Below, one piece after another: positions 1 through 64,000 of a stretch of 64,000 bases of DNA. The notes beneath the pieces are model-generated. The model searched no databases. It was not told the DNA's origin and saw nothing but the letters and a program-made list of their open reading frames with translations. The stretch's first letter is position 1; every line of letters starts with the position of its first letter. Source of the stretch: Psychroflexus lacisalsi (lineage in GTDB: Bacteria; Bacteroidota; Bacteroidia; Flavobacteriales; Flavobacteriaceae); assembly GCF_020164495.1 (NCBI RefSeq), contig NZ_JAIQYZ010000003.1, forward strand, positions 62,001 through 126,000, given 5' to 3'. Both the position numbers and the translations under genes were made by a program.

Positions 1-165
1 GAGTTCGATAAATTCATTTTCTATGAGACCCTGAAACCCTCTGTATATACCATCACATTTTAGACCAGAGTAAGCTGCATTTCTTACTACAGCGCGTATA
101 GCTGCATTCATACCCGGAGAATCTCCTCCAGAGGTTAAAACTGCGATTTTATTTATTTTTTCCAT
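1..165 (-). CDS. pfkA: 6-phosphofructokinase, N-terminal part (runs off left edge)
   Basis: Reading the minus strand from the ATG at 165 gives 55 in-frame codons starting [20 protein letters not shown]. The [14 protein letters not shown] motif is the ATP-binding N-terminus of ATP-dependent 6-phosphofructokinase, which phosphorylates fructose 6-phosphate in glycolysis. The following RGFQGLIEN segment also fits the family. The rest of the gene (about 270 residues) lies outside the window. It sits downstream, on the same strand, of the maltodextrin genes whose end product is glucose 6-phosphate, so its position makes metabolic sense. A separate promoter in 166-270 is likely because the gap to the amylase gene is 105 bp. 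Confidence 0.93.
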
Positions 166-171
166 TAATTT

Positions 172-225
172 CAAATATAGTCTAAATATAAGATTCTTTA
201 TAAACAACTTATTGACTCAAACGAT
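172..225 (-). promoter_or_regulatory. Candidate pfkA promoter/operator region
   Basis: On the minus strand positions 179-172 read TATATTTG, a match to the Bacteroidota -7 box TAnnTTTG, but it lies only 7 nt from the ATG, so transcription would be nearly leaderless. No well-spaced -33 TTG is seen. The 7-mer AAACGAT at 219-225 also occurs upstream of other alpha-glucan genes in this window and is a possible LacI-family half site. This is inference from short motifs only. Confidence 0.3.
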
Positions 226-270
226 TTCGATACCTGAACATTATCAAAAATTTATAAAATTTTTACAAAA

Positions 271-1713
271 TTACCTGTCTGACAAAATTTTGTATTCCCA
301 AGGCTCGAAATTGTGAAGTTGATCTGTTTTTAGTTCAATATCGTCAGAAGTCATCATATCTTGAAATTTACCCGAAATTGAAAATTTAAAATCTTGTGGA
401 TCTTCAGAGAAATTTGCCACATAAATTAGCTTTTTACCTTCTTTTTCCCTTTCAAATGCAATAATATTTTCATCATTTGTAGTTGTAATTCTTTCATAAG
501 AAGCGGCCTCCTTTCCACCATTTAAAGGCTTTAGTTGATTTTTCAATTCTCCAAGTTTTACGTGTACATTCCAAAATTCTCCTTTAGATTTTGGAATAGA
601 GTCTTTTTCAAAAAACTTGAGTCTTTTATCCATCCCATATTCCTGTCCGCTGTAGATCAATGGCATGCCAGGTAAAGCGTAAGTAAAAGCTAGCATGGCT
701 TCAGATGCGGAACCCATACGCTCATCAAAGGTTCCATTCCAAGAATTTTCGTCATGATTGGTGATGAAATTCATTAAATAATCATCTTCTTGATAAGTTG
801 TATCAATCTTAGTCATATAGTCATCCCAGTCTTTTACAGACATTTCACCTTGGGCAATTTCATTCATAATATGATGACCTTCCCAGTTGTAACCCATATC
901 AAAGGCTTGATAAAACAAATCTTTATCTTCGCTTTCCGCCAACATAAAGACTGGCTTTTCCTTTTTCAGCTCAGGAACAACAAAATTCCAAAAATCTGTC
1001 GTAACGTTTCCAGCCACATCACAACGGAAACCGTCAATGTTTTTCTCTTTTACCCAATAAACCATCTCGTCTTTCATGGCTGTCCATAAAGAATCATTTT
1101 CATAATTGAGATGAGCCACATCAGTCCAACCCCAGGTTTCTCCAGTATCTGGATTGATAGGATCTGTAACTTCACCATCTTTATTTTTATGATAGTATTC
1201 CGGATGTTCTTCAATCCATTTATGATCCCAGCCTGTATGATTTGCTACCCAATCTAAAATCACGTACATGCCATTATCGTGAGCAGTTTCCACCAGATTT
1301 TCAAAATCTTCCATAGACCCAAATTCAGGATTGATGGCTGTATAATCTGAAATCGCATAATAACTTCCCAAATACTTTTCCTTTTCTTTAGGATCTTCAA
1401 TATCTTCAATAGATAAATCTGGAGTGGCTTTTCTATTTTTCATCGAAATGGGATAAATCGGCATCAACCAAATGACCTTCACACCCAGCTCCTTTAATTG
1501 AGGAATATCTTTTGTGAATTCTGAAAACGTTCCTTCAGGTGAATATTGACGAATATTCGCTTCATAAATTACTGATGATTCCAATATTTCATTTGAAATC
1601 GGTTCGAAAGATGCTGTTTCTTCCTCTTGTTTTTTGACATCTTTTTCTTGCTTACAAGCTACAAAAAGCAGCATAAGGCTTAAAGTAATTGAAAGTATTT
1701 TGACATGTTTCAT
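271..1713 (-). CDS. GH13 alpha-amylase, lipoprotein (SusG-like role)
   Basis: 480 aa. The N-terminus is a lipoprotein signal with lipobox FVAC and acylated Cys20, followed by a charged stretch (KQEKD) resembling the Bacteroidota surface-lipoprotein export signal. This suggests the enzyme faces outward, as SusG does. All four GH13 motifs are visible: DWVANH (about 154-159), GFRCDV (about 228-233, nucleophile Asp232), the acid/base Glu260 in MLAE, and NHD (319-321). It should hydrolyse alpha-1,4 glucans. It lacks an obvious inserted starch-binding module, being about the length of a bare catalytic domain plus a C-terminal beta domain. It is last in a minus-strand run after the SusA-like gene (77 bp gap), probably co-transcribed. 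Exact product specificity cannot be read from sequence. Confidence 0.88.
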   Translation of the reverse strand: MKHVKILSITLSLMLLFVACKQEKDVKKQEEETASFEPISNEILESSVIYEANIRQYSPEGTFSEFTKDIPQLKELGVKVIWLMPIYPISMKNRKATPDLSIEDIEDPKEKEKYLGSYYAISDYTAINPEFGSMEDFENLVETAHDNGMYVILDWVANHTGWDHKWIEEHPEYYHKNKDGEVTDPINPDTGETWGWTDVAHLNYENDSLWTAMKDEMVYWVKEKNIDGFRCDVAGNVTTDFWNFVVPELKKEKPVFMLAESEDKDLFYQAFDMGYNWEGHHIMNEIAQGEMSVKDWDDYMTKIDTTYQEDDYLMNFITNHDENSWNGTFDERMGSASEAMLAFTYALPGMPLIYSGQEYGMDKRLKFFEKDSIPKSKGEFWNVHVKLGELKNQLKPLNGGKEAASYERITTTNDENIIAFEREKEGKKLIYVANFSEDPQDFKFSISGKFQDMMTSDDIELKTDQLHNFEPWEYKILSDR

Positions 1714-1790
1714 AATCTTTTTTTAAGTAATATTTATTCTGAATTTACTAGTCAGTAAAACAATTGATCTTACTGTAATTTCGTAGAACA

Positions 1791-3683
1791 TTAGTTAGAA
1801 CTAAATATTGAAAACCCTGATGGAACTCTGATGTCTTTATCAAAACTGAGTTCTGAATTTTCTAAAACACTTCTGAATTTGATTTTCGATAAATTCAACT
1901 CTTCAAACCTTGAAGTTTTTATTTGTTTTTCTTCGGAATTAGTATTAAGAAAAGTGACTACAATTTCGTCCTCATGAATTCTGAAAACAGGATAAATTCC
2001 ATCAAATGGAACAAAATGAACCATTTCTCCTTCTAGAATTGCTTTAGAATTTTTTCTGAAGTTCAATAAGGTTTTCAAAAAATTCTGAAATTGTTTTTTC
2101 TCGGTATCCAAATTTTCACCAGTAAAAGCGTTGATTGGATCGCCTTCCCAGCCTCCAGGGAAATCGGTCCTGATCAATCCATGATCACCTCGCTTGTCTG
2201 AATTATCCATCAAGATTTCCGTTCCATAGTAAATTTGAGGAGTTCTTGGCAAAGTAAAGATCAAGCCCAAAGCCATTTTGGTTTTTTCAATATCCTCATT
2301 AAGCTGAGTGAAAATCCTATCCATATCATGATTATCTGGAAAAATCATGATGTCCTTAGGTTCTGGATAAGTGAAATCGTTAGCCAATCCTTCATAGATT
2401 TTCACTAATCCATTTCCCCAGCCTTCATTGCCTTCATTCAAAGCCTGGACAATTTTCATTTGCATGGGGAAGTCCATGACTGACCTTAAATTAGACTCAT
2501 AACCGTCTTTATTCTGAGCTCCGTCTTGCCAGTAACTCACAAGTACTTGGTCGGTCGTCCACTCCTCGCCTACTATATTAAAATTGGGATATTCACTCAT
2601 AATCGCTCCAGCCCAGTCAGACATGAAATCTTTATCAGGATAAGGATAAGTATCCTGGCGGATACCGTGCAATTGCAAAGTTTCTACCCACCAAATGCTA
2701 TTCTGAATAATGTACTGCGCCAGAAATGAATTCTTTTGGTTTAAGTCTGGCATTGTAGTCACAAACCAACCCTGATTATTCAATTTTGTGTCTATATCCG
2801 AAGCGTAAGGATCTTGATTGGTAGACCGTTTATGGTTGGAAGTCGGTATCTCTTCTTCAGATTCATATTTTTTCTGAAAATTTAACCAATTTTCAAAAGG
2901 TAAGTCATCCATCCACCAGTGACCACTTCCACAATGGTTGGCCACCATATCCATGATCAATCCTATCCCTTTTTCTGAAGCTTTTTGAGAAAGCGCTTTA
3001 TATAGTTCCAAATCTCCAAATCTTGGGTCAACTTCATAAAAATCAGTAATCGCATAACCATGATAAGACGAATTTTCCATATCGTTCGTCAACAACGGAC
3101 TCGACCAAATACTGGTAAAACCCATCTCTGAAATGTAATCCAAATGGTCAATAATACCTTGGATGTCTCCTCCATGACGAGCATAGCCACTACTTCGGTC
3201 CACTTTAGTTTCTCTTAAACTTTTAACTACATCGTTACTGGGGTCACCATTAGCAAAACGATCTGGCGTAATTAAGTAAACTACATCAGTATGATCAAAA
3301 CCAACAAAATCCTCTGCCGATTGTTCTCTAGATTTTAATTCGAAGTCAAAACTCAAGTTTTTAGTTCCTTTTTTTTTGAATTTAATCTCAAATATGCCCG
3401 TCTCAGCAACTTCGGAAATTTTTAAATCAATAAACAAATAATTCGGGCTGTCGGCTTTATGGATTTCAGTGATTTCAACACCCTTGTATTTTAACTGAGG
3501 TTCGTAAGTTGAAATACCATTGGCATGTACTAAAAGTTGAATCTCATTCATTTGCATGCCAACCCACCAATTTGGAGGTTCAACGCGGATATCCTGAGCA
3601 TTTAAATCAACTGAAAACAGATTCAGAAGGAAGAAACATCCAAAAATTAATTTTAAAAAAGTAGATTGAGTTTTCAGTTTCAT
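1791..3683 (-). CDS. susA: GH13 cyclomaltodextrinase/neopullulanase-type glycosidase (SusA-like), periplasmic
   Basis: 630 aa with a signal peptide ending near residue 30 (NLFSVDLNAQ), so it should act in the periplasm. Residues about 31-120 form the beta-sandwich domain typical of cyclomaltodextrinases and neopullulanases, followed by the GH13 barrel. The motifs are DMVANH (245-250), IRQDTYPY with nucleophile Asp344, VGEEW with acid/base Glu373, and FPDNHD (to 453). The DTYPY and HDM signatures are typical of the SusA/neopullulanase group, which cuts imported maltooligosaccharides. Its start codon lies 5 bp after the GH97 stop codon, indicating one operon. The susA symbol rests on motif and context similarity, not on demonstrated activity. 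Confidence 0.88.
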   Translation of the reverse strand: MKLKTQSTFLKLIFGCFFLLNLFSVDLNAQDIRVEPPNWWVGMQMNEIQLLVHANGISTYEPQLKYKGVEITEIHKADSPNYLFIDLKISEVAETGIFEIKFKKKGTKNLSFDFELKSREQSAEDFVGFDHTDVVYLITPDRFANGDPSNDVVKSLRETKVDRSSGYARHGGDIQGIIDHLDYISEMGFTSIWSSPLLTNDMENSSYHGYAITDFYEVDPRFGDLELYKALSQKASEKGIGLIMDMVANHCGSGHWWMDDLPFENWLNFQKKYESEEEIPTSNHKRSTNQDPYASDIDTKLNNQGWFVTTMPDLNQKNSFLAQYIIQNSIWWVETLQLHGIRQDTYPYPDKDFMSDWAGAIMSEYPNFNIVGEEWTTDQVLVSYWQDGAQNKDGYESNLRSVMDFPMQMKIVQALNEGNEGWGNGLVKIYEGLANDFTYPEPKDIMIFPDNHDMDRIFTQLNEDIEKTKMALGLIFTLPRTPQIYYGTEILMDNSDKRGDHGLIRTDFPGGWEGDPINAFTGENLDTEKKQFQNFLKTLLNFRKNSKAILEGEMVHFVPFDGIYPVFRIHEDEIVVTFLNTNSEEKQIKTSRFEELNLSKIKFRSVLENSELSFDKDIRVPSGFSIFSSN

Positions 3684-3688
3684 AGCTT

Positions 3689-8166
<4,478 letters not shown>

Positions 8167-8178
8167 TGTTGTAATTTT

Positions 8179-8850
8179 TTATTTCTTAAAATTGATAAGA
8201 GTTTGTAAGACGTCTTCACTGATTTCTGAAAAACTTTTAAAGTTAAAATCGGCTTCGCTGAGAACTAATTCATCCCCAATACCAACACTTGTCATCTGTG
8301 CGTTATTTGCTGCTTTGATTCCTGCTTGAGAGTCTTCAAAAACAATAGATTGCTTAGGCTCAACACCCAAAAGCTCACAACCTTTCAGAAATACTTCAGG
8401 ATCTGGTTTAGCTTTCGAAACTTCATTGCCATCTACAATATATTCGAAGTAAGAATTGAGTTTTACTTTAGTCAAAATACGTCTCGCGTTTTTACTAGCT
8501 GAACCTAATGCAATGGGGTAATCATTTTCCTTTAAATAGGTAAGAGTTTCCAAAACTCCTGGTAAGATATCGTCTGTAGACATAGCATCTACAAAAGACA
8601 AATATTCTTCATTTTTCATAGCCATCAGACTGTTGAATTTTTCTTCTGAAATGGTTTTATTCCCCCATTTTAATATTTTCTCCAGTGATTTTACTCTGGA
8701 AACTCCCTTCAATTGTTCGTTTTCTTCTTCAGAAAAAGAAATATCTAAAGATTCGGCAAGGTTTTTCCAGGCCAAAAAATGGAATTTTGCGGTATCGACA
8801 ATGACTCCATCGAGATCGAATATGAATGCCTTTTTAAATTTCAATTTCAT
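8179..8850 (-). CDS. pgmB: Beta-phosphoglucomutase (HAD family)
   Basis: 223 aa, the standard length. HAD motif I is DLDGVIVDT (nucleophile Asp12, general acid/base Asp14), motif II lies in GSASKNA, and motif IV is FEDSQAGIKAA. The enzyme isomerises beta-glucose 1-phosphate to glucose 6-phosphate, which lets the GH65 phosphorylase product enter glycolysis without spending ATP. The start overlaps the 3' end of the MFS gene by 17 bp, so translation is probably coupled. The stop lies 12 bp before the GH65 start. The pairing of GH65 and pgmB is a well-known arrangement in Firmicutes and Bacteroidota. Confidence 0.93.
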   Translation of the reverse strand: MKLKFKKAFIFDLDGVIVDTAKFHFLAWKNLAESLDISFSEEENEQLKGVSRVKSLEKILKWGNKTISEEKFNSLMAMKNEEYLSFVDAMSTDDILPGVLETLTYLKENDYPIALGSASKNARRILTKVKLNSYFEYIVDGNEVSKAKPDPEVFLKGCELLGVEPKQSIVFEDSQAGIKAANNAQMTSVGIGDELVLSEADFNFKSFSEISEDVLQTLINFKK

Positions 8851-10210
8851 TATTTTCTAAATTTTTATCGTCTTCATCTTTTACTTTTACTACTAAAATT
8901 GCAGCCAATAGTAAGCTCACACCAGCTGTAACCAACGCAAAAATGGCCTGATCTCCGTAAAGATATTTCACCAAGGGACCACCGATCAATGCATTGATAA
9001 TTTGAGGTATAACTATAAAGAAGTTGAATATTCCCATATACACTCCCATTTTCTTTGGATTGATAGCTCCTGCCAGAATAGCATAAGGCATAGCCAATAT
9101 ACTGGCCCAGGCAAAGCCTATCCCAACCATAGACAGAATAAGCCAATCTTGATTTGGCATAAAATAAATGGAAACTAAACTCACTCCTCCAATCCCTAAT
9201 GCAAAGGCGTGTGTGCGTTTTCTACCTATGTAGTTAGCTATTTTCGGTAATGACAATGCTACTAAAACAGATACAAAATTGTAAATACCAAATAGTACCC
9301 CTACCCAATCACCGGCTTCGTTGTAGGCGATGCTACTGGAGTCTGAGGGTGGCAAATTATAAAAGTGCTGAGCAATTGCTGGAGTAGTGAATACCCACAT
9401 TCCAAACAAACCAAACCATGAAAAAAACTGAACCCAGCTTAGCTGTTTCATAGTTTCTGGCATTTTAGCAAAATCAGAGAATATGTCTATCAGTTTTGAT
9501 TCTTTCTCTTCAATTTCAATTTGATCAATTTTCTGGGATTTTGCAGCTTCAATAGCCTTCATCTCTTCAGGAGAATACTCTTCTGTCGTAAAAACAGTAA
9601 CTAAGATAGATCCAATAAGAATGATAGCACCTATAATAAAAGAATACACCAAATGGTCTGGAACAGAACCTTCCGGCGCTTTATTGGAAACTTCTAGAAA
9701 GTTACTTAAAATAAAGGGTAAAAAAGAACCTATTACAGCACCAATCCCAATGATAACCGTTTGAATACTGAAACCCAGTGTTCTTTGCTCTGAAGGAAGA
9801 TTGTCTGCAACTAAAGCTCGAAAGGGCTCCATAGCTATATTGAATGATGCATCCATAATCATCAACATTCCTGCTCCTACCCACAGTGCTGGTAAGAAAG
9901 CAATAAAAATATCGGCTTGAGGCATTAATATCAAACCGATTGAAGCCAAAAGGGCACCTATCAAAAAATAAGGACGTCGGCGACCCAACTTTGTCCAGGT
10001 TTTATCACTGTAATGACCTACAATAGGTTGCACAATAAGCCCCATGAGTGGAGCAATAATCCAAAACCAAGAGAGTTGATGAACATCCGCACCAAAATTT
10101 TGCAGAATTCGGCTGGCATTTGCATTTTGTAAGGCAAAACCCATTTGTATACCAAGAAATCCGAAACTCAAGTTCCAAATTTCGAGAATGCCTAATTTTC
10201 TTTTTTGCAT
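8834..10210 (-). CDS. MFS sugar transporter (SLC45/GPH-like), maltose uptake candidate
   Basis: 458 aa, about 12 hydrophobic segments. The GHYSDKTWTKLGRRRPYF loop between helices 2 and 3 is characteristic of the SLC45/GPH-like disaccharide:proton symporters. A hydrophilic central loop (residues about 205-250, rich in Glu/Lys) separates the two six-helix bundles. It should carry maltose or short maltodextrins from the periplasm into the cytoplasm, where the phosphorylase acts. It is the first gene of the transporter-pgmB-mapA-susB-amylase run. A well-formed promoter lies 87-116 bp upstream, reaching into the end of lacI. Substrate assignment is by context only. Confidence 0.85.
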   Translation of the reverse strand: MQKRKLGILEIWNLSFGFLGIQMGFALQNANASRILQNFGADVHQLSWFWIIAPLMGLIVQPIVGHYSDKTWTKLGRRRPYFLIGALLASIGLILMPQADIFIAFLPALWVGAGMLMIMDASFNIAMEPFRALVADNLPSEQRTLGFSIQTVIIGIGAVIGSFLPFILSNFLEVSNKAPEGSVPDHLVYSFIIGAIILIGSILVTVFTTEEYSPEEMKAIEAAKSQKIDQIEIEEKESKLIDIFSDFAKMPETMKQLSWVQFFSWFGLFGMWVFTTPAIAQHFYNLPPSDSSSIAYNEAGDWVGVLFGIYNFVSVLVALSLPKIANYIGRKRTHAFALGIGGVSLVSIYFMPNQDWLILSMVGIGFAWASILAMPYAILAGAINPKKMGVYMGIFNFFIVIPQIINALIGGPLVKYLYGDQAIFALVTAGVSLLLAAILVVKVKDEDDKNLENNEIEI

Positions 10211-10229
10211 ATCGTTCTATTGAAAATTA

Positions 10230-10283
10230 AAACGATAAACTTTATATGTGTAACAAAGCCTATCTAGTGGAAGTAAAAATATA
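10230..10283. promoter_or_regulatory. Candidate operator region between MFS and lacI
   Basis: Contains AAACGAT (10230-10236), also present upstream of pfkA, susB and susC, and GGAAGTAAAAATATA (10269-10283), present identically at 11517-11531 before susC. Both lie in the presumed 5' untranslated region of the transporter operon. They are candidate binding sites for the local LacI regulator; this is inference from repetition only. Confidence 0.35.
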
Positions 10284-10296
10284 GCCTTGTTTGATG

Positions 10297-10326
10297 CAAA
10301 TATATTTAAATTTTTAAGTTTTACAA
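10297..10326 (-). promoter_or_regulatory. Promoter of the transporter-pgmB-mapA operon
   Basis: Minus strand: -33 TTG at 10326-10324, a 19-nt spacer, then TATATTTG at 10304-10297. This matches the Bacteroidota promoter consensus (TTG, about 19 nt, TAnnTTTG) exactly. The -33 element lies inside the last codons and stop region of the lacI gene (stop 10323-10321), so the operon promoter overlaps the regulator's 3' end. Transcription would start near 10290. Confidence 0.65.
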
Positions 10327-11364
10327 TTTTGTAGTCTCTCTCTCAATGATATCCGTTTTTACAATACTTGTTTTGAAAGGTTCTTCCTCATCGTTGGTAT
10401 TTTCCAACCTTTCTATCAGCAGTTTTGCAGATTCCATTCCCATTTCAAAGCCATGCTGACTTATGGTAGTGAGTGGAGGAAAAGCATGCTTTGATAAAAC
10501 ACCGTCAGTAAATCCTATGATTTGAAGATCTTCAGGTATTTTCAATCCTTTTTGACGAGCAACTTTCATAGCTGTGATTGCATAGAGCTCGTTAACCGCA
10601 AAAAGACCATCAATAGTATTGTTTTTAAAGTAGGAGTAAATTTGCTCCTCCAGAAACTCTAAATTATCGTCAGAATTAAATTTATCGTCAATTTTAAGTA
10701 TTAAATCTTCATTAAGGTCAATCTTGTTGATTTTGAGAGCTTTTAGATACCCCTGTGTTCTCAGTTTTCCAACACTTACGTAATCCTTTGTACTTATAAT
10801 TCCAATTCGTTTACAACCGCTATCTATTAATTTCTGAACAGCTTTTTTGGAAGTTTTAGCATCATCAACAATTACCTTATCACATTCTATCTCATCAATA
10901 ACCCTATCAAACATCACAATAGGAATACCCTGATCAATAGTTTCAGATAGGTGATGATAATCTTTTACAGATAAAGTTTCTTTGGCAACAGAAATTATAA
11001 ATCCGTCTATACTCCCGTTGGCCAGCATTTCAAGGTTGATGACTTCTTTTCTAAAGGATTCATTGGATAAACCCACGATAACATTATAACCTTTGTCGTT
11101 GGCATGCTGTTCTATACCAGATATGACGGTAGTGAAAAAGTGATGCACTATCTCGGGGATAATAACCCCAAGTGTCTTTGTTTTCTTATTCTTGAGGCTG
11201 AGTGCAATATTATTAGGTCTATAATTATAAAGCTTTGCGAAAGCTTTCACTTTTTGCTTAGTTTCTTCTCCTATTTCCTTACTGTCTCTCAAAGCTTTTG
11301 AAACTGTTGAGACAGAGACATCTAGTTCTTTAGCAATGACTTTAAGTGTCGGTTTCTGTTTCAT
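10321..11364 (-). CDS. LacI-family transcriptional regulator of the alpha-glucan locus
   Basis: 347 aa. Residues about 4-50 form the LacI helix-turn-helix (LKVIAKELDVSVSTVSKALR) and hinge (YRPNNIALSLKNKKTKTLGV). The remainder is a periplasmic-binding-protein-like sensor domain ending at IIERETTKL. It lies between the two halves of the locus: divergent from susC (195 bp between starts) and upstream of the transporter operon. It is the obvious local regulator, probably sensing maltose or a maltodextrin and controlling both directions. In flavobacteria such regulators can activate or repress; the sequence does not say which. Confidence 0.92.
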   Translation of the reverse strand: MKQKPTLKVIAKELDVSVSTVSKALRDSKEIGEETKQKVKAFAKLYNYRPNNIALSLKNKKTKTLGVIIPEIVHHFFTTVISGIEQHANDKGYNVIVGLSNESFRKEVINLEMLANGSIDGFIISVAKETLSVKDYHHLSETIDQGIPIVMFDRVIDEIECDKVIVDDAKTSKKAVQKLIDSGCKRIGIISTKDYVSVGKLRTQGYLKALKINKIDLNEDLILKIDDKFNSDDNLEFLEEQIYSYFKNNTIDGLFAVNELYAITAMKVARQKGLKIPEDLQIIGFTDGVLSKHAFPPLTTISQHGFEMGMESAKLLIERLENTNDEEEPFKTSIVKTDIIERETTKL

Positions 11365-11559
11365 TATCTAAATCCAAAATATTTTACTTCTCAAATTAAG
11401 CAATAATTATAGAATTAGCTGTTTTAATTCATAAAAATAAAAAGTTATCAACACGAAAACGTTGTAGCTGAGAATCGTTTAAGGCTGTTGAGATTTGTTT
11501 ATATAATTTTAACATCGGAAGTAAAAATATAACTCATTAATAACACAAAACAAGATTTT
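11365..11559. promoter_or_regulatory. Divergent lacI/susC control region
   Basis: 195 bp AT-rich region between the divergent starts of lacI and susC. It holds an ACG-AAAA-CGT inverted repeat (11453-11462), ATCGTTT at 11474-11480 (reverse of AAACGAT), a near -7 box TAATTTTA at 11504-11511 for susC, and GGAAGTAAAAATATA at 11517-11531. On the lacI side the minus strand has TTAATTTG (11399-11392, one mismatch to TAnnTTTG) followed directly by a related GAGAAGTAAAATAT. Promoter calls here are weaker than for the transporter operon. Confidence 0.4.
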
Positions 11560-14472
11560 ATGCGAACAATTAAACTTTTAGGTCTGTTGCTTATGCTTTT
11601 GCCTATTAGTATTTTTGCCCAATCCACCGTGAGTGGAACTGTAGTTGATGATATTGGTATGCCAGTACCAGGAGTAAACATTGCAGTAAAAAATACTACA
11701 AAAGGAACAACAACCGATTTTGACGGAAATTACTCAATCGTTTTAGAAAGTGGTGAGACCTTGGCATTTAGCTATGTAGGCTATAGAACACAGGAAGTTA
11801 CTTTCGATGGTAATACTACAACAATCGACATCTCTTTGGTTGAAGATGCTCAGTCTTTGAATGAGGTTGTGGTAGTTGGTTACGGTGACCAAACTGTAAA
11901 ATCCATATCTGGCTCTGTGGCATCGGTTACTGAGAAAGACTTCAATAAGGGGAATATTGTAACTTCAGAAAGTCTTATTCAAGGGCGAGTCCCTGGATTA
12001 TCTGTTACTAAAGGTGGTGGTCCTGGTTCTGGGTCTGAAATCCGTATTCGTGGTGGATCTTCTTTATTTGCAAATAATAGCCCTTTAATTGTACTAGATG
12101 GTCTTCCTCTAGATAATAACCAAGCAGATGGAACCCGTTCAGTTTTATCAAGTATTAACCCAAACGATATTGAATCCTTTTCAGTATTAAAAGATGCTTC
12201 AGCCGCTGCAATTTATGGTATACGAGGTTCTAATGGTGTTATCATTATTAATACCAAAAAGGGAAGAGGAAAATTAAGCGTCAATTTGGATGTCCAGCAG
12301 AATGTAACAACTATAGATAACACCATAGATGTTCTAAATGCAGGTCAATTTCGAAATTTAGTCCGAGAAAATTTTCCAGATCGTCTGGCTGAGCTTGGAA
12401 ATGCAAACACCAATTGGCAAGATGAGATCTACAGAAATGCAAAATCTTCTGACATTAACTTAAGCGCTCGTGGTGCTTTGTTTGGAGAAATCCCAGCAAG
12501 ATTATCGCTTAACCGTTCAGATCAGCAAGGATTGAGGAGAACATCAAAATTTGATAGAACTACTGCCTCTCTATCCTTAAATCCCAGATTGTTTGAAGAT
12601 CATTTAAAAATTGGACTGAACGCTAATTACAGTAATGAAGATAACCGTTTTGCTGATGGTGTAGAAGGAAGTGCTATAGCTTTTGACCCTACTCAACCAG
12701 TGAGAAGTCATGGATCACCTTATGGAGGATTTTTTGAGTTTCAGGACAATGATAGCTCTGCTGCTTCCAATGTTCCAAGAAATCCTGTTGCTCAACTTTT
12801 ACAAACGAATAATGTAAGTAACGCAGATCGTTTTTTTGGTAACTTGAATTTAGATTATAAATTTCATTTTTTACCAGAATTAAGGTTAGTGACCAATTTA
12901 GGCTACGACCGTACGGAAAGTGGAGGTTCATTTTCTAGACCAAAAGAAAGTGCACTTGGTGTAAACGCAGAACAAGGAGAATTTATAGGAAATGAATCCA
13001 GATATTCCAATAAAAGAACAAATACTTCTGCTGATGCCTACTTAGTATACGAAAATAAGCTTGGAGATTTTGGTATAAAAGCCACTGCAGGTTATTCTTA
13101 CCAGAAGTTTGAAAACGAACAATTTACGACCAATGAATTATTGGATCCAAACGCTCAAGAGCCTAGGACAACAATTGCTGATGACGTCGTCTTAATTGGA
13201 TATTTTGGAAGGATTAACTTAGATTATAAAGAAAAATATTTTATCAATGGTTCTCTTCGTAGAGATGGAGTTTCAAAATTTGCTCCAGAAAATCGATTTG
13301 AATATTTCCCTTCTGTTTCTGGTGCATGGCAAATCAGTGAAGAAGATTTCTTAAAAGACAGTTCTGTCATAAGTAATTTGAAAGTAAGAGCTGGATGGGG
13401 TAAGCTTGGTCAACAGGATGTTCCATCGACATCGGATTATTTAAGACGTTATCAAACTGGTCTTTCCAATCAGCAGTACAGATTTGGAAGTCCAATCACA
13501 CCATTCCAACCTCTTTACACCAATCCAAACATAAGCTGGGAAATTTTAACTGAAATAAACTTAGGAGTTGATTTCGCCTTTTTTAACGATAGATTTTCGG
13601 GTTCTGTAGATGTGTTTCAAAGAACTGCGGACGACTTACTATCCCCTGCTCCAGTTGCCGACGGTGCGAATTTTTCAAACCAAGGTTTCCAAAATATAGG
13701 TCAATTTGACACAAAAGGTATTGAAGTCAATTTAGATTATAATATTCTAAGACAAGATGACCTCAATTGGAATGTCAACTACAACTTTACAGCGATAGAT
13801 CGTGAAATTACACGTTTAGCTTTTGGTCAGGATATTTTAGCTGGAGGAATTGCCGGTGGAACTGGTAATAATATTCAGGTATTGAGAGAAGGCACATGGC
13901 CTAACTCATTTTTTACTTACGCGCAGCTCTACGACCAAGCAGGACAACCTATAGAGGGTGCCTACGCAGATATAAATGGTGATGGAATTGTTAACGAAGA
14001 AGATCGGTACATTTCTGGAAACGGACAAGCTGATGTATTGATGGGTTTTCAGTCCAACTTGACCTACAAAAACTTTGATTTCAATTTTAATTTGAGAGCA
14101 AGTTTTGGAAATGAAATTTACAATAATGTGAACTCCTCCAGAGCTCAACTTGGTAATTTAGATTTGGTATCGCCAAATAACTTACCTACACAGGTGCTTG
14201 AAACAGGTTTTGCTAGAACTCCAGACGTTATTCTATCAGATTTTTATCTCGAAGACGCTTCATTCCTAAGAATGGATAATATTACATTGGGATATACTTT
14301 AAGAGACTTTGACAGAAGTTCTACAAGCCTACGCTTCTGGATGGGACTTCAAAATGCATTTGTCATTACCAACTATTCTGGCGTTGACCCTGAACTTGGT
14401 ATTGGTGGAATTGATAACACAATATATCCACGTGGAAGAACTTTTTTACTTGGCGTTAATTACAATTTTTAA
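11560..14472 (+). CDS. susC: SusC-family TonB-dependent outer-membrane transporter
   Basis: 970 aa. Signal peptide 1-21 (ends IFAQ), carboxypeptidase-D-like beta domain about 23-95, the SusC signature LNEVVVVGYG at 100-109, plug domain about 110-235 with IRIRGGSS and LIVLDGLPL, then a 22-strand barrel ending in an aromatic-rich C-terminus (LLGVNYNF). It imports maltooligosaccharides across the outer membrane, powered by TonB-ExbBD, with the SusD lipoprotein as lid. susD follows after 11 bp. The single-unit length (about 970 aa) and sequence style fit the alpha-glucan SusC group. Substrate is assigned from the neighbouring amylases, GH97 and GH65. Confidence 0.95.
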   Translation: MRTIKLLGLLLMLLPISIFAQSTVSGTVVDDIGMPVPGVNIAVKNTTKGTTTDFDGNYSIVLESGETLAFSYVGYRTQEVTFDGNTTTIDISLVEDAQSLNEVVVVGYGDQTVKSISGSVASVTEKDFNKGNIVTSESLIQGRVPGLSVTKGGGPGSGSEIRIRGGSSLFANNSPLIVLDGLPLDNNQADGTRSVLSSINPNDIESFSVLKDASAAAIYGIRGSNGVIIINTKKGRGKLSVNLDVQQNVTTIDNTIDVLNAGQFRNLVRENFPDRLAELGNANTNWQDEIYRNAKSSDINLSARGALFGEIPARLSLNRSDQQGLRRTSKFDRTTASLSLNPRLFEDHLKIGLNANYSNEDNRFADGVEGSAIAFDPTQPVRSHGSPYGGFFEFQDNDSSAASNVPRNPVAQLLQTNNVSNADRFFGNLNLDYKFHFLPELRLVTNLGYDRTESGGSFSRPKESALGVNAEQGEFIGNESRYSNKRTNTSADAYLVYENKLGDFGIKATAGYSYQKFENEQFTTNELLDPNAQEPRTTIADDVVLIGYFGRINLDYKEKYFINGSLRRDGVSKFAPENRFEYFPSVSGAWQISEEDFLKDSSVISNLKVRAGWGKLGQQDVPSTSDYLRRYQTGLSNQQYRFGSPITPFQPLYTNPNISWEILTEINLGVDFAFFNDRFSGSVDVFQRTADDLLSPAPVADGANFSNQGFQNIGQFDTKGIEVNLDYNILRQDDLNWNVNYNFTAIDREITRLAFGQDILAGGIAGGTGNNIQVLREGTWPNSFFTYAQLYDQAGQPIEGAYADINGDGIVNEEDRYISGNGQADVLMGFQSNLTYKNFDFNFNLRASFGNEIYNNVNSSRAQLGNLDLVSPNNLPTQVLETGFARTPDVILSDFYLEDASFLRMDNITLGYTLRDFDRSSTSLRFWMGLQNAFVITNYSGVDPELGIGGIDNTIYPRGRTFLLGVNYNF

Positions 14473-14483
14473 ATCAATACACT

Positions 14484-16076
14484 ATGAAAATTAAACACTA
14501 TATATTACTCACATTCATTGGTTCATTGATGTTTACATCATGTGAATCTGATCTTGATGTTGAGTTACGAGATCCAAACATTACTTTGGCAGATGAAATT
14601 TTCACTTCTGAAGAAGCTTATAGACAAGCTCTATCTGGAGTTTACGCCAATCTTTCTTTGACCTCACTTACAGGACCTGGTGATTCTAACATTGCCGGAT
14701 TGGACCCTGGAACTGGTCAATACATGAGAGGTTTATTCAATTTACAAAACTTATCTACAGACGAAACCATTTTCACATTTGAAAATGATCCCGGTATCAG
14801 AGGTGTACAGAGAAATTCTGTGTCTTCAGAAAATGTTTTACTAAGAGGCGTTTTTTCTAGAGCTATGTTTTCTGTAGCTCTATCCAATGAGTTTTTAAGA
14901 CAATCTACAGATCAGTTGCTTCAATCGAGAGGAATACCTACTGGAGAGTTTGCAAAATTTAGAGCCGAAGCTAAAGTTTTAAAAGCTTTATCTTATTACC
15001 ACTTAATGGATTTATTTGGTAAAGCTCCATATTATGATGAAACCATGGAAGTTGGCTTCACTCAAGGTGAAGAACTCTCGAGAACAGAGTTATTTGATTT
15101 AGTTGAAGGTTTGCTTTTGGAAGCCAGAGAAAACCTTCCTGTGGGAAACACTTCAGATTATGGTAGAATTGACCAAGGGGTTGCAGATATGATTTTAGCA
15201 AAAATCTATTTGAATTCTGAAGTTTATACTGGAGCTCCTAGATATACAGAAGCACTAAATAAATGCGAGGATATCATCAACGCTGGCTATAGCTTGGTAA
15301 GTGATTATCAATTTAATTTCTTGGCAGATAACAATACCAACGGTGCTCAAAATGAGATTATTTTTCCAATTGCAAATGATGGTCAAACGACTCAAAACTT
15401 TGGAGGAACAACCATTATCATTCAAGGTCAGGTTGGTGCTCAGGAACAAAACGGCGAAAGCCTTGGAGTAAATCCAGGTGGATTCGGAGGGTTGTTTAGG
15501 CTAAGACCGCAATTTGCGCAAAAATTTACCCAAAACTCCTTATTTGTAAATGATGGAAGAAATTTAATTATTTCAGAAAATAGACCTATTGAACTTGAAG
15601 TCACAGATCCAAATACTGGTTTTATTACTACCAAATATTCTAACAGAACGTCTTCAGGAGGCTTTGGAGCAGACAGGACGTTTACGGATACCGACTTTCC
15701 AATGTTTAGATTGGCAGATGTTTATTTAATGTACGCAGAAGCTCACCTTAGAGGTGGTGGTGGAGATGCAGGTACAGCTCTAAACTACGTTAATGCTCTA
15801 AGAGAAAGAGCTTTTGGAGATAATTCTGGAAATATTAACTCTGCACAACTTTCTCTAGATTTTTTAATCGATGAGAGAGCTCGAGAATTATATTGGGAAA
15901 ATCACAGAAGGCAAGACCTAATTCGCTTTGGATTGTTCACAGGAAACCAATACATATGGGCTTTCAAAGGAGGCCCAGAAACTGGAACCTCAATAGACGG
16001 TTTTAGAGCGCTTTATCCAATACCGGCAGCGAGTTTAGCTACCAATCAAAATTTAACACAAAACCCAGGTTATTAA
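14484..16076 (+). CDS. susD: SusD/RagB-family glycan-binding lipoprotein
   Basis: 530 aa. Lipoprotein signal with acylated Cys20 (MFTSC) followed by acidic residues (ESDLDVE), consistent with surface display. It has the TPR-rich SusD fold, with the conserved AEAKVLKALSYYHLMDLFG helix pair and the C-terminal region with FPMFRLADVYLMYAEA and RARELYWENHRRQDLIRFG. It binds maltooligosaccharides and closes over SusC during import. It sits 11 bp after susC and 17 bp before the SusE-like gene, giving a susCDE transcription unit. Confidence 0.95.
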   Translation: MKIKHYILLTFIGSLMFTSCESDLDVELRDPNITLADEIFTSEEAYRQALSGVYANLSLTSLTGPGDSNIAGLDPGTGQYMRGLFNLQNLSTDETIFTFENDPGIRGVQRNSVSSENVLLRGVFSRAMFSVALSNEFLRQSTDQLLQSRGIPTGEFAKFRAEAKVLKALSYYHLMDLFGKAPYYDETMEVGFTQGEELSRTELFDLVEGLLLEARENLPVGNTSDYGRIDQGVADMILAKIYLNSEVYTGAPRYTEALNKCEDIINAGYSLVSDYQFNFLADNNTNGAQNEIIFPIANDGQTTQNFGGTTIIIQGQVGAQEQNGESLGVNPGGFGGLFRLRPQFAQKFTQNSLFVNDGRNLIISENRPIELEVTDPNTGFITTKYSNRTSSGGFGADRTFTDTDFPMFRLADVYLMYAEAHLRGGGGDAGTALNYVNALRERAFGDNSGNINSAQLSLDFLIDERARELYWENHRRQDLIRFGLFTGNQYIWAFKGGPETGTSIDGFRALYPIPAASLATNQNLTQNPGY

Positions 16077-16093
16077 TATTAAATACTATACTT

Positions 16094-17251
16094 ATGAACA
16101 AGAACATTTTAAAACTAACAATGGTGTTTTTTGCAATTTTCGCATTCAATGCTTGTAGTGATGATGATGAAATCACCTTTACAGCGCAAACACCTCCAGA
16201 TCAAATTTCGTTTACCAACGAGTTTTTGAGTGAATATCTATTAAGCAGTCAGACTGCGAGCAATAACGCAGAACGTTTCACATGGGAAGCTCCCGATTTT
16301 GGAGTACCTACACCAATTACCTACCAACTAGAAGGTTCTACAGATTTTGAATTTACAGAGCCAGTAAATTTAGTTGAAACTTCAAATCAACAAGCCTCTG
16401 TTTCTGTTGGTCAACTTTTAAATCTTGCTGAATCAGCTGGACTAGATAACGATCCAGAAACAGATAACCCTGACTCAGGTGATTTATTCTTCAGAGTAAG
16501 AGCGCTTATCGGTACAGAAAACGCTGAAAATTCTCCTGAAACAATTTCAGAAATTACAACACTTACGGTGTCTATTCTAGCTGCTGGAGGTGAAGAGCCT
16601 TTACCTGTGCTTCCTAATTTATATTTGGTAGGAAATGCAACAGCCGCAAACTGGGATAATAACAACAATAATTTCCCAATGGTGAGAAATCCAGAAAATG
16701 AAAACGTTTTCACATATACAGGAAAGTTTTTAGGTGGGGATACCAACGAATTTAAGCTTCTTGAAAATAGAGGTTCTTGGCAACCACAATGGGGATTGCA
16801 AGATGGAAATCTTGATTCTAGCGAAGACCTAGGAAATGACCCAGGTTCTTTTGTAATCTCTGAGGGAGAAGGTTATTATACTTTAGAAGTTGATACTGAA
16901 AACAAAACATCAACCTTAGTTAGTTTTGAAGAAGCTGGTTCTGAAACCTACACTACAATTGGTATCATTGGATTTGGAACTACAGGTAATGATGATGGAT
17001 GGAGTCAGGATATTGATATGACTCAATCTAGCTTTGACCCACACATCTGGTACATTTCAGAAATTGAACTTTTTGATGGAGAAGTAAAATTCAGAGCAGA
17101 AAATGATTGGGGAACAAACTGGGGTTCAGGTACTGAATTCTCAGGGTCTGCTAGTATTGATGGTCCAAATATTCCAACTAGAGCAGCAACCTATGAAGTG
17201 TGGTTTAATGACTTGACTGGTAACTATAATCTTATCCCTATACAAGATTAA
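16094..17251 (+). CDS. susE: SusE-like surface starch-binding lipoprotein
   Basis: 385 aa. Lipoprotein signal with Cys21 followed by SDDDE, an acidic tract typical of Bacteroidota surface-exposed lipoproteins. Residues about 30-165 form the SusE N-terminal Ig-like domain. Two tandem carbohydrate-binding repeats follow: about 175-280 (LYLVGNATAANWDNN...) and about 285-385 (TIGIIGFGTTGNDDGW...), both with aromatic-rich loops suited to binding starch. It increases local alpha-glucan concentration at the SusCD complex. It is the third gene of the susCDE unit and is followed by a strong terminator-like hairpin 13 bp downstream. Confidence 0.9.
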   Translation: MNKNILKLTMVFFAIFAFNACSDDDEITFTAQTPPDQISFTNEFLSEYLLSSQTASNNAERFTWEAPDFGVPTPITYQLEGSTDFEFTEPVNLVETSNQQASVSVGQLLNLAESAGLDNDPETDNPDSGDLFFRVRALIGTENAENSPETISEITTLTVSILAAGGEEPLPVLPNLYLVGNATAANWDNNNNNFPMVRNPENENVFTYTGKFLGGDTNEFKLLENRGSWQPQWGLQDGNLDSSEDLGNDPGSFVISEGEGYYTLEVDTENKTSTLVSFEEAGSETYTTIGIIGFGTTGNDDGWSQDIDMTQSSFDPHIWYISEIELFDGEVKFRAENDWGTNWGSGTEFSGSASIDGPNIPTRAATYEVWFNDLTGNYNLIPIQD

Positions 17252-17263
17252 TATATCAATTTT

Positions 17264-17295
17264 AAAGGCTATCTCAAAAGGATAGCCTTTTTTTA
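17264..17295 (+). terminator. Rho-independent terminator after susE
   Basis: A perfect 10-bp stem (AAAGGCTATC / GATAGCCTTT) with a 7-nt loop is followed by a T tract. It lies between susE and the pullulanase gene, whose start is only 13 bp further on, so it may attenuate rather than fully stop transcription into the amylase gene. Confidence 0.8.
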
Positions 17296-17307
17296 TATCC
17301 AAGAACT

Positions 17308-20097
17308 ATGAAACAATTACTACTCATAGCAGCTTTTCTATTGACAATAGTTTCAGTTGCTCAACAACAAAATGGAGTATTTACCGTCTCCCCTTCTACT
17401 TTTGATCAAGACGAAGAAATCACCATCACCGTATCTGGTATAGACACTAGTTTATGGGGTGTTAATGATGTGTATTTCTGGGCCTGGTATCAAAATTCAT
17501 CTGACCAGGAAACGGATTCACCAACCAATGGTGAATGGACCAATTCTAACGAAGCTCAAAAGATGACCAACAATGGTGATGGTAGCTTTTCTTTTACCTT
17601 TACCCCTACTCAATTATACAATTCAACTGATATTGTTGAAATAGGAATGCTGGCCAAAGCAAAAGATGGAACTGGTGATAAGAAAACTCAGGACAATCGT
17701 TTTCCTGTAGGTAGTTTTCAAGTCATTTTAGACAGCCCCGTAGAAACCACAACGATTTTAAATTCTGGAGATCAATTCTCTATGCAAGCTACTGCTAGTT
17801 TAGACGCGAATTTTGTATTAACTCAAAACGGCAACGTGATTGATACCCAAAACGGAATTACTTCCTACATAAATGACTTAAGCATTACACAGGATTCAAA
17901 TTTCGTTTTGACTGCTACAGACCCTGTTTCTCAGGAAGCATTTGAATTCAACTTTAATGCTGTTTTAACCCCTGATGTTACTATTGCTCCAGTTCCAACT
18001 GGTGCTGAAAATGGAATCAATTACGATAGTAGTAATCCCAATGAGATTACTCTCGTCTTATTTGCTCCTGAAAAAGATTTCGTCCACCTCATTGGTAATT
18101 TTAATACTAACGACTGGACCATAGATAATACCTATCTAATGAATTTTGATGATACAACAAATCAACATTGGATTACTCTTAATAATTTTGATGTACCAAA
18201 TGATGATTTCTTGTTTCAATATAGTATTGAAGCTAATCTAGTTGTAGCAGACCCCTATTCTGAATTAGTCCTAGATCCTTTTAATGATCAATTCATAGAA
18301 GAATCCACATTTGCTAACATTCCAAATTATCCTCAGGATCAGACAACGGAATTGGTCTCTTGGGTTAAAACGAATCAAGCTGGTTACGACTGGCAAGTCG
18401 ATGATTTTGAAAAACCAGCACAAGAAGATTTGGTGATTTATGAGATGCTCATTAGAGATTTTGATGTAGAACACAGTTTCCAGTCTGTTATCAATAGATT
18501 GGATTATCTTGAGGAATTAGGCATCAACGCTATCGAATTGATGCCCGTCAATGAATTTGATGGTAACATCAACTGGGGCTACAGTCCTGCTCTTCATATG
18601 GCTCTGGATAAGTATTACGGCTCTCCAGAAGATTTTAAAGATTTTGTTGATGCCTGTCACCAAAGAGGAATAGCCGTAATTCTAGATGTCGTGTTCAACC
18701 ATGCTACAGGACAACATCCTTACTACAGGATGTATAATGATTGTGGGGGTTGTTATGGAGGTCAAGCGACTGCCAATAATCCGATTTTTAATCAAAACGA
18801 TCCAAATACTGAGTTTCAGTTTTTTAATGATATTAATCACGAATCATTAGCGACACAGGACTACATGGATTATATCAACAAATTTTGGATAGAAGAATAT
18901 AAAATTGATGGATATCGGTTCGACTTCACCAAAGGCTTTACCAATACTATTGGTGATGGTGGTGGTTTTGATCAATCCAGAATTGATCTTTTAGAGAGAA
19001 TGTATGACGATATCCGCAGTTATGATCAAGAGGCTTATGTCATTTTAGAACATTTTGCTCCAAATTCTGAAGAAACAAATTTAATAAACCACAGAGCTAC
19101 AGGAAATGCAAACGAACCTGGTATGATGATTTGGGGAAATGTCAATTTCAACTACAACCAAGCAACTATGGGTTATGATGATTCCAACTTCAACCGAGTA
19201 TCCGCTCAGTCCAGAGACTGGTCTACACCATCCTTAGTAGGTTATATGGAAAGTCACGATGAAGAAAGACTGATGTTTAAAAACCTAGAATTTGGTAATG
19301 GTAGCGGTGCTTACGATGTAACAGAATTAGAAACTGCATTAGATCGATTGGAATTGGCAGGCGCTTTTTATTTTACGATTCCAGGTCCAAAAATGATCTG
19401 GCAATTTGGTGAATTGGGCTATGAGTTCAGTATTAATTACTGTGAAGATGGAACGATAGATAATGATTGCAGAACAGGTCCTAAGCCTATTCGATGGGAT
19501 TACCTCAATGAATCCAATCGAACTGATGTTTATAATTTCTGGTCAAAGTTGATCGCTTTAAAGCTAAACGAACCCATTTTTACTACTGAAAATTACACCT
19601 TAGAAGTAGCCGATGATTTTGAAAAGAAAATCTATCTGGTAGATGATAATGCAACGGGAAATGAACCAAAATACGTGATCGTTGTAGGTAACTTTGGTGT
19701 CACATCTTTAACGACCCAACCTTTCTTCCAGGAAACTGGAACTTGGTATGATGTGGTCACCGAAACTACAATAGACGTGACAGATACAGCCATGAATGTT
19801 ACTTTGGCCCCAGGTGAATTCAAAGTCTATTTTGATAATGAACCCACTTTAAGCACCAGCGAAGTATCAGCACTCGATTACAAAGTCTATCCCAACCCAG
19901 CAAAATCTTACTTTTCTATTTCCAATAAAGTGGACACTGTTCAAGTATTTGATCTGAATGGAAGATTAATCAAAGAATATACGGGAAGATTTGAGGCTAA
20001 CCATCGCTTTAATTCAGAAAACCTCGACACTGGTTTATATCTGGTGAGGTACACCAGTCAGCAACAAACTCAAACTCAAAAATTACTCATCCATTAG
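17308..20097 (+). CDS. T9SS-secreted multidomain GH13 alpha-amylase/pullulanase-type enzyme
   Basis: 929 aa. Signal peptide about 1-19 (IVSVAQ). Residues about 23-140 form a beta domain resembling SusE-type starch-binding modules, about 145-220 a further beta segment, and about 225-340 an E-set/CBM48-like domain (LVLFAPEKDFVHLIGNF). The GH13 barrel carries DVVFNH (460-465), DGYRFD with nucleophile Asp539, acid/base Glu581 in VILEH, and ESHDEE (648-653). The last about 70 residues are a type-A T9SS sorting domain (YKVYPNPAKSYFSI ... GLYLVRY), so the enzyme is exported by the type IX system and released or attached at the cell surface. Debranching versus alpha-1,4 specificity cannot be settled. 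It follows the susCDE terminator and is followed by its own. Confidence 0.88.
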   Translation: MKQLLLIAAFLLTIVSVAQQQNGVFTVSPSTFDQDEEITITVSGIDTSLWGVNDVYFWAWYQNSSDQETDSPTNGEWTNSNEAQKMTNNGDGSFSFTFTPTQLYNSTDIVEIGMLAKAKDGTGDKKTQDNRFPVGSFQVILDSPVETTTILNSGDQFSMQATASLDANFVLTQNGNVIDTQNGITSYINDLSITQDSNFVLTATDPVSQEAFEFNFNAVLTPDVTIAPVPTGAENGINYDSSNPNEITLVLFAPEKDFVHLIGNFNTNDWTIDNTYLMNFDDTTNQHWITLNNFDVPNDDFLFQYSIEANLVVADPYSELVLDPFNDQFIEESTFANIPNYPQDQTTELVSWVKTNQAGYDWQVDDFEKPAQEDLVIYEMLIRDFDVEHSFQSVINRLDYLEELGINAIELMPVNEFDGNINWGYSPALHMALDKYYGSPEDFKDFVDACHQRGIAVILDVVFNHATGQHPYYRMYNDCGGCYGGQATANNPIFNQNDPNTEFQFFNDINHESLATQDYMDYINKFWIEEYKIDGYRFDFTKGFTNTIGDGGGFDQSRIDLLERMYDDIRSYDQEAYVILEHFAPNSEETNLINHRATGNANEPGMMIWGNVNFNYNQATMGYDDSNFNRVSAQSRDWSTPSLVGYMESHDEERLMFKNLEFGNGSGAYDVTELETALDRLELAGAFYFTIPGPKMIWQFGELGYEFSINYCEDGTIDNDCRTGPKPIRWDYLNESNRTDVYNFWSKLIALKLNEPIFTTENYTLEVADDFEKKIYLVDDNATGNEPKYVIVVGNFGVTSLTTQPFFQETGTWYDVVTETTIDVTDTAMNVTLAPGEFKVYFDNEPTLSTSEVSALDYKVYPNPAKSYFSISNKVDTVQVFDLNGRLIKEYTGRFEANHRFNSENLDTGLYLVRYTSQQQTQTQKLLIH

Positions 20098-20120
20098 TTT
20101 CATTTGTTTTAGTTGACCAA

Positions 20121-20156
20121 AAAGACCTTGAGTGAAAACTCGAGGTCTTTTATTTT
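20121..20156 (+). terminator. Terminator after the secreted GH13 gene
   Basis: A 13-bp stem (AAAGACCTTGAGT / ACTCGAGGTCTTT, one G-U pair) capped by a GAAA tetraloop is followed by TATTTT. It starts 24 bp after the stop codon at 20097. Nothing recognisable lies between it and the minus-strand terminator at 20272. Confidence 0.85.
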
Positions 20157-20271
20157 AAATAGATGGTCAGTAGAGTATCCTCTTTAATTTCAGTTCAGAA
20201 GATAGACCTACTTATTCCCTTGAAATTGTAATAGCAGTATTTCAACTTAATATTTAATTATACTTGACCTC

Positions 20272-20300
20272 AAAAAAAACCCCGAGCCTAAGCTCAGGGT
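20272..20300 (-). terminator. Terminator of the CocE/S15-type hydrolase gene
   Basis: On the minus strand a 9-bp stem ACCCTGAGC / GCTCGGGGT (one U-G pair) with a 4-nt loop is followed by eight T. It lies 26 bp beyond the stop codon at 20326. Confidence 0.85.
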
Positions 20301-20325
20301 TGTCTTATTGTGCAGTTGAAATAAA

Positions 20326-22158
20326 TTAGTTCACCACTGGAAGTACGATTTTAGAATCACCGTATATGGTATGTGTATGTGTTTCGAAATCTTCTGCTTT
20401 AGCTTCGAAAATATTATCTACATACTTCTGAGGGTTCCTATCGATGTATGGAAACATAGTACTTTGCACCTGGATCTGTAACTTATGTCCTTTTTTAAAC
20501 GTGTGATTCACATCTTGTAAAGCAAACTCAACACTTGTTTTTTGATTGGGTACAAAAGGTTTTGGTTCAGAAAAGCTTTCTCTATAGCGCCCTCTAAAGA
20601 CCTCACTTCTTACCATCATATGGTAATTACTCATTTTAAGATGATCTTGCATTTCTTCAGAATCTTTAGCATCTGCAGGATAAACATCTATAATTTTTAC
20701 AATCCAGTCTGATGCTGTACCGGTGGTAGCCACTTCCAAATCGGCTAAGACCTCCCCAGATAATTTCATATCTTCTACCAGGGCTTCGGTTTCATAAACC
20801 ATTACATCCGGACGTCGAGCAGCAAATCGCTGATCATCGGTCATAAATTTTCTCGGTGTAAACGTCACTTTAATGTCCTCTGTGAAAGGAACTGGCTTAG
20901 TGATGTCACTAACGAATTTATTTTCAAAATCAGAATCCGCTTCCATACTCAGGCTTTGGTTCTCACCCAGGAAAAAGTTGGTCGCCGTCGCATTTTCTGG
21001 TGGCCACATGTCGTACTCATCCCATTTCATCGCTCCGGTATCATAAACGGTCGCTTCGGCAGCTTCAAATTCTCCTTCTCCTTTTAAGAAATGATTAAAA
21101 AATTTAGTCTCGTAATTTACTTGAAAATTTTCAGACAAGTTATCACCAAAGTACACATTACCCACCGCCTGTCTTTCTTTCAATCTGGCCCAGTCGCCGT
21201 GACTCCAAGGCCCAAATACCATAGCATTAAAGTTATCACTATTATTTTCCAGACTTTTATAAATTTCAAACGGACCGTAAAGATCTTCCGCATCAAACAA
21301 TCCACCTACAGTTAAAACAGCTGGCTTTACATCTTTCATGTGCTGGACTAAGCCGCGTTCCTGCCAAAATTCATCGTAATCAGGATGATCTTTTAGCTGT
21401 TGCCAAAACACATTGTCTTCGCCGTAATATTGATCTAAATTCGACAACGGCCCTATATCTAGAAAGAATTGATAAGCATCCTTAGTGCCAACGTCTGGAA
21501 TCTGATACCAGGAGTCTGTCGTAGGTCCTTCCTTATCGTAGCCAAACACGGCGGTCGCTACCCAGTAACTTAATAAGTAAGCTCCGTTGTGATGGAAATC
21601 GTCAAAATAAAAGTCACCGATAGGCGCCTGAGGAGAGGCTGCTTTTAAGGCTGGATGGTCAGACAGCACCGACATGGCCGCATAGTGTCCAGGATAAGAA
21701 ATACCCCAAGTACCTACGTTTCCATTATTGTTTTCAACATTTTTGATAAGCCAATCTATCGTGTCGTAAGTATCAGAAGCTTCATCGGTTTGCTTGCGTT
21801 TTTTCTTAGGAATATACCCACGCATATTATCGTAAGTGCCTTCACTCATCCAGCGACCTCGTACATCTTGATAAACGATAATATTACCTTGCTCCATCAT
21901 AAATTTATTAGGACCTATTTGTCGTCTATATTGGTCTTCACCATAAGGTCTAGAGCTGTAAGGCGTTCGCTGCATAAGAATAGGATAGTCCTTGGAGGTA
22001 TCTTTAGGTGTATAGATAGTCGTGTGCAGCTTCACACCATCACGCATTTCGATATTGACTTCCTGCTTGTTGTAATTGGCTTTTACATCATATTGAGCCA
22101 TCACATTAGTGAGAGTGAATAGCAGAAATACAATGAAACCTAACTTTAAATGTCTCAT
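20326..22158 (-). CDS. CocE/NonD family hydrolase (S15-like serine acyl-peptidase/esterase), exported
   Basis: 610 aa with a signal peptide ending near residue 22 (TNVMAQ). Alpha/beta-hydrolase domain with the nucleophile elbow WGISYPG (Ser154), the acid in GGLFDAED and the histidine in GPWSHGDW; the triad is complete. The C-terminal third is the jelly-roll PepX_C domain ending in HTHTIYGDSKIVLPV. Such proteins hydrolyse X-Pro dipeptides, acylated peptides or esters; the true substrate cannot be told. Transcribed alone, with its own terminator at 20272-20300. It does not obviously belong to the starch locus. Confidence 0.85.
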   Translation of the reverse strand: MRHLKLGFIVFLLFTLTNVMAQYDVKANYNKQEVNIEMRDGVKLHTTIYTPKDTSKDYPILMQRTPYSSRPYGEDQYRRQIGPNKFMMEQGNIIVYQDVRGRWMSEGTYDNMRGYIPKKKRKQTDEASDTYDTIDWLIKNVENNNGNVGTWGISYPGHYAAMSVLSDHPALKAASPQAPIGDFYFDDFHHNGAYLLSYWVATAVFGYDKEGPTTDSWYQIPDVGTKDAYQFFLDIGPLSNLDQYYGEDNVFWQQLKDHPDYDEFWQERGLVQHMKDVKPAVLTVGGLFDAEDLYGPFEIYKSLENNSDNFNAMVFGPWSHGDWARLKERQAVGNVYFGDNLSENFQVNYETKFFNHFLKGEGEFEAAEATVYDTGAMKWDEYDMWPPENATATNFFLGENQSLSMEADSDFENKFVSDITKPVPFTEDIKVTFTPRKFMTDDQRFAARRPDVMVYETEALVEDMKLSGEVLADLEVATTGTASDWIVKIIDVYPADAKDSEEMQDHLKMSNYHMMVRSEVFRGRYRESFSEPKPFVPNQKTSVEFALQDVNHTFKKGHKLQIQVQSTMFPYIDRNPQKYVDNIFEAKAEDFETHTHTIYGDSKIVLPVVN

Positions 22159-22238
22159 AGAGTTTTTGTTGATTTATTCTTGGACATAAAAATACGGTTT
22201 TAGTTTAAAACCTAGTATAAAATCTATATCTGACTTTT

Positions 22239-22361
22239 CTATGCTGAATTTGATAGCGTTGGATTGTTGCCTTTAGATACATTTTTTGAAGCGTCTTCGA
22301 TAGCTTTAATATCCAGTTGAGTTAGATGATCTACTGAAGTCGGCGTAAAGTAAAAAGGCAA
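22239..22361 (-). pseudogene. Possible gene remnant or very short ORF
   Basis: A 40-codon minus-strand frame (TTG at 22361, stop 22241-22239) lies in the gap between the S15-like gene and the barrel protein. Its translation contains LTQLDIKAIEDASKN, which looks like ordinary protein, unlike the rest of the AT-rich gap. There is no ATG and an in-frame stop immediately precedes the TTG. It may be the tail of a decayed gene. No family recognised. Apart from this, the 226-bp gap 22159-22384 shows nothing. Confidence 0.25.
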
Positions 22362-22384
22362 TTATGAAAGTAAAAAAAACTAAT

Positions 22385-23044
22385 TCAATCCAATTGATAC
22401 ATAACACCAAAAACAGGAAAATCAATAAAATTTGTAAACGGATTACTTATTCCAAACCCGCTTCTATCTTCAAAATTAAAGTCATCTGTATAGAAATAAA
22501 GTAAATTTTGAAATTTAAGGTAGACCCACCACTTTTGTTTTAGCTTCATATTAAAACCCAGGTCCAAATAATTATGAGTATAGGTGCTTGATGCTACAAC
22601 ATTGGAATTAAGAAAATTCTGATTTATCCCAGCCTGAGCAAACACAGAAAACAGGGCGTTGAGTGGAACATGATACCTTAAGTAAGGACCAAGCTGATAA
22701 TTGGTAAATGAGTTATCAGTACCTCTTGGTTCTGTATCGTAAGTTAAGAAGCCTGTTCCTAAATTAAAACCAGCCAGTAGGTTTGGGGAAAGACTGTAAT
22801 TTAAACCAATGCCAACCTCTGCTTTAAAGGCATTCTCAAAAGTAGCCTCCTGCTCTAAACTTAATGAATTATCTGCAAGGGCTAGATCTGCCCAGGAAAA
22901 AGATAACCCTGACTGTACTTCAACTAAAAAAATTTTATTTCCAAAAACACCAGGGCTTTGAGCTTGAAGTGAAGAAAAAGTAATTGTGAACAGAACTAAG
23001 GTGAATAAGCTTAAGGAAACAGAAGAAGAATAAGCACTTATCAT
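22385..23044 (-). CDS. Outer-membrane beta-barrel protein, function unknown
   Basis: 219 aa with a long signal sequence ending near residue 28 (SSLQAQ). The mature part alternates short beta strands and turns (GVGLNYSLSPNLLAGFNLG; YQLGPYLRYHVPLNALFSVFAQAG), the pattern of small OmpA/porin-like eight-stranded barrels. It ends FPVFGVMYQLD. Specific function unknown. A minus-strand TATATTTG box at 23100-23093, 49 bp upstream, may be its promoter, though no -33 TTG is evident. It sits downstream of recG on the same strand with a 133-bp gap, so it is probably a separate unit. Confidence 0.7.
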   Translation of the reverse strand: MISAYSSSVSLSLFTLVLFTITFSSLQAQSPGVFGNKIFLVEVQSGLSFSWADLALADNSLSLEQEATFENAFKAEVGIGLNYSLSPNLLAGFNLGTGFLTYDTEPRGTDNSFTNYQLGPYLRYHVPLNALFSVFAQAGINQNFLNSNVVASSTYTHNYLDLGFNMKLKQKWWVYLKFQNLLYFYTDDFNFEDRSGFGISNPFTNFIDFPVFGVMYQLD

Positions 23045-23177
23045 AGAATATCTAGCTGAAAATGAATAAATTTTAGTTTATGATAAATATAACAAATATA
23101 ATTCTTATGCTTATAAGTTATTTCTAAAATGTACTATTTGAGAATTTTGGATTTAAAAGTCTAAACTCATAACTATA

Positions 23178-25280
23178 CTAACTTATATAATTCCAGATCG
23201 TTTTATCCTTAAATAGTACTCTATAGGTCAGGTTAATCATCTGGTGCTCCTCCATCTGTAAGTTAGGATCGGCATTAATGACATGATGAGCGTAACTTCT
23301 GGCGGTTTTCAAGATTTGATTGTCTTTTACCAGGTCAGCAATTTTAAGATCCAACACACCGCTTTGCTGAGTACCCATCAAATTACCAGGGCCTCTCAAT
23401 TTTAAATCCACCTCGGCAATTTCAAAACCATCGTTGGTCGCGGTCATGGTTTCCATTCGGGTTTTCCCATCTGAGCTTAATTTTTTACCAGTGATCAATA
23501 CACAATAACTTTGCTCCGCTCCTCTCCCCACTCTACCCCTCAATTGATGCAATTGAGATAAGCCAAAGCGCTCCGCACTTTCAATGATCATCAAACTCGC
23601 ATTAGGCACATTTACTCCTACTTCTATAACTGTGGTTGCCACCATGATCTGCGTTTTACCTTTTACAAATCGATCCATCTCGTAAGCCTTATCTTCAGGT
23701 TTCATCTTGCCGTGAACAATAGAAATTTGATAGGTGGGTTTGGGGAATTCTCGCTCAATACTCGCATAGCCGTCCATCAGGTCTTTATAATCGAAATTAG
23801 CAGATTCTTCTATCAAGGGATAAACCACGTAGACCTGCCGTCCTTTATCCACTTCATCTTTGATGAATTTAAACACCTTTAGCCTATTACTGTCATAGCG
23901 GTGTACTGTTTTGATGGCTTTCCGCCCTGGTGGTAACTCATCAATGACAGAAACATCCAGATCACCATAAAGACTCATAGCCAGTGTTCTGGGAATAGGT
24001 GTGGCCGTCATTACTAGTACGTGAGGTGGAAGTGAGTTTTTCTTCCAAAGTTTAGCTCTTTGAGCCACACCAAAGCGGTGTTGTTCATCGATAACTGCCA
24101 ATCCTAAATTTTTAAATTGAACGGTGTCTTCAATCAAAGCATGCGTCCCTATCAAAATGTGGAGCTCTCCATTTCGAAGTCGCTCATGCAGGATTTTTCT
24201 ATCTTTCTTTTTGGTTGATCCGGTTAATAATTCTACCTCAACGCCTATAGGTTCGCAGAGTTCTGATAAACCTTCATAATGCTGAGTAGCCAGGATCTCG
24301 GTTGGTGCCATTAGGCAGGCCTGAAAACCATTGTCTATAGCCATAAGCATCGTCATTAAAGCAACGATGGTTTTCCCAGAGCCTACATCGCCTTGCAGTA
24401 GGCGGTTCATCTGGGCATTGCTGCCTAAATCTTTACGGATTTCTTTCAGTACCCGTTTTTGAGCACCAGTGAGTTCAAAAGGTAAAACGCTGTTATAAAA
24501 AGAATTAAAATAGTCTCCAACCTGCTTAAAGGTGAAGCCCTTAATTTTTATTTTATGAATTGCATTTTTCCGTAATAGCTGGAGTTGAATATAAAAAAAC
24601 TCTTCAAACTTCAATCTAAATTGGGCTTTTCCCAAAAGTTCAGCCGACTGTGGAAAATGTACATTTTGCATAGCTTCTGTTTTGGACAGTAATTTCAAGT
24701 CGGACATTACATTGTTGGGTAAGGTCTCCTGAAAGGTTTTGGACTGCTCCAATAAGCTTAGCATTAAAGTACTGATCACACGGTTGGAGATTCCGCGTTT
24801 GCTTAATTTCTCTGTAGAAGGGTAAACAGGCTGAAGCTTGATCTGAGCTTTCGTTTTAGCCTTTTCCAATTCTTCAATCTCTGGATGGGGCATAGAAAAA
24901 CTACCATTGAAATAGTTGAGCTTACCAAAAATGACATAGGGCGCATTGATCTTCAGATTCTCGAGTATCCATTTGTGCCCGCGAAACCAAACCAACTCCA
25001 TAGCCCCGGTATCGTCTTCAAATTCTGCAACCAAACGTTTACCTCGCTTCATAGGAACCGTGTGTACATTGGTAATTTTACCTAAGATTTGTACTTCAGC
25101 AGAAGAATCCTGCAATTCTGATATTTTATAAAATCTGGACTTATCGATATACCGAAAAGGAAAAAATTGAAGCAAGTCCTGAAACTTATGAATACCCAGT
25201 TCCGTTTTTAGCAAATCTGCCCGGCCTGGCCCTACGCCTTTAAGATATTCTATTGGGGTGAGTAAGGTTTTAGTATCCAT
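23178..25280 (-). CDS. recG: ATP-dependent DNA helicase RecG
   Basis: 700 aa, full family length. An N-terminal wedge/OB domain (about 1-200) is followed by two RecA-like motor domains: Walker A LLQGDVGSGKT, Walker B DEQHRFGV, motif III MTATPIPRTLAMS, and motif VI QLRGRVGRG. RecG remodels stalled replication forks and Holliday junctions in the cytoplasm. It is transcribed alone on the minus strand. The start gives MDTKTLLTPIEYLKGVGPGRA, whose helix-hairpin-helix-like opening is normal for the family. Confidence 0.97.
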   Translation of the reverse strand: MDTKTLLTPIEYLKGVGPGRADLLKTELGIHKFQDLLQFFPFRYIDKSRFYKISELQDSSAEVQILGKITNVHTVPMKRGKRLVAEFEDDTGAMELVWFRGHKWILENLKINAPYVIFGKLNYFNGSFSMPHPEIEELEKAKTKAQIKLQPVYPSTEKLSKRGISNRVISTLMLSLLEQSKTFQETLPNNVMSDLKLLSKTEAMQNVHFPQSAELLGKAQFRLKFEEFFYIQLQLLRKNAIHKIKIKGFTFKQVGDYFNSFYNSVLPFELTGAQKRVLKEIRKDLGSNAQMNRLLQGDVGSGKTIVALMTMLMAIDNGFQACLMAPTEILATQHYEGLSELCEPIGVEVELLTGSTKKKDRKILHERLRNGELHILIGTHALIEDTVQFKNLGLAVIDEQHRFGVAQRAKLWKKNSLPPHVLVMTATPIPRTLAMSLYGDLDVSVIDELPPGRKAIKTVHRYDSNRLKVFKFIKDEVDKGRQVYVVYPLIEESANFDYKDLMDGYASIEREFPKPTYQISIVHGKMKPEDKAYEMDRFVKGKTQIMVATTVIEVGVNVPNASLMIIESAERFGLSQLHQLRGRVGRGAEQSYCVLITGKKLSSDGKTRMETMTATNDGFEIAEVDLKLRGPGNLMGTQQSGVLDLKIADLVKDNQILKTARSYAHHVINADPNLQMEEHQMINLTYRVLFKDKTIWNYIS

Positions 25281-25323
25281 AAAACGAAAATACTATAATT
25301 CCTCAAACGCCACCTTTAAAGCC

Positions 25324-25357
25324 AAAAAAAGCTACTCAAAATGAGTAGCTTTTTTTT
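25324..25357 (-). terminator. Terminator of the amidohydrolase operon
   Basis: An 8-bp stem GCTACTCA / TGAGTAGC with a 3-nt loop is flanked by seven A on one side and eight T on the other, so it can stop transcription in either direction. It lies between the end of the 26.7-kb amidohydrolase operon (stop 25399) and the recG start at 25280. Confidence 0.85.
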
Positions 25358-25398
25358 ATAATTTTCAAAAATTTAATTTCTAAATAAGGAACTGAAAT

Positions 25399-26691
25399 TT
25401 AATCCTGATACTTATTAGAATAACGATCGTACAGTTCAGTTTGGTGAGTTTCTAAACTTACATCACGACCTTGAATATAGACTTTACTAAGGATATTGCC
25501 TTTCATATCCAACGCATCCCCTTCACTGATAAATAAAGTAGCCTCTTTTCCTGCTTCCAAAGAGCCAATACGGTCTTCCATACCAAGAATTTTAGCTGTA
25601 TTTAATGTAATCATTTGAACGGCCATTTCCTTGTCAACACCAAATGCAGCTGCAGTACCAGCATAAAATGGAAGGTTTCTGGAATTCATACGTTCCATTC
25701 GTCCGCTACCTTCAAGTGCTACGAGTACTCCCGCATCGCTCAATAATTTTGGTAATTTATAAGGCAAGTCGTAGTCGTCATCTTCAAAATTTGGATTAAG
25801 GTGCGTGCGCTGTACCAAAACTGAAACGTTATTTGCAGCTAAGTCTTTGGCTACTTTGTGGGCGTGATACCCGCCAACAATCGTCACTCGATCAAGATTC
25901 ATTTTGGTTTTAAAGCTAATAACATCTCTTATTTCCTTTTCACCTTCTACGTGAATGAAGAGCGCTTTAGAACCATCAAATAATCCAGCCATAGCTTCAA
26001 ATTCCAAATCGGTGTCTTTAGACCCAGGTACATAAGCGTTTGCATTATTAAAATACGCTATAACCTCATCAATTTCACTAGTATAATCTTTATTTTTTTC
26101 CCATACTCTATCAGCATCACTCCAGTTTCCACTTCTGCTGAATCCTCGAGGCCAGTTCATGTGGATAGCGTCATTCTCCTTGATAACAGCGTCTTCCCAG
26201 TTCCAGGCATCAAACTGAACTACAGAAGAAGTTCCAGAAATACGGCCTCCCTGAGGCGTAATCTGTCCCATCAACACCCCATTAGGGCGCATGCTTTCAA
26301 CTATCTTACTTTCCGCATTATAAGCGATTAGACTTCTGACGTGAGGAAGCATCTTACCTAATTCATCTTCATCATCTGTTGCGGCTACAGCATCAATTTC
26401 AACCAAACCTAAAGTGGCATTGGGAGCAATAAAGCCCGGATAAACGTGCTTTCCATTTGCATCGATTTCCTGGCCTTTTGCCTGTGATTTGTCTGTGCCC
26501 ACGTAAGTGATTTTTCCATCTTCAAAAACAACTACGGAATTTTCAATTACCTCAGTATTCCCTATGTGAGCTGTTGCTCCAACAATTGAAATAGGCTGAG
26601 ATTGTTTTGGAGCCGGGGTTTGTTGCGCCTGGCCTGTAAAAACCATAGCGATTGCAAGAATACAACCCGTTAGTATATGTTTATAATTCAT
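25399..26691 (-). CDS. Amidohydrolase-fold protein, degenerate metal site, exported
   Basis: 430 aa from the ATG at 26691, preferred over an in-frame start at 26718 because it gives a clean signal peptide (MNYKHILTGC...GQAQ) and a 1-bp gap to the upstream stop. It has the imidazolonepropionase-like amidohydrolase layout: N-terminal beta sandwich (ISIVGATAHIGNTEVIENS), barrel, and a closing IGSLEAGKEATLFI sandwich strand. Where active relatives have HxH after the first strand it has YPGFIAPNATLG, and the late metal Asp is replaced (VALEGSGR). It therefore probably lacks a normal metal centre and may be a non-catalytic partner of the protein encoded just upstream. Confidence 0.8.
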   Translation of the reverse strand: MNYKHILTGCILAIAMVFTGQAQQTPAPKQSQPISIVGATAHIGNTEVIENSVVVFEDGKITYVGTDKSQAKGQEIDANGKHVYPGFIAPNATLGLVEIDAVAATDDEDELGKMLPHVRSLIAYNAESKIVESMRPNGVLMGQITPQGGRISGTSSVVQFDAWNWEDAVIKENDAIHMNWPRGFSRSGNWSDADRVWEKNKDYTSEIDEVIAYFNNANAYVPGSKDTDLEFEAMAGLFDGSKALFIHVEGEKEIRDVISFKTKMNLDRVTIVGGYHAHKVAKDLAANNVSVLVQRTHLNPNFEDDDYDLPYKLPKLLSDAGVLVALEGSGRMERMNSRNLPFYAGTAAAFGVDKEMAVQMITLNTAKILGMEDRIGSLEAGKEATLFISEGDALDMKGNILSKVYIQGRDVSLETHQTELYDRYSNKYQD

Positions 26692-26692
26692 C

Positions 26693-29683
26693 TTATTCGT
26701 GTATATGGTTAATATCATCTAAACTATCGCAGTGAAGGTATTCCTTCTCTTTCTTCTTGATTGGCTGTGTTTTTAGACCTTTGTTTTTAGCTTTCATCAT
26801 TTTATTGATTAAAACTTGTCTTTCATTTTGAACCTGGGCTCTCATGGCTTTGTCCTTTTCAATATCGAAGTAAACCACCCCTTCTATGATTGTTTTTTCA
26901 GGTTTGGCGTAGATAGATAGTGGATCTGTATTCCAAAGAACGACATCAGCATCTTTCCCTTCTTTAATACTCCCTACTCTATCGTCGATATGCAGCAATT
27001 TAGCAGGATTTAAGGTGACAAATTTCCAGGCATCATCAGCGGACACTCCCCCATATTTCATGGATTTAGCCGCTTCCTGGTTAAGACGTCTTATCATTTC
27101 ACCATCATCACTATTGATAGCTACCGTTACTCCTTGATTATGCATAATTGCTGCATTAAAAGGAATGGCATCATTGACCTCATATTTATAAGCCCACCAG
27201 TCACTGAAGGTCGAACCACCTGCACCATGCTCTTTCATAATGTCAGCTACTTTGTAACCTTCCAAAATGTGAGTGAACGTATTCACAGTAAAATCAAATT
27301 CTTCAGCGACTTTCATCAGCATGTTAATCTCACTTTGCACGTAAGAGTGACAGCTGATGTAGCGTTCACCATTAAGTATTTCCAATAAAGTTTCCATTTC
27401 ATCATCATAACGAAAAGGCTCACCAGAGGCTTTTTTCTCACCGTAAGCTTTGGCCTGAGTGAAGTAATCTCTAAAGACTTGTTCAACACCCATTCTGGTT
27501 TGTGGAAATCTAGAATTCCCTCCCCAGTTGGATTGTTTTACATTTTCACCTAAAGCGAATTTTATGTGCTTTGGTGTATTGTCATATATCAGATTTTCAG
27601 CACTTTCTCCCCACTTCAGTTTTAAAACAGCCGATCTTCCGCCGATAGGATTTGCAGAACCGTGTAACAGTTGAATACTCGTTACACCACCAGCCAATGA
27701 TCTGTAAATACTAATGTCATCTGGATCTACTGCATCTTCCATGGTCACTTCAGCAGAGGAATTATGTCCTCCTTCATTGATAGAAGTTCCTGCAATATGA
27801 GAATGCTCATCGATGATACCAGCTGTTAAATACTTGCCAGATCCGTCGATAACTTCAGCTCTCCTGTCACTTAAATCTTTTCCAATTTTATCAATCTTTC
27901 CATCTTTAAGTAAAACATCTGTATTTTTTAAAGTTCCTTCAGCTTCTCCAGTAATAACCGTTGCATTTTTAATCAAAATACGTTCTGGCTGAGACTGTGC
28001 AGAAGTTCTTCCGTAAGCTGAGTTGGGATAAGTCATGGAAAGCATTTCCATAGATTTTTCATCCTCCTCTTTTTCTTCTTCGTCTTTATCTGAAGAACTG
28101 CCTGCTTCCTTTTTGGTAGATTTAAAAGTGGATGTATTTCCGTCTCCTAATATGACTTTTCCACCAAAACCAGTTTGAAAGGGTTCAATTTTAGAAGTTA
28201 AAACCGCATAGTCTTCTTTAGATGAATCAGCATTGCTTACTATTAAAGTCATCCAATCGTCTTCGTAAGTTAATTTGCTTCCAAGCTTCAAGGTATCTTG
28301 TTTAACTTCAGCTGAAAATTTACCTGACTTGTTCTTGATAATGAGTTCATGGTTCTTTCCGTTTAATACTAAATCGTAAGTTCCTGATATATCGATGACA
28401 TCTAAAGCTTCTAAACGATGACGATGACCTTGCACCCAGTTTTCATAGATTTTAAATTCATCCTCAAAAAGCTCATCAGAGGTGATAATGAAATTTGCAA
28501 GCTTGCCTTTTTCTAAAGTTCCTAAAAGATCTGAGGCTCCAATGGCTTTAGCGGGTTGAGTTGTAATTCCTGCAAATGCCGTTTTTTTATCCAAACCACT
28601 TTCTACAGCTTTCTTCAAATTTTTCAATAATTCATCTGGAGATTTCAAACCTTTCGAAGTAAAAGAGATATCAACTCCATTTTCTGCAAGAATTTTAGCA
28701 TTTGCCGGAGCATACTGCCAGTGTTTCATTTCTCCCAGTGTCAAGTATTCTCTTAAAAAAGGATCTTCAACATCGTAGGCCTCTGGAAATTTTAAGGGCA
28801 ATACGAAGTGAGCATTTATCCCTTTAAGATCTTCAATTCTTTTGTACTCGTCTCCTGAACCGATAATAGTATATTGAACACCAAATTGGTCTCCAATTTT
28901 ATCTGCCCTAAAAGCATCCAGGTAATCATCTACAGAAAATAATTGTGGAAGATTCTTTTTGGCGAGATAAGCTTCTATAGCAAGATCTTTATCTTCTATA
29001 ATTCCGTTTTGATAGGCTTTTGCATCATGGTAAAATTGTCTCAACAAAGCGGTGTAACCCATGATAGAACTTGGATAAGCTTGTCTTGATTGCTTGCTTT
29101 TACTGAACTCATAGTAAAAACCAGATTCATTTTTTAATAGATTTTCATTGAAATTATCTGTTTCTACTAAAGCAAACAAAGCTCCGTTTCCGCGTATAAA
29201 TCCATCTGCGATATGGGTGTTAACAGCTCCAAAACCTGCTTTACGCATGGCTGTAGCTTTCTTTTTATCGAATTCAAAATGCGACTTTGCAGATTGCTCT
29301 GGTCTAACATGATCGTTCCAGTAATAACCTTTTCTATTAGGATTGTATTGTGGCTGGGAAGATCTAGCTGCAGTTGCAATATCCTTGATTCCAAAATCTG
29401 AATACACTTCTACAAATGAAGGGTAAACGTGCTTGCCTTTTGCATCTACAACAACTGTGTTTTTTGGAAGCTTTACATTTTTACCAACTTCTACAATCTT
29501 TCCATCTTTAAATAGTAAGGTCGCATTTTCAATCGTTTGAGTTGGGGATACGTGAATTATCGCAGATTTTACTGCAGTGTAGTTACTAGTCCTGGTTTTG
29601 ACTCCTTTGTTTTCAGGAAAGTAATCCTGAGCAAAAAGACCAAAACTCAACAAGCAAAATAAAAGTAAGACTTTTTGTTTCAT
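26693..29683 (-). CDS. Tandem amidohydrolase, one degenerate and one intact domain, periplasmic
   Basis: 996 aa. Signal peptide about 1-18 (FGLFAQ). Residues about 30-430 form a first amidohydrolase domain in which the HxH position reads FVEVYSDFG, so it is metal-poor or inactive. An Asp/Glu/Lys-rich linker (about 530-550, DKDEEEKEEDEK) leads to a second domain (from about 570) with IIDEHSHIAG near residue 627, ISCHSYVQ, FTHILEGY and VAINSDD, the ligands of a working binuclear site. It resembles imidazolonepropionase-like or peptide-hydrolysing amidohydrolases; the substrate is unknown. The downstream gene starts 1 bp after its stop, so the two are co-translated and may form a complex. Confidence 0.85.
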   Translation of the reverse strand: MKQKVLLLFCLLSFGLFAQDYFPENKGVKTRTSNYTAVKSAIIHVSPTQTIENATLLFKDGKIVEVGKNVKLPKNTVVVDAKGKHVYPSFVEVYSDFGIKDIATAARSSQPQYNPNRKGYYWNDHVRPEQSAKSHFEFDKKKATAMRKAGFGAVNTHIADGFIRGNGALFALVETDNFNENLLKNESGFYYEFSKSKQSRQAYPSSIMGYTALLRQFYHDAKAYQNGIIEDKDLAIEAYLAKKNLPQLFSVDDYLDAFRADKIGDQFGVQYTIIGSGDEYKRIEDLKGINAHFVLPLKFPEAYDVEDPFLREYLTLGEMKHWQYAPANAKILAENGVDISFTSKGLKSPDELLKNLKKAVESGLDKKTAFAGITTQPAKAIGASDLLGTLEKGKLANFIITSDELFEDEFKIYENWVQGHRHRLEALDVIDISGTYDLVLNGKNHELIIKNKSGKFSAEVKQDTLKLGSKLTYEDDWMTLIVSNADSSKEDYAVLTSKIEPFQTGFGGKVILGDGNTSTFKSTKKEAGSSSDKDEEEKEEDEKSMEMLSMTYPNSAYGRTSAQSQPERILIKNATVITGEAEGTLKNTDVLLKDGKIDKIGKDLSDRRAEVIDGSGKYLTAGIIDEHSHIAGTSINEGGHNSSAEVTMEDAVDPDDISIYRSLAGGVTSIQLLHGSANPIGGRSAVLKLKWGESAENLIYDNTPKHIKFALGENVKQSNWGGNSRFPQTRMGVEQVFRDYFTQAKAYGEKKASGEPFRYDDEMETLLEILNGERYISCHSYVQSEINMLMKVAEEFDFTVNTFTHILEGYKVADIMKEHGAGGSTFSDWWAYKYEVNDAIPFNAAIMHNQGVTVAINSDDGEMIRRLNQEAAKSMKYGGVSADDAWKFVTLNPAKLLHIDDRVGSIKEGKDADVVLWNTDPLSIYAKPEKTIIEGVVYFDIEKDKAMRAQVQNERQVLINKMMKAKNKGLKTQPIKKKEKEYLHCDSLDDINHIHE

Positions 29684-29694
29684 TGAAATTTGAT

Positions 29695-30867
29695 TTAGAG
29701 ATTAATAGTTTGTTTTTGTTGGTAGTAGTTAACAAGCAAAGCCACAACGTAGTTGTAGCTATCGATACCTTGGGGCTGGTTGTTGACTTTTAAATAATTT
29801 CCGTACACAGTTTCCATAACTAATTCTACTGGACCTGAGTATGCCTGCCAAAATTCTTGAACTTCTTTATAATTTTCCAGAACTCCTGGATGAAGCTCTG
29901 CGATAAGAGCTTCTGATAAAAGAGGATCTTTTTTGTACATATCATTGAGACTATACTTTAAAGAAAAAGTTAAACCTGAGTAGCGCAAAAATTCATTCTC
30001 ATCTTCCATTGTGATGATGGAAGCGATAAAATTAGCTTCGTTTTCTTTTGAAAAACCCAACTGATGTCCTATTTCATGAGCTATTGTAGTAGGCAATTTA
30101 TACTTTGGTATTTTATAGTTGTATTGCCCTTCATTGGTGAAGGGATTGACGTATCCACTAAAACCAGCATAAGAAAGCGGCAATGAAAAAAGCGATTTTT
30201 TTACATTTTCAACACGAAAGGGTATTTTTATATCATCATTTGCAGAATTTTTATAAGCTTCAAATACCAATTTTTGAAGCTGAGTTTGTTTAAAATCATA
30301 CTCTACCCTCAAGCTATCATTATTGACCAATTGTGAATGTAAGGTGTTGATTTTTTGAATTAAATCGCAGGCAAACTCATGTAATTCTTCCTTGGTATAC
30401 TCAGTTGAAATCCCTAAGGACAAATGAAGAGGAGGCCTGTAGTAATTGAACCCCCAAAACAGGTGAAATAAAAAATAAACCAGAGAGATAAATGCCAGTG
30501 CTTCTAAAAGCCGTGAACGTATACTTCTGAACCTGCTCGTCCAAGAAGCACTGACGGATCTGTTTCTGAATAAATTTAAGATCCAAAATAAAATGACGAG
30601 AACTAGAGCGGCATAAAACAAGTCTCCGAGTGAAAATGGAATCCAAGAGGTTAGGTAATGTTGAAGCTGAGAAATAAATAAGAATAAGCCTTCGCTGTAA
30701 TACGTTTCAACCCAAAACGGATGTTGTTTTAAGATGTAAATCAAAAGCAACTGCAGGGGAAAAAATAAGGCAAGGCATTTTAAGGTGATTTTTTTCAATT
30801 GCAATATAGAATTAGCGGAGTTGATTTCTACTTGTCCTCTCCTGAACTTAAATTCAAACTTAACCAA
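29695..30867 (-). CDS. DUF3810 membrane protein with HExxH metallopeptidase motif
   Basis: 390 aa. Three hydrophobic segments lie near the N-terminus (about 30-50, 70-100 and 118-140), followed by a soluble domain with TTIAHEIGHQLGF at about 262-275, the zinc-binding HExxH motif of gluzincin-like proteases. This is the family annotated as DUF3810 in Bacteroidota. No substrate is known to me. The frame has no ATG near its start: a TTG at 30867 is the most upstream choice, and a later TTG before LKKITLK would also leave the first helix intact. It is followed after 11 bp by the tandem amidohydrolase gene and is probably co-transcribed with it. Confidence 0.8.
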   Translation of the reverse strand: MVKFEFKFRRGQVEINSANSILQLKKITLKCLALFFPLQLLLIYILKQHPFWVETYYSEGLFLFISQLQHYLTSWIPFSLGDLFYAALVLVILFWILNLFRNRSVSASWTSRFRSIRSRLLEALAFISLVYFLFHLFWGFNYYRPPLHLSLGISTEYTKEELHEFACDLIQKINTLHSQLVNNDSLRVEYDFKQTQLQKLVFEAYKNSANDDIKIPFRVENVKKSLFSLPLSYAGFSGYVNPFTNEGQYNYKIPKYKLPTTIAHEIGHQLGFSKENEANFIASIITMEDENEFLRYSGLTFSLKYSLNDMYKKDPLLSEALIAELHPGVLENYKEVQEFWQAYSGPVELVMETVYGNYLKVNNQPQGIDSYNYVVALLVNYYQQKQTINL

Positions 30868-30894
30868 TTTATAAAAATACTCACATATTTATCG

Positions 30895-30902
30895 TAATTT
30901 TG
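30895..30902 (+). promoter_or_regulatory. Candidate purL -7 box
   Basis: TAATTTTG matches TAnnTTTG, 34 bp upstream of the purL ATG. No well-spaced TTG lies upstream, so this is a partial promoter match only. Confidence 0.35.
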
Positions 30903-30936
30903 AAGGCGTCAAAACACAACTCAAATCCACTAAGAA

Positions 30937-33900
30937 ATGATCATTTTCTTCAAAACTGAATCGACGCACTACTTCGCAGTTTCCATCGACAAAAGACCAG
31001 ATTACGAAACTATAAAAAAATTCAAATGGGTTTTTGGCGATGCTCAGTTCATCGACGAAAAGCAAATTGATGGTCAGTTTGTTGGCCCCAGACAGGTCAT
31101 GATTACCCCTTGGAATACCAATGCTGTAGAAATTACCCAAAATATGGGAATAGAAGGTGTTCAAAGAATCGAAGAGTTTGTTGAGACCACTTCAGAAAAA
31201 AAAGATTTTGACAAGATGCTTTTTCAAAGCTACAACGGTTTAGATCAGGATATTTTTACCATCGACATTCAACCTGAGCCTGTTCTAGACATTGAAAATA
31301 TTTCAGAATACAACCAAAAAGAAGGTCTTGCCCTTAATGAAGAAGAGGTCGGTTACCTGGAAGCTCTATCACAGAAACTCAATCGAAAATTAACCGATGC
31401 TGAAGTCTTTGGGTTTTCACAAGTCAATTCAGAACACTGCCGACATAAAATCTTCAATGGTACTTTTGTTATTGATGGTGAAGAGCAAAAAGAATCGCTC
31501 TTTAAAATGATCAGAAAAACATCAGAAACTCATCCTAACGGAATTGTTTCAGCTTATAAAGACAATGTTGCTTTTGTAAAAGGGCCGCAAGTGGAGCAGT
31601 TTGCTCCCACCCGACCTGAAGTAGCGTCGGAATTTAAAAACACGCCTTTCGAATCTGTCATTTCATTGAAGGCAGAAACACATAACTTCCCAACAACCGT
31701 AGAACCCTTTAATGGTGCTGCTACGGGAAGCGGTGGTGAGATAAGAGACCGTCTTGCTGGCGGTAAGGGCTCGTTACCATTGGCTGGGTCTGCAGTTTAC
31801 ATGACTTCTTATCCCAGACTTACCGAAAATAAACCTTGGGAAAACGCCATTACAGCTAGAAACTGGCTATATCAAAGTCCACTGGACATTTTAATAAAAG
31901 CATCTAATGGCGCTTCAGATTTTGGAAATAAATTTGGTCAACCACTCATCAATGGTTCGCTTTTCACTTTTGAACATGATGAGCATGATAGGGTGTTAGC
32001 GTATGATAAGGTCATTATGCTCGCTGGTGGCGTTGGTTACGGCAAAGCCAACCAGGCTATAAAAGAACTTCCAAAAAAAGATGATGATATCGTTATTCTT
32101 GGAGGTGATAACTATAGAATTGGTATGGGAGGAGCTGCAGTATCCTCTGCAGATACGGGAGAATTTGAAAGTGGCATAGAACTCAATGCCGTCCAAAGAT
32201 CCAACCCGGAAATGCAAAAAAGAGCTGCCAATGCTATTCGGGCCATGGTAGAGCTTGATGAAAACCCTATTCGTTCCATACACGATCACGGCGCTGGCGG
32301 ACACCTTAACTGCTTAAGCGAGCTAGTAGAAGATACAGGAGGTCACATCGATATCGATAAGCTTCCTGTAGGAGATTCCACCTTGTCTGCCAAAGAAATT
32401 ATTGGTAACGAATCTCAGGAACGCATGGGTCTTGTGATAGGAAAAAAAGAATCTGAATTTTTAGAAAAAGTAGCATTAAGAGAGCGTTCTCCAATGTATC
32501 GCGTTGGAACTGTGACCGATGATCATCAATTTATTTTTAAAAACTCAAAAACTCAGGAGACACCTTTGGATCTTAAGCTAGAGGATATGTTTGGGAGCTC
32601 ACCTAAAACTATCATGAAGGACCAAAGAGTAGAAAGAACTTACTCTCAACCTGACTTTAAATCAGAAAAAATATACGATTACGTCGAACAATTGCTTCAA
32701 CTGGAAGCTATTGCTTGCAAAGACTGGCTGGTGAATAAAGTGGACAGATGTGTATCTGGACGTGTTGCCGTACAGCAAACCCTTGGACCATTGCAGCTAC
32801 CGCTAAACAATTGTGGTGTGGTTGCTTTAGATTATAAAGGAAAAGAGGGGGTCGCCAATTCAATTGGCCACTCACCTATTTCGGGACTTATTGATCCTGT
32901 TGCAGGCGCTAAGAATTCAATAGCAGAAGCCTTAACCAACATTATCTGGGCACCTTTAGAAGACAACTTAACTTCAGTGTCCTTATCTGCCAATTGGATG
33001 TGGCCCTGTAACAATCCTGGTGAAGATTCCAGACTTTATGATGCAGTAAAGGCTGTTTCAGAATTTGCTATCAACCTGGGAATTAACGTCCCAACAGGAA
33101 AAGATTCTTTATCGATGAAGCAACGTTATAAAGACCAGGACGTTCTTTCTCCGGGTACGGTCATTATTTCTGCTGCTGGACATTGCAACGAGATCACAAA
33201 TGTTGTTAAGCCTATGTTTCAAAAGGAAGCAGGTTCCATTTATTATTTAGATTTTTCCCAACATAACTTAGAACTTGGAGGATCCGCTTTTTATCAATTA
33301 TTGAATAAGGTCGGAAATAAAGCCCCAACTATCAGTGATGATCCTAAATTTAAAAAGAAATTTAATGCCATTCAACAGCTCATCAAACAACATAAAATAG
33401 CAAGCGGTCACGATATTTCTTCCGGAGGTTTAATTACAACACTGCTAGAACTGTGTTTTGCTGATAACAATTTAGGTGCAGAATTAAATTTCGAAGCTTT
33501 TGCAGAAAAAGACATTTTCAAACTCTTATTTGCTGAAAATTCAGGGATTGTTTTCCAAGCAGAAGGAGACTTAACCTCAGAATTTAAAGAACTTGACATT
33601 TCTCCAATATATCTTGGAGAGGTCAATTCTACAGGTAAATTATCGATTGCTCATGAGAAGAAAAAGCTCAATTTTGATGTAGACACCTACAGAAACTTTT
33701 GGTTACAAACTTCTTATGAATTTGATAAACACCAAAGTGGTGAAAAAAAAGCAAAAGAACGTCATGAGAATTTTAAATACAATGCCTTAAAATTCAATTT
33801 CCCATCGCATTTTGATGGAAAATTAAAGTCAGTTGAAGGAAAACGGATCAAAGGCGCTATCATAAGAGAAAAGGGATCAAACTCCGAACGTGAAATGGCT

Positions 33901-34593
33901 AAAGCCATGCATCTTGCTGGATTTGATGTGAAAGACATACATATGACAGACCTCATGTCTGGAGCAGAAAACCTTGAAGACGTTCAATTTATTGCTGCAG
34001 TTGGAGGCTTCTCCAATTCTGATGTTTTGGGAAGTGCCAAAGGCTGGGCTGGAGCTTTCAAGTATAATGAAAATGCCAATCTGGCTTTGCGTAATTTCTT
34101 CAACAGAGAAGATACATTATCACTTGGCGTTTGTAATGGTTGTCAGCTTTTTGTTGAACTGGGTCTTATCACTCCAGATCATGAGGAGAAACCGAAAATG
34201 CTACACAACGATTCAGGAAAATTTGAATGTAGGTTTACTGCAGTTACTATTTCTGAAAGCAATAGTGTGATGTTGAAAAGTTTGGAGGGCTCAACATTAG
34301 GAATCTGGGCAGCTCACGGAGAAGGTAAGTTTCATTTACCACTAAATGAAAACCAATATTCTATACCTGCAAAATACTTTAGGGAAGAATTTCCATGTAA
34401 TCCAAATGGCTCAGATTATAATGCGGCTATGCTTTGTGATGAAAGTGGAAGACACCTGGTGATGATGCCTCACTTGGAGCGCTCAACTTTTTCCTGGAAC
34501 TGGGCTCATTACCCTAAAGACCGTAAAGCAGATAAAGTTTCTCCCTGGATTGAAGCTTTTCAAAATGCAAAACAATGGCTAGAAAACGCTTAA
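30937..34593 (+). CDS. purL: Phosphoribosylformylglycinamidine synthase (single-chain PurL)
   Basis: 1218 aa, the large single-chain form with fused glutaminase. An N-terminal PurS-like domain (about 1-150) is followed by the FGAM synthetase core: VNSEHCRHKIFNGTF, KAETHNFPTTVEPFNGAATG and HDHGAGGHLNCLSELV. The C-terminal class I glutamine amidotransferase domain has LGVCNGCQLF with the nucleophilic Cys and ends in AHGEG and ERSTFSWNWAHYP. It converts FGAR to FGAM with ATP and glutamine in purine synthesis. The cupin gene begins 3 bp after its stop. Confidence 0.98.
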   Translation: MIIFFKTESTHYFAVSIDKRPDYETIKKFKWVFGDAQFIDEKQIDGQFVGPRQVMITPWNTNAVEITQNMGIEGVQRIEEFVETTSEKKDFDKMLFQSYNGLDQDIFTIDIQPEPVLDIENISEYNQKEGLALNEEEVGYLEALSQKLNRKLTDAEVFGFSQVNSEHCRHKIFNGTFVIDGEEQKESLFKMIRKTSETHPNGIVSAYKDNVAFVKGPQVEQFAPTRPEVASEFKNTPFESVISLKAETHNFPTTVEPFNGAATGSGGEIRDRLAGGKGSLPLAGSAVYMTSYPRLTENKPWENAITARNWLYQSPLDILIKASNGASDFGNKFGQPLINGSLFTFEHDEHDRVLAYDKVIMLAGGVGYGKANQAIKELPKKDDDIVILGGDNYRIGMGGAAVSSADTGEFESGIELNAVQRSNPEMQKRAANAIRAMVELDENPIRSIHDHGAGGHLNCLSELVEDTGGHIDIDKLPVGDSTLSAKEIIGNESQERMGLVIGKKESEFLEKVALRERSPMYRVGTVTDDHQFIFKNSKTQETPLDLKLEDMFGSSPKTIMKDQRVERTYSQPDFKSEKIYDYVEQLLQLEAIACKDWLVNKVDRCVSGRVAVQQTLGPLQLPLNNCGVVALDYKGKEGVANSIGHSPISGLIDPVAGAKNSIAEALTNIIWAPLEDNLTSVSLSANWMWPCNNPGEDSRLYDAVKAVSEFAINLGINVPTGKDSLSMKQRYKDQDVLSPGTVIISAAGHCNEITNVVKPMFQKEAGSIYYLDFSQHNLELGGSAFYQLLNKVGNKAPTISDDPKFKKKFNAIQQLIKQHKIASGHDISSGGLITTLLELCFADNNLGAELNFEAFAEKDIFKLLFAENSGIVFQAEGDLTSEFKELDISPIYLGEVNSTGKLSIAHEKKKLNFDVDTYRNFWLQTSYEFDKHQSGEKKAKERHENFKYNALKFNFPSHFDGKLKSVEGKRIKGAIIREKGSNSEREMAKAMHLAGFDVKDIHMTDLMSGAENLEDVQFIAAVGGFSNSDVLGSAKGWAGAFKYNENANLALRNFFNREDTLSLGVCNGCQLFVELGLITPDHEEKPKMLHNDSGKFECRFTAVTISESNSVMLKSLEGSTLGIWAAHGEGKFHLPLNENQYSIPAKYFREEFPCNPNGSDYNAAMLCDESGRHLVMMPHLERSTFSWNWAHYPKDRKADKVSPWIEAFQNAKQWLENA

Positions 34594-34596
34594 ACT

Positions 34597-35097
34597 ATGC
34601 TCACTAAAGAACAGCTCATTAAAAAATTAGAATTAGAAAAACATCCTGAAGGAGGCTTTTTTAAAGAAACGTACAGGAGTAAAATTTCAATTTCTGGATC
34701 AAGTTTGCCTTTAGAATTTGATTCTGATAGAAATGTAAGCACTTGCATTTATTTTATGCTGGCTTCAGATGAATTTTCAGCTTTTCATAAGGTCAATCAA
34801 GACGAAGCCTGGCATTTTTATCTGGGTGATTCTATTTTACTGCATATGATTTCTCCTGAAGGCGAGTATTCTCAAGTGAGCATCGGAAACGACTTTGGTC
34901 AAAATGAAACTCCTCAGTTTGTAGTTCCCGCTCAGCATTGGTTTGCAGCAGAAATAAAAACTGAAGATAGCTTTGCTTTAGTAGGTTGTACAGTGGCTCC
35001 TGGATTTGATTTTGATGACTTCGAACTAGCAGAACCCAAAGAACTTCAGCAGATATTCCCTCAACACAAAGAGATCATTCAAAGGCTCACCCGATAA
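34597..35097 (+). CDS. Cupin family protein (DUF985)
   Basis: 166 aa. The sequence LEKHPEGGFFKETYRS near the start, followed by TCIYFML, AWHFYLGDSILLHM and PAQHWFAAEI, is characteristic of the DUF985/YML079-like cupin group, a small beta-barrel of unclear biochemical role. It starts 3 bp after purL, so it is transcribed with purL; whether it has anything to do with purines is unknown. No signal peptide. Confidence 0.88.
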   Translation: MLTKEQLIKKLELEKHPEGGFFKETYRSKISISGSSLPLEFDSDRNVSTCIYFMLASDEFSAFHKVNQDEAWHFYLGDSILLHMISPEGEYSQVSIGNDFGQNETPQFVVPAQHWFAAEIKTEDSFALVGCTVAPGFDFDDFELAEPKELQQIFPQHKEIIQRLTR

Positions 35098-35110
35098 TTT
35101 TTACATTGAT

Positions 35111-35278
35111 TTGAAAACAAAGACTTGTGCTATTTGTAATAACGACTTTGAAATCTTGTATAGAATTCAAATCAAAAAAGGAAAAGCATGGGTATTCGCT
35201 TGTAAAACATGTGTTGAAAAATATCAAAAAGAACCGCAGTATAAATACGGAGGGACTTGGAAAGGCAAAAGACACTAG
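35111..35278 (+). CDS. Small Cys4 (zinc-ribbon-like) protein, 55 aa
   Basis: A 55-codon frame from TTG 35111 to TAG 35276-35278, beginning 14 bp after the cupin stop. It has two CxxC knuckles, TCAICNN (residues about 5-11) and ACKTCVEK (30-37), 21 residues apart, and a basic C-terminus with YGGTWKGKRH. Short proteins with this Cys4 plus YGGTWK ending occur widely in Bacteroidota, to my recollection, as uncharacterised proteins. No ATG is in frame nearby; the frame is open further upstream into the cupin gene, so an upstream non-ATG start is possible. The role is unknown; a zinc-binding structural or nucleic-acid-binding part is possible. Confidence 0.7.
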   Translation: MKTKTCAICNNDFEILYRIQIKKGKAWVFACKTCVEKYQKEPQYKYGGTWKGKRH

Positions 35279-35355
35279 CGTATTCTAAATTTTAAAATAA
35301 TTCTGTAACAGCTAAAGCCTTTCAGTTTTTTAATTTGTACTTTAATCGTTCAATT

Positions 35356-35367
35356 TAATAAAAATCA
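35356..35367 (+). promoter_or_regulatory. Near FNR/CRP-type dyad before the 45-aa gene
   Basis: TAATAAAAATCA is one base away from TGATNNNNATCA and shares the same AAAA centre with the perfect dyad at 47847-47858. It lies 43 bp before the 45-aa small gene. Inference by comparison of two sites only. Confidence 0.3.
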
Positions 35368-35410
35368 TGATACAACTGGATCTTTTTCACTTTGAAACAG
35401 GTTAACAAAA

Positions 35411-35548
35411 ATGAGAATTGATAAAATTATGAATCGAATTTTCAGAAAAATATCGACTTATAAATATGATCAATTTGTTGCTTTTTCTTCGCGTTTAAAT
35501 CCTTTCTTGGCAGATGAAATCATTGAAGATGTAAAAAAAGAAGCTTAA
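35411..35548 (+). CDS. Small basic protein, 45 aa, unknown
   Basis: ATG 35411 to TAA 35546-35548. The product starts MRIDKIMNRIFRKISTYKYD, amphipathic and basic, and ends DEIIEDVKKEA. No known family. An alternative start is ATG 35429. Reasons to believe it: a hairpin with an 8-bp stem begins right after the stop, as expected for a one-gene transcript, and an FNR-like dyad lies upstream. The region 35279-35410 contains no other gene that I can support; a 12-codon ATG frame at 35369-35407 is noted separately. Confidence 0.5.
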   Translation: MRIDKIMNRIFRKISTYKYDQFVAFSSRLNPFLADEIIEDVKKEA

Positions 35549-35549
35549 T

Positions 35550-35585
35550 AAAATCCAGAATTACATTTTTGGATTTTATCTTTTC
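35550..35585 (+). terminator. Terminator-like hairpin after the 45-aa gene
   Basis: AAAATCCA (35550-35557) pairs with TGGATTTT (35570-35577) around a 12-nt loop, followed by ATCTTTTC. It sits 1 bp beyond the stop codon, between the small gene and the outer-membrane protein gene at 35604. Confidence 0.6.
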
Positions 35586-35603
35586 ACAAATAGAAACCCA
35601 AAT

Positions 35604-36737
35604 ATGAAAAAAATATTGCTCCTCATTTGGATTCCATTTTTAAATTATAGTCAAGACAAACCTATTGTAGATATAGGCGGAGCTTTACGTTATAATTATT
35701 TGTTCAGTTCCTGGAATTCTGACCAAAAAGATATTGGAGGTGACTTTGTCTATGATATTTTTCGAGTGAATGCTGAAGCAAGGTACAAAGGTGTGTATCT
35801 CAATGTTGAGTACCGAGAATATTCTACTGCCTTTGGGGGAGGTTTTTTGAAACGAGGTTGGATGGGATATACGCTAAGCGAACAAGAAGATATTCAAATT
35901 GGCTTAACTCAAGTTCCCTTTGGGATTCAGACTTATAACTCTAATAATTGGTTTTTTAATTTGACCTATTATGTAGGTCTAGAAGACGACCATGATATGG
36001 GAATTAAATATATGAATAAAGGAGATAAATTTGAATATCAGCTAGCTTTTTTCAAAAACTCTGAGTTGTTCGATTTGGGGGGCTCCAATGAAGTAAGCCC
36101 CAATCGATATGCGTACGATATTGTAGGTAAAAATAAGGAGATCAATCAATTTAACGGAAAGTTTATTTACAAGACTGGTGAGGAGTTCAAGCATCGCATT
36201 GGCCTTTCTGCTCAATATGGTGGTTTGTATAACATCGATACTAAAAAAACTGGAGACCATCATGCTCTAGGGCTCCACCATGAGCTATTTTACAAACGCT
36301 GGAATTTAAAGACCGAGTTACTTACAGTACGTCACAATCCCATCAATGCTGATGGACAAAGTAGAGACATTGTTCGCATGGGGGCTTATGGATTTCCTTA
36401 TGATATAGCTTCAGATTTTGAAATGTATACCGCTGCCATTTCTTATGACCTCCCCGTGGATATTGGCCCCATAAGTCACCTTAAATTTTACAACGACTTT
36501 GGGTACATGGATAAGCGTGCTCAAGGTTTCAAAAACTCAGCTATGAATGTCACTGGCATGCTCATAACCGCTGGAGATGTGTATATTTATATAGATTATG
36601 CTGCAGGATATAACCATTCTTGGTTTGGTGGTGATTTTACAAACGAATTGGGACAAGGAAAACCAAACTTAGGCTGGGAAGCCAGATTCAATATAAATTT
36701 TGGTTATTACTTTTTAACGGATACCAAATCTAGATAA
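35604..36737 (+). CDS. Outer-membrane beta-barrel (porin-like) protein
   Basis: 377 aa. A short signal peptide (MKKILLLIWIPFLNYSQ) is followed by repeated amphipathic strands with aromatic girdles (GGALRYNYLFSSW; YLNVEYREYSTAFGGGF; GYDLPVDIGPISHLKFYND-like), and the chain ends in a strand terminating FGYYFLTDTKSR. This fits a 14-18 stranded porin-like barrel. It lies upstream of the BCCT/Usp unit on the same strand with a 119-bp structured gap; it could be the outer-membrane pore for the same osmolyte, but this is a guess from position. No specific family recognised. Confidence 0.65.
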   Translation: MKKILLLIWIPFLNYSQDKPIVDIGGALRYNYLFSSWNSDQKDIGGDFVYDIFRVNAEARYKGVYLNVEYREYSTAFGGGFLKRGWMGYTLSEQEDIQIGLTQVPFGIQTYNSNNWFFNLTYYVGLEDDHDMGIKYMNKGDKFEYQLAFFKNSELFDLGGSNEVSPNRYAYDIVGKNKEINQFNGKFIYKTGEEFKHRIGLSAQYGGLYNIDTKKTGDHHALGLHHELFYKRWNLKTELLTVRHNPINADGQSRDIVRMGAYGFPYDIASDFEMYTAAISYDLPVDIGPISHLKFYNDFGYMDKRAQGFKNSAMNVTGMLITAGDVYIYIDYAAGYNHSWFGGDFTNELGQGKPNLGWEARFNINFGYYFLTDTKSR

Positions 36738-36751
36738 TTTATAAAATAAGG

Positions 36752-36841
36752 AACCTCCAGGGCAAGCTGATGAGGTTTGAATTAGGAAAACCATTTTAAA
36801 AATTCGAGGAAAGCCTTCGAATAATTAAACCCTCAAAAGGG
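36752..36841 (+). promoter_or_regulatory. Structured leader upstream of the BCCT transporter
   Basis: The leader can form AACCTC/GAGGTT (36752-36757 with 36772-36777) or, exclusively, GGTTT/AAACC (36774-36778 with 36788-36792). Further hairpins follow: ATTCGAGG with CCTTCGAAT (36802-36822, one bulge) and CCCT/AGGG (36830-36841) just before the start codon. Mutually exclusive stems suggest a switch or attenuator, but no known riboswitch class is matched. Confidence 0.35.
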
Positions 36842-36856
36842 ATTAAAATAAAATTT

Positions 36857-38473
36857 ATGTCAGAAAAAGTTACTAGAAGTGATGAAAAGAAATCCATCTT
36901 TGGACTCGAGGTCAACGGTCCCGTCTTTTTTTCTTCCATAATTTTGATCACCATAGGAATTGCTCTAACTCTAATTTATAAGGAATCAGCTGAAGAGTTT
37001 TTTAGCACTGTCCAAAACCAAGTGGCAGAGTATGGTGGCTGGTTATTTGTATTTAGCGTAAATTTTTTCTTAATCTTTGTTGTTTACCTAGCCTTTAGCA
37101 AGTTTGGTAAAATAAGACTTGGAGGAAAGGACGCTGAGCCAGAGTTTAAGACCATATCTTGGTTCTCAATGCTGTTTAGCGCTGGTATGGGAATAGGCCT
37201 TTTATTTTGGAGTGTTGCCGAACCTGTAACTCATTTTGGCGCACCTCCTAATGCTGATGCAGATACGATTGCTGCAGCCAAGGAAGCCATGAATTTTAGT
37301 TTTCTACACTGGGGTTTTCACCCTTGGGCTATTTATGCTTTAGTGGGTTTAGCCTTAGCTTTTTTCACCTATTCTAGAGGTTTACCTCTAACGATAAGAA
37401 GTGTTTTTTATCCTTTTTTGGGCGATAAAATCTATGGAGTTATAGGAGATATTATTGATATTTTTGCAGTTTTAGCCACTTTATTTGGTCTGGCGACTTC
37501 ACTTGGGTTTGGAGTACAACAAGTAGCTGCAGGCTTAGAACAGGTCTTCGGATTAAGTAGTGGAACTACTACCCAAGTATTGCTTATTGCAGGTATTACC
37601 TTAGTAGCAACAATTTCGGTGGTTCTTGGAGTCGACAAAGGGGTAAAGGTGTTAAGTGAGTGGAACATCAGGATAGCCGTTTTACTGTTGGCTTTAGTTT
37701 TGATCTTAGGCCCTACCATTTTTATTTTTGAAAGTTATTTAGAAAATTTAGGAAATTATTTTAGTAGTGTAGTTGAAATTTCACTTTGGAATGAAAGTTT
37801 TACGGGAGGAGATTGGCAAAATAATTGGACAATTTTTTATTGGGGTTGGTGGATATCATGGTCTCCTTTTGTTGGAACCTTTATTGCCAGAATTTCCAAA
37901 GGGAGAACGATTAAAGAATTTATCCTTGGAGTTTTGATAGTTCCTAGCTTAATTACATTTTTTTGGATTACAGCTTTTGGAAATTCTGCATTAGATATAA
38001 TTATGAATGGTAACGATGCAATTTCCACAGCGGTTGACAACGATGTAGCCACTGCCTTATTCGTCTTTTTTGAGGACTTCCCCTTTACCATAGCTCTTAA
38101 TGTAGTTGCCATTCTTTTGATTATTGGCTTTTTCATAACCTCTTCAGATTCAGGATCTCTAGTTATAGATAGTCTTACCACTGGTGGTAAAATTGACGCT
38201 CCTGTGGGACAACGAATCTTTTGGGCGATTACCGAAGGAGCTGTTGCAGCGGTCCTACTTATAGGTGGTGGACTTGGAGCACTTCAAACTGCAGCAATTG
38301 CTTCTGGTTTGCCTTTTGCCATCATCCTCCTTGTCATGTGCTATTCCTTGTACAAGGGATTGAAGGATGAGGTCAAAAAACACGAACGCTACAAAGAGGA
38401 TGTTCAGAAAGAAGATTACGAAGAAATTGTAAGAAAGATTATCAAAAAACGCAATAAAAATGAATCATCATGA
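36857..38473 (+). CDS. BCCT-family betaine/carnitine/choline transporter
   Basis: 538 aa with about 12 membrane helices. Family motifs: SMLFSAGMGIGLLFWSVAEP and FLHWGFHPWAIYALVGLALA, and the ISWSPFVGTFIARISKGRT segment containing the aromatic osmolyte-binding box; SSDSGSLVIDS follows. BCCT proteins are Na+- or H+-coupled symporters for quaternary ammonium osmolytes in the inner membrane, in keeping with a marine organism. The C-terminal tail is strongly charged (KKHERYKEDVQKEDYEEI), as in osmosensing BetP-like members. The following Usp gene overlaps its stop by 4 bp (ATGA), so the two proteins are translationally coupled. Confidence 0.94.
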   Translation: MSEKVTRSDEKKSIFGLEVNGPVFFSSIILITIGIALTLIYKESAEEFFSTVQNQVAEYGGWLFVFSVNFFLIFVVYLAFSKFGKIRLGGKDAEPEFKTISWFSMLFSAGMGIGLLFWSVAEPVTHFGAPPNADADTIAAAKEAMNFSFLHWGFHPWAIYALVGLALAFFTYSRGLPLTIRSVFYPFLGDKIYGVIGDIIDIFAVLATLFGLATSLGFGVQQVAAGLEQVFGLSSGTTTQVLLIAGITLVATISVVLGVDKGVKVLSEWNIRIAVLLLALVLILGPTIFIFESYLENLGNYFSSVVEISLWNESFTGGDWQNNWTIFYWGWWISWSPFVGTFIARISKGRTIKEFILGVLIVPSLITFFWITAFGNSALDIIMNGNDAISTAVDNDVATALFVFFEDFPFTIALNVVAILLIIGFFITSSDSGSLVIDSLTTGGKIDAPVGQRIFWAITEGAVAAVLLIGGGLGALQTAAIASGLPFAIILLVMCYSLYKGLKDEVKKHERYKEDVQKEDYEEIVRKIIKKRNKNESS

Positions 38474-39342
38474 GAACATTAAATAAAGTGTTAGTCGGTT
38501 TAGACTTATCCGATATTGATCAACAATTAATCACCTACAGTTCTTTTTTTACTGAATTAACCGACGTCAAAAAAGTTTATTTTGTTCATAATATTAAGCG
38601 ATACGAAATATCTGAAGTCCTTGAAAAAGAAATCGAAAATGTAGATCTAGAAAGCATTATTACCGATGAACTTAAGGACATGATACAAGCAAACTTTACT
38701 GCAAAAGTAGAGTGGGAAGTATTGATTTCTGATGATCCCTACACAGAATCCTTAATGAGTTATATCGTGAATAAATACAGTATCGACTTGCTTATTTTAG
38801 GCAATAAAAACAATCAAAACGGCTCCGGCAGTCTCGGGTTTAAACTACTAAGAACCATAAAATGTCAATTTTTATGGGTTCCCTCCACTATGAAAACAAA
38901 ATTGGAAAAAGTGTGGATTGGTACTGATTTTTCTGGTGCTTCAAAAAAATGCTTTTCATTTGCTGAGTATATTCAATCCAAACAGAATTTTAATTTGGAG
39001 GCCGTCCATGTATATAGTTTGCCTATTCATTTTTCTCCCTACGTCTCAAACTCTAAAATAGAGCCTAAACTGAGTCGCTACGTAGACAAAAAGTTCGATC
39101 AATTTCTCAATAAAATGAATTACTCTGGGGAAGTCAAACAATATAAAATATTGGGGCGAGAAGCCAATATTGCTTCCAAATTAAAAAATGAAGCTTATAA
39201 AAATGATGTTGATTTGTTGATGGTCGCCGACAAAGGCTCCAATACTTTTTCTAAGCTCACCTTAGGTACGGTTACGGAAGATTTATTCAATAGAGATCTT
39301 CAAATTCCTTTACTTATTGTAAAAGATTATATTGGCAATTAA
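38470..39342 (+). CDS. Tandem universal stress protein (two UspA domains)
   Basis: 290 aa, two Usp-fold halves: about 1-140 (KVLVGLDLSDIDQQLITYSS; LLILGNKN) and about 145-290 (KVWIGTDFSGASKKCFSFAE; LLMVADKGSNTFSKLTLGTVTEDL). The second half keeps a nucleotide-binding-like G-x9-G-S/T pattern only in degenerate form, so ATP binding is uncertain. The start overlaps the BCCT gene by 4 bp. Usp proteins fused or coupled to transporters often modulate them, so a regulatory role on osmolyte uptake is a reasonable inference. Confidence 0.88.
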   Translation: MRTLNKVLVGLDLSDIDQQLITYSSFFTELTDVKKVYFVHNIKRYEISEVLEKEIENVDLESIITDELKDMIQANFTAKVEWEVLISDDPYTESLMSYIVNKYSIDLLILGNKNNQNGSGSLGFKLLRTIKCQFLWVPSTMKTKLEKVWIGTDFSGASKKCFSFAEYIQSKQNFNLEAVHVYSLPIHFSPYVSNSKIEPKLSRYVDKKFDQFLNKMNYSGEVKQYKILGREANIASKLKNEAYKNDVDLLMVADKGSNTFSKLTLGTVTEDLFNRDLQIPLLIVKDYIGN

Positions 39343-39348
39343 AAAATA

Positions 39349-41070
39349 ATGAATACATCCCTAGCAAAATCATTTAGCTTCTTAAGCTGCTTATATGTTT
39401 TAAACCTTTCCATAGCTTGCCAAACTTCAACTACTCAGGGACCTAAGCTTGAGAAGCCAACAAACCAGGCAGATTCTGCAATGGTGGTTTCTGCTCGAGA
39501 AGAAGCCTCAAAAATAGGCCTTCAAATTCTTCAAAACGGTGGAAATGCCTTCGATGCGATGATCGCTACGGAAATGGCTCTGGCTGTTTGTTATCCTTTT
39601 GCTGGTAATCTGGGCGGAGGTGGTTTTATGGTTTATCGAACCAATGATGGAAAAACTGGCTCTCTTGATTACCGAGAAAAAGCCCCGCTTTCTGCAAGTA
39701 AAACCATGTATCTTGATGAAAATGGCGATCCCGATTCAGAATTGAGCAGAGTTGGAAGTTTGGCTATTGGTATACCCGGTACTGTTGCCGGCATGTTTAA
39801 GGTTAACGAGAAATTTGGAACTTTACCCATGTCAGAATTACTTCAGCCTAGTATTGATTTAGCTAATAACGGTTTTGAAGTGACATCAGGTCAGGCTGAT
39901 ATGCTTAACCGATTACAAACTACCTTTTTGGAAGTCAATAAAGATTCGATTCTATATTCAAGAAAATTTAGTTCTGGTGACACAGTAAGGAATTTAGCTC
40001 TTGCTAAAACTTTGGAAAGAATCTCCCAAAATGGAATTTCCGAATTTTACGGAGGACAAACAGGAAATGTCTTAGTCGATTTCATTTCTAAACACGGAGG
40101 AATAATTGGTACTGAAGACTTAACTAAATATGAAGCCGTCTGGAGAACTCCAGTAAAGATTGCTTACAAAGAATTGAATGTGATTTCTATGCCACCGCCG
40201 TCCAGCGGAGGAATTGTTTTGGGTCAAATTCTGAAAATGATAGAAAGCTATGATTTGAATGCTTTAGATCATAATTCTTCAAAATACATTCAGTTATTGG
40301 TAGAAGCTGAGCGGAGAGCTTACGCCGACAGAAGCTTTTATCTTGGAGATCCAGATTTTGTTTCTATACCTCAGGACAGCCTTTTGAGTGAGGAGTATTT
40401 AAAACAACGCATGCAGGATTTTAGTTTTGAAACGGCAACACATTCAGAAGAAATAGAACACGGGGAAATTATTGGGATTGAAAGCGATGAAACCACCCAC
40501 TACTCTATCGTAGATCAGTATGGCAATGCCATAGCCGCTACGACAACCTTGAATGGTGCCTATGGGTCAAAATTATTTGTCAATGAACTCGGCATTTTTT
40601 TGAATAATGAGATGGATGACTTTAGTGCAAAACCAGGTGTCCCTAATATGTTTGGACTTATTGGTGCAGAAGCCAATTCCATAGCACCAGAAAAACGCAT
40701 GTTAAGTTCAATGACTCCTACCATTGTTGAAAAAAATGGAGAATTTTGGATGAGTGTGGGAACTCCCGGAGGGTCAACAATCATCACCTCAGTGCTTCAG
40801 ACTATACTCAATGTCTATGAATTTGACATGTCCATGCAGGAAGCTGTAAATGCGCCTAGATTCCACCATCAATGGTTGCCAGACGAAATTGTATTTGAAA
40901 CCAAAGGTTTTGAATCTGCTCTTTTGGATTCTTTGAAAATAAAAAAATATAAAGTCATTCAGCAAGAATCGAAAATTCTTGGAAAAGTGGACGCCATATT
41001 GAAATTACCAAACGGCAAATTGGAGGGAGGAGCAGATTACAGAGGTGATGATACCGCTGTTGGATTTTAG
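39349..41070 (+). CDS. ggt: Gamma-glutamyltransferase (lipoprotein)
   Basis: 573 aa. Lipoprotein signal with lipobox SIAC (Cys24), placing the enzyme in the periplasm, membrane-anchored. The N-terminal part has [20 protein letters not shown] and [11 protein letters not shown]. The autoprocessing site is [10 protein letters not shown], with nucleophilic Thr382 starting the small subunit. Later motifs are [21 protein letters not shown] and [12 protein letters not shown]. It cleaves glutathione and other gamma-glutamyl compounds. The gene starts 6 bp after the Usp stop, so it is probably co-transcribed. All catalytic elements appear intact. Confidence 0.95.
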
Positions 41071-41135
41071 AAAAAACCTAGATTACTGATTTACAAATAT
41101 TTATATTCATAAATTGATAATCAGATAATTTTTTG

Positions 41136-41155
41136 ATGCTTTAGAAAGCATTTTA
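41136..41155 (+). terminator. Weak terminator-like hairpin after ggt
   Basis: A 6-bp stem ATGCTT / AAGCAT with TAGA loop followed by TTTAA. It lies 65 bp after the ggt stop. Weak, because the stem is short and A/T-rich. Confidence 0.35.
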
Positions 41156-41209
41156 ATAGAATTTAAAAGAAAATTTTTCTATTTTTCACTATTCATAAAA
41201 CATAAAAAT

Positions 41210-42988
41210 ATGTCATCACTTAAACGTTTATTTGATTTTCCATATTATCAACTAAAACAATACAATCTTGAGGATGCTTTAGTTACTAAATATAACGGTG
41301 TCTGGAAGTCTACTTCATCTAAAGAATATATAGAACAGATCAATAAAATAAGTAGAGGGCTTTTAAGATTGGGAGTAAAACCAAATGATAAGATTGCCCT
41401 TATTTCTTCTAATAATAGAACTGAATGGAACATTATGGATATTGGAATAATGCAGCTTGGAGCTCAAGATGTACCAATTTATCCTACTATATCTGAAGAA
41501 GATTACGCTTATGTCCTCAACCACAGTGAGTCTAGATTTTGTTTTGTCTCAGACAAAGAGGTCTATGATAAGGTAATGGCCATAAAAAGTGAAGTTGAAT
41601 CTCTCAAAGAAGTTTATACTTTCGATCAAATTGAAGGAGCTAAAAATTGGGATGAAGTTCTAGATTTGGGAAGTGATGACAGTAATCAAAGCGAAGTACA
41701 ATCCTTGATGGATCAAGTGACCGAAAACGATCTAGCCACATTGATTTATACTTCTGGAACTACAGGAAGACCTAAAGGAGTTATGTTATCTCACAAGAAC
41801 ATTGCGAGTAACGCTATACATAGTTCTACCCGTTTACCATTGGACAAAGGAAATGCGAAAGCTCTCAGTTTTTTACCTGTTTGCCACGTTTATGAGCGCA
41901 TGCTACAATATATGTATCAATTTAGCGGTGTAAGCATATATTTTGCTGAATCTATTGAAACCATCAGCGATAATCTCAAAGAAGTGAAACCAGAAGTCAT
42001 GTCTGCTGTACCAAGACTTCTTGAAAAAGTTTACGATAAGATCATCGCTAAAGGTACCGACCTTACTGGTATAAAGAAAAAATTATTCTTTTGGGCTGTA
42101 GAACTAGGATTGAAATTTGAACCTTATGAGCAAAATGGCTGGTGGTACGAAACCCAATTGAAGTTAGCTAGAAAATTGATTTTTGTTAAATGGCAAGAGG
42201 CCTTAGGTGGAAACCTGAAAGTAATTGCTTCTGGTAGTGCTGCTTTACAGCCAAGACTTGCAAGGGTTTTTAATGCCGCAGATATACGAGTAATGGAAGG
42301 TTATGGCCTTACTGAAACTTCTCCAGTAGTATCGGTAAACGATATGCGTGATGGTGGTTTCAAAATTGGAACCGTTGGTAAGCCAATACCAGAGACTGAA
42401 GTGAAAATTGCTGGAGATGGTGAAATCTTAGTCAAAGGTCCTCAAGTGATGATGGGCTATTATAAAGACCAGCAAAAAACAGACGAAGTCTTAATAGACA
42501 ATTATTTCCATACTGGTGACATCGGTGAAGTTTGTAAAGACGGCTTCCTGAAAATAACAGACCGTAAAAAGGAAATGTTCAAAACCTCTGGTGGTAAATA
42601 TGTGGCTCCACAAATTATTGAAAACGTGATGAAACAATCTCGTTTTATAGAGCAAATCATGGTGGTGGGTGAAGGACAAAAGATGCCAGCAGCCTTAATT
42701 CAGCTTAATGAAGAGTTTGTAAAAGAATGGGGAGAACGCAAAGACTTAAAGTTGGGAAACTCTCTTGCAGAGATGGTTAAAAGCCAGGAATTGATCGATA
42801 GAGTTCAGGAAGAAATAGATTTTTTTAATCAGAAATTCGGGAATTGGGAGAAAATCAAAAGATTTGAATTGACCCCAGATGTTTGGAGTATCGAAGAAGA
42901 ACATCTTACTCCTACAATGAAATTGAAAAGAAGAGTTATAAAAGAAAAGTATATGGATCTATACAATAAGATTTACTCCAACTCATAA
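41210..42988 (+). CDS. Long-chain fatty acid-CoA ligase (AMP-forming)
   Basis: 592 aa. ANL-superfamily enzyme with P-loop LIYTSGTTGRPKGVMLSH (about 181-198), GYGLTETSPVVS, the hinge and ADP-forming motif FHTGDIGEVCKDGFLKITDRK, and the C-terminal KTSGGKYVAPQIIEN, typical of the eukaryote-like long-chain acyl-CoA synthetases (FadD15 type). It activates fatty acids to acyl-CoA for degradation or lipid synthesis, at the inner face of the membrane. Monocistronic, with a clear terminator 13 bp downstream. Chain-length preference is not readable. Confidence 0.94.
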   Translation: MSSLKRLFDFPYYQLKQYNLEDALVTKYNGVWKSTSSKEYIEQINKISRGLLRLGVKPNDKIALISSNNRTEWNIMDIGIMQLGAQDVPIYPTISEEDYAYVLNHSESRFCFVSDKEVYDKVMAIKSEVESLKEVYTFDQIEGAKNWDEVLDLGSDDSNQSEVQSLMDQVTENDLATLIYTSGTTGRPKGVMLSHKNIASNAIHSSTRLPLDKGNAKALSFLPVCHVYERMLQYMYQFSGVSIYFAESIETISDNLKEVKPEVMSAVPRLLEKVYDKIIAKGTDLTGIKKKLFFWAVELGLKFEPYEQNGWWYETQLKLARKLIFVKWQEALGGNLKVIASGSAALQPRLARVFNAADIRVMEGYGLTETSPVVSVNDMRDGGFKIGTVGKPIPETEVKIAGDGEILVKGPQVMMGYYKDQQKTDEVLIDNYFHTGDIGEVCKDGFLKITDRKKEMFKTSGGKYVAPQIIENVMKQSRFIEQIMVVGEGQKMPAALIQLNEEFVKEWGERKDLKLGNSLAEMVKSQELIDRVQEEIDFFNQKFGNWEKIKRFELTPDVWSIEEEHLTPTMKLKRRVIKEKYMDLYNKIYSNS

Positions 42989-43001
42989 GTTGGAATTTGA
43001 T

Positions 43002-43036
43002 AAAAGGGAGTCTAATTTAGGCTCCTTTTTTATTTT
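43002..43036 (+). terminator. Terminator after the acyl-CoA ligase
   Basis: A 12-bp stem (43002-43013 with 43019-43030, two G-U pairs) and 5-nt loop end in a run of T. It lies 13 bp after the stop codon. Confidence 0.8.
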
Positions 43037-43076
43037 GTAAACATCTGTATTCAGAAAATTAAAGTTTCTTTGTTCT

Positions 43077-44270
43077 ATGAATCCATCAGCATCAGGTTGG
43101 TTGTTAAAGTGCCTACATAAGGTAAGTGAAAGTGATTTACTATCACTGGATGAAGAACAGTTTTACAATTTATTGAGATCTACAGGTTTTGTATATGGAT
43201 CCAGTAAGAACTCTTTAATTCCACTTACTAAAAATCTTAAATACACTCAACAGGAATTATCAAAAATCAATTTGCTTGTAGCACTTATGTACATCGACCA
43301 TAAGATGTGCGAAGACCAACCCACAAGTGAAATCATTCCGAGGTTGATTATGTTTTATGAGTCAATACACTCTAGAAAAGATTATTTCAATTCAATTTTT
43401 AAATTCAAGACAAAAAGTGAACAAAAACTAGAACAGTTAATTCATAAGCGAGTTCAGACCAATGAAGGTTTAATACAAAAAAACTTTAGCCATATTGTCA
43501 CTAATGCATTATTATTTTCGGATGTTCTTGCTTACAAAAGAACACTTTCAAACTCTGTAAATCCAAGTGAATATGCTAAAACCCTTGAAGGACTGATCAT
43601 GAAGACTGTTTATGAAGCTTTAAATCAAAAATCTTCAAAGACCTCTTACGATTCGCTTATTTTAAAACTTTTAAAAAGTTCGCTGCGCTATAATTTTAAA
43701 ATTTCAGATGATCCGTCACTGCCTGATACAGTCAATTATTCTGAATCTCTTGATCATTTAGGAAATATGTATGTTTTTGATCTTGCGTGTATGGCTGTCT
43801 ACAGTGATGAAGAAATAGAAATAAACGAATTGAAATTCATGAACCTATTAGGGACTGAATTGCAACTATCAAAATCAAACATCAATACCAGTATTGAGTT
43901 TCTATTTGAATTTGTGACTCTCAACAGGGAAAACATAGCTTATTTCCACTTTAGTAATCCGCTTAATCACTTTTATAAAAAGAATCAAAGGGCTGTGAAA
44001 TTGTTACTGACTCGCAACAAGAGTAGACTTTACAAAGAAATTATCCAAAGTAAAGAACTTGTTTATCTGATTTCGCAATCTACCCACAGAGAATTAAACC
44101 CTGATGAAAAACTAAAGGTAAAACATCAATTATATGATATTTTCAAAAGCATTCCATCCCTGGCTATATTCGTATTACCAGGCGGAAGTGTTCTTTTGCC
44201 AATCATTATAAAATTCATTCCCCAATTACTTCCCTCAGCTTTCAATGAAAATTATGAAAAGGATGAATAG
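43077..44270 (+). CDS. LETM1-related protein of flavobacteria
   Basis: 397 aa, mostly alpha-helical, with no signal peptide. The C-terminus has the hydrophobic LETM1-like hairpin (FVLPGGSVLLPIIIKFIPQ, about 363-381) followed by LLPSAFNENYEKDE. This is the element that names the 'LETM1-related biofilm-associated protein' family of Flavobacteriia. LETM1 in mitochondria affects K+/H+ exchange; that role is not established for bacterial relatives. The central region contains a TerB-like helical stretch (VYSDEEIEINELKFMNLLG). It is convergent with the GIN gene; the 79-bp gap 44271-44349 shows no terminator. Confidence 0.7.
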   Translation: MNPSASGWLLKCLHKVSESDLLSLDEEQFYNLLRSTGFVYGSSKNSLIPLTKNLKYTQQELSKINLLVALMYIDHKMCEDQPTSEIIPRLIMFYESIHSRKDYFNSIFKFKTKSEQKLEQLIHKRVQTNEGLIQKNFSHIVTNALLFSDVLAYKRTLSNSVNPSEYAKTLEGLIMKTVYEALNQKSSKTSYDSLILKLLKSSLRYNFKISDDPSLPDTVNYSESLDHLGNMYVFDLACMAVYSDEEIEINELKFMNLLGTELQLSKSNINTSIEFLFEFVTLNRENIAYFHFSNPLNHFYKKNQRAVKLLLTRNKSRLYKEIIQSKELVYLISQSTHRELNPDEKLKVKHQLYDIFKSIPSLAIFVLPGGSVLLPIIIKFIPQLLPSAFNENYEKDE

Positions 44271-44349
44271 CGTTTAGAAAAGATATTGGGTCAAAACAAT
44301 TACAAGTATTTTTACGAGTACAATCATTAGAGCTTTATTTTAAAACGGA

Positions 44350-45204
44350 TTATTTTTGATTGATGGATCCACCAGATTTAGATTTATTCAATTCGAGACG
44401 TCCAGAGGGCTTTGTATAATAATTTATAGTTCCACCACTACTAGATCCAGCTTTTAGATTTTCAATAGGATACACAGAAATGGAAGATCCGGAAGACGCT
44501 TCAGTAATCACGTCTTTAGCCATGAATCCCTTTGCGTTTACAGTAGACCCGCTCGAAGTCTCAATTTTCAATTGTTCTGTTTCTCCTTTCAATACCACTT
44601 CTGCCCCTGAGGAAGATTCAACTCTTGTTGAAATCGCTTCAGCATCTACAAAAACAATTGAGCCACTCGAACTTTCAATTGCCAAATCATCACTTGCTAA
44701 AGCTAAAGTAAGCTCTGCACCACTTGAAGTCTCCGCATCCAAAGACTCTACTTTTAGATTTAAATTAACTTCGCTACCACTGGAAAGGTCCAAAGAAAGA
44801 TTGCCAAAGCCTAAACGTTCCAGAGAAGTAACTTCAGTTCCACTAGAGGCCCTAATGGACTCAATGTCTTCAGTAAAATATAAGGTAATCTGTTTTGCAT
44901 CTGCCGTAGAAATCTGCTTTGAAGCACTTACCTTGAGTTTACCATTTTGATTTTCATATTCAAAAACTTCAAGCAAATTTTCATTGGCTTCAACAACCAT
45001 ATAATTGGATGAAGCAGGCTGGAGAATCACTTGCCAACCTCTTTTAAGTTCCAAATTTTCAAAGCTTTCAAGTGCAAACTGTTCTGTGATTATTTCGCCT
45101 TCTCCTTTTATTTTTTCATTGTTGATCACACTTTCAATTGAAAATGAACAGCCAACAAAGAGAAGACATAAACTTAATACTGAGGAAATTGTAATGGTTT
45201 TCAT
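44350..45204 (-). CDS. Head GIN domain lipoprotein (DUF2807)
   Basis: 284 aa. Lipoprotein signal with Cys19 (LFVGC). Residues about 40-250 form a right-handed beta-helix-like domain built from recurring SSG[AS]/S units (ASSGTEV, DLSSGSEV, TSSGAEL, ESSSGSI, SSSGAEV), the hallmark of the putative auto-transporter adhesin 'head GIN' domain. The exact function is unknown; such proteins commonly travel with PspC and PadR genes in Bacteroidota, as here. It begins 5 bp after the PspC stop and is the last gene of the padR operon. Confidence 0.88.
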   Translation of the reverse strand: MKTITISSVLSLCLLFVGCSFSIESVINNEKIKGEGEIITEQFALESFENLELKRGWQVILQPASSNYMVVEANENLLEVFEYENQNGKLKVSASKQISTADAKQITLYFTEDIESIRASSGTEVTSLERLGFGNLSLDLSSGSEVNLNLKVESLDAETSSGAELTLALASDDLAIESSSGSIVFVDAEAISTRVESSSGAEVVLKGETEQLKIETSSGSTVNAKGFMAKDVITEASSGSSISVYPIENLKAGSSSGGTINYYTKPSGRLELNKSKSGGSINQK

Positions 45205-45209
45205 AAAAC

Positions 45210-46781
45210 TTAGTTTTGAGTTGAAATAGAGTCAATTTTAATTATGCTATCCAGAGGCTTCCAGGTATTGTCTTTATAACCTAGATAGGTATTATAATCT
45301 GAATACTTGAAGTTTCTCAATCTATTAAAATCTTTAAGGTTCTTGTCTAAATAAACAATTTGATCATCTGGAATATAGACCGTCACTTCTACTTTCATTT
45401 TTTGATTTAAAAATTCTGTGGAAGTGAGGAAGTAATTATTTAATTCCAGTGTGGAATTTTCAATTTTGAAATCGTAATTTATTAATGCAGACCTTTCCCG
45501 GGCTGTATCCTTACTCGATGCATAAGTGTTTTTGGTGACTCTGATTTTTAATTCATCATCATTAGAGGTTCTGAAATTGATATATACATTAGGGCTGTAG
45601 AGTTTAGAAATATTGTCTTCGTCTTCAACAATTTTTTGCATACTGCTTCGCTTCAGATCTTCTGAAAACAATAAGTTTTGATTCATTTTGATTTTAATTG
45701 TATCGTTCTCAGATAAACTATAAGACTTAACATCAATCACATCGGCGTCATAACTCACTTCCAACTGTTTTTTTATGCTTAAAGTTGTAATGACTATCAC
45801 ACAAAGTATCCAGATTCCAATTAAAGTAATATGACTTATTCTACCTATTGATTTTAAGTTTGAAATAAGTAGTTTTAGACTTAAAATAAGTAGATAGAAA
45901 AACGGAATAGCTGCCGCGAGAAAAAATAAAGCAACCTGAATCCAATATGGAATACCTAGCGGAAAAAAATCTGTTCTGGTAAAATCTCCCAATTCAAAAA
46001 GAGAAATGGTACCGAAACTGAATAGGAAAATGAGCAATCCTACTAAGACTAAACTTGAAATAATTAACAGGATAACACCAAGAAATTTAGAAATAAAAAC
46101 ACCGAGAGCTCTAAGTATCTCGCCAAGTCCGTCAAAAAACTTTGCGATCCCAGACTTGGTTTGTTGTTCGTATTTCTCGTAATCTAACCCACCAACTTTA
46201 TCTGCAAATTTTGAATAGCTTTCCTTGACTTTACGCTCGATATTTGACAGATTCACAGGTTCGCCTTGCATGTCAAGTTTTTGTGCAGTTGTGCGTGCAG
46301 GCGGAATAATCGCCCAAAGGATCGCATAAATAATCACTGTGGCTCCGAATGAAGAAATAGCAGAAATGATCCAAATAAATCTTATGAGCAGTAAGTTGAG
46401 GCCTAGATAATGATTCAAGCCAGCCGAAACTCCGCCAACGTAGTTTCTGTCTATATCTCTATAAAGCTTTCTTGCAGATCTAGGTCTGGAAAAAGTAGAT
46501 GAAGAATCTTCTTCATCGTCGATTTTGTAAGCCTCTGGTTCACCCATGATAGATATCATTTTATCTACTTGAATCATAGTAATAACTTGATTATGGTGTG
46601 CCATGGACTCAGTAAAAAGCTCGGCTATCCTTGCTTCAATATCTTGAAGAATTTCATCCCGGCTTTCCTCATTGGCAAGATAACTTTCTATAGTCTTGAG
46701 GTATTTATCAAGTTTCATAAACGCATCTTCATCGATGTGAAAAAACACGTTTGCAAGGTTAATGTTGATCGTTTTGTTCAT
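45210..46781 (-). CDS. PspC-domain membrane protein
   Basis: 523 aa. An N-terminal cytoplasmic helix (about 1-90) is followed by the PspC domain (about 100-165: KLYRDIDRNYVGGVSAGLNHYLGLN, then two membrane segments), a further four hydrophobic segments between about 220 and 345, and a C-terminal extracytoplasmic beta region (about 350-523). PspC senses membrane stress in the phage-shock response; this long Bacteroidota form is larger than the classical 120-aa protein. It lies between padR (7 bp) and the GIN lipoprotein (5 bp), so the three are one operon under the PadR-type promoter. Confidence 0.9.
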   Translation of the reverse strand: MNKTININLANVFFHIDEDAFMKLDKYLKTIESYLANEESRDEILQDIEARIAELFTESMAHHNQVITMIQVDKMISIMGEPEAYKIDDEEDSSSTFSRPRSARKLYRDIDRNYVGGVSAGLNHYLGLNLLLIRFIWIISAISSFGATVIIYAILWAIIPPARTTAQKLDMQGEPVNLSNIERKVKESYSKFADKVGGLDYEKYEQQTKSGIAKFFDGLGEILRALGVFISKFLGVILLIISSLVLVGLLIFLFSFGTISLFELGDFTRTDFFPLGIPYWIQVALFFLAAAIPFFYLLILSLKLLISNLKSIGRISHITLIGIWILCVIVITTLSIKKQLEVSYDADVIDVKSYSLSENDTIKIKMNQNLLFSEDLKRSSMQKIVEDEDNISKLYSPNVYINFRTSNDDELKIRVTKNTYASSKDTARERSALINYDFKIENSTLELNNYFLTSTEFLNQKMKVEVTVYIPDDQIVYLDKNLKDFNRLRNFKYSDYNTYLGYKDNTWKPLDSIIKIDSISTQN

Positions 46782-46788
46782 CGTTAGT

Positions 46789-47118
46789 TTATTTTTTTGA
46801 AGTAATTTTTGTCACTGCATAACTTAATTCTGTCCACGTATCTGAAAGCTCGTTCAAAAAATCTTTCCCCTCTTCTGTAAGGCCGTAATATTTTCTTGGA
46901 GGTCCGCCTGTCGATTCCTCCCAGCGGTAAGTCAAAAGTTTTGCATTTTTCAAGCGTGTGAGCAAAGGATAAATAGTTCCTTCAACCACAAGCAATTTTG
47001 CAGACTTTAAAGTCTCAAGGATTTCAGCAACATAAGCATCATTATGACTAAGCACAGATAAAATGCAGTATTCCAGAACTCCTTTACGCATTTGGGCTTT
47101 GGTATTTTCAATTTTCAT
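46789..47118 (-). CDS. PadR-family transcriptional repressor
   Basis: 109 aa, a short PadR protein. Winged helix: KGVLEYCILSVLSH and ILETLKSAKLLVVEGTIYPLLTRLKNAKLL, with the recognition-helix motif GTIYPLL; then WEESTGGPPRKYYGLTEEG, the wing. It is the first gene of padR-pspC-GIN. A 19-bp near-palindrome in its own promoter indicates autoregulation. The inducing signal is unknown; by context it is membrane or envelope stress. Confidence 0.93.
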   Translation of the reverse strand: MKIENTKAQMRKGVLEYCILSVLSHNDAYVAEILETLKSAKLLVVEGTIYPLLTRLKNAKLLTYRWEESTGGPPRKYYGLTEEGKDFLNELSDTWTELSYAVTKITSKK

Positions 47119-47143
47119 AGTCTCCTTTTGAAATAATATTATA

Positions 47144-47184
47144 CAAAGATATGTTTTTTAAACACTACTTTGCAATGCATAGTA
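47144..47184 (-). promoter_or_regulatory. padR operon promoter with overlapping PadR operator
   Basis: Minus strand: TATCTTTG at 47151-47144 matches the -7 box TAnnTTTG; a TTG at 47175-47173 lies 21 nt upstream. The 19-bp sequence 47166-47184 is a near-perfect palindrome (TACT.TGCA.TGCA.AGTA, dots are the non-matching and central bases) that covers the -33 element. This is what a self-repressing PadR protein would bind. Confidence 0.65.
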
Positions 47185-47366
47185 ATATAAATTAATATTT
47201 TATTAACATATTAAAAATTAATCTGAAGGACTAAAACTAACTTAAGACTAGTAATAATAGAGGCTTTGAGCTTTTTAAAAAATAAACAGAGTAAATCAAA
47301 TTAAGATTCAAAAATGAGTCTGAGATAAAATAAATGACTACATTGAAATTTATAATCAAGTTTAAA

Positions 47367-47819
47367 ATGAAACTCACACCTTCTAAAATCAATTTATTTT
47401 TATTCACAAAATTACCATCTGCCTGGCTTTGCGGGGTAAGATTAAAAATAATAAATGAAAAGATTTGTATAACCACGGTCACTCACAAATGGATCAATCA
47501 AAACCCATTTCAAAGCATGTATTTTGCAGTACAGGCAATGGCTGCAGAATTAAGTACTGGTGCCATTGTCATGAAAGAAATAAACGACAGTGGAGAAAAA
47601 ATATCAATGCTAGTTCAAGAAAATTCATCATCATTTCATAAGAAAGCAAAAGGTAAAATCACCTTTACCTGTGAAGATGTCGATTTGGTAAAAGAAAATA
47701 TCAAAAATTGTCTTTCAAATCCTGAAGGCCAGAAATTTTGGATGACTTCAATCGCAAAAAACGATAAAGATGAAAAAGTTTCAATATTTAAGTTTCAGTG
47801 GACAGTAAGAAAAAAATAA
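47367..47819 (+). CDS. DUF4442 (hotdog-fold) protein
   Basis: 150 aa from ATG 47367; an upstream in-frame ATG at 47334 would add eleven residues with little family likeness. The start MKLTPSKINLFLFTKLPSAW, then NPFQSMYFAVQAMAAELSTG, matches DUF4442, a group related to acyl-CoA thioesterases of the hotdog fold. It probably acts on acyl thioesters in the cytoplasm, but no catalytic residue can be assigned. The gap 47185-47366 to the padR promoter contains nothing else recognised. Confidence 0.75.
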   Translation: MKLTPSKINLFLFTKLPSAWLCGVRLKIINEKICITTVTHKWINQNPFQSMYFAVQAMAAELSTGAIVMKEINDSGEKISMLVQENSSSFHKKAKGKITFTCEDVDLVKENIKNCLSNPEGQKFWMTSIAKNDKDEKVSIFKFQWTVRKK

Positions 47820-47846
47820 ATTAATGACAGCTATTGATTTATTTAA

Positions 47847-47858
47847 TGATAAAAATCA
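47847..47858 (+). promoter_or_regulatory. FNR/CRP-type dyad upstream of the 64-aa gene
   Basis: TGATAAAAATCA matches TGAT-N4-ATCA exactly and extends to a perfect 14-bp inverted repeat (47846-47859). It lies 81 bp before the small gene at 47940 and 27 bp after the DUF4442 stop. A Crp/Fnr-family regulator site is the simplest reading. Confidence 0.45.
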
Positions 47859-47939
47859 TAATTCATAAGGCTTAAAATTATTATATTCACAAAAACTTTT
47901 GAATGACATACTTTTACTTAATTTTTAAAATTTTGAATC

Positions 47940-48134
47940 ATGCCTAGAGCGATGTTTGAATACACTAAAGAAATTTTGAAAAAAGTAAGTTTTGATGCCA
48001 ACTTATTTTGCAAAGAATTAAAGAAAGCAACGGAACGCTTACTTCCTTACGAACTTGATGAACTAAAAGATTTTATCTTGAGTCTGATGCAGAAGAATCC
48101 ATCCTTAAAACAATGTATGGTTTACCTCGATTAA
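47940..48134 (+). CDS. Conserved small protein, 64 aa, unknown
   Basis: Product starts MPRAMFEYTKEILKKVSFDA and ends in KQCMVYLD. It is predicted helical, with no signal peptide or metal motif apart from two isolated Cys. The style (FEYTKxxLxKVSFD, then LFCKELKKA) matches, from memory, small proteins common in Flavobacteriaceae without assigned function. It has its own upstream FNR-like dyad and its own terminator, so it is a free-standing small gene. Regulation by oxygen or redox is a guess from the dyad. Confidence 0.72.
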   Translation: MPRAMFEYTKEILKKVSFDANLFCKELKKATERLLPYELDELKDFILSLMQKNPSLKQCMVYLD

Positions 48135-48156
48135 ACTCTAAACAGAAATTAAAATT

Positions 48157-48195
48157 AAATCCATTATTTCCTCTATGAAATAGTGGATTTTTCAT
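48157..48195 (+). terminator. Terminator after the 64-aa gene
   Basis: A 14-bp stem (48157-48170 with 48177-48190, one U-G pair) and 6-nt loop, followed by TTCATTT. It lies 22 bp after the stop codon. Confidence 0.75.
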
Positions 48196-48223
48196 TTATA
48201 CGTACCTTTACTAAAAAAGAAAG

Positions 48224-48751
48224 ATGTCAAAAATTATTGCTTTTACAGGATCAAATTCAGAAACATCCATCAATGATAAATTACTAAAATATGCTTTGGA
48301 TTGTTTTAAAAACAGGCAAGCAAATTATATAGATCTTAAACCTTTAAACGTTCCCATATATTCTGAATCCTTAGAAAAAACCAAAGGTATTCCCGAGGAT
48401 ATTAAAACATTGAAGTCAAAAATAGAAGATGCCAACGCACTCATCGTTGCTGTAAATGAACACAATGGTACGATGTCAGCATTTTTTAAAAATATCACAG
48501 ACTGGCTGTCAAGAACAGATAGTGGTTATTTGAAGGGCAAGTCTATCTTACTCTTGTCAACCTCCCCTGGTCAAGGTGGTGCTCAATCAAGCCTTGAATA
48601 CACTACCAACAATTTTCATAAATTTGGAGGCCAAGTTATACATCAATTTAGCTTACCCCTTTTCAATAAAAACTTTGGGGAGAATGGGTTGACTCCAAAA
48701 TATAAAGCACACTTAGAATCTTTGATTACAAATTTTGAAAACGATTTATAA
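48224..48751 (+). CDS. NAD(P)H-dependent FMN reductase family protein
   Basis: 175 aa, flavodoxin-like. FMN phosphate-binding loop TGSNSETSINDKLL near the N-terminus, LNVPIYSE, AVNEHNGTMSAFFKNITDWL and STSPGQGGAQSSL are all as in the NADPH-dependent FMN/azo/quinone reductases. It transfers hydride to flavin or quinone-like acceptors in the cytoplasm; the substrate is unknown. It starts the run to pabB (5 bp), tilS (18 bp) and dsbD (8-bp overlap). Confidence 0.9.
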   Translation: MSKIIAFTGSNSETSINDKLLKYALDCFKNRQANYIDLKPLNVPIYSESLEKTKGIPEDIKTLKSKIEDANALIVAVNEHNGTMSAFFKNITDWLSRTDSGYLKGKSILLLSTSPGQGGAQSSLEYTTNNFHKFGGQVIHQFSLPLFNKNFGENGLTPKYKAHLESLITNFENDL

Positions 48752-48756
48752 TTAAA

Positions 48757-50079
48757 TTGAGAACTAAGAAATTATTTCAGGAATCGTCGGGAGGCGAAAA
48801 TTTTGGGGATAAACTTTTAGCCTGGGCTAAAAAAAAGGAAGAGGTTATATTTTTGAACTCCAATAAAAGCATGGGGTTATATCAGGAATACAAAGCTGTT
48901 ATTGCTATTGATGCTTTTACTGCCATCAAATCTGATGATCTTTATGCGTTTGAAAAGCTAAATGAATACCAAACCAAAACTAAAGATTGGTTGTTTGGAT
49001 ACCTTAGCTACGATTTGAAAAATGATATTGAATCTATCTCTTCCAAGAACGAAGATCATCTTTCGTTTCCTGAGCTATATTTTATCCAACCCAAAAAAAT
49101 CTGGCTCCTTAAGGAAAATTCTATCGAAGCGCATTACCTTAAAATGGTTGAGGATGAGATTGAAGAGGATTTTAATTCAATATTGAAAACCGAAATTTCC
49201 TATCCCAAATCTCAGTTACTTGATTTTTCTCCAAAATGGCAGAAGAAGGAATATGTCTCTAAAGCCAAAGACATATTAAATCATATTCAACGAGGGGATA
49301 TTTATGAAGTCAATTTTTGCCAGGAATTCTTCAGAAAAGATACTGAAATAGACCCTTACGCAACATTCAGAAATTTAAATACTATATCGAAAGCGCCTTT
49401 TTCATCATTTTTGAAATTGGAGAATTTTTATGCGCTTTGTGCAAGTCCGGAGCGATTTCTAAAAAAAGAAGGTAATAAATTAATATCTCAACCCATAAAA
49501 GGAACTGCAAAACGCAGTAAGAACAAAATAGAAGATGAACAGCTAAAGTTTGATTTAAAAAACGATCCTAAGGAAGTATCAGAAAATATAATGATCGTAG
49601 ATTTAGTCAGAAATGATTTGTCAAAGACAGCCACAAAAAGCTCAGTAAAGGTCGAAGAACTTTGCGAAATTTACTCTTTTGAGCAAGTCCACCAAATGAT
49701 ATCAACCATTACTTCCCAAGTTAAACAAAACTATTCTGTTGTAGAAATACTTGAGTCTTTATTTCCAATGGGTAGCATGACTGGTGCTCCCAAGCTTTCT
49801 GCTATGGAAATTGCAGAAACGTATGAGTCGACAAAAAGAGGCCTTTATAGTGGTGCAATCGGTTACATTACTCCAGATAATAATTTTGATTTTAATGTTG
49901 TTATCCGCTCATTACTTTACAATTCTGAAATCAAGTACCTTTCTTATATGGTTGGGAGTGCCCTTACATCACTTTCAGATCCTGAACAGGAATATGAAGA
50001 ATGTTTGGTAAAAGGAAGAGCTTTACAATATGTTGTTAATGCCACAGAAGTTACAAAGGATTCAACCCATAAAGCATAA
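48757..50079 (+). CDS. pabB: Aminodeoxychorismate synthase component I (PabB-like)
   Basis: 440 aa from a TTG start 5 bp after the previous stop; no ATG lies before residue about 42, and the first 40 residues look like the usual PabB N-terminus, so TTG is favoured. Chorismate-binding motifs: FCQEFFRKD, ASPERFL, SQPIKGTAKRS, IMIVDLVRNDLS and GSMTGAPKLSAMEI. It makes 4-amino-4-deoxychorismate from chorismate for folate synthesis. The lysine in PIKGT is typical of PabB rather than TrpE, which has threonine-containing PIAGT. The glutaminase partner PabA is not in this window. Confidence 0.88.
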   Translation: MRTKKLFQESSGGENFGDKLLAWAKKKEEVIFLNSNKSMGLYQEYKAVIAIDAFTAIKSDDLYAFEKLNEYQTKTKDWLFGYLSYDLKNDIESISSKNEDHLSFPELYFIQPKKIWLLKENSIEAHYLKMVEDEIEEDFNSILKTEISYPKSQLLDFSPKWQKKEYVSKAKDILNHIQRGDIYEVNFCQEFFRKDTEIDPYATFRNLNTISKAPFSSFLKLENFYALCASPERFLKKEGNKLISQPIKGTAKRSKNKIEDEQLKFDLKNDPKEVSENIMIVDLVRNDLSKTATKSSVKVEELCEIYSFEQVHQMISTITSQVKQNYSVVEILESLFPMGSMTGAPKLSAMEIAETYESTKRGLYSGAIGYITPDNNFDFNVVIRSLLYNSEIKYLSYMVGSALTSLSDPEQEYEECLVKGRALQYVVNATEVTKDSTHKA

Positions 50080-50097
50080 TTTTGCTTCTTTTATACT

Positions 50098-51414
50098 ATG
50101 CAGGACCATTTTCAAAAACATATCGAAGAAAAGTTTCCCGAATTGCTCCAGCAAAAATTCATTATTGCGATAAGTGGTGGAATTGATTCTGTAGTCTTAG
50201 CTCACTTATGTCACAGCTTAAATCTAAATTTTTCTCTAGCGCATTGTAATTTTAAATTAAGGGAAGAAGAAAGTGATAAAGACGCTCAATTTATTAAAGG
50301 CTTGGCTAATTCTTTAAAATGCCAGTTTTTCATTAAAGAATTTGACACTAAGGAAACAGCAAAGACAAATAAAAATTCGATACAAATCACTGCCAGAAAC
50401 TTACGTTACAATTGGTTTTATGAGTTAGTAAAGAGTACAAATCATCACTATTTGGTAACTGCTCATCATCTTAATGACAGTCTTGAGACTTTCATTATCA
50501 ACTTAAGCCGTTCTACTGGAATTAAAGGTCTTTCTGGAATTCCAGGTAAAAATGATTTTATAAGAAGGCCTCTTCTGACTTTTACAAGAAATGAAATCGA
50601 AAGCTTTGCTCTTGAAAAGAAAATTGAGTGGACAGAAGACCAAAGCAATAAATCAACCAAGTATCTCAGAAACAAAATCCGACATCAAGTGGTGCCGACT
50701 TTAATGGACTTGACTCCGAATTTCTTAAAGAATTTTAAATCTAGTCTAATAAAAATACAGGAAGCCGAACTACTGATTGAAGATTATACCCATTTACTTT
50801 TCAAAGAAATAGTCAATAAAAAACAGAATAGCTATGAAATCAGTATTGAAAAGCTAAATAGTTTTTCCAATCAAAAAGCCGTCTTATATCAATTATTGGA
50901 AGGCTTTGGCTTTACTGAATGGGACGATGTTTATCATTTGAAAGATGCACAAACCGGTAAAAAGGTTTATTCATCAACGCACCAATTGATTAAAGATCGA
51001 GAGAATTTAATTTTGAAAACTTTAGAGTCATCAGCATTTGAAACCTTAAAAATCAAAAAAGATGAAAAAAATATAGATGTTGAGAATTTAAAACTTAAAG
51101 TAGAAGAAGTAAGTCAGCTAGGGAAATTTGATTCGCAAATTGCTTATGTAGATAAGTCAAAACTTAAGTTTCCCTTAAGTCTAAGATCTATACAAAATGG
51201 TGATTACTTTTACCCGTTCGGAATGGAGGGCAAAAAGAAACTGAGTGATTTTTTAAAAGATGAAAGAATAAGTTCACATCTTAAATCCTCTCAACTTGTG
51301 CTTTGTAACGGAAATGAGGATATCATCTGGGTTCTGAATTTAAGAACAGATGATCGATACAAAGTAAATGAATCAACTGAGGACATCCTCAAAATTGAAA
51401 TTATAAATGATTAA
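50098..51414 (+). CDS. tilS: tRNA(Ile)-lysidine synthase
   Basis: 438 aa. The PP-loop SGGIDSVVLAHLCH (about 26-39) defines the N-type ATP pyrophosphatase domain; CNFKLREEES, ARNLRYNWF and TAHHLNDSLETFI are TilS signatures, followed by the C-terminal TilS domains ending LRTDDRYKV. It changes C34 of tRNA-Ile(CAU) to lysidine, which makes the tRNA read AUA. Essential in most bacteria. The last 8 bp overlap the start of dsbD, so the two are coupled. Confidence 0.96.
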   Translation: MQDHFQKHIEEKFPELLQQKFIIAISGGIDSVVLAHLCHSLNLNFSLAHCNFKLREEESDKDAQFIKGLANSLKCQFFIKEFDTKETAKTNKNSIQITARNLRYNWFYELVKSTNHHYLVTAHHLNDSLETFIINLSRSTGIKGLSGIPGKNDFIRRPLLTFTRNEIESFALEKKIEWTEDQSNKSTKYLRNKIRHQVVPTLMDLTPNFLKNFKSSLIKIQEAELLIEDYTHLLFKEIVNKKQNSYEISIEKLNSFSNQKAVLYQLLEGFGFTEWDDVYHLKDAQTGKKVYSSTHQLIKDRENLILKTLESSAFETLKIKKDEKNIDVENLKLKVEEVSQLGKFDSQIAYVDKSKLKFPLSLRSIQNGDYFYPFGMEGKKKLSDFLKDERISSHLKSSQLVLCNGNEDIIWVLNLRTDDRYKVNESTEDILKIEIIND

Positions 51415-53434
51415 ATCTTATCTTTTAGTATTTTTTTCGCTAGTCATATCAACTCAAAGCTGGTCTCAGTTTGGTTTTGCAGAACAGGATAACTCTGTCA
51501 ATCCATCAAGCTGGCAGGCTTCAGTAGAAAAAAAATCTGATAATATTTTTACTATTCTTATTACGGCTCAGGTGGATGAAGGCTGGCACTTGCCCTCTCA
51601 AACCGAACTTAAGGAAGATGAGAATGGTCCGATTCCTACAGAGTTCATTTTTGAATATAATACAGAAGTTTTAGAGAAAATAGGCACGACTAAAGAGCCT
51701 AGAGGCATCACCAAATTTGATGAAATCTTCAAAACAGATTTGACCTATTTTGAAAATCAAGTCACCTTTCAACAAGATTTTAGAGTTAAAACAAAGCAAG
51801 GATCTCTAGATCTTGAGATTTTATTCATGATTTGTAATGATGAAATGTGCTTGCCTCAGGATCAAAAGCGGTTTAACTTTGAAGTAGACAATTTTGATCT
51901 GGTTGTGGCCGAAACTAAAACTATCGAAATAAAAAGCAAGGATAAAACCCTGACGGAAGCCTTAAAACTGGACCTCAAAGGTGAAAGTGAGTTCCAAATA
52001 AATTCAGACGATGAGCAGGACAGCAACTTTACCATATTTCTTTTAGGCTTTGTAGGAGGGATTATTGCACTTTTAACGCCTTGTGTCTTTCCTATGATTC
52101 CTTTGACGGTTTCGTTTTTTACAAAAGGAGCAAAAACTAAAAAACTTGGACTCATTAATGCCCTAATGTATGGTGTTTTCATTTTCCTTATTTATTTATT
52201 ACTCAGCGTCCCATTTCATTTGCTGGACTCTGTAAATCCTGAAATTTTAAACAGCATCTCAACAAATCCAACCCTGAATGTTATTTTCTTTGTCATTTTT
52301 ATAGTGTTTGCTTTTTCTTTTTTCGGTTATTATGAAATTACCTTACCAAATTCCTGGAGTAGCCGACTTGACCAGAAAGCGACAAGTGTAGGCGGAGTTA
52401 TCGGAATCTTTTTTATGGCCGTCACGCTGGCTTTGGTTTCCTTTTCATGTACTGGTCCTATTTTGGGATCCTTACTCGGTGGCTCACTTACTGCTGATGG
52501 TGGGGCGACCATGTTAACTTTTGGTATGGGTGGATTTGGCCTTGCTTTAGCTTTGCCTTTTGCTCTGTTTGCTTTATTTCCTAACTGGCTAAATTCTTTA
52601 CCAAAAAGCGGAGGATGGCTTAATACCGTAAAGGTGGTGCTAGGATTTTTGGAATTGGGACTTGCTTTTAAGTTTTTATCAAACGCAGATTTAGTTGAAC
52701 ATTGGGGTATACTGAAAAGAGAAGTATTTATCGGGATCTGGATCGTGATAGGTATTGCTATGGTTTTATACCTCTTCGGAAAACTAAAATTCCCGCACGA
52801 TGGACCGAAACAAAGATTGAGTAAGGGGCGAATTTTTGTGGGAGTAGTTACTCTGGCTTTTGTCATATATCTAATACCTGGATTGACGAACAGTTCTAAT
52901 GCAAATCTGAAATTTTTAAGCGGCTTTCCTCCTCCTCTATTTTACAGTGTTTATGATAAGGAAACAGAAGGTCCCCTTGGGCTGAAAGCTTATAAAGATT
53001 TTGATAAAGGCTTAGTCGCTGCAAAAGCCCAAAACAAACCCATTTTGTTAGATTTTACCGGTTGGGCTTGTGTGAATTGTAGAAAAATGGAAGAGCAAGT
53101 CTGGAGTGTTCCTGAAGTTTTTGAAACTATCAAAAATGATTATATCCTCGTCTCTCTCTACGTAGACGACAAGGCTAAATTGGATGAAGACAGTCGATTT
53201 AATTACGAAAGAAATAACGGTTCAGTAAAGAAAATTAGAACAATTGGTGATAAATGGGCCACGTTCCAAACACTAAACTTTAGAAATAACTCACAACCCT
53301 ATTACGTATTACTTTCACCTGAGCTTGAAATTTTAAATGAAACCATAGGTTACGAGCCTTCTTCAAAAGCCTATTTTGATTGGCTAAAAGTAGGATTGGA
53401 AAACTTTGAAAGCAAAAAAGGTAAAACTGAATAG
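51407..53434 (+). CDS. dsbD: DsbD-family protein-disulfide reductase
   Basis: 675 aa. Signal sequence (about 1-21), then a periplasmic N-terminal domain (about 25-190) with a CNDEMCLPQ pair, about eight membrane helices (about 205-500) with TPCVFPMIPLT and SCTGPILGS carrying the membrane cysteines, and a C-terminal thioredoxin-like domain with GWACVNCRKME (Cys pair near 554-557). It carries electrons from cytoplasmic thioredoxin to periplasmic disulfides and cytochrome maturation. All three redox pairs appear present. It overlaps tilS by 8 bp and ends 32 bp before convergent lysA. Confidence 0.94.
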   Translation: MIKSYLLVFFSLVISTQSWSQFGFAEQDNSVNPSSWQASVEKKSDNIFTILITAQVDEGWHLPSQTELKEDENGPIPTEFIFEYNTEVLEKIGTTKEPRGITKFDEIFKTDLTYFENQVTFQQDFRVKTKQGSLDLEILFMICNDEMCLPQDQKRFNFEVDNFDLVVAETKTIEIKSKDKTLTEALKLDLKGESEFQINSDDEQDSNFTIFLLGFVGGIIALLTPCVFPMIPLTVSFFTKGAKTKKLGLINALMYGVFIFLIYLLLSVPFHLLDSVNPEILNSISTNPTLNVIFFVIFIVFAFSFFGYYEITLPNSWSSRLDQKATSVGGVIGIFFMAVTLALVSFSCTGPILGSLLGGSLTADGGATMLTFGMGGFGLALALPFALFALFPNWLNSLPKSGGWLNTVKVVLGFLELGLAFKFLSNADLVEHWGILKREVFIGIWIVIGIAMVLYLFGKLKFPHDGPKQRLSKGRIFVGVVTLAFVIYLIPGLTNSSNANLKFLSGFPPPLFYSVYDKETEGPLGLKAYKDFDKGLVAAKAQNKPILLDFTGWACVNCRKMEEQVWSVPEVFETIKNDYILVSLYVDDKAKLDEDSRFNYERNNGSVKKIRTIGDKWATFQTLNFRNNSQPYYVLLSPELEILNETIGYEPSSKAYFDWLKVGLENFESKKGKTE

Positions 53435-53466
53435 TTTTACTTTTTTTGTTGAAATTCATTTTAATT

Positions 53467-54672
53467 TTATAAAGCCACTTCAAGTTGGTTTCTCAAAATA
53501 TCTTCAAAAGTTTCCCTCTGTCTAATTAGGTGAGCTTCTCCTTTGTGCCAAAGCACTTCTGGAGGTCTGAATCTTGAGTTGTAGTTGCTTGCCATGGAGT
53601 AACAATAAGCTCCGGCATTTTTGAAAGCTAAGATATCGCCTTCACTGATTTCTGAGATCATTTTATTGTTAGCAAACGTATCTGTTTCGCAGATATATCC
53701 AACAACTGAATAAAATCTTTTGTTTCTTTTTGGATGGGAAATATTCATGATTTCATGATTGGATCCATAGAACATCGGACGAATCAAATGATTAAAACCA
53801 GAATCAATTTGAGCAAATACTGTAGAAGTTGTCTGCTTTACAACATTCACTTTAGCTAAAAAGAAACCCGCTTCACTAACCAGAAACTTGCCAGGCTCAA
53901 AAGCTAATGTCAATTCCTTTCCATAAGATTTACAAAATTCATTAAAACGTTTGGTAAGTTTTGTACCTAGTTCCTCAACGTTAGTTTCGATATCACCTTC
54001 ATGATAAGGCACTTTAAAGCCACTTCCAAAATCTAAAAATTCAAGATTTTCGAATTGAGCTGCAACATCAAATAGAATTTCTGCTGCATGAAGGAATACA
54101 CCTATATCAAGTATATCACTTCCTGTGTGCATGTGTATCCCATTAATAGTCATACCTGTATTTTCTACAATTCTGAGCACATGAGGCATTTGGTGAATAG
54201 AAATCCCAAATTTGGAATCAATATGACCTACAGAAATATTGGTATTTCCACCAGCCATGACGTGTGGATTAATACGTATACAAACAGGTACTTTTGGATG
54301 TTTTGCACCAAATTGCTCTAATATTAAAAGGTTATCAATATTAATTTGGACGCCCAGTTTGACGGCCTCTTCCAGTTCTTCCATGGAAACGCCGTTGGGT
54401 GTGAAAATGATTTTAGCAGGATCAAATCCTGCTTTAATTCCTAACTTGACTTCTTGAATAGATACAGTATCCAATGCACTTCCCAACTGATTAAATAATC
54501 GAAGAACGCTTAAATTCGAAAGAGCCTTTACTGCATAATGAAGACGCAAATGTTTGACTCTTTTAAAAGCTCCTGTAAGACGTTTATATTGGTGAGTGAT
54601 TTTCTCTGAATCATAAACATAGATGGGACTGCCAAATTCTTGAGTAACTTTTAAAAGATCTGCGTGTGTCAT
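53467..54672 (-). CDS. lysA: Diaminopimelate decarboxylase
   Basis: 401 aa. PLP-binding lysine in HYAVKALSN (Lys49), then GIHMHTGSDI, FGSGFKVPYHEGD, EPGKFLVSEAGFF and NAGAYCYSMASNYNSR, all LysA signatures. It makes lysine from meso-diaminopimelate in the cytoplasm. It is transcribed alone, with an 18-bp perfect palindrome 31 bp upstream of its start. The related carboxynorspermidine and ornithine decarboxylases share the fold; the GxHxHxGS pattern and length favour LysA. Confidence 0.95.
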   Translation of the reverse strand: MTHADLLKVTQEFGSPIYVYDSEKITHQYKRLTGAFKRVKHLRLHYAVKALSNLSVLRLFNQLGSALDTVSIQEVKLGIKAGFDPAKIIFTPNGVSMEELEEAVKLGVQINIDNLLILEQFGAKHPKVPVCIRINPHVMAGGNTNISVGHIDSKFGISIHQMPHVLRIVENTGMTINGIHMHTGSDILDIGVFLHAAEILFDVAAQFENLEFLDFGSGFKVPYHEGDIETNVEELGTKLTKRFNEFCKSYGKELTLAFEPGKFLVSEAGFFLAKVNVVKQTTSTVFAQIDSGFNHLIRPMFYGSNHEIMNISHPKRNKRFYSVVGYICETDTFANNKMISEISEGDILAFKNAGAYCYSMASNYNSRFRPPEVLWHKGEAHLIRQRETFEDILRNQLEVAL

Positions 54673-54703
54673 TGGTTTTTAAATTTAAAATAAAATGAGT
54701 AAA

Positions 54704-54721
54704 GGATTAAAATTTTAATCC
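54704..54721. promoter_or_regulatory. 18-bp perfect palindrome upstream of lysA
   Basis: GGATTAAAATTTTAATCC is its own reverse complement over all 18 bases. It lies 32-49 bp upstream of the lysA ATG, where a repressor could block transcription or an RNA hairpin could form in the leader. The binding protein is unknown. Confidence 0.45.
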
Positions 54722-54856
54722 GGCGAAAATAGTAAACATAAGCGAATTAAGAATTACGCTATTATCTTAGATTTCAAATTGCACTTAGACAATTTATAAC
54801 GTTTTTGTTGTTTAAGTCTAGAAGTGAAAGATTTCTTCAACTTAGTTTTGTAGGAA

Positions 54857-54887
54857 TTAAAAAGAAACCCGCAAAATTTAGCGGGGG
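54857..54887 (-). terminator. Terminator of the 240-aa membrane protein gene
   Basis: Minus strand: CCCGC / GCGGG stem (54885-54881 with 54872-54868), 8-nt loop, followed by a T-rich tract. It lies 44 bp beyond the stop codon at 54931. Confidence 0.7.
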
Positions 54888-54930
54888 ATAATTGTTGTAT
54901 GATAAATTGTATAATAATCATATATAAAAT

Positions 54931-55653
54931 TTAGGCGTTATAATATTTACTTCTCCAAATAGCTGTGTTAAAGTTCTTACCCTTTGCAAATCCATAATAA
55001 AGAGCAATACCTGCAATCCACTTGAACATAAATATAAGGAGGAGAAAGTACTCTGTTCCACTATTATCTTCACTCATAAAAAAACCAGATGGAACTAGTG
55101 AAGTGCAAATTATGGCCGATAACAAAACAAAGAACATAAAGTTTTCGAAGGTTTTAAAAGGCCACATCATCAATCTACGAAATGGGCTCAAATCATTTCC
55201 CCATTTGTGGATTAAGTAATAATAATCATTACCTATCGGAGCAAAAAGCAAAGGATCATCTGCATTTTCCAACTTGAATAATTTGGAGGGTGCCATAATT
55301 TTAAAACCTTTCAGGCTAGTATCATGCTCTTCTTCCAAAGTTTTTATTTTTGAGATTGCTTCATAAGGTAATTTACCTTTAAAATATTTAGAATCTAAAA
55401 ATCTCAATCTATAATTGACACAAATTTGTTCAATCTGATCAATGTGATAAATTTCACTTGATTCTAATTTATCAAAAATAAAATTGTTACTGCCTGCTGA
55501 ATTTCCTGAAACTACTTTGTCTAAAATTTCATCATTTCTATCGTCAACATCTTTAAGAACCTGTTGAACTTGCTTCAAGATATCTTCGTTGGAAGTAGTC
55601 TTGAATTTTGCCTTGTTCAACTGTGTTTTAAGGTTTGTTCTTGGAAACATCAT
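54931..55653 (-). CDS. Unknown protein with C-terminal membrane segments
   Basis: 240 aa, no family recognised. The first about 160 residues are soluble (coiled-coil-like ILKQVQQVLKDVDDRNDEIL at about 25-44), then two hydrophobic segments (about 172-190 FMFFVLLSAIICTSLVPS and about 205-222 FLLLIFMFKWIAGIALYYG) and a short basic tail. No signal peptide, so the N-terminal domain is probably cytoplasmic. It stands alone with its own terminator. Similar proteins probably exist in related flavobacteria, but I cannot name them. Confidence 0.65.
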   Translation of the reverse strand: MMFPRTNLKTQLNKAKFKTTSNEDILKQVQQVLKDVDDRNDEILDKVVSGNSAGSNNFIFDKLESSEIYHIDQIEQICVNYRLRFLDSKYFKGKLPYEAISKIKTLEEEHDTSLKGFKIMAPSKLFKLENADDPLLFAPIGNDYYYLIHKWGNDLSPFRRLMMWPFKTFENFMFFVLLSAIICTSLVPSGFFMSEDNSGTEYFLLLIFMFKWIAGIALYYGFAKGKNFNTAIWRSKYYNA

Positions 55654-55761
55654 ATATCTTTTTCAACATTCGGTATAAATGTAATAAGTAAGTTAAGTTC
55701 ATTCAATTACTCTCTTGAAATTTAACACCTATTAAGCATTTATTCAATAAGATTAAACAAA

Positions 55762-56193
55762 CTATTTTAATCTGATGAAATTATAGACTGCACGCCCCTC
55801 CGCTACAAGGTCTTGCTCAGGATCATCTTCCAAATAACATTTCATAGTCGCAACAAAAATTCGTGAGCCTAGCCGCAGTGTTCTACCTTCTACTATTATT
55901 GGTTTTGCATGGGCTGGTGACAGGAAATCAACCCGTATATCTATGGTTGCCATTTTATCTTTAATGGAGCTTAAGTGGGTACCTCCTACTATTCCGCCAA
56001 CAGAATCCATAACCGTAGTAATGATGCCTCCATGCCATCTATTCGAACGAATGTCTCCAACCACTTCTGGTCTGAAAGGGACTTTGACCTTGACAAAATC
56101 CTTCTCGATATGAAGTAGTTTTAATCCCAAAAACTTGTGGATAGGTATAACTTCTTCTATCATTTTCTTTACAAAATCATCATTCAAATCCAT
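55762..56193 (-). CDS. PaaI/hotdog-fold acyl-CoA thioesterase
   Basis: 143 aa from ATG 56193; a GTG three bases upstream is an alternative. Hotdog-fold sequence: FLGLKLLHIEKDFVKVKVPF, then NRWHGGIITTVMDSVGGIVG, the HGG motif and central helix of PaaI-type thioesterases, and DIRVDFLSPAHAKPIIVEG. It hydrolyses acyl-CoA thioesters, with an unknown preferred acyl group. It lies 73 bp downstream of pheT, beyond a hairpin. Confidence 0.88.
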   Translation of the reverse strand: MDLNDDFVKKMIEEVIPIHKFLGLKLLHIEKDFVKVKVPFRPEVVGDIRSNRWHGGIITTVMDSVGGIVGGTHLSSIKDKMATIDIRVDFLSPAHAKPIIVEGRTLRLGSRIFVATMKCYLEDDPEQDLVAEGRAVYNFIRLK

Positions 56194-56204
56194 CACAAAT
56201 AATT

Positions 56205-56245
56205 TTTAAAACAGAAATCCCCAAGCTTAGTTATGCTTAGGGATT
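56205..56245 (-). terminator. Hairpin/terminator after pheT
   Basis: Minus strand: an 11-bp stem AATCCCTAAGC / GCTTGGGGATT (one U-G pair) with an 8-nt loop, followed by TTTCTGTTTT. It lies 21 bp beyond the pheT stop at 56266 and before the thioesterase start at 56193. Confidence 0.65.
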
Positions 56246-56265
56246 AAATATAAAGTTTAAATGAC

Positions 56266-58692
56266 TTATCTTAAGGAGGCATTGAATTTAATTTCAAATT
56301 GATTTTGCAATTTTTTCATCACTTTATCCACTTGTTTATCTGTAAGTGTTTTCTTCTCATCCATAAATTTAAACCGAAGCGCATAACTTTTTTTCTTTTC
56401 TGGCAATTTTTCTCCTTCGTAAACATCAAATAAATCAACGCCTTTCAGGATTTTTTTATCGGTCATGAAAGCCAGTTCTTTCAGTTCATCAAAGTTTACA
56501 GATTGATCCAACAACAAAGCAAAATCCCTTTGAGTGGAGGGAAACTTAGGGATTTCTTTAATTTTAAGCTGTTTTTTTTCTAAAACCTCTAAAACATTAC
56601 TCCAGTTGATATCTGCAAAAAGCACTTCTTGTTCTATGTCAAAATGCTTGAGAACATCAGTTTTCACTCTACCAAAGTCAATTATTTTTTTTGAATTTAA
56701 TTTACCAGTAAGCCCCTCAGAAATTGATTTTGATTCAACCGATTGAAAGTCTAAGTTTGATAATCCGAGCTTCTCAAAAATTTTGTTCACATATCCTTTT
56801 AGTGTAAAGAAATTGGTTCTTTCTTGTGACATAGTCCAGGACTCTTTGGTTTTTGGACCTGTAATAAATAAAGATAAATGTTTAGTTTCAAAATATTCTC
56901 CTTCTATGTTTTTGTAAGTTTTTCCAAACTCAAAAAACTTTAAATCGTTTTTCTTTCTATTGATATTGTAACTCACAGATTCTAATCCTGAAAATAACAT
57001 GGACTGTCTCATGACACCCAGATCGTTGCTGAGCGCATTGAGAATGTTCACATTATGTTCCTCATTCAAGTCTTCTAGCAGTTCAACGTAAGCTTTGATT
57101 GTCAAAGAATTTGACATGATTTCGTAAAATCCTTGAGAAACTAATTGTTCTGCTAGTTTATTCTGAACTTTATAATCGTCATAAATAGATGAATTCGCTA
57201 CCGAAACATTGAACTTGCTGTCGGATTCAATATTGTTATAACCATATACTCTTAAAATCTCTTCAATGACATCGACTTCACGTTGAACATCAACTCTATA
57301 AGCAGGAATAGTTAATCCTAAACCACTTTCAGACACATTATTAACTTTTATATCTAGTGAGGTCAAGATGGTTTTGATCACTCCTGTGTCAATTTCCTGA
57401 CCGATCAACTGGTTGATTTTATCGAAGGTTAAAAACACCTGAAAATCTTCTATCTTTTTAGGATAAAAATCGTCTATATCGCTAGATACGACACCTCCAG
57501 CTATTTCCTGAATAAGGATAACTGCTCTTTTAAGAGCGAGCTCAGTAATATTTGGATCTATTCCCCTTTCATATCGGAAAGAAGCATCAGTGTTTAATCC
57601 ATGACGTTTTGCAGTTTTTCTGATACTTACAGGATTGAAGTAAGCGCTTTCCAGAAATATATCGGTTGTACTCCCTGTAACGGCAGATTCACTTCCTCCA
57701 AAAATCCCAGCCATACAAAGTGGTTTTTCAGAATCGCAGATCATTAGGTCATCTTCGTGAAGTTTTCTTTCAACTCCATCTAAAGTGATAAACTTTGTTC
57801 CCGATTTTAAGGTTTTCACTTCTATTTTATTGTTTTTGAATTTATCCAAATCAAAAGCATGCAATGGCTGACCAAGCTCATGTAAGACATAGTTGGTAGC
57901 ATCAACGATATTGTTCTTGGGATTTATTCCAATAGCTTTAAGTCTGTTTTTTAACCAGTCTGGCGAGTCTTTAACCTCCAAACCAGAAATACTTACTCCA
58001 CAGTATCTAGGTGCTAACTCAGGCTTTTCGACAGAAATTGACACCCTCATACTTCTATTATCAACATGAAAGCTACTCACAGAAGGAGTATCAATCGGAA
58101 TATTGATTTCATTTTGTATTAATCCTGCTCTCAAATCTCTGGCGACTCCCCAGTGACTCATTGCATCTGCCCGGTTAGGTGTAAGTCCTATTTCAAATAC
58201 CTGATCTTTTTCAACTGAAAATACTTGATTAAGAGGAGTCCCTGGTATAAGATTTTCACCCAAAACCATGATTCCATCATGGCTTTTCCCCAGACCAATC
58301 TCATCTTCGGCACAGATCATACCTTCGCTAACTTCTCCTCTAATTTTTCCTTTTTTAATAGGCCATGGCTGCCCTTTCTCATCATAAAGCATCGTACCAA
58401 TTGTAGCCACCGGAACATTTTGTCCTACTGCAACATTAGGGGCTCCACAAACGATAGAAAGTAATTGGTCCTGACCTACATTTACTTTGGTAAGATTTAA
58501 ACGATCTGCATTGGGATGTGGCTCGCAAGATTCGACGTATCCAACAACAACACCTTCAAGACCTCCTTTTATAGATACAAAATCTGCAATGCCTTCAACT
58601 TCTAGTCCTAAATCAGTGAGTAAAACTTCGGTTTCTTGCGCAGTCCATTTTGTTTTTAGAAATTGCTTCAACCAGTTATAAGAAATCTTCAT
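56266..58692 (-). CDS. pheT: Phenylalanine-tRNA ligase beta subunit
   Basis: 808 aa, full length. N-terminal EMAP/tRNA-binding OB domain (about 40-155), the B3/B4 editing domain (about 210-380), the B5 DNA-binding-like domain (about 400-480), catalytic-like core (about 490-690) and the C-terminal FDX-ACB anticodon-binding domain ending KNQFEIKFNASLR. The opening MKISYNWLKQFL is typical. It pairs with PheS, which is not in this window. A minus-strand TATATTTG at 58721-58714 is the likely -7 box, 21 bp upstream of the start. Confidence 0.97.
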   Translation of the reverse strand: MKISYNWLKQFLKTKWTAQETEVLLTDLGLEVEGIADFVSIKGGLEGVVVGYVESCEPHPNADRLNLTKVNVGQDQLLSIVCGAPNVAVGQNVPVATIGTMLYDEKGQPWPIKKGKIRGEVSEGMICAEDEIGLGKSHDGIMVLGENLIPGTPLNQVFSVEKDQVFEIGLTPNRADAMSHWGVARDLRAGLIQNEINIPIDTPSVSSFHVDNRSMRVSISVEKPELAPRYCGVSISGLEVKDSPDWLKNRLKAIGINPKNNIVDATNYVLHELGQPLHAFDLDKFKNNKIEVKTLKSGTKFITLDGVERKLHEDDLMICDSEKPLCMAGIFGGSESAVTGSTTDIFLESAYFNPVSIRKTAKRHGLNTDASFRYERGIDPNITELALKRAVILIQEIAGGVVSSDIDDFYPKKIEDFQVFLTFDKINQLIGQEIDTGVIKTILTSLDIKVNNVSESGLGLTIPAYRVDVQREVDVIEEILRVYGYNNIESDSKFNVSVANSSIYDDYKVQNKLAEQLVSQGFYEIMSNSLTIKAYVELLEDLNEEHNVNILNALSNDLGVMRQSMLFSGLESVSYNINRKKNDLKFFEFGKTYKNIEGEYFETKHLSLFITGPKTKESWTMSQERTNFFTLKGYVNKIFEKLGLSNLDFQSVESKSISEGLTGKLNSKKIIDFGRVKTDVLKHFDIEQEVLFADINWSNVLEVLEKKQLKIKEIPKFPSTQRDFALLLDQSVNFDELKELAFMTDKKILKGVDLFDVYEGEKLPEKKKSYALRFKFMDEKKTLTDKQVDKVMKKLQNQFEIKFNASLR

Positions 58693-58713
58693 AATATTTA
58701 TCTATAGAAGGCG

Positions 58714-58721
58714 CAAATATA
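58714..58721 (-). promoter_or_regulatory. Candidate pheT -7 box
   Basis: TATATTTG on the minus strand fits TAnnTTTG. No TTG is well placed upstream, so only the -7 element is supported. Confidence 0.4.
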
Positions 58722-58793
58722 ACAAACCCACTTAGCTCTTAAAATTTTTATTCCTCTAAAATTATAGTAAATTACCCGCAAAAATATAATTAT

Positions 58794-60131
58794 ATGAAAA
58801 CTATACTTACAATTGCCTTCTTAACTATGACTAATGTTTTTTATGGTCAGGTAGATACTAGAATTTATGATATCGTTGATAAGGTATCTGCAGAAAAACT
58901 TGAATACTATATTCAAAATCTGGTTGATTTTGGAACTAGAAATACCTTTAGTGAAACTGAAAGTGATACACGAGGAATTGGGGCTGCTCGACGCTGGATC
59001 AAGGGCGAATTTGAAACTATCTCTTCTTCCTGTAATGATTGCCTGGATGTTTTTTTTCAAGGAGAAACTGTCACACCAGAAGATGGAAATAGAATACCAA
59101 AAGCTGCAGAAGTTCTGAATGTTGTTGCGGTACAGAAAGGAAAAAAATATCCAAATTCTTATGTCATTATGAGTGGAGATATAGATTCCAGAGCTTCAGA
59201 TACTCAGGATTTCACAACAGATGCACCGGGAGCCAACGATAATGCGACAGGAATGGCAGGTGCTATGGAAGCTGCCAGAGTTCTTTCTCAATATGAATTT
59301 GATCATAGTATTGTTTATGTAGGATTGAGCGGTGAAGAACAAGGCTTATATGGTGGTCAATTTTTAGCTAAATATGCCAAGGAGAACGATTGGAACATCA
59401 TTGGCATTATCAATAACGACATGATCGGAAATATTGAAGGGGTCGACGGTGTAATAGATAATAGAACCTTTAGAATTTTCAGTGAAGCTCATAATCCTAC
59501 AGAAACTGACAGAGAGCGACAAATGAAGCGTTTTTACGGAGGTGAAGTGGATGGCGCTTCTAGACAATTGGCGAGATATGTTTACGAGACCACTAAGACC
59601 TACATGCCAGAGATGAATCCTATGATGATATATCGTTTGGACCGTTTTGGCCGAGGAGGACACCACAAGCCCTTCAATGATTTGGGTTTTCCTGGCATCA
59701 GAATCATGGAAGCTCACGAAAATTACACTCAGCAGCACCAAGACGTGAGAGTTGAAGATGGAGTTGCTTACGGTGACGTCATAGAACATGTTAATTTTAA
59801 CTATGTTAAAAAATTGACGGCTGTCAATGCTATTAACATGGCAAATTTAGCCTGGGCTCCTCCTGCACCAACTGAAGTTGAGATTGGGGGAATTGTAGAA
59901 CCTTCAGTAAGGTTAAAATGGAAACAACAAAATCCGGAAGATGTTAAAGGTTATAAGGTGTATTGGAGATCTACAACTTCTCCAACCTGGGACCATTTCA
60001 GATATGTGGAGAACACAAATGAAATCACACTGGAAGGCATCGTTATAGATAATTTTTTCTTCGGAATTTCTTCAGTTGGAAAAAACGGTCACGAGAGTGT
60101 AGTTGTATTTCCTTCAGGAATATTGAGGTAG
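58794..60131 (+). CDS. M28-family metallopeptidase with FN3 domain, exported
   Basis: 445 aa. Signal peptide about 1-19 (TNVFYGQ). The M28 zinc-peptidase domain spans about 40-345: SGDIDSR, APGANDNATGMAGAMEAARV, LSGEEQGLYGG, INNDMIGN, and IMEAHENY. The first metal ligand, usually His, is Asp in SGDIDSR; I recall the same in a subgroup of secreted M28 peptidases. The last about 95 residues form a fibronectin type III-like module (APPAPTEVEIGG ... GYKVYWRS). It is likely an exported aminopeptidase. Monocistronic, with a strong terminator shared with tRNA-His. Confidence 0.88.
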   Translation: MKTILTIAFLTMTNVFYGQVDTRIYDIVDKVSAEKLEYYIQNLVDFGTRNTFSETESDTRGIGAARRWIKGEFETISSSCNDCLDVFFQGETVTPEDGNRIPKAAEVLNVVAVQKGKKYPNSYVIMSGDIDSRASDTQDFTTDAPGANDNATGMAGAMEAARVLSQYEFDHSIVYVGLSGEEQGLYGGQFLAKYAKENDWNIIGIINNDMIGNIEGVDGVIDNRTFRIFSEAHNPTETDRERQMKRFYGGEVDGASRQLARYVYETTKTYMPEMNPMMIYRLDRFGRGGHHKPFNDLGFPGIRIMEAHENYTQQHQDVRVEDGVAYGDVIEHVNFNYVKKLTAVNAINMANLAWAPPAPTEVEIGGIVEPSVRLKWKQQNPEDVKGYKVYWRSTTSPTWDHFRYVENTNEITLEGIVIDNFFFGISSVGKNGHESVVVFPSGILR

Positions 60132-60148
60132 AACTATTTAAATAAACT

Positions 60149-60186
60149 AAAAAAGGTCTTATCCAAATGGATAAGACCTTTTTTTT
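60149..60186. terminator. Bidirectional terminator between M28 gene and tRNA-His
   Basis: A perfect 14-bp stem AAAAGGTCTTATCC / GGATAAGACCTTTT with an AAAT loop, T tract on one side and A tract on the other. It ends the M28 gene on the plus strand and tRNA-His on the minus strand. Confidence 0.88.
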
Positions 60187-60187
60187 G

Positions 60188-60262
60188 GGTGGAAGATGGG
60201 GCTCGAACCCACGACCCCTGGTACCACAAACCAGTGCTCTAACCAGCTGAGCTACATCCACC
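60188..60262 (-). tRNA. tRNA-His (GTG)
   Basis: Minus strand folds as a normal cloverleaf: acceptor GTGGATG (60261-60255) with CTTCCAC (one U-U mismatch), D arm with AGCTCAG...GGTTAGAGC, anticodon stem CTGGT/ACCAG with loop TTGTGGT (anticodon GTG), T arm GTGGG-TTCGAGC-CCCAT. The extra G at -1 (60262) and C73 opposite it are the histidine identity elements. The 3' CCA is not fully encoded (C73 then CA and A). Confidence 0.96.
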
Positions 60263-60282
60263 AGTTGTCCTTTAAGACTTTG

Positions 60283-60312
60283 CAAATTTAATATAATATT
60301 ACATTCTACAAA
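60283..60312 (-). promoter_or_regulatory. tRNA-His promoter
   Basis: Minus strand TAAATTTG at 60290-60283 (TAnnTTTG) with TTTG at 60312-60309, an 18-nt spacer. The start would be near 60276, about 14 nt before the mature tRNA 5' end. Good agreement with the Bacteroidota consensus. Confidence 0.6.
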
Positions 60313-60330
60313 ACGATTTTGATAAATAAG

Positions 60331-60397
60331 AAAAAAAATAAAAAATGAGATTCATAACCTGTTCAACTTCTTAGCTTTACAAAGCTATAAATCTCAT
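60331..60397 (-). terminator. Terminator of the fused acyl-/acetyl-CoA synthetase gene
   Basis: Minus strand: ATGAGATT (60397-60390) pairs with AATCTCAT (60352-60345), enclosing a small inner hairpin TAGCTT/AAGCTA, and is followed by TTTTTATTTTTTTT. It lies 25 bp beyond the stop at 60422. Confidence 0.65.
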
Positions 60398-60421
60398 CTC
60401 TTAAGTATCACTAATAACTAT

Positions 60422-63400
60422 TTATTTTTCATCTAAAAAAGGCTGAACTTTCTCTTTAATTTCTTCTACAATACTAGGATCTAGCAAAGTAGATACATCA
60501 CCAATTTGATAGCCTTCATTTGAGGATATTTTTCTCATAATTCTACGCATTATTTTTCCACTTCGTGTTTTTGGCAAACCTGATACAAAGTGAATACGAT
60601 CCAACTTGGCAATAGGTCCAATTTTACTCGCAATCAATTGGTTGATCTCTTTACTCAGGTTTTCTTTAACTCTAGATTCACCTTCGTTTTTCAGAATTAC
60701 AAAGCCGGCAAGCGCATTTCCTTTTACATTATGAGGGAAACCTATGATTGCAGATTCTGCCACGGCTGGGTGTTCATTTATGGCATCTTCAATTGGTGCC
60801 GTTCCAAGATTATGACCAGAAACAATAATGACATCATCTACTCTACCCGTTATTCTGTAGTAACCCACCTCATCTCTTAAAGCACCATCACCAGTAAAGT
60901 ACACGTTTTCGAACGCTGAATAATATGTCTCTTTGTACCGTTTATGATTTCCATAAACCGTCCTGGCCATACTCGGCCATGGGTGTTTGATACAAAGTTT
61001 TCCTGAAACTGAATTGCCCTCAATTTCATTTCCTTTATCATCCATCAAAGAAGGCTGAATTCCAGGTAATGGAAGTGTTGCATAAGTAGGTTTTGTAGGC
61101 GTTACAAACGGAATGGGAGAAATCATGATTCCACCAGTTTCCGTTTGCCACCAAGTATCTACAATAGGGCATTTTTTCTTTCCAATATTTTCGTTATACC
61201 AGTTCCAGGCTTCTTCATTAATGGGTTCTCCAACACTTCCAAGAACTTTCAAGGAAGATAAATCGTACTTGTTGACGAACTCTATATCCTGTTTAGCCAA
61301 AGCCCTAATCGCAGTTGGTGCTGTATAAAATTGATTTACTTTATACTTTTCAACAATATCCCAAAATCTTCCAAAATCTGGGTAAGAGGGAACACCTTCA
61401 AACATCAATGTGGTAGCACCATTCAAAAGTGGTCCGTAGACAATGTAAGAATGTCCGGTAATCCAGCCAATATCAGCAGTACACCAATACACGTCATTCT
61501 CCTGATATTGAAATACATTTTTAAATGAGAATGCGGTATACACCATATAGCCAGCGGTAGTATGCACCATACCCTTTGGTGTTCCCGTGGAACCAGAAGT
61601 GTACAGAATGAAAAGCATATCTTCAGCGTCCATGATTTCGGCTTCGCATTTATCGTCGACTTGTTTTAATTCTTCATGTAGCCATACATCACGACCTTTT
61701 ACCATCTCAATTTTTGAAAAGGTTCGTTTAGCCACCAAAACACATTCTACTGAAGGTGTATTTTCTAGAGCTTCATTCACAATACCTTTTAAATCAATGC
61801 TTTTGGCACCTCTATAAGATCCGTCCGAAGTAATGACCATTTTACAATCAGAATCGTTAATTCTTGAAGACAGGGCTGAAGCAGAAAATCCTGCAAAAAC
61901 TACAGAATGTACAGCTCCTATTCTTGCACAAGCTAAAGTAGCAATGGCCAATTCTGGAATCATTGGAAGGTAAATACAAACCCGATCTCCTTTTTGGATT
62001 CCATTTTTCTTCAAAACATTCGCCATTTTGTTGACGCGTTTTGATAAGTCGTTATAACTTATATGTAGCGCTTTTTCCTGAGGATTATTAGGTTCCCAAA
62101 TAATAGCAGTCTTGTTCCCTCTGGTTTTCAGATGCCTGTCTACAGCATTTTCAGTGATATTAAGCTGAGCGCCTTCAAACCAGCTAACCTCAGCTTTTTC
62201 AGGGTCCCATTTCAAAACTGAATTCCATTTTCGCTTCCACTCAAAATTACGTTCTGCGATGGTAGCCCAGAAATTCTCTGGATCATTTTGAGAAATTCTG
62301 TAGACATCCATATACTTGGCAAGCGAATCAATGTTATAATAACTCTTGGTCAGTGCTTTTAAAGACTGAGTCACTTGATCTTTGTTTTTACTAAAAGCTC
62401 CGATTCTCTCATGACTAAAGGTTTCAATAATCTCACTAATGACCATGGGGTCTTCAATAGTGGAAGGAAGTTTATAAGGCTGTCCTGCAACCAGTTTCCT
62501 TAAAGTCCTTCTTAAAGTTTTACCACTTCTAGTTTTAGGTAGACGTTTAACAATGACCACATTTTTTAAAGCCGCAATAGCTCCGATTTTATCTCTTACC
62601 AACTGAATTATTTCAGTCTGCATTTTATAAGATTCGTAGCCTTCTTCACCTGTTTTTGGGACAACAATAGCTAATGGAATTTCTCCTTTCAGCTCGTCCT
62701 GCAATCCAACTACGGCGCATTCTGCAACGGATGGATGTTGAGAAACTACCTCCTCCAGAGCAGCTGTAGAAAGCCGATGACCGGAAACATTAATGACGTC
62801 ATCTATTCTACCGGTGATATAGACATACCCCTCTTCGTCAATATAGCCACCATCGCCGGAAAAGTAGAACCCTGGAAATTTACTTAAGTATCCGTTTTTA
62901 TAGCGCTCGTGGTTATTCCATAGCGTTTGCATAAAACCTGGAGGAAGCGGCAACCTTGAGCAAATATAACCTTCAGTATTTGCTGGCAACATTTCACCAT
63001 CTTCAGAAAGAATTGCCAGATCGTATCCAGGAACAGCCTTTCCTGCAGAACCAGGTTTAACCGGCTGAGGATCTAGTCCCATATAATTGGCTACAATAGA
63101 CCAACCCGATTCGGTCTGCCACCAATGGTCGATGACAGGGATTTTTAAGTGATCTTCGGCCCATTTTAATGTCGTTTCATCACAACGCTCACCGGCCAGA
63201 AACTGATATTTCAAAGAAGAGATATCATGTTTTTTTATGAATTCACCATTGGGGTCTTCCTTTTTGATGGCTCTGAAGGCCGTTGGAGCAGTGAACATCA
63301 CATTCACTTTATGATCTTCTATAACTCTCCAGAAAGCTCCCGCATCTGGAGTTTTGATAGGCTTTCCTTCATAAATTATGGTGGTATTCCGATGAATCAT

Positions 63401-64000
63401 AGGAGCGTAAACGATATAGCTATGGCCAACTACCCAACCAACATCAGATGCTGCCCAGAATACATCTCCGGGTTGTGTTCCGTAGATATTCTTCATGGAA
63501 TATTTCAGTCCGACAGCATATCCCCCTGTATCTCTTACCACTCCTTTAGGTGACCCTGTGGTACCGGAAGTATAAAGTATATAGGAAGGATCTTTAGATT
63601 TTAAAGCGATTGCTTCTGCTGGTTTGGCTTTTTCCAGCAATTCTGAATAATCGATATCATAGGATTTCTCCTCAAATTCTACCCCAAGCTTTCTATTGAA
63701 AACTACAACTTTTTCAACCTTATGTTTAGCTTTTTCAATAGCCTCGTCCACCATGGGTTTGTAAGCTATAAGCCGATCGACTTCAATTCCTGAGGTTGCT
63801 GTAATAATTACTTTTGGTTTGGCATCGTCTATTCTCATGGCCAATTCATCTGGAGCAAAACCTCCAAAAACTACTGAATGAATAGCGCCGATCCTCGCAC
63901 AAGCCAACATGCTGAACACAGAATGAGAAATCATAGGCATATAAATAATGACCCGATCCCCTTTTTCTACACCCAACTCTTTAAGGCCTCCAGCTAGTTT
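60422..64000 (-). CDS. Tandem fusion: PrpE/ACSS3-like acyl-CoA synthetase + acetyl-CoA synthetase (runs off right edge)
   Basis: One uninterrupted frame of 1192 codons within the window, open at the right edge (first residues KLAGGLKELGVEKGDR). The first unit (to about residue 520) has YTSGTTGSPKGVV, DHWWQTESGW, YFSGDGGYIDEEG and PKTRSGKTLRRTLRKL, and ends like propionyl-CoA synthetases. The second (about 550-1192, some 640 aa, a full-length acetyl-CoA synthetase) starts in YYNIDSLAKYMDVYR...ENFW and has LYTSGSTGTPKGMVH, TWWQTETGG, YFTGDGALRDEVG and PKTRSGKIMRRIMRKI. Both units are complete in the motifs seen, so both should make acyl-CoA from acid, ATP and CoA. The join lies near 62330-62420. 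An internal ATG at 62311 could give an ACS-only product of about 629 aa. The N-terminus of unit one is outside the window. Confidence 0.88.
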   Translation of the reverse strand, partial: KLAGGLKELGVEKGDRVIIYMPMISHSVFSMLACARIGAIHSVVFGGFAPDELAMRIDDAKPKVIITATSGIEVDRLIAYKPMVDEAIEKAKHKVEKVVVFNRKLGVEFEEKSYDIDYSELLEKAKPAEAIALKSKDPSYILYTSGTTGSPKGVVRDTGGYAVGLKYSMKNIYGTQPGDVFWAASDVGWVVGHSYIVYAPMIHRNTTIIYEGKPIKTPDAGAFWRVIEDHKVNVMFTAPTAFRAIKKEDPNGEFIKKHDISSLKYQFLAGERCDETTLKWAEDHLKIPVIDHWWQTESGWSIVANYMGLDPQPVKPGSAGKAVPGYDLAILSEDGEMLPANTEGYICSRLPLPPGFMQTLWNNHERYKNGYLSKFPGFYFSGDGGYIDEEGYVYITGRIDDVINVSGHRLSTAALEEVVSQHPSVAECAVVGLQDELKGEIPLAIVVPKTGEEGYESYKMQTEIIQLVRDKIGAIAALKNVVIVKRLPKTRSGKTLRRTLRKLVAGQPYKLPSTIEDPMVISEIIETFSHERIGAFSKNKDQVTQSLKALTKSYYNIDSLAKYMDVYRISQNDPENFWATIAERNFEWKRKWNSVLKWDPEKAEVSWFEGAQLNITENAVDRHLKTRGNKTAIIWEPNNPQEKALHISYNDLSKRVNKMANVLKKNGIQKGDRVCIYLPMIPELAIATLACARIGAVHSVVFAGFSASALSSRINDSDCKMVITSDGSYRGAKSIDLKGIVNEALENTPSVECVLVAKRTFSKIEMVKGRDVWLHEELKQVDDKCEAEIMDAEDMLFILYTSGSTGTPKGMVHTTAGYMVYTAFSFKNVFQYQENDVYWCTADIGWITGHSYIVYGPLLNGATTLMFEGVPSYPDFGRFWDIVEKYKVNQFYTAPTAIRALAKQDIEFVNKYDLSSLKVLGSVGEPINEEAWNWYNENIGKKKCPIVDTWWQTETGGIMISPIPFVTPTKPTYATLPLPGIQPSLMDDKGNEIEGNSVSGKLCIKHPWPSMARTVYGNHKRYKETYYSAFENVYFTGDGALRDEVGYYRITGRVDDVIIVSGHNLGTAPIEDAINEHPAVAESAIIGFPHNVKGNALAGFVILKNEGESRVKENLSKEINQLIASKIGPIAKLDRIHFVSGLPKTRSGKIMRRIMRKISSNEGYQIGDVSTLLDPSIVEEIKEKVQPFLDEK

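Follow-up and report, generated by a model that had tools for sequence, protein, structure and literature searches.

A PrpE-Acs synthetase fusion in Psychroflexus and degenerate PrpE halves in related proteins

Acetyl-CoA synthetase (Acs) and its propionate counterpart PrpE are textbook single-unit enzymes, PrpE normally being a free protein of about 630 aa. At the right end of the window, the 64,000-nt stretch of Psychroflexus lacisalsi DNA analysed here, one reading frame appears to hold both. Is the join real, do both units look functional, how did they come to share a chain, and what might sharing it do? The reading we favour, with a probability of roughly 0.8, is that the gene encodes a tethered bifunctional PrpE-Acs, carried in an operon and most likely derived from a prpE gene that lost its stop codon. 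Its N-terminal PrpE unit would activate propionate and its C-terminal Acs unit acetate, with a short linker tying the two together.

Two synthetase units in one reading frame

The frame lies on the minus strand and is open from the right edge of the window to a TAA at 60422. Extension to the right, proposed in the first-pass annotation as a way to find the true start, located an ATG in the contig sequence at window coordinate 64285, 285 bases past the edge. The full protein has 1287 aa, residues 1-95 being encoded outside the window; in place of the separate starts and stops expected of a free-standing Acs or PrpE there is this single 1287-aa frame, with the following features.

62420..64000, minus strand: unit 1, propionate--CoA ligase (PrpE), residues 96-622 (NCBIfam and ORF)
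63542..63574, minus strand: unit 1 P-loop motif YTSGTTGSPKG, residues 238-248 (motif check)
63101..63127, minus strand: unit 1 motif HWWQTESGW, residues 387-395 (motif check)
62519..62521, minus strand: unit 1 lysine K589 of PKTRSGK (motif check)
62348..62419, minus strand: type I linker, residues 623-646 (24 residues), conserved in fused relatives
60425..62347, minus strand: unit 2, acetate--CoA ligase (Acs), residues 647-1287 (NCBIfam and ORF)
62309..62311, minus strand: internal ATG in the unit 2 region, Met in 15 and Ile in 10 of 25 type I joins
61571..61603, minus strand: unit 2 P-loop motif YTSGSTGTPKG (motif check)
61130..61156, minus strand: unit 2 motif TWWQTETGG (motif check)
60554..60556, minus strand: unit 2 lysine of PKTRSGK, residue 1244 (motif check)
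60422..60424, minus strand: stop codon TAA of the fusion (ORF)

NCBIfam models cover the PrpE unit at full length, residues 1-622 corresponding to positions 2-626 of 629 in PRK10524 and 1-625 of 628 in TIGR02316. The Acs unit is likewise matched at full length by PRK00174 (residues 647-1281, positions 19-646 of 649), and by TIGR02188 over residues 654-1278 (positions 3-628 of 629). Pfam AMP-binding, AMP-binding_C and ACAS_N are each matched twice along the protein. Unit 1 resembles PrpE over its whole length, motifs included, but differs in standing ahead of Acs; unit 2 resembles AcsA (S. enterica Acs, PDB 1pg4/2p20) over its whole length with motifs intact, but AcsA normally has its own start, whereas here a linker and PrpE come first.

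The P-loop, WWQTE, GD, hinge DD and RSGK lysine are all present in unit 1, and the catalytic motifs and RSGK lysine of unit 2 are intact and invariant across 20 fused proteins (alignment A2). In these enzyme families both lysines are expected to be catalytic, K589 being acylatable and residue 1244 acetylatable. These assignments and motifs bear out the first-pass claim of a genuine, non-decayed in-frame fusion of two synthetases, and the linker falls inside the range, 62330-62420, in which the join had been placed. At the position aligned to Acs 386, mapped by alignment with the V386A structure 2p2b, unit 1 has Ala, which is invariant in live PrpE rows, and unit 2 has Val. Ala at this position presumably favours propionate, this being the effect ascribed to V386A, and propionate use by unit 1 fits it. 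Together, the intact motifs and the Ala/Val difference support the proposal of a bifunctional enzyme, and the Psychroflexus fusion, real and conserved, is probably a bifunctional synthetase as judged from its sequence. Activity of both units, their substrates, a lack of cleavage and any benefit of tethering are inferred.

Structure models were obtained for residues 96-1287 of the window protein (mean pLDDT 75.1, pTM 0.54) and for a second fusion, L166, minus its first 87 residues (mean pLDDT 74.5, pTM 0.49). At these pTM values neither fixes the placement of the halves relative to each other, as would be needed to support the fixed heterodimer-like unit suggested in the first-pass annotation. 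Each model gives the linker as a helix, with pLDDT below 50. A fold search with the window model matched Acs structures with a TM of 0.88 to the target, and all of the 50 matches listed were ordinary Acs structures; among solved chains, unit 1 comes closest to 5gxd and unit 2 to S. enterica Acs. Low confidence in the linker would be compatible with release of separate PrpE and Acs products, by a protease or from an internal start, and the ATG at 62311, which the first-pass annotation had put forward as a start for free Acs, does exist. Because its codon reads Ile in 10 of the 25 distinct type I joins, a conserved start at this site is unsupported, and we consider separate products quite improbable.

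The fusion closes an operon-like run of genes on one strand, with these neighbours.

Upstream, same strand: IS1-transposase-like zinc/HTH protein, below the cut-off of that model
Upstream, same strand: porin-like protein, NCBIfam porin_ExtI below cut-off and no Pfam match
Upstream, same strand: VC_2705-family sodium/solute symporter, above cut-off
Upstream, same strand: histidine kinase with symporter-like N-terminal half, HisKA and HATPase_c clear
Upstream, same strand: bare response regulator of 124 aa, Pfam receiver domain only
Downstream: converging M28 peptidase, then pheT

With symporter, kinase and regulator in the run, the operon probably joins uptake, sensing and activation of short-chain acids, which would be encoded together. 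In CrbS/R-type acetate regulation, too, acs is neighboured by a regulator and by a kinase part of which resembles a symporter. A system of that type would be expected to have a kinase with an SLC5 symporter domain and a DNA-binding regulator; here the N-terminal SSF match of the kinase (E 1.1e-4, 21.7 bits) is just under the Pfam cut-off of 22.8 and the regulator is a receiver domain alone, Pfam finding no DNA-binding domain in its 124 aa. The words 'Bacteroid', 'propionate' and 'prpE' are absent from the CrbS/R paper PMC5436829. Among five candidates, the source genome (G000) gave a single match to the fusion at E<=1e-100, and so holds no second close Acs or PrpE.

The join in Psychroflexus and across Bacteroidota

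A sequencing or assembly error could also produce such a frame, and the first-pass annotation had named a stop exactly at the join in close relatives as a sign that would betray one. A search of relatives for the two-unit architecture covered 27 Psychroflexus genomes and found the frame unbroken at the same join in 20 of them, 16 as complete frames and 4 cut by contig ends, with named strains among them. An artefact is contradicted by these genomes and was rejected; we give it next to no credence. The remaining complete Psychroflexus fusions are 71-98% identical to the window's protein, and the linker is conserved among fused relatives. Named relatives are mostly Psychroflexus, the nearest being P. 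longus with 97% over the join region.

Seven of the 27 genomes are unfused. In G004 the stretch from the HTH gene to PrpE is missing between bshB and acs, leaving a linker-bearing free Acs that begins at a different start; G020 also has a free Acs with linker, and its operon neighbours are absent. Four others (G010, G011, G014 and G023, the last a genome 86% complete in 310 contigs) have an Acs without linker and no PrpE match. G040 holds the sole separate pair in the genus, prpE and acs being neighbours in different frames with a 47 nt gap. The methylmalonyl-CoA mutase family is present in all 22 Psychroflexus genomes searched. Since the six genomes without a PrpE match (G004, G010, G011, G014, G020 and G023) keep the mutase, PrpE does not track the mutase pathway within the genus.

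Beyond the genus, type I joins were found in Brumimicrobium mesophilum (L059), two Flavobacteriaceae (L063, L067), a Flavobacteriia MAG (L062) and a Capnocytophaga MAG (L066). Three surveys used overlapping samples within Bacteroidota and counted complete fused frames, so that cases cut by contig ends may be missed: the family survey (397 genomes) gave at least three Psychroflexus and six others (G044, G278, G429, G309, G410, G244), the order survey (196 genomes) at least two Psychroflexus plus G036 and G436 among the matches listed, and the phylum survey (247 genomes) two Psychroflexus alone. Several long frames that resembled fusions were rejected. Six-frame ORFs resolved those near 1280 that contained stops, in G069, G056, G104, G037, G539, G501 and G617 into separate genes in one frame; G934 and G924 are separate genes sharing a frame, and the frames of 1320-1497 aa in G583, G514, G588 and G473 are each two genes. 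In a motif check on 90 PrpE and 148 Acs units, a set that includes some loci twice, Acs motifs were kept wherever covered, and PrpE motifs departed in L066 and, by one residue, in L146. L166 departs as well.

Probable origins of the fusion and losses of its PrpE half

Fused genes fall into two groups by linker, type I and type II. When 54 PrpE rows were placed in a tree, the 24 of type I and the 8 of type II each occupied one side of a branch (support 99 and 99), and the fused versus separate state needs two changes. An Acs tree was built on 85 out of 133 rows, after single-Acs rows had been cut to roughly a third; in it type I and six rows of free Acs with linker make up a single clade (98), and those free rows require four changes. 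A slower Acs tree of 37 rows agrees (type I clade 98/96, type II 100/100) and keeps the linker-less Acs of Psychroflexus genomes out of the type I clade. The simplest reading of these counts, in which gain and loss are indistinguishable, is two origins of the fusion, one for each type, followed by four events in which the PrpE half was lost and a linker-bearing Acs left. Several lineages within the type I clade have no PrpE half, so tethering is dispensable. Brumimicrobium is nested among Psychroflexus in the 85-row tree, which suggests that its fusion came by horizontal transfer.

Separate prpE-acs pairs suggest how the fusions may have arisen. With the most upstream in-frame ATG taken as the start, so that gaps may be underestimated, 13 of 23 distinct pairs share a frame, and in six (L039, L141, L142, L143, L185, L186) the stop-to-start gap in the same frame is 6-21 nt; the other 17, G040 included, have other frames or larger gaps. 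Given these short in-frame gaps, loss of the stop codon in an in-frame prpE-acs pair is a likely route, and our main reading would place that loss in an ancestral pair. Such spacing also fits a neutral accident, in which a stop was lost in a tight in-frame operon without benefit and any dead half is a passenger whose frame and folding are kept. The formation of two fusions alongside several PrpE-less lineages is consistent with this account, but retention of the type I join in most Psychroflexus genomes and in other lineages speaks against it, as does persistence of the linker in free Acs proteins without PrpE. Taking in the substitution rates given below, we rate the neutral account at somewhat short of even odds.

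Degenerate PrpE halves and their possible meaning

At L066 (G819, the Capnocytophaga MAG) the fused PrpE half is without P-loop, WWQTE, GD and the RSGK lysine; the W and final E are what remains of WWQTE, and the hinge GRVDD is retained. The fused protein of L166 (G843, a relative of G819) is 68% identical to the fused protein of L066 and has the same motif losses together with a changed hinge. In G819 the fusion had a single match at E<=1e-60. The Acs half is intact in both, with 216 of 218 invariants kept in both proteins. By comparison, 52 live PrpE rows share 184 invariant positions, of which both dead halves retain 89 and both have lost 68, with the same replacement residue in L066 and L166 at 31 of the lost positions. 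Retention was 19 of 66 inside eight motifs versus 70 of 118 outside (Fisher p 1e-4). The dead half of L166 was modelled with strand/helix order and confidence similar to those of the live half.

The two dead halves are 52.6% identical (pN 0.306; pS 0.832, with synonymous sites saturated). Between L066 and L166, dN is 0.394 for the dead half and 0.128 for Acs, a ratio of 3.1, compared with PrpE/Acs ratios of about 0.9 to 1.45 in six live pairs. From the shared losses and these divergence figures, the half was probably dead before the L066 and L166 lineages separated. It is under amino-acid constraint, weaker than that on live PrpE. A half evolving about three times faster than its own Acs, which live pairs do not approach, favours the neutral account; the residual constraint could serve folding alone, and stops are in any case excluded by the downstream Acs. 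Methylmalonyl-CoA mutase was found in none of nine Capnocytophaga-group genomes, their completeness being unstated, and the family was found in all five other genomes searched (G820-G824, with a type I join or linker).

Retention of the fusion in G819 and G843 despite the lost motifs suggests an additional, structural or regulatory part for the PrpE domain in support of Acs. Under this reading the domain would stabilise Acs or set its oligomeric state or regulation, a job that would be the only one left in the two Capnocytophaga-type genomes. The asymmetry of losses between the halves, and identity of over half despite saturated synonymous sites, argue for it. On the other side, the relatives G830, G832 and G833 have no PrpE half but a free Acs with linker, the hinge is still present in L066, constraint on residues may reflect folding alone, selection acts in any case against stops that precede Acs in a fused gene, and the case comes from two genomes, one of them a MAG. 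We hold such a role to be possible though doubtful. It supplements the main reading, in which the PrpE domain may hold a second, non-catalytic role, and does not exclude it. That the fusion made a pseudo-synthetase module, with the dead half, in genomes where methylmalonyl-CoA mutase was not found, kept under amino-acid constraint to serve Acs structurally or in its regulation, and the live Psychroflexus half already modulating Acs, is a speculative suggestion, which we make with reserve.

Large fusions with an Acs-like unit are known: in the propionyl-CoA synthase of Chloroflexus the unit is joined to a hydratase and a reductase, so that its partner is not a second synthetase. DIP2 of opisthokonts has tandem fatty-acyl-AMP-ligase-like domains with degenerate motifs in FLD2, for which a non-catalytic role in eukaryotes is suggested (PMC9342972). 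Like L066 and L166, DIP2 has two adenylate-forming units in one chain, one with lost motifs; it arose in eukaryotes by duplication of a single domain, and its second unit is the degenerate one, whereas here two different bacterial enzymes are joined and the first is degenerate, in only two of the genomes surveyed. No title or abstract listed by searches of the open-licence literature reported a PrpE-Acs fusion, which is weak evidence of novelty. The phrase 'bifunctional acetyl-CoA synthetase' denotes a CO-dehydrogenase enzyme in PMC2702500 and is a table label for acs in PMC11212195. As far as these searches reach, the fusion is unreported, and its component enzymes are known.

A conserved tandem, seemingly formed twice and losing one half in several lineages, offers a natural series for asking whether tethering is adaptive or neutral, and whether an adenylate-forming domain can gain a non-catalytic role. 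If the pseudo-synthetase module is true, the family would show a separate pair, a live fusion, a dead-half fusion and a free Acs with the linker only. The dead-half lineage is the part most worth following up.

Surroundings of the fusion and of unfused acs

In P. tropicus, the fusion (PrpE-Acs) is separated from the M28 peptidase gene by about 2.5 kb of DNA that is additional relative to other Psychroflexus (L047:12076-14856). Among genomes with unfused genes, the separate acs that adjoins prpE in G501 reads as two overlapping frames, a frameshift-like break that may be genuine or an assembly error (L131:3959-5918). At two loci from other Flavobacteriaceae (L133 in G348 and L134 in G043), the symporter gene is followed directly by acs, and no match to the kinase, the regulator or prpE was found within the stretch fetched at either.

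The fused gene of the Capnocytophaga MAG (G819), whose PrpE half has lost most of its catalytic motifs, lies at a locus containing a run of Ns (L066:5936-6145). Since the first bases of this gene are repeated on both sides of the run, it looks like a scaffolding gap of the MAG.

Divergence of the porin-like gene

Identity of the porin-like protein to that of the window genome is 83–95% in P. montanilacus and P. longus (L044 and L048) and 53–56% in P. curvus, P. sediminis and P. tropicus (L045, L046 and L047), while the remaining operon genes at these five loci encode products with about 76–98% identity to their counterparts in the window genome. Judged from these sequence comparisons, the porin-like gene may have been exchanged through recombination.

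Regulatory and putative regulatory genes of the operon

Two small genes of the window genome's own locus, both outside the window, encode the following products.

L003:10298-10672, response regulator; a bare receiver domain, located between the kinase and the fusion
L003:17040-17453, IS1-transposase-like protein of 137 aa; similar to IS1 transposases in their N-terminal zinc/HTH portion, located at the operon head

Relatives of the 137-aa zinc/HTH protein occupy the equivalent position at several other loci, and the protein itself may be a transposase-derived regulator.
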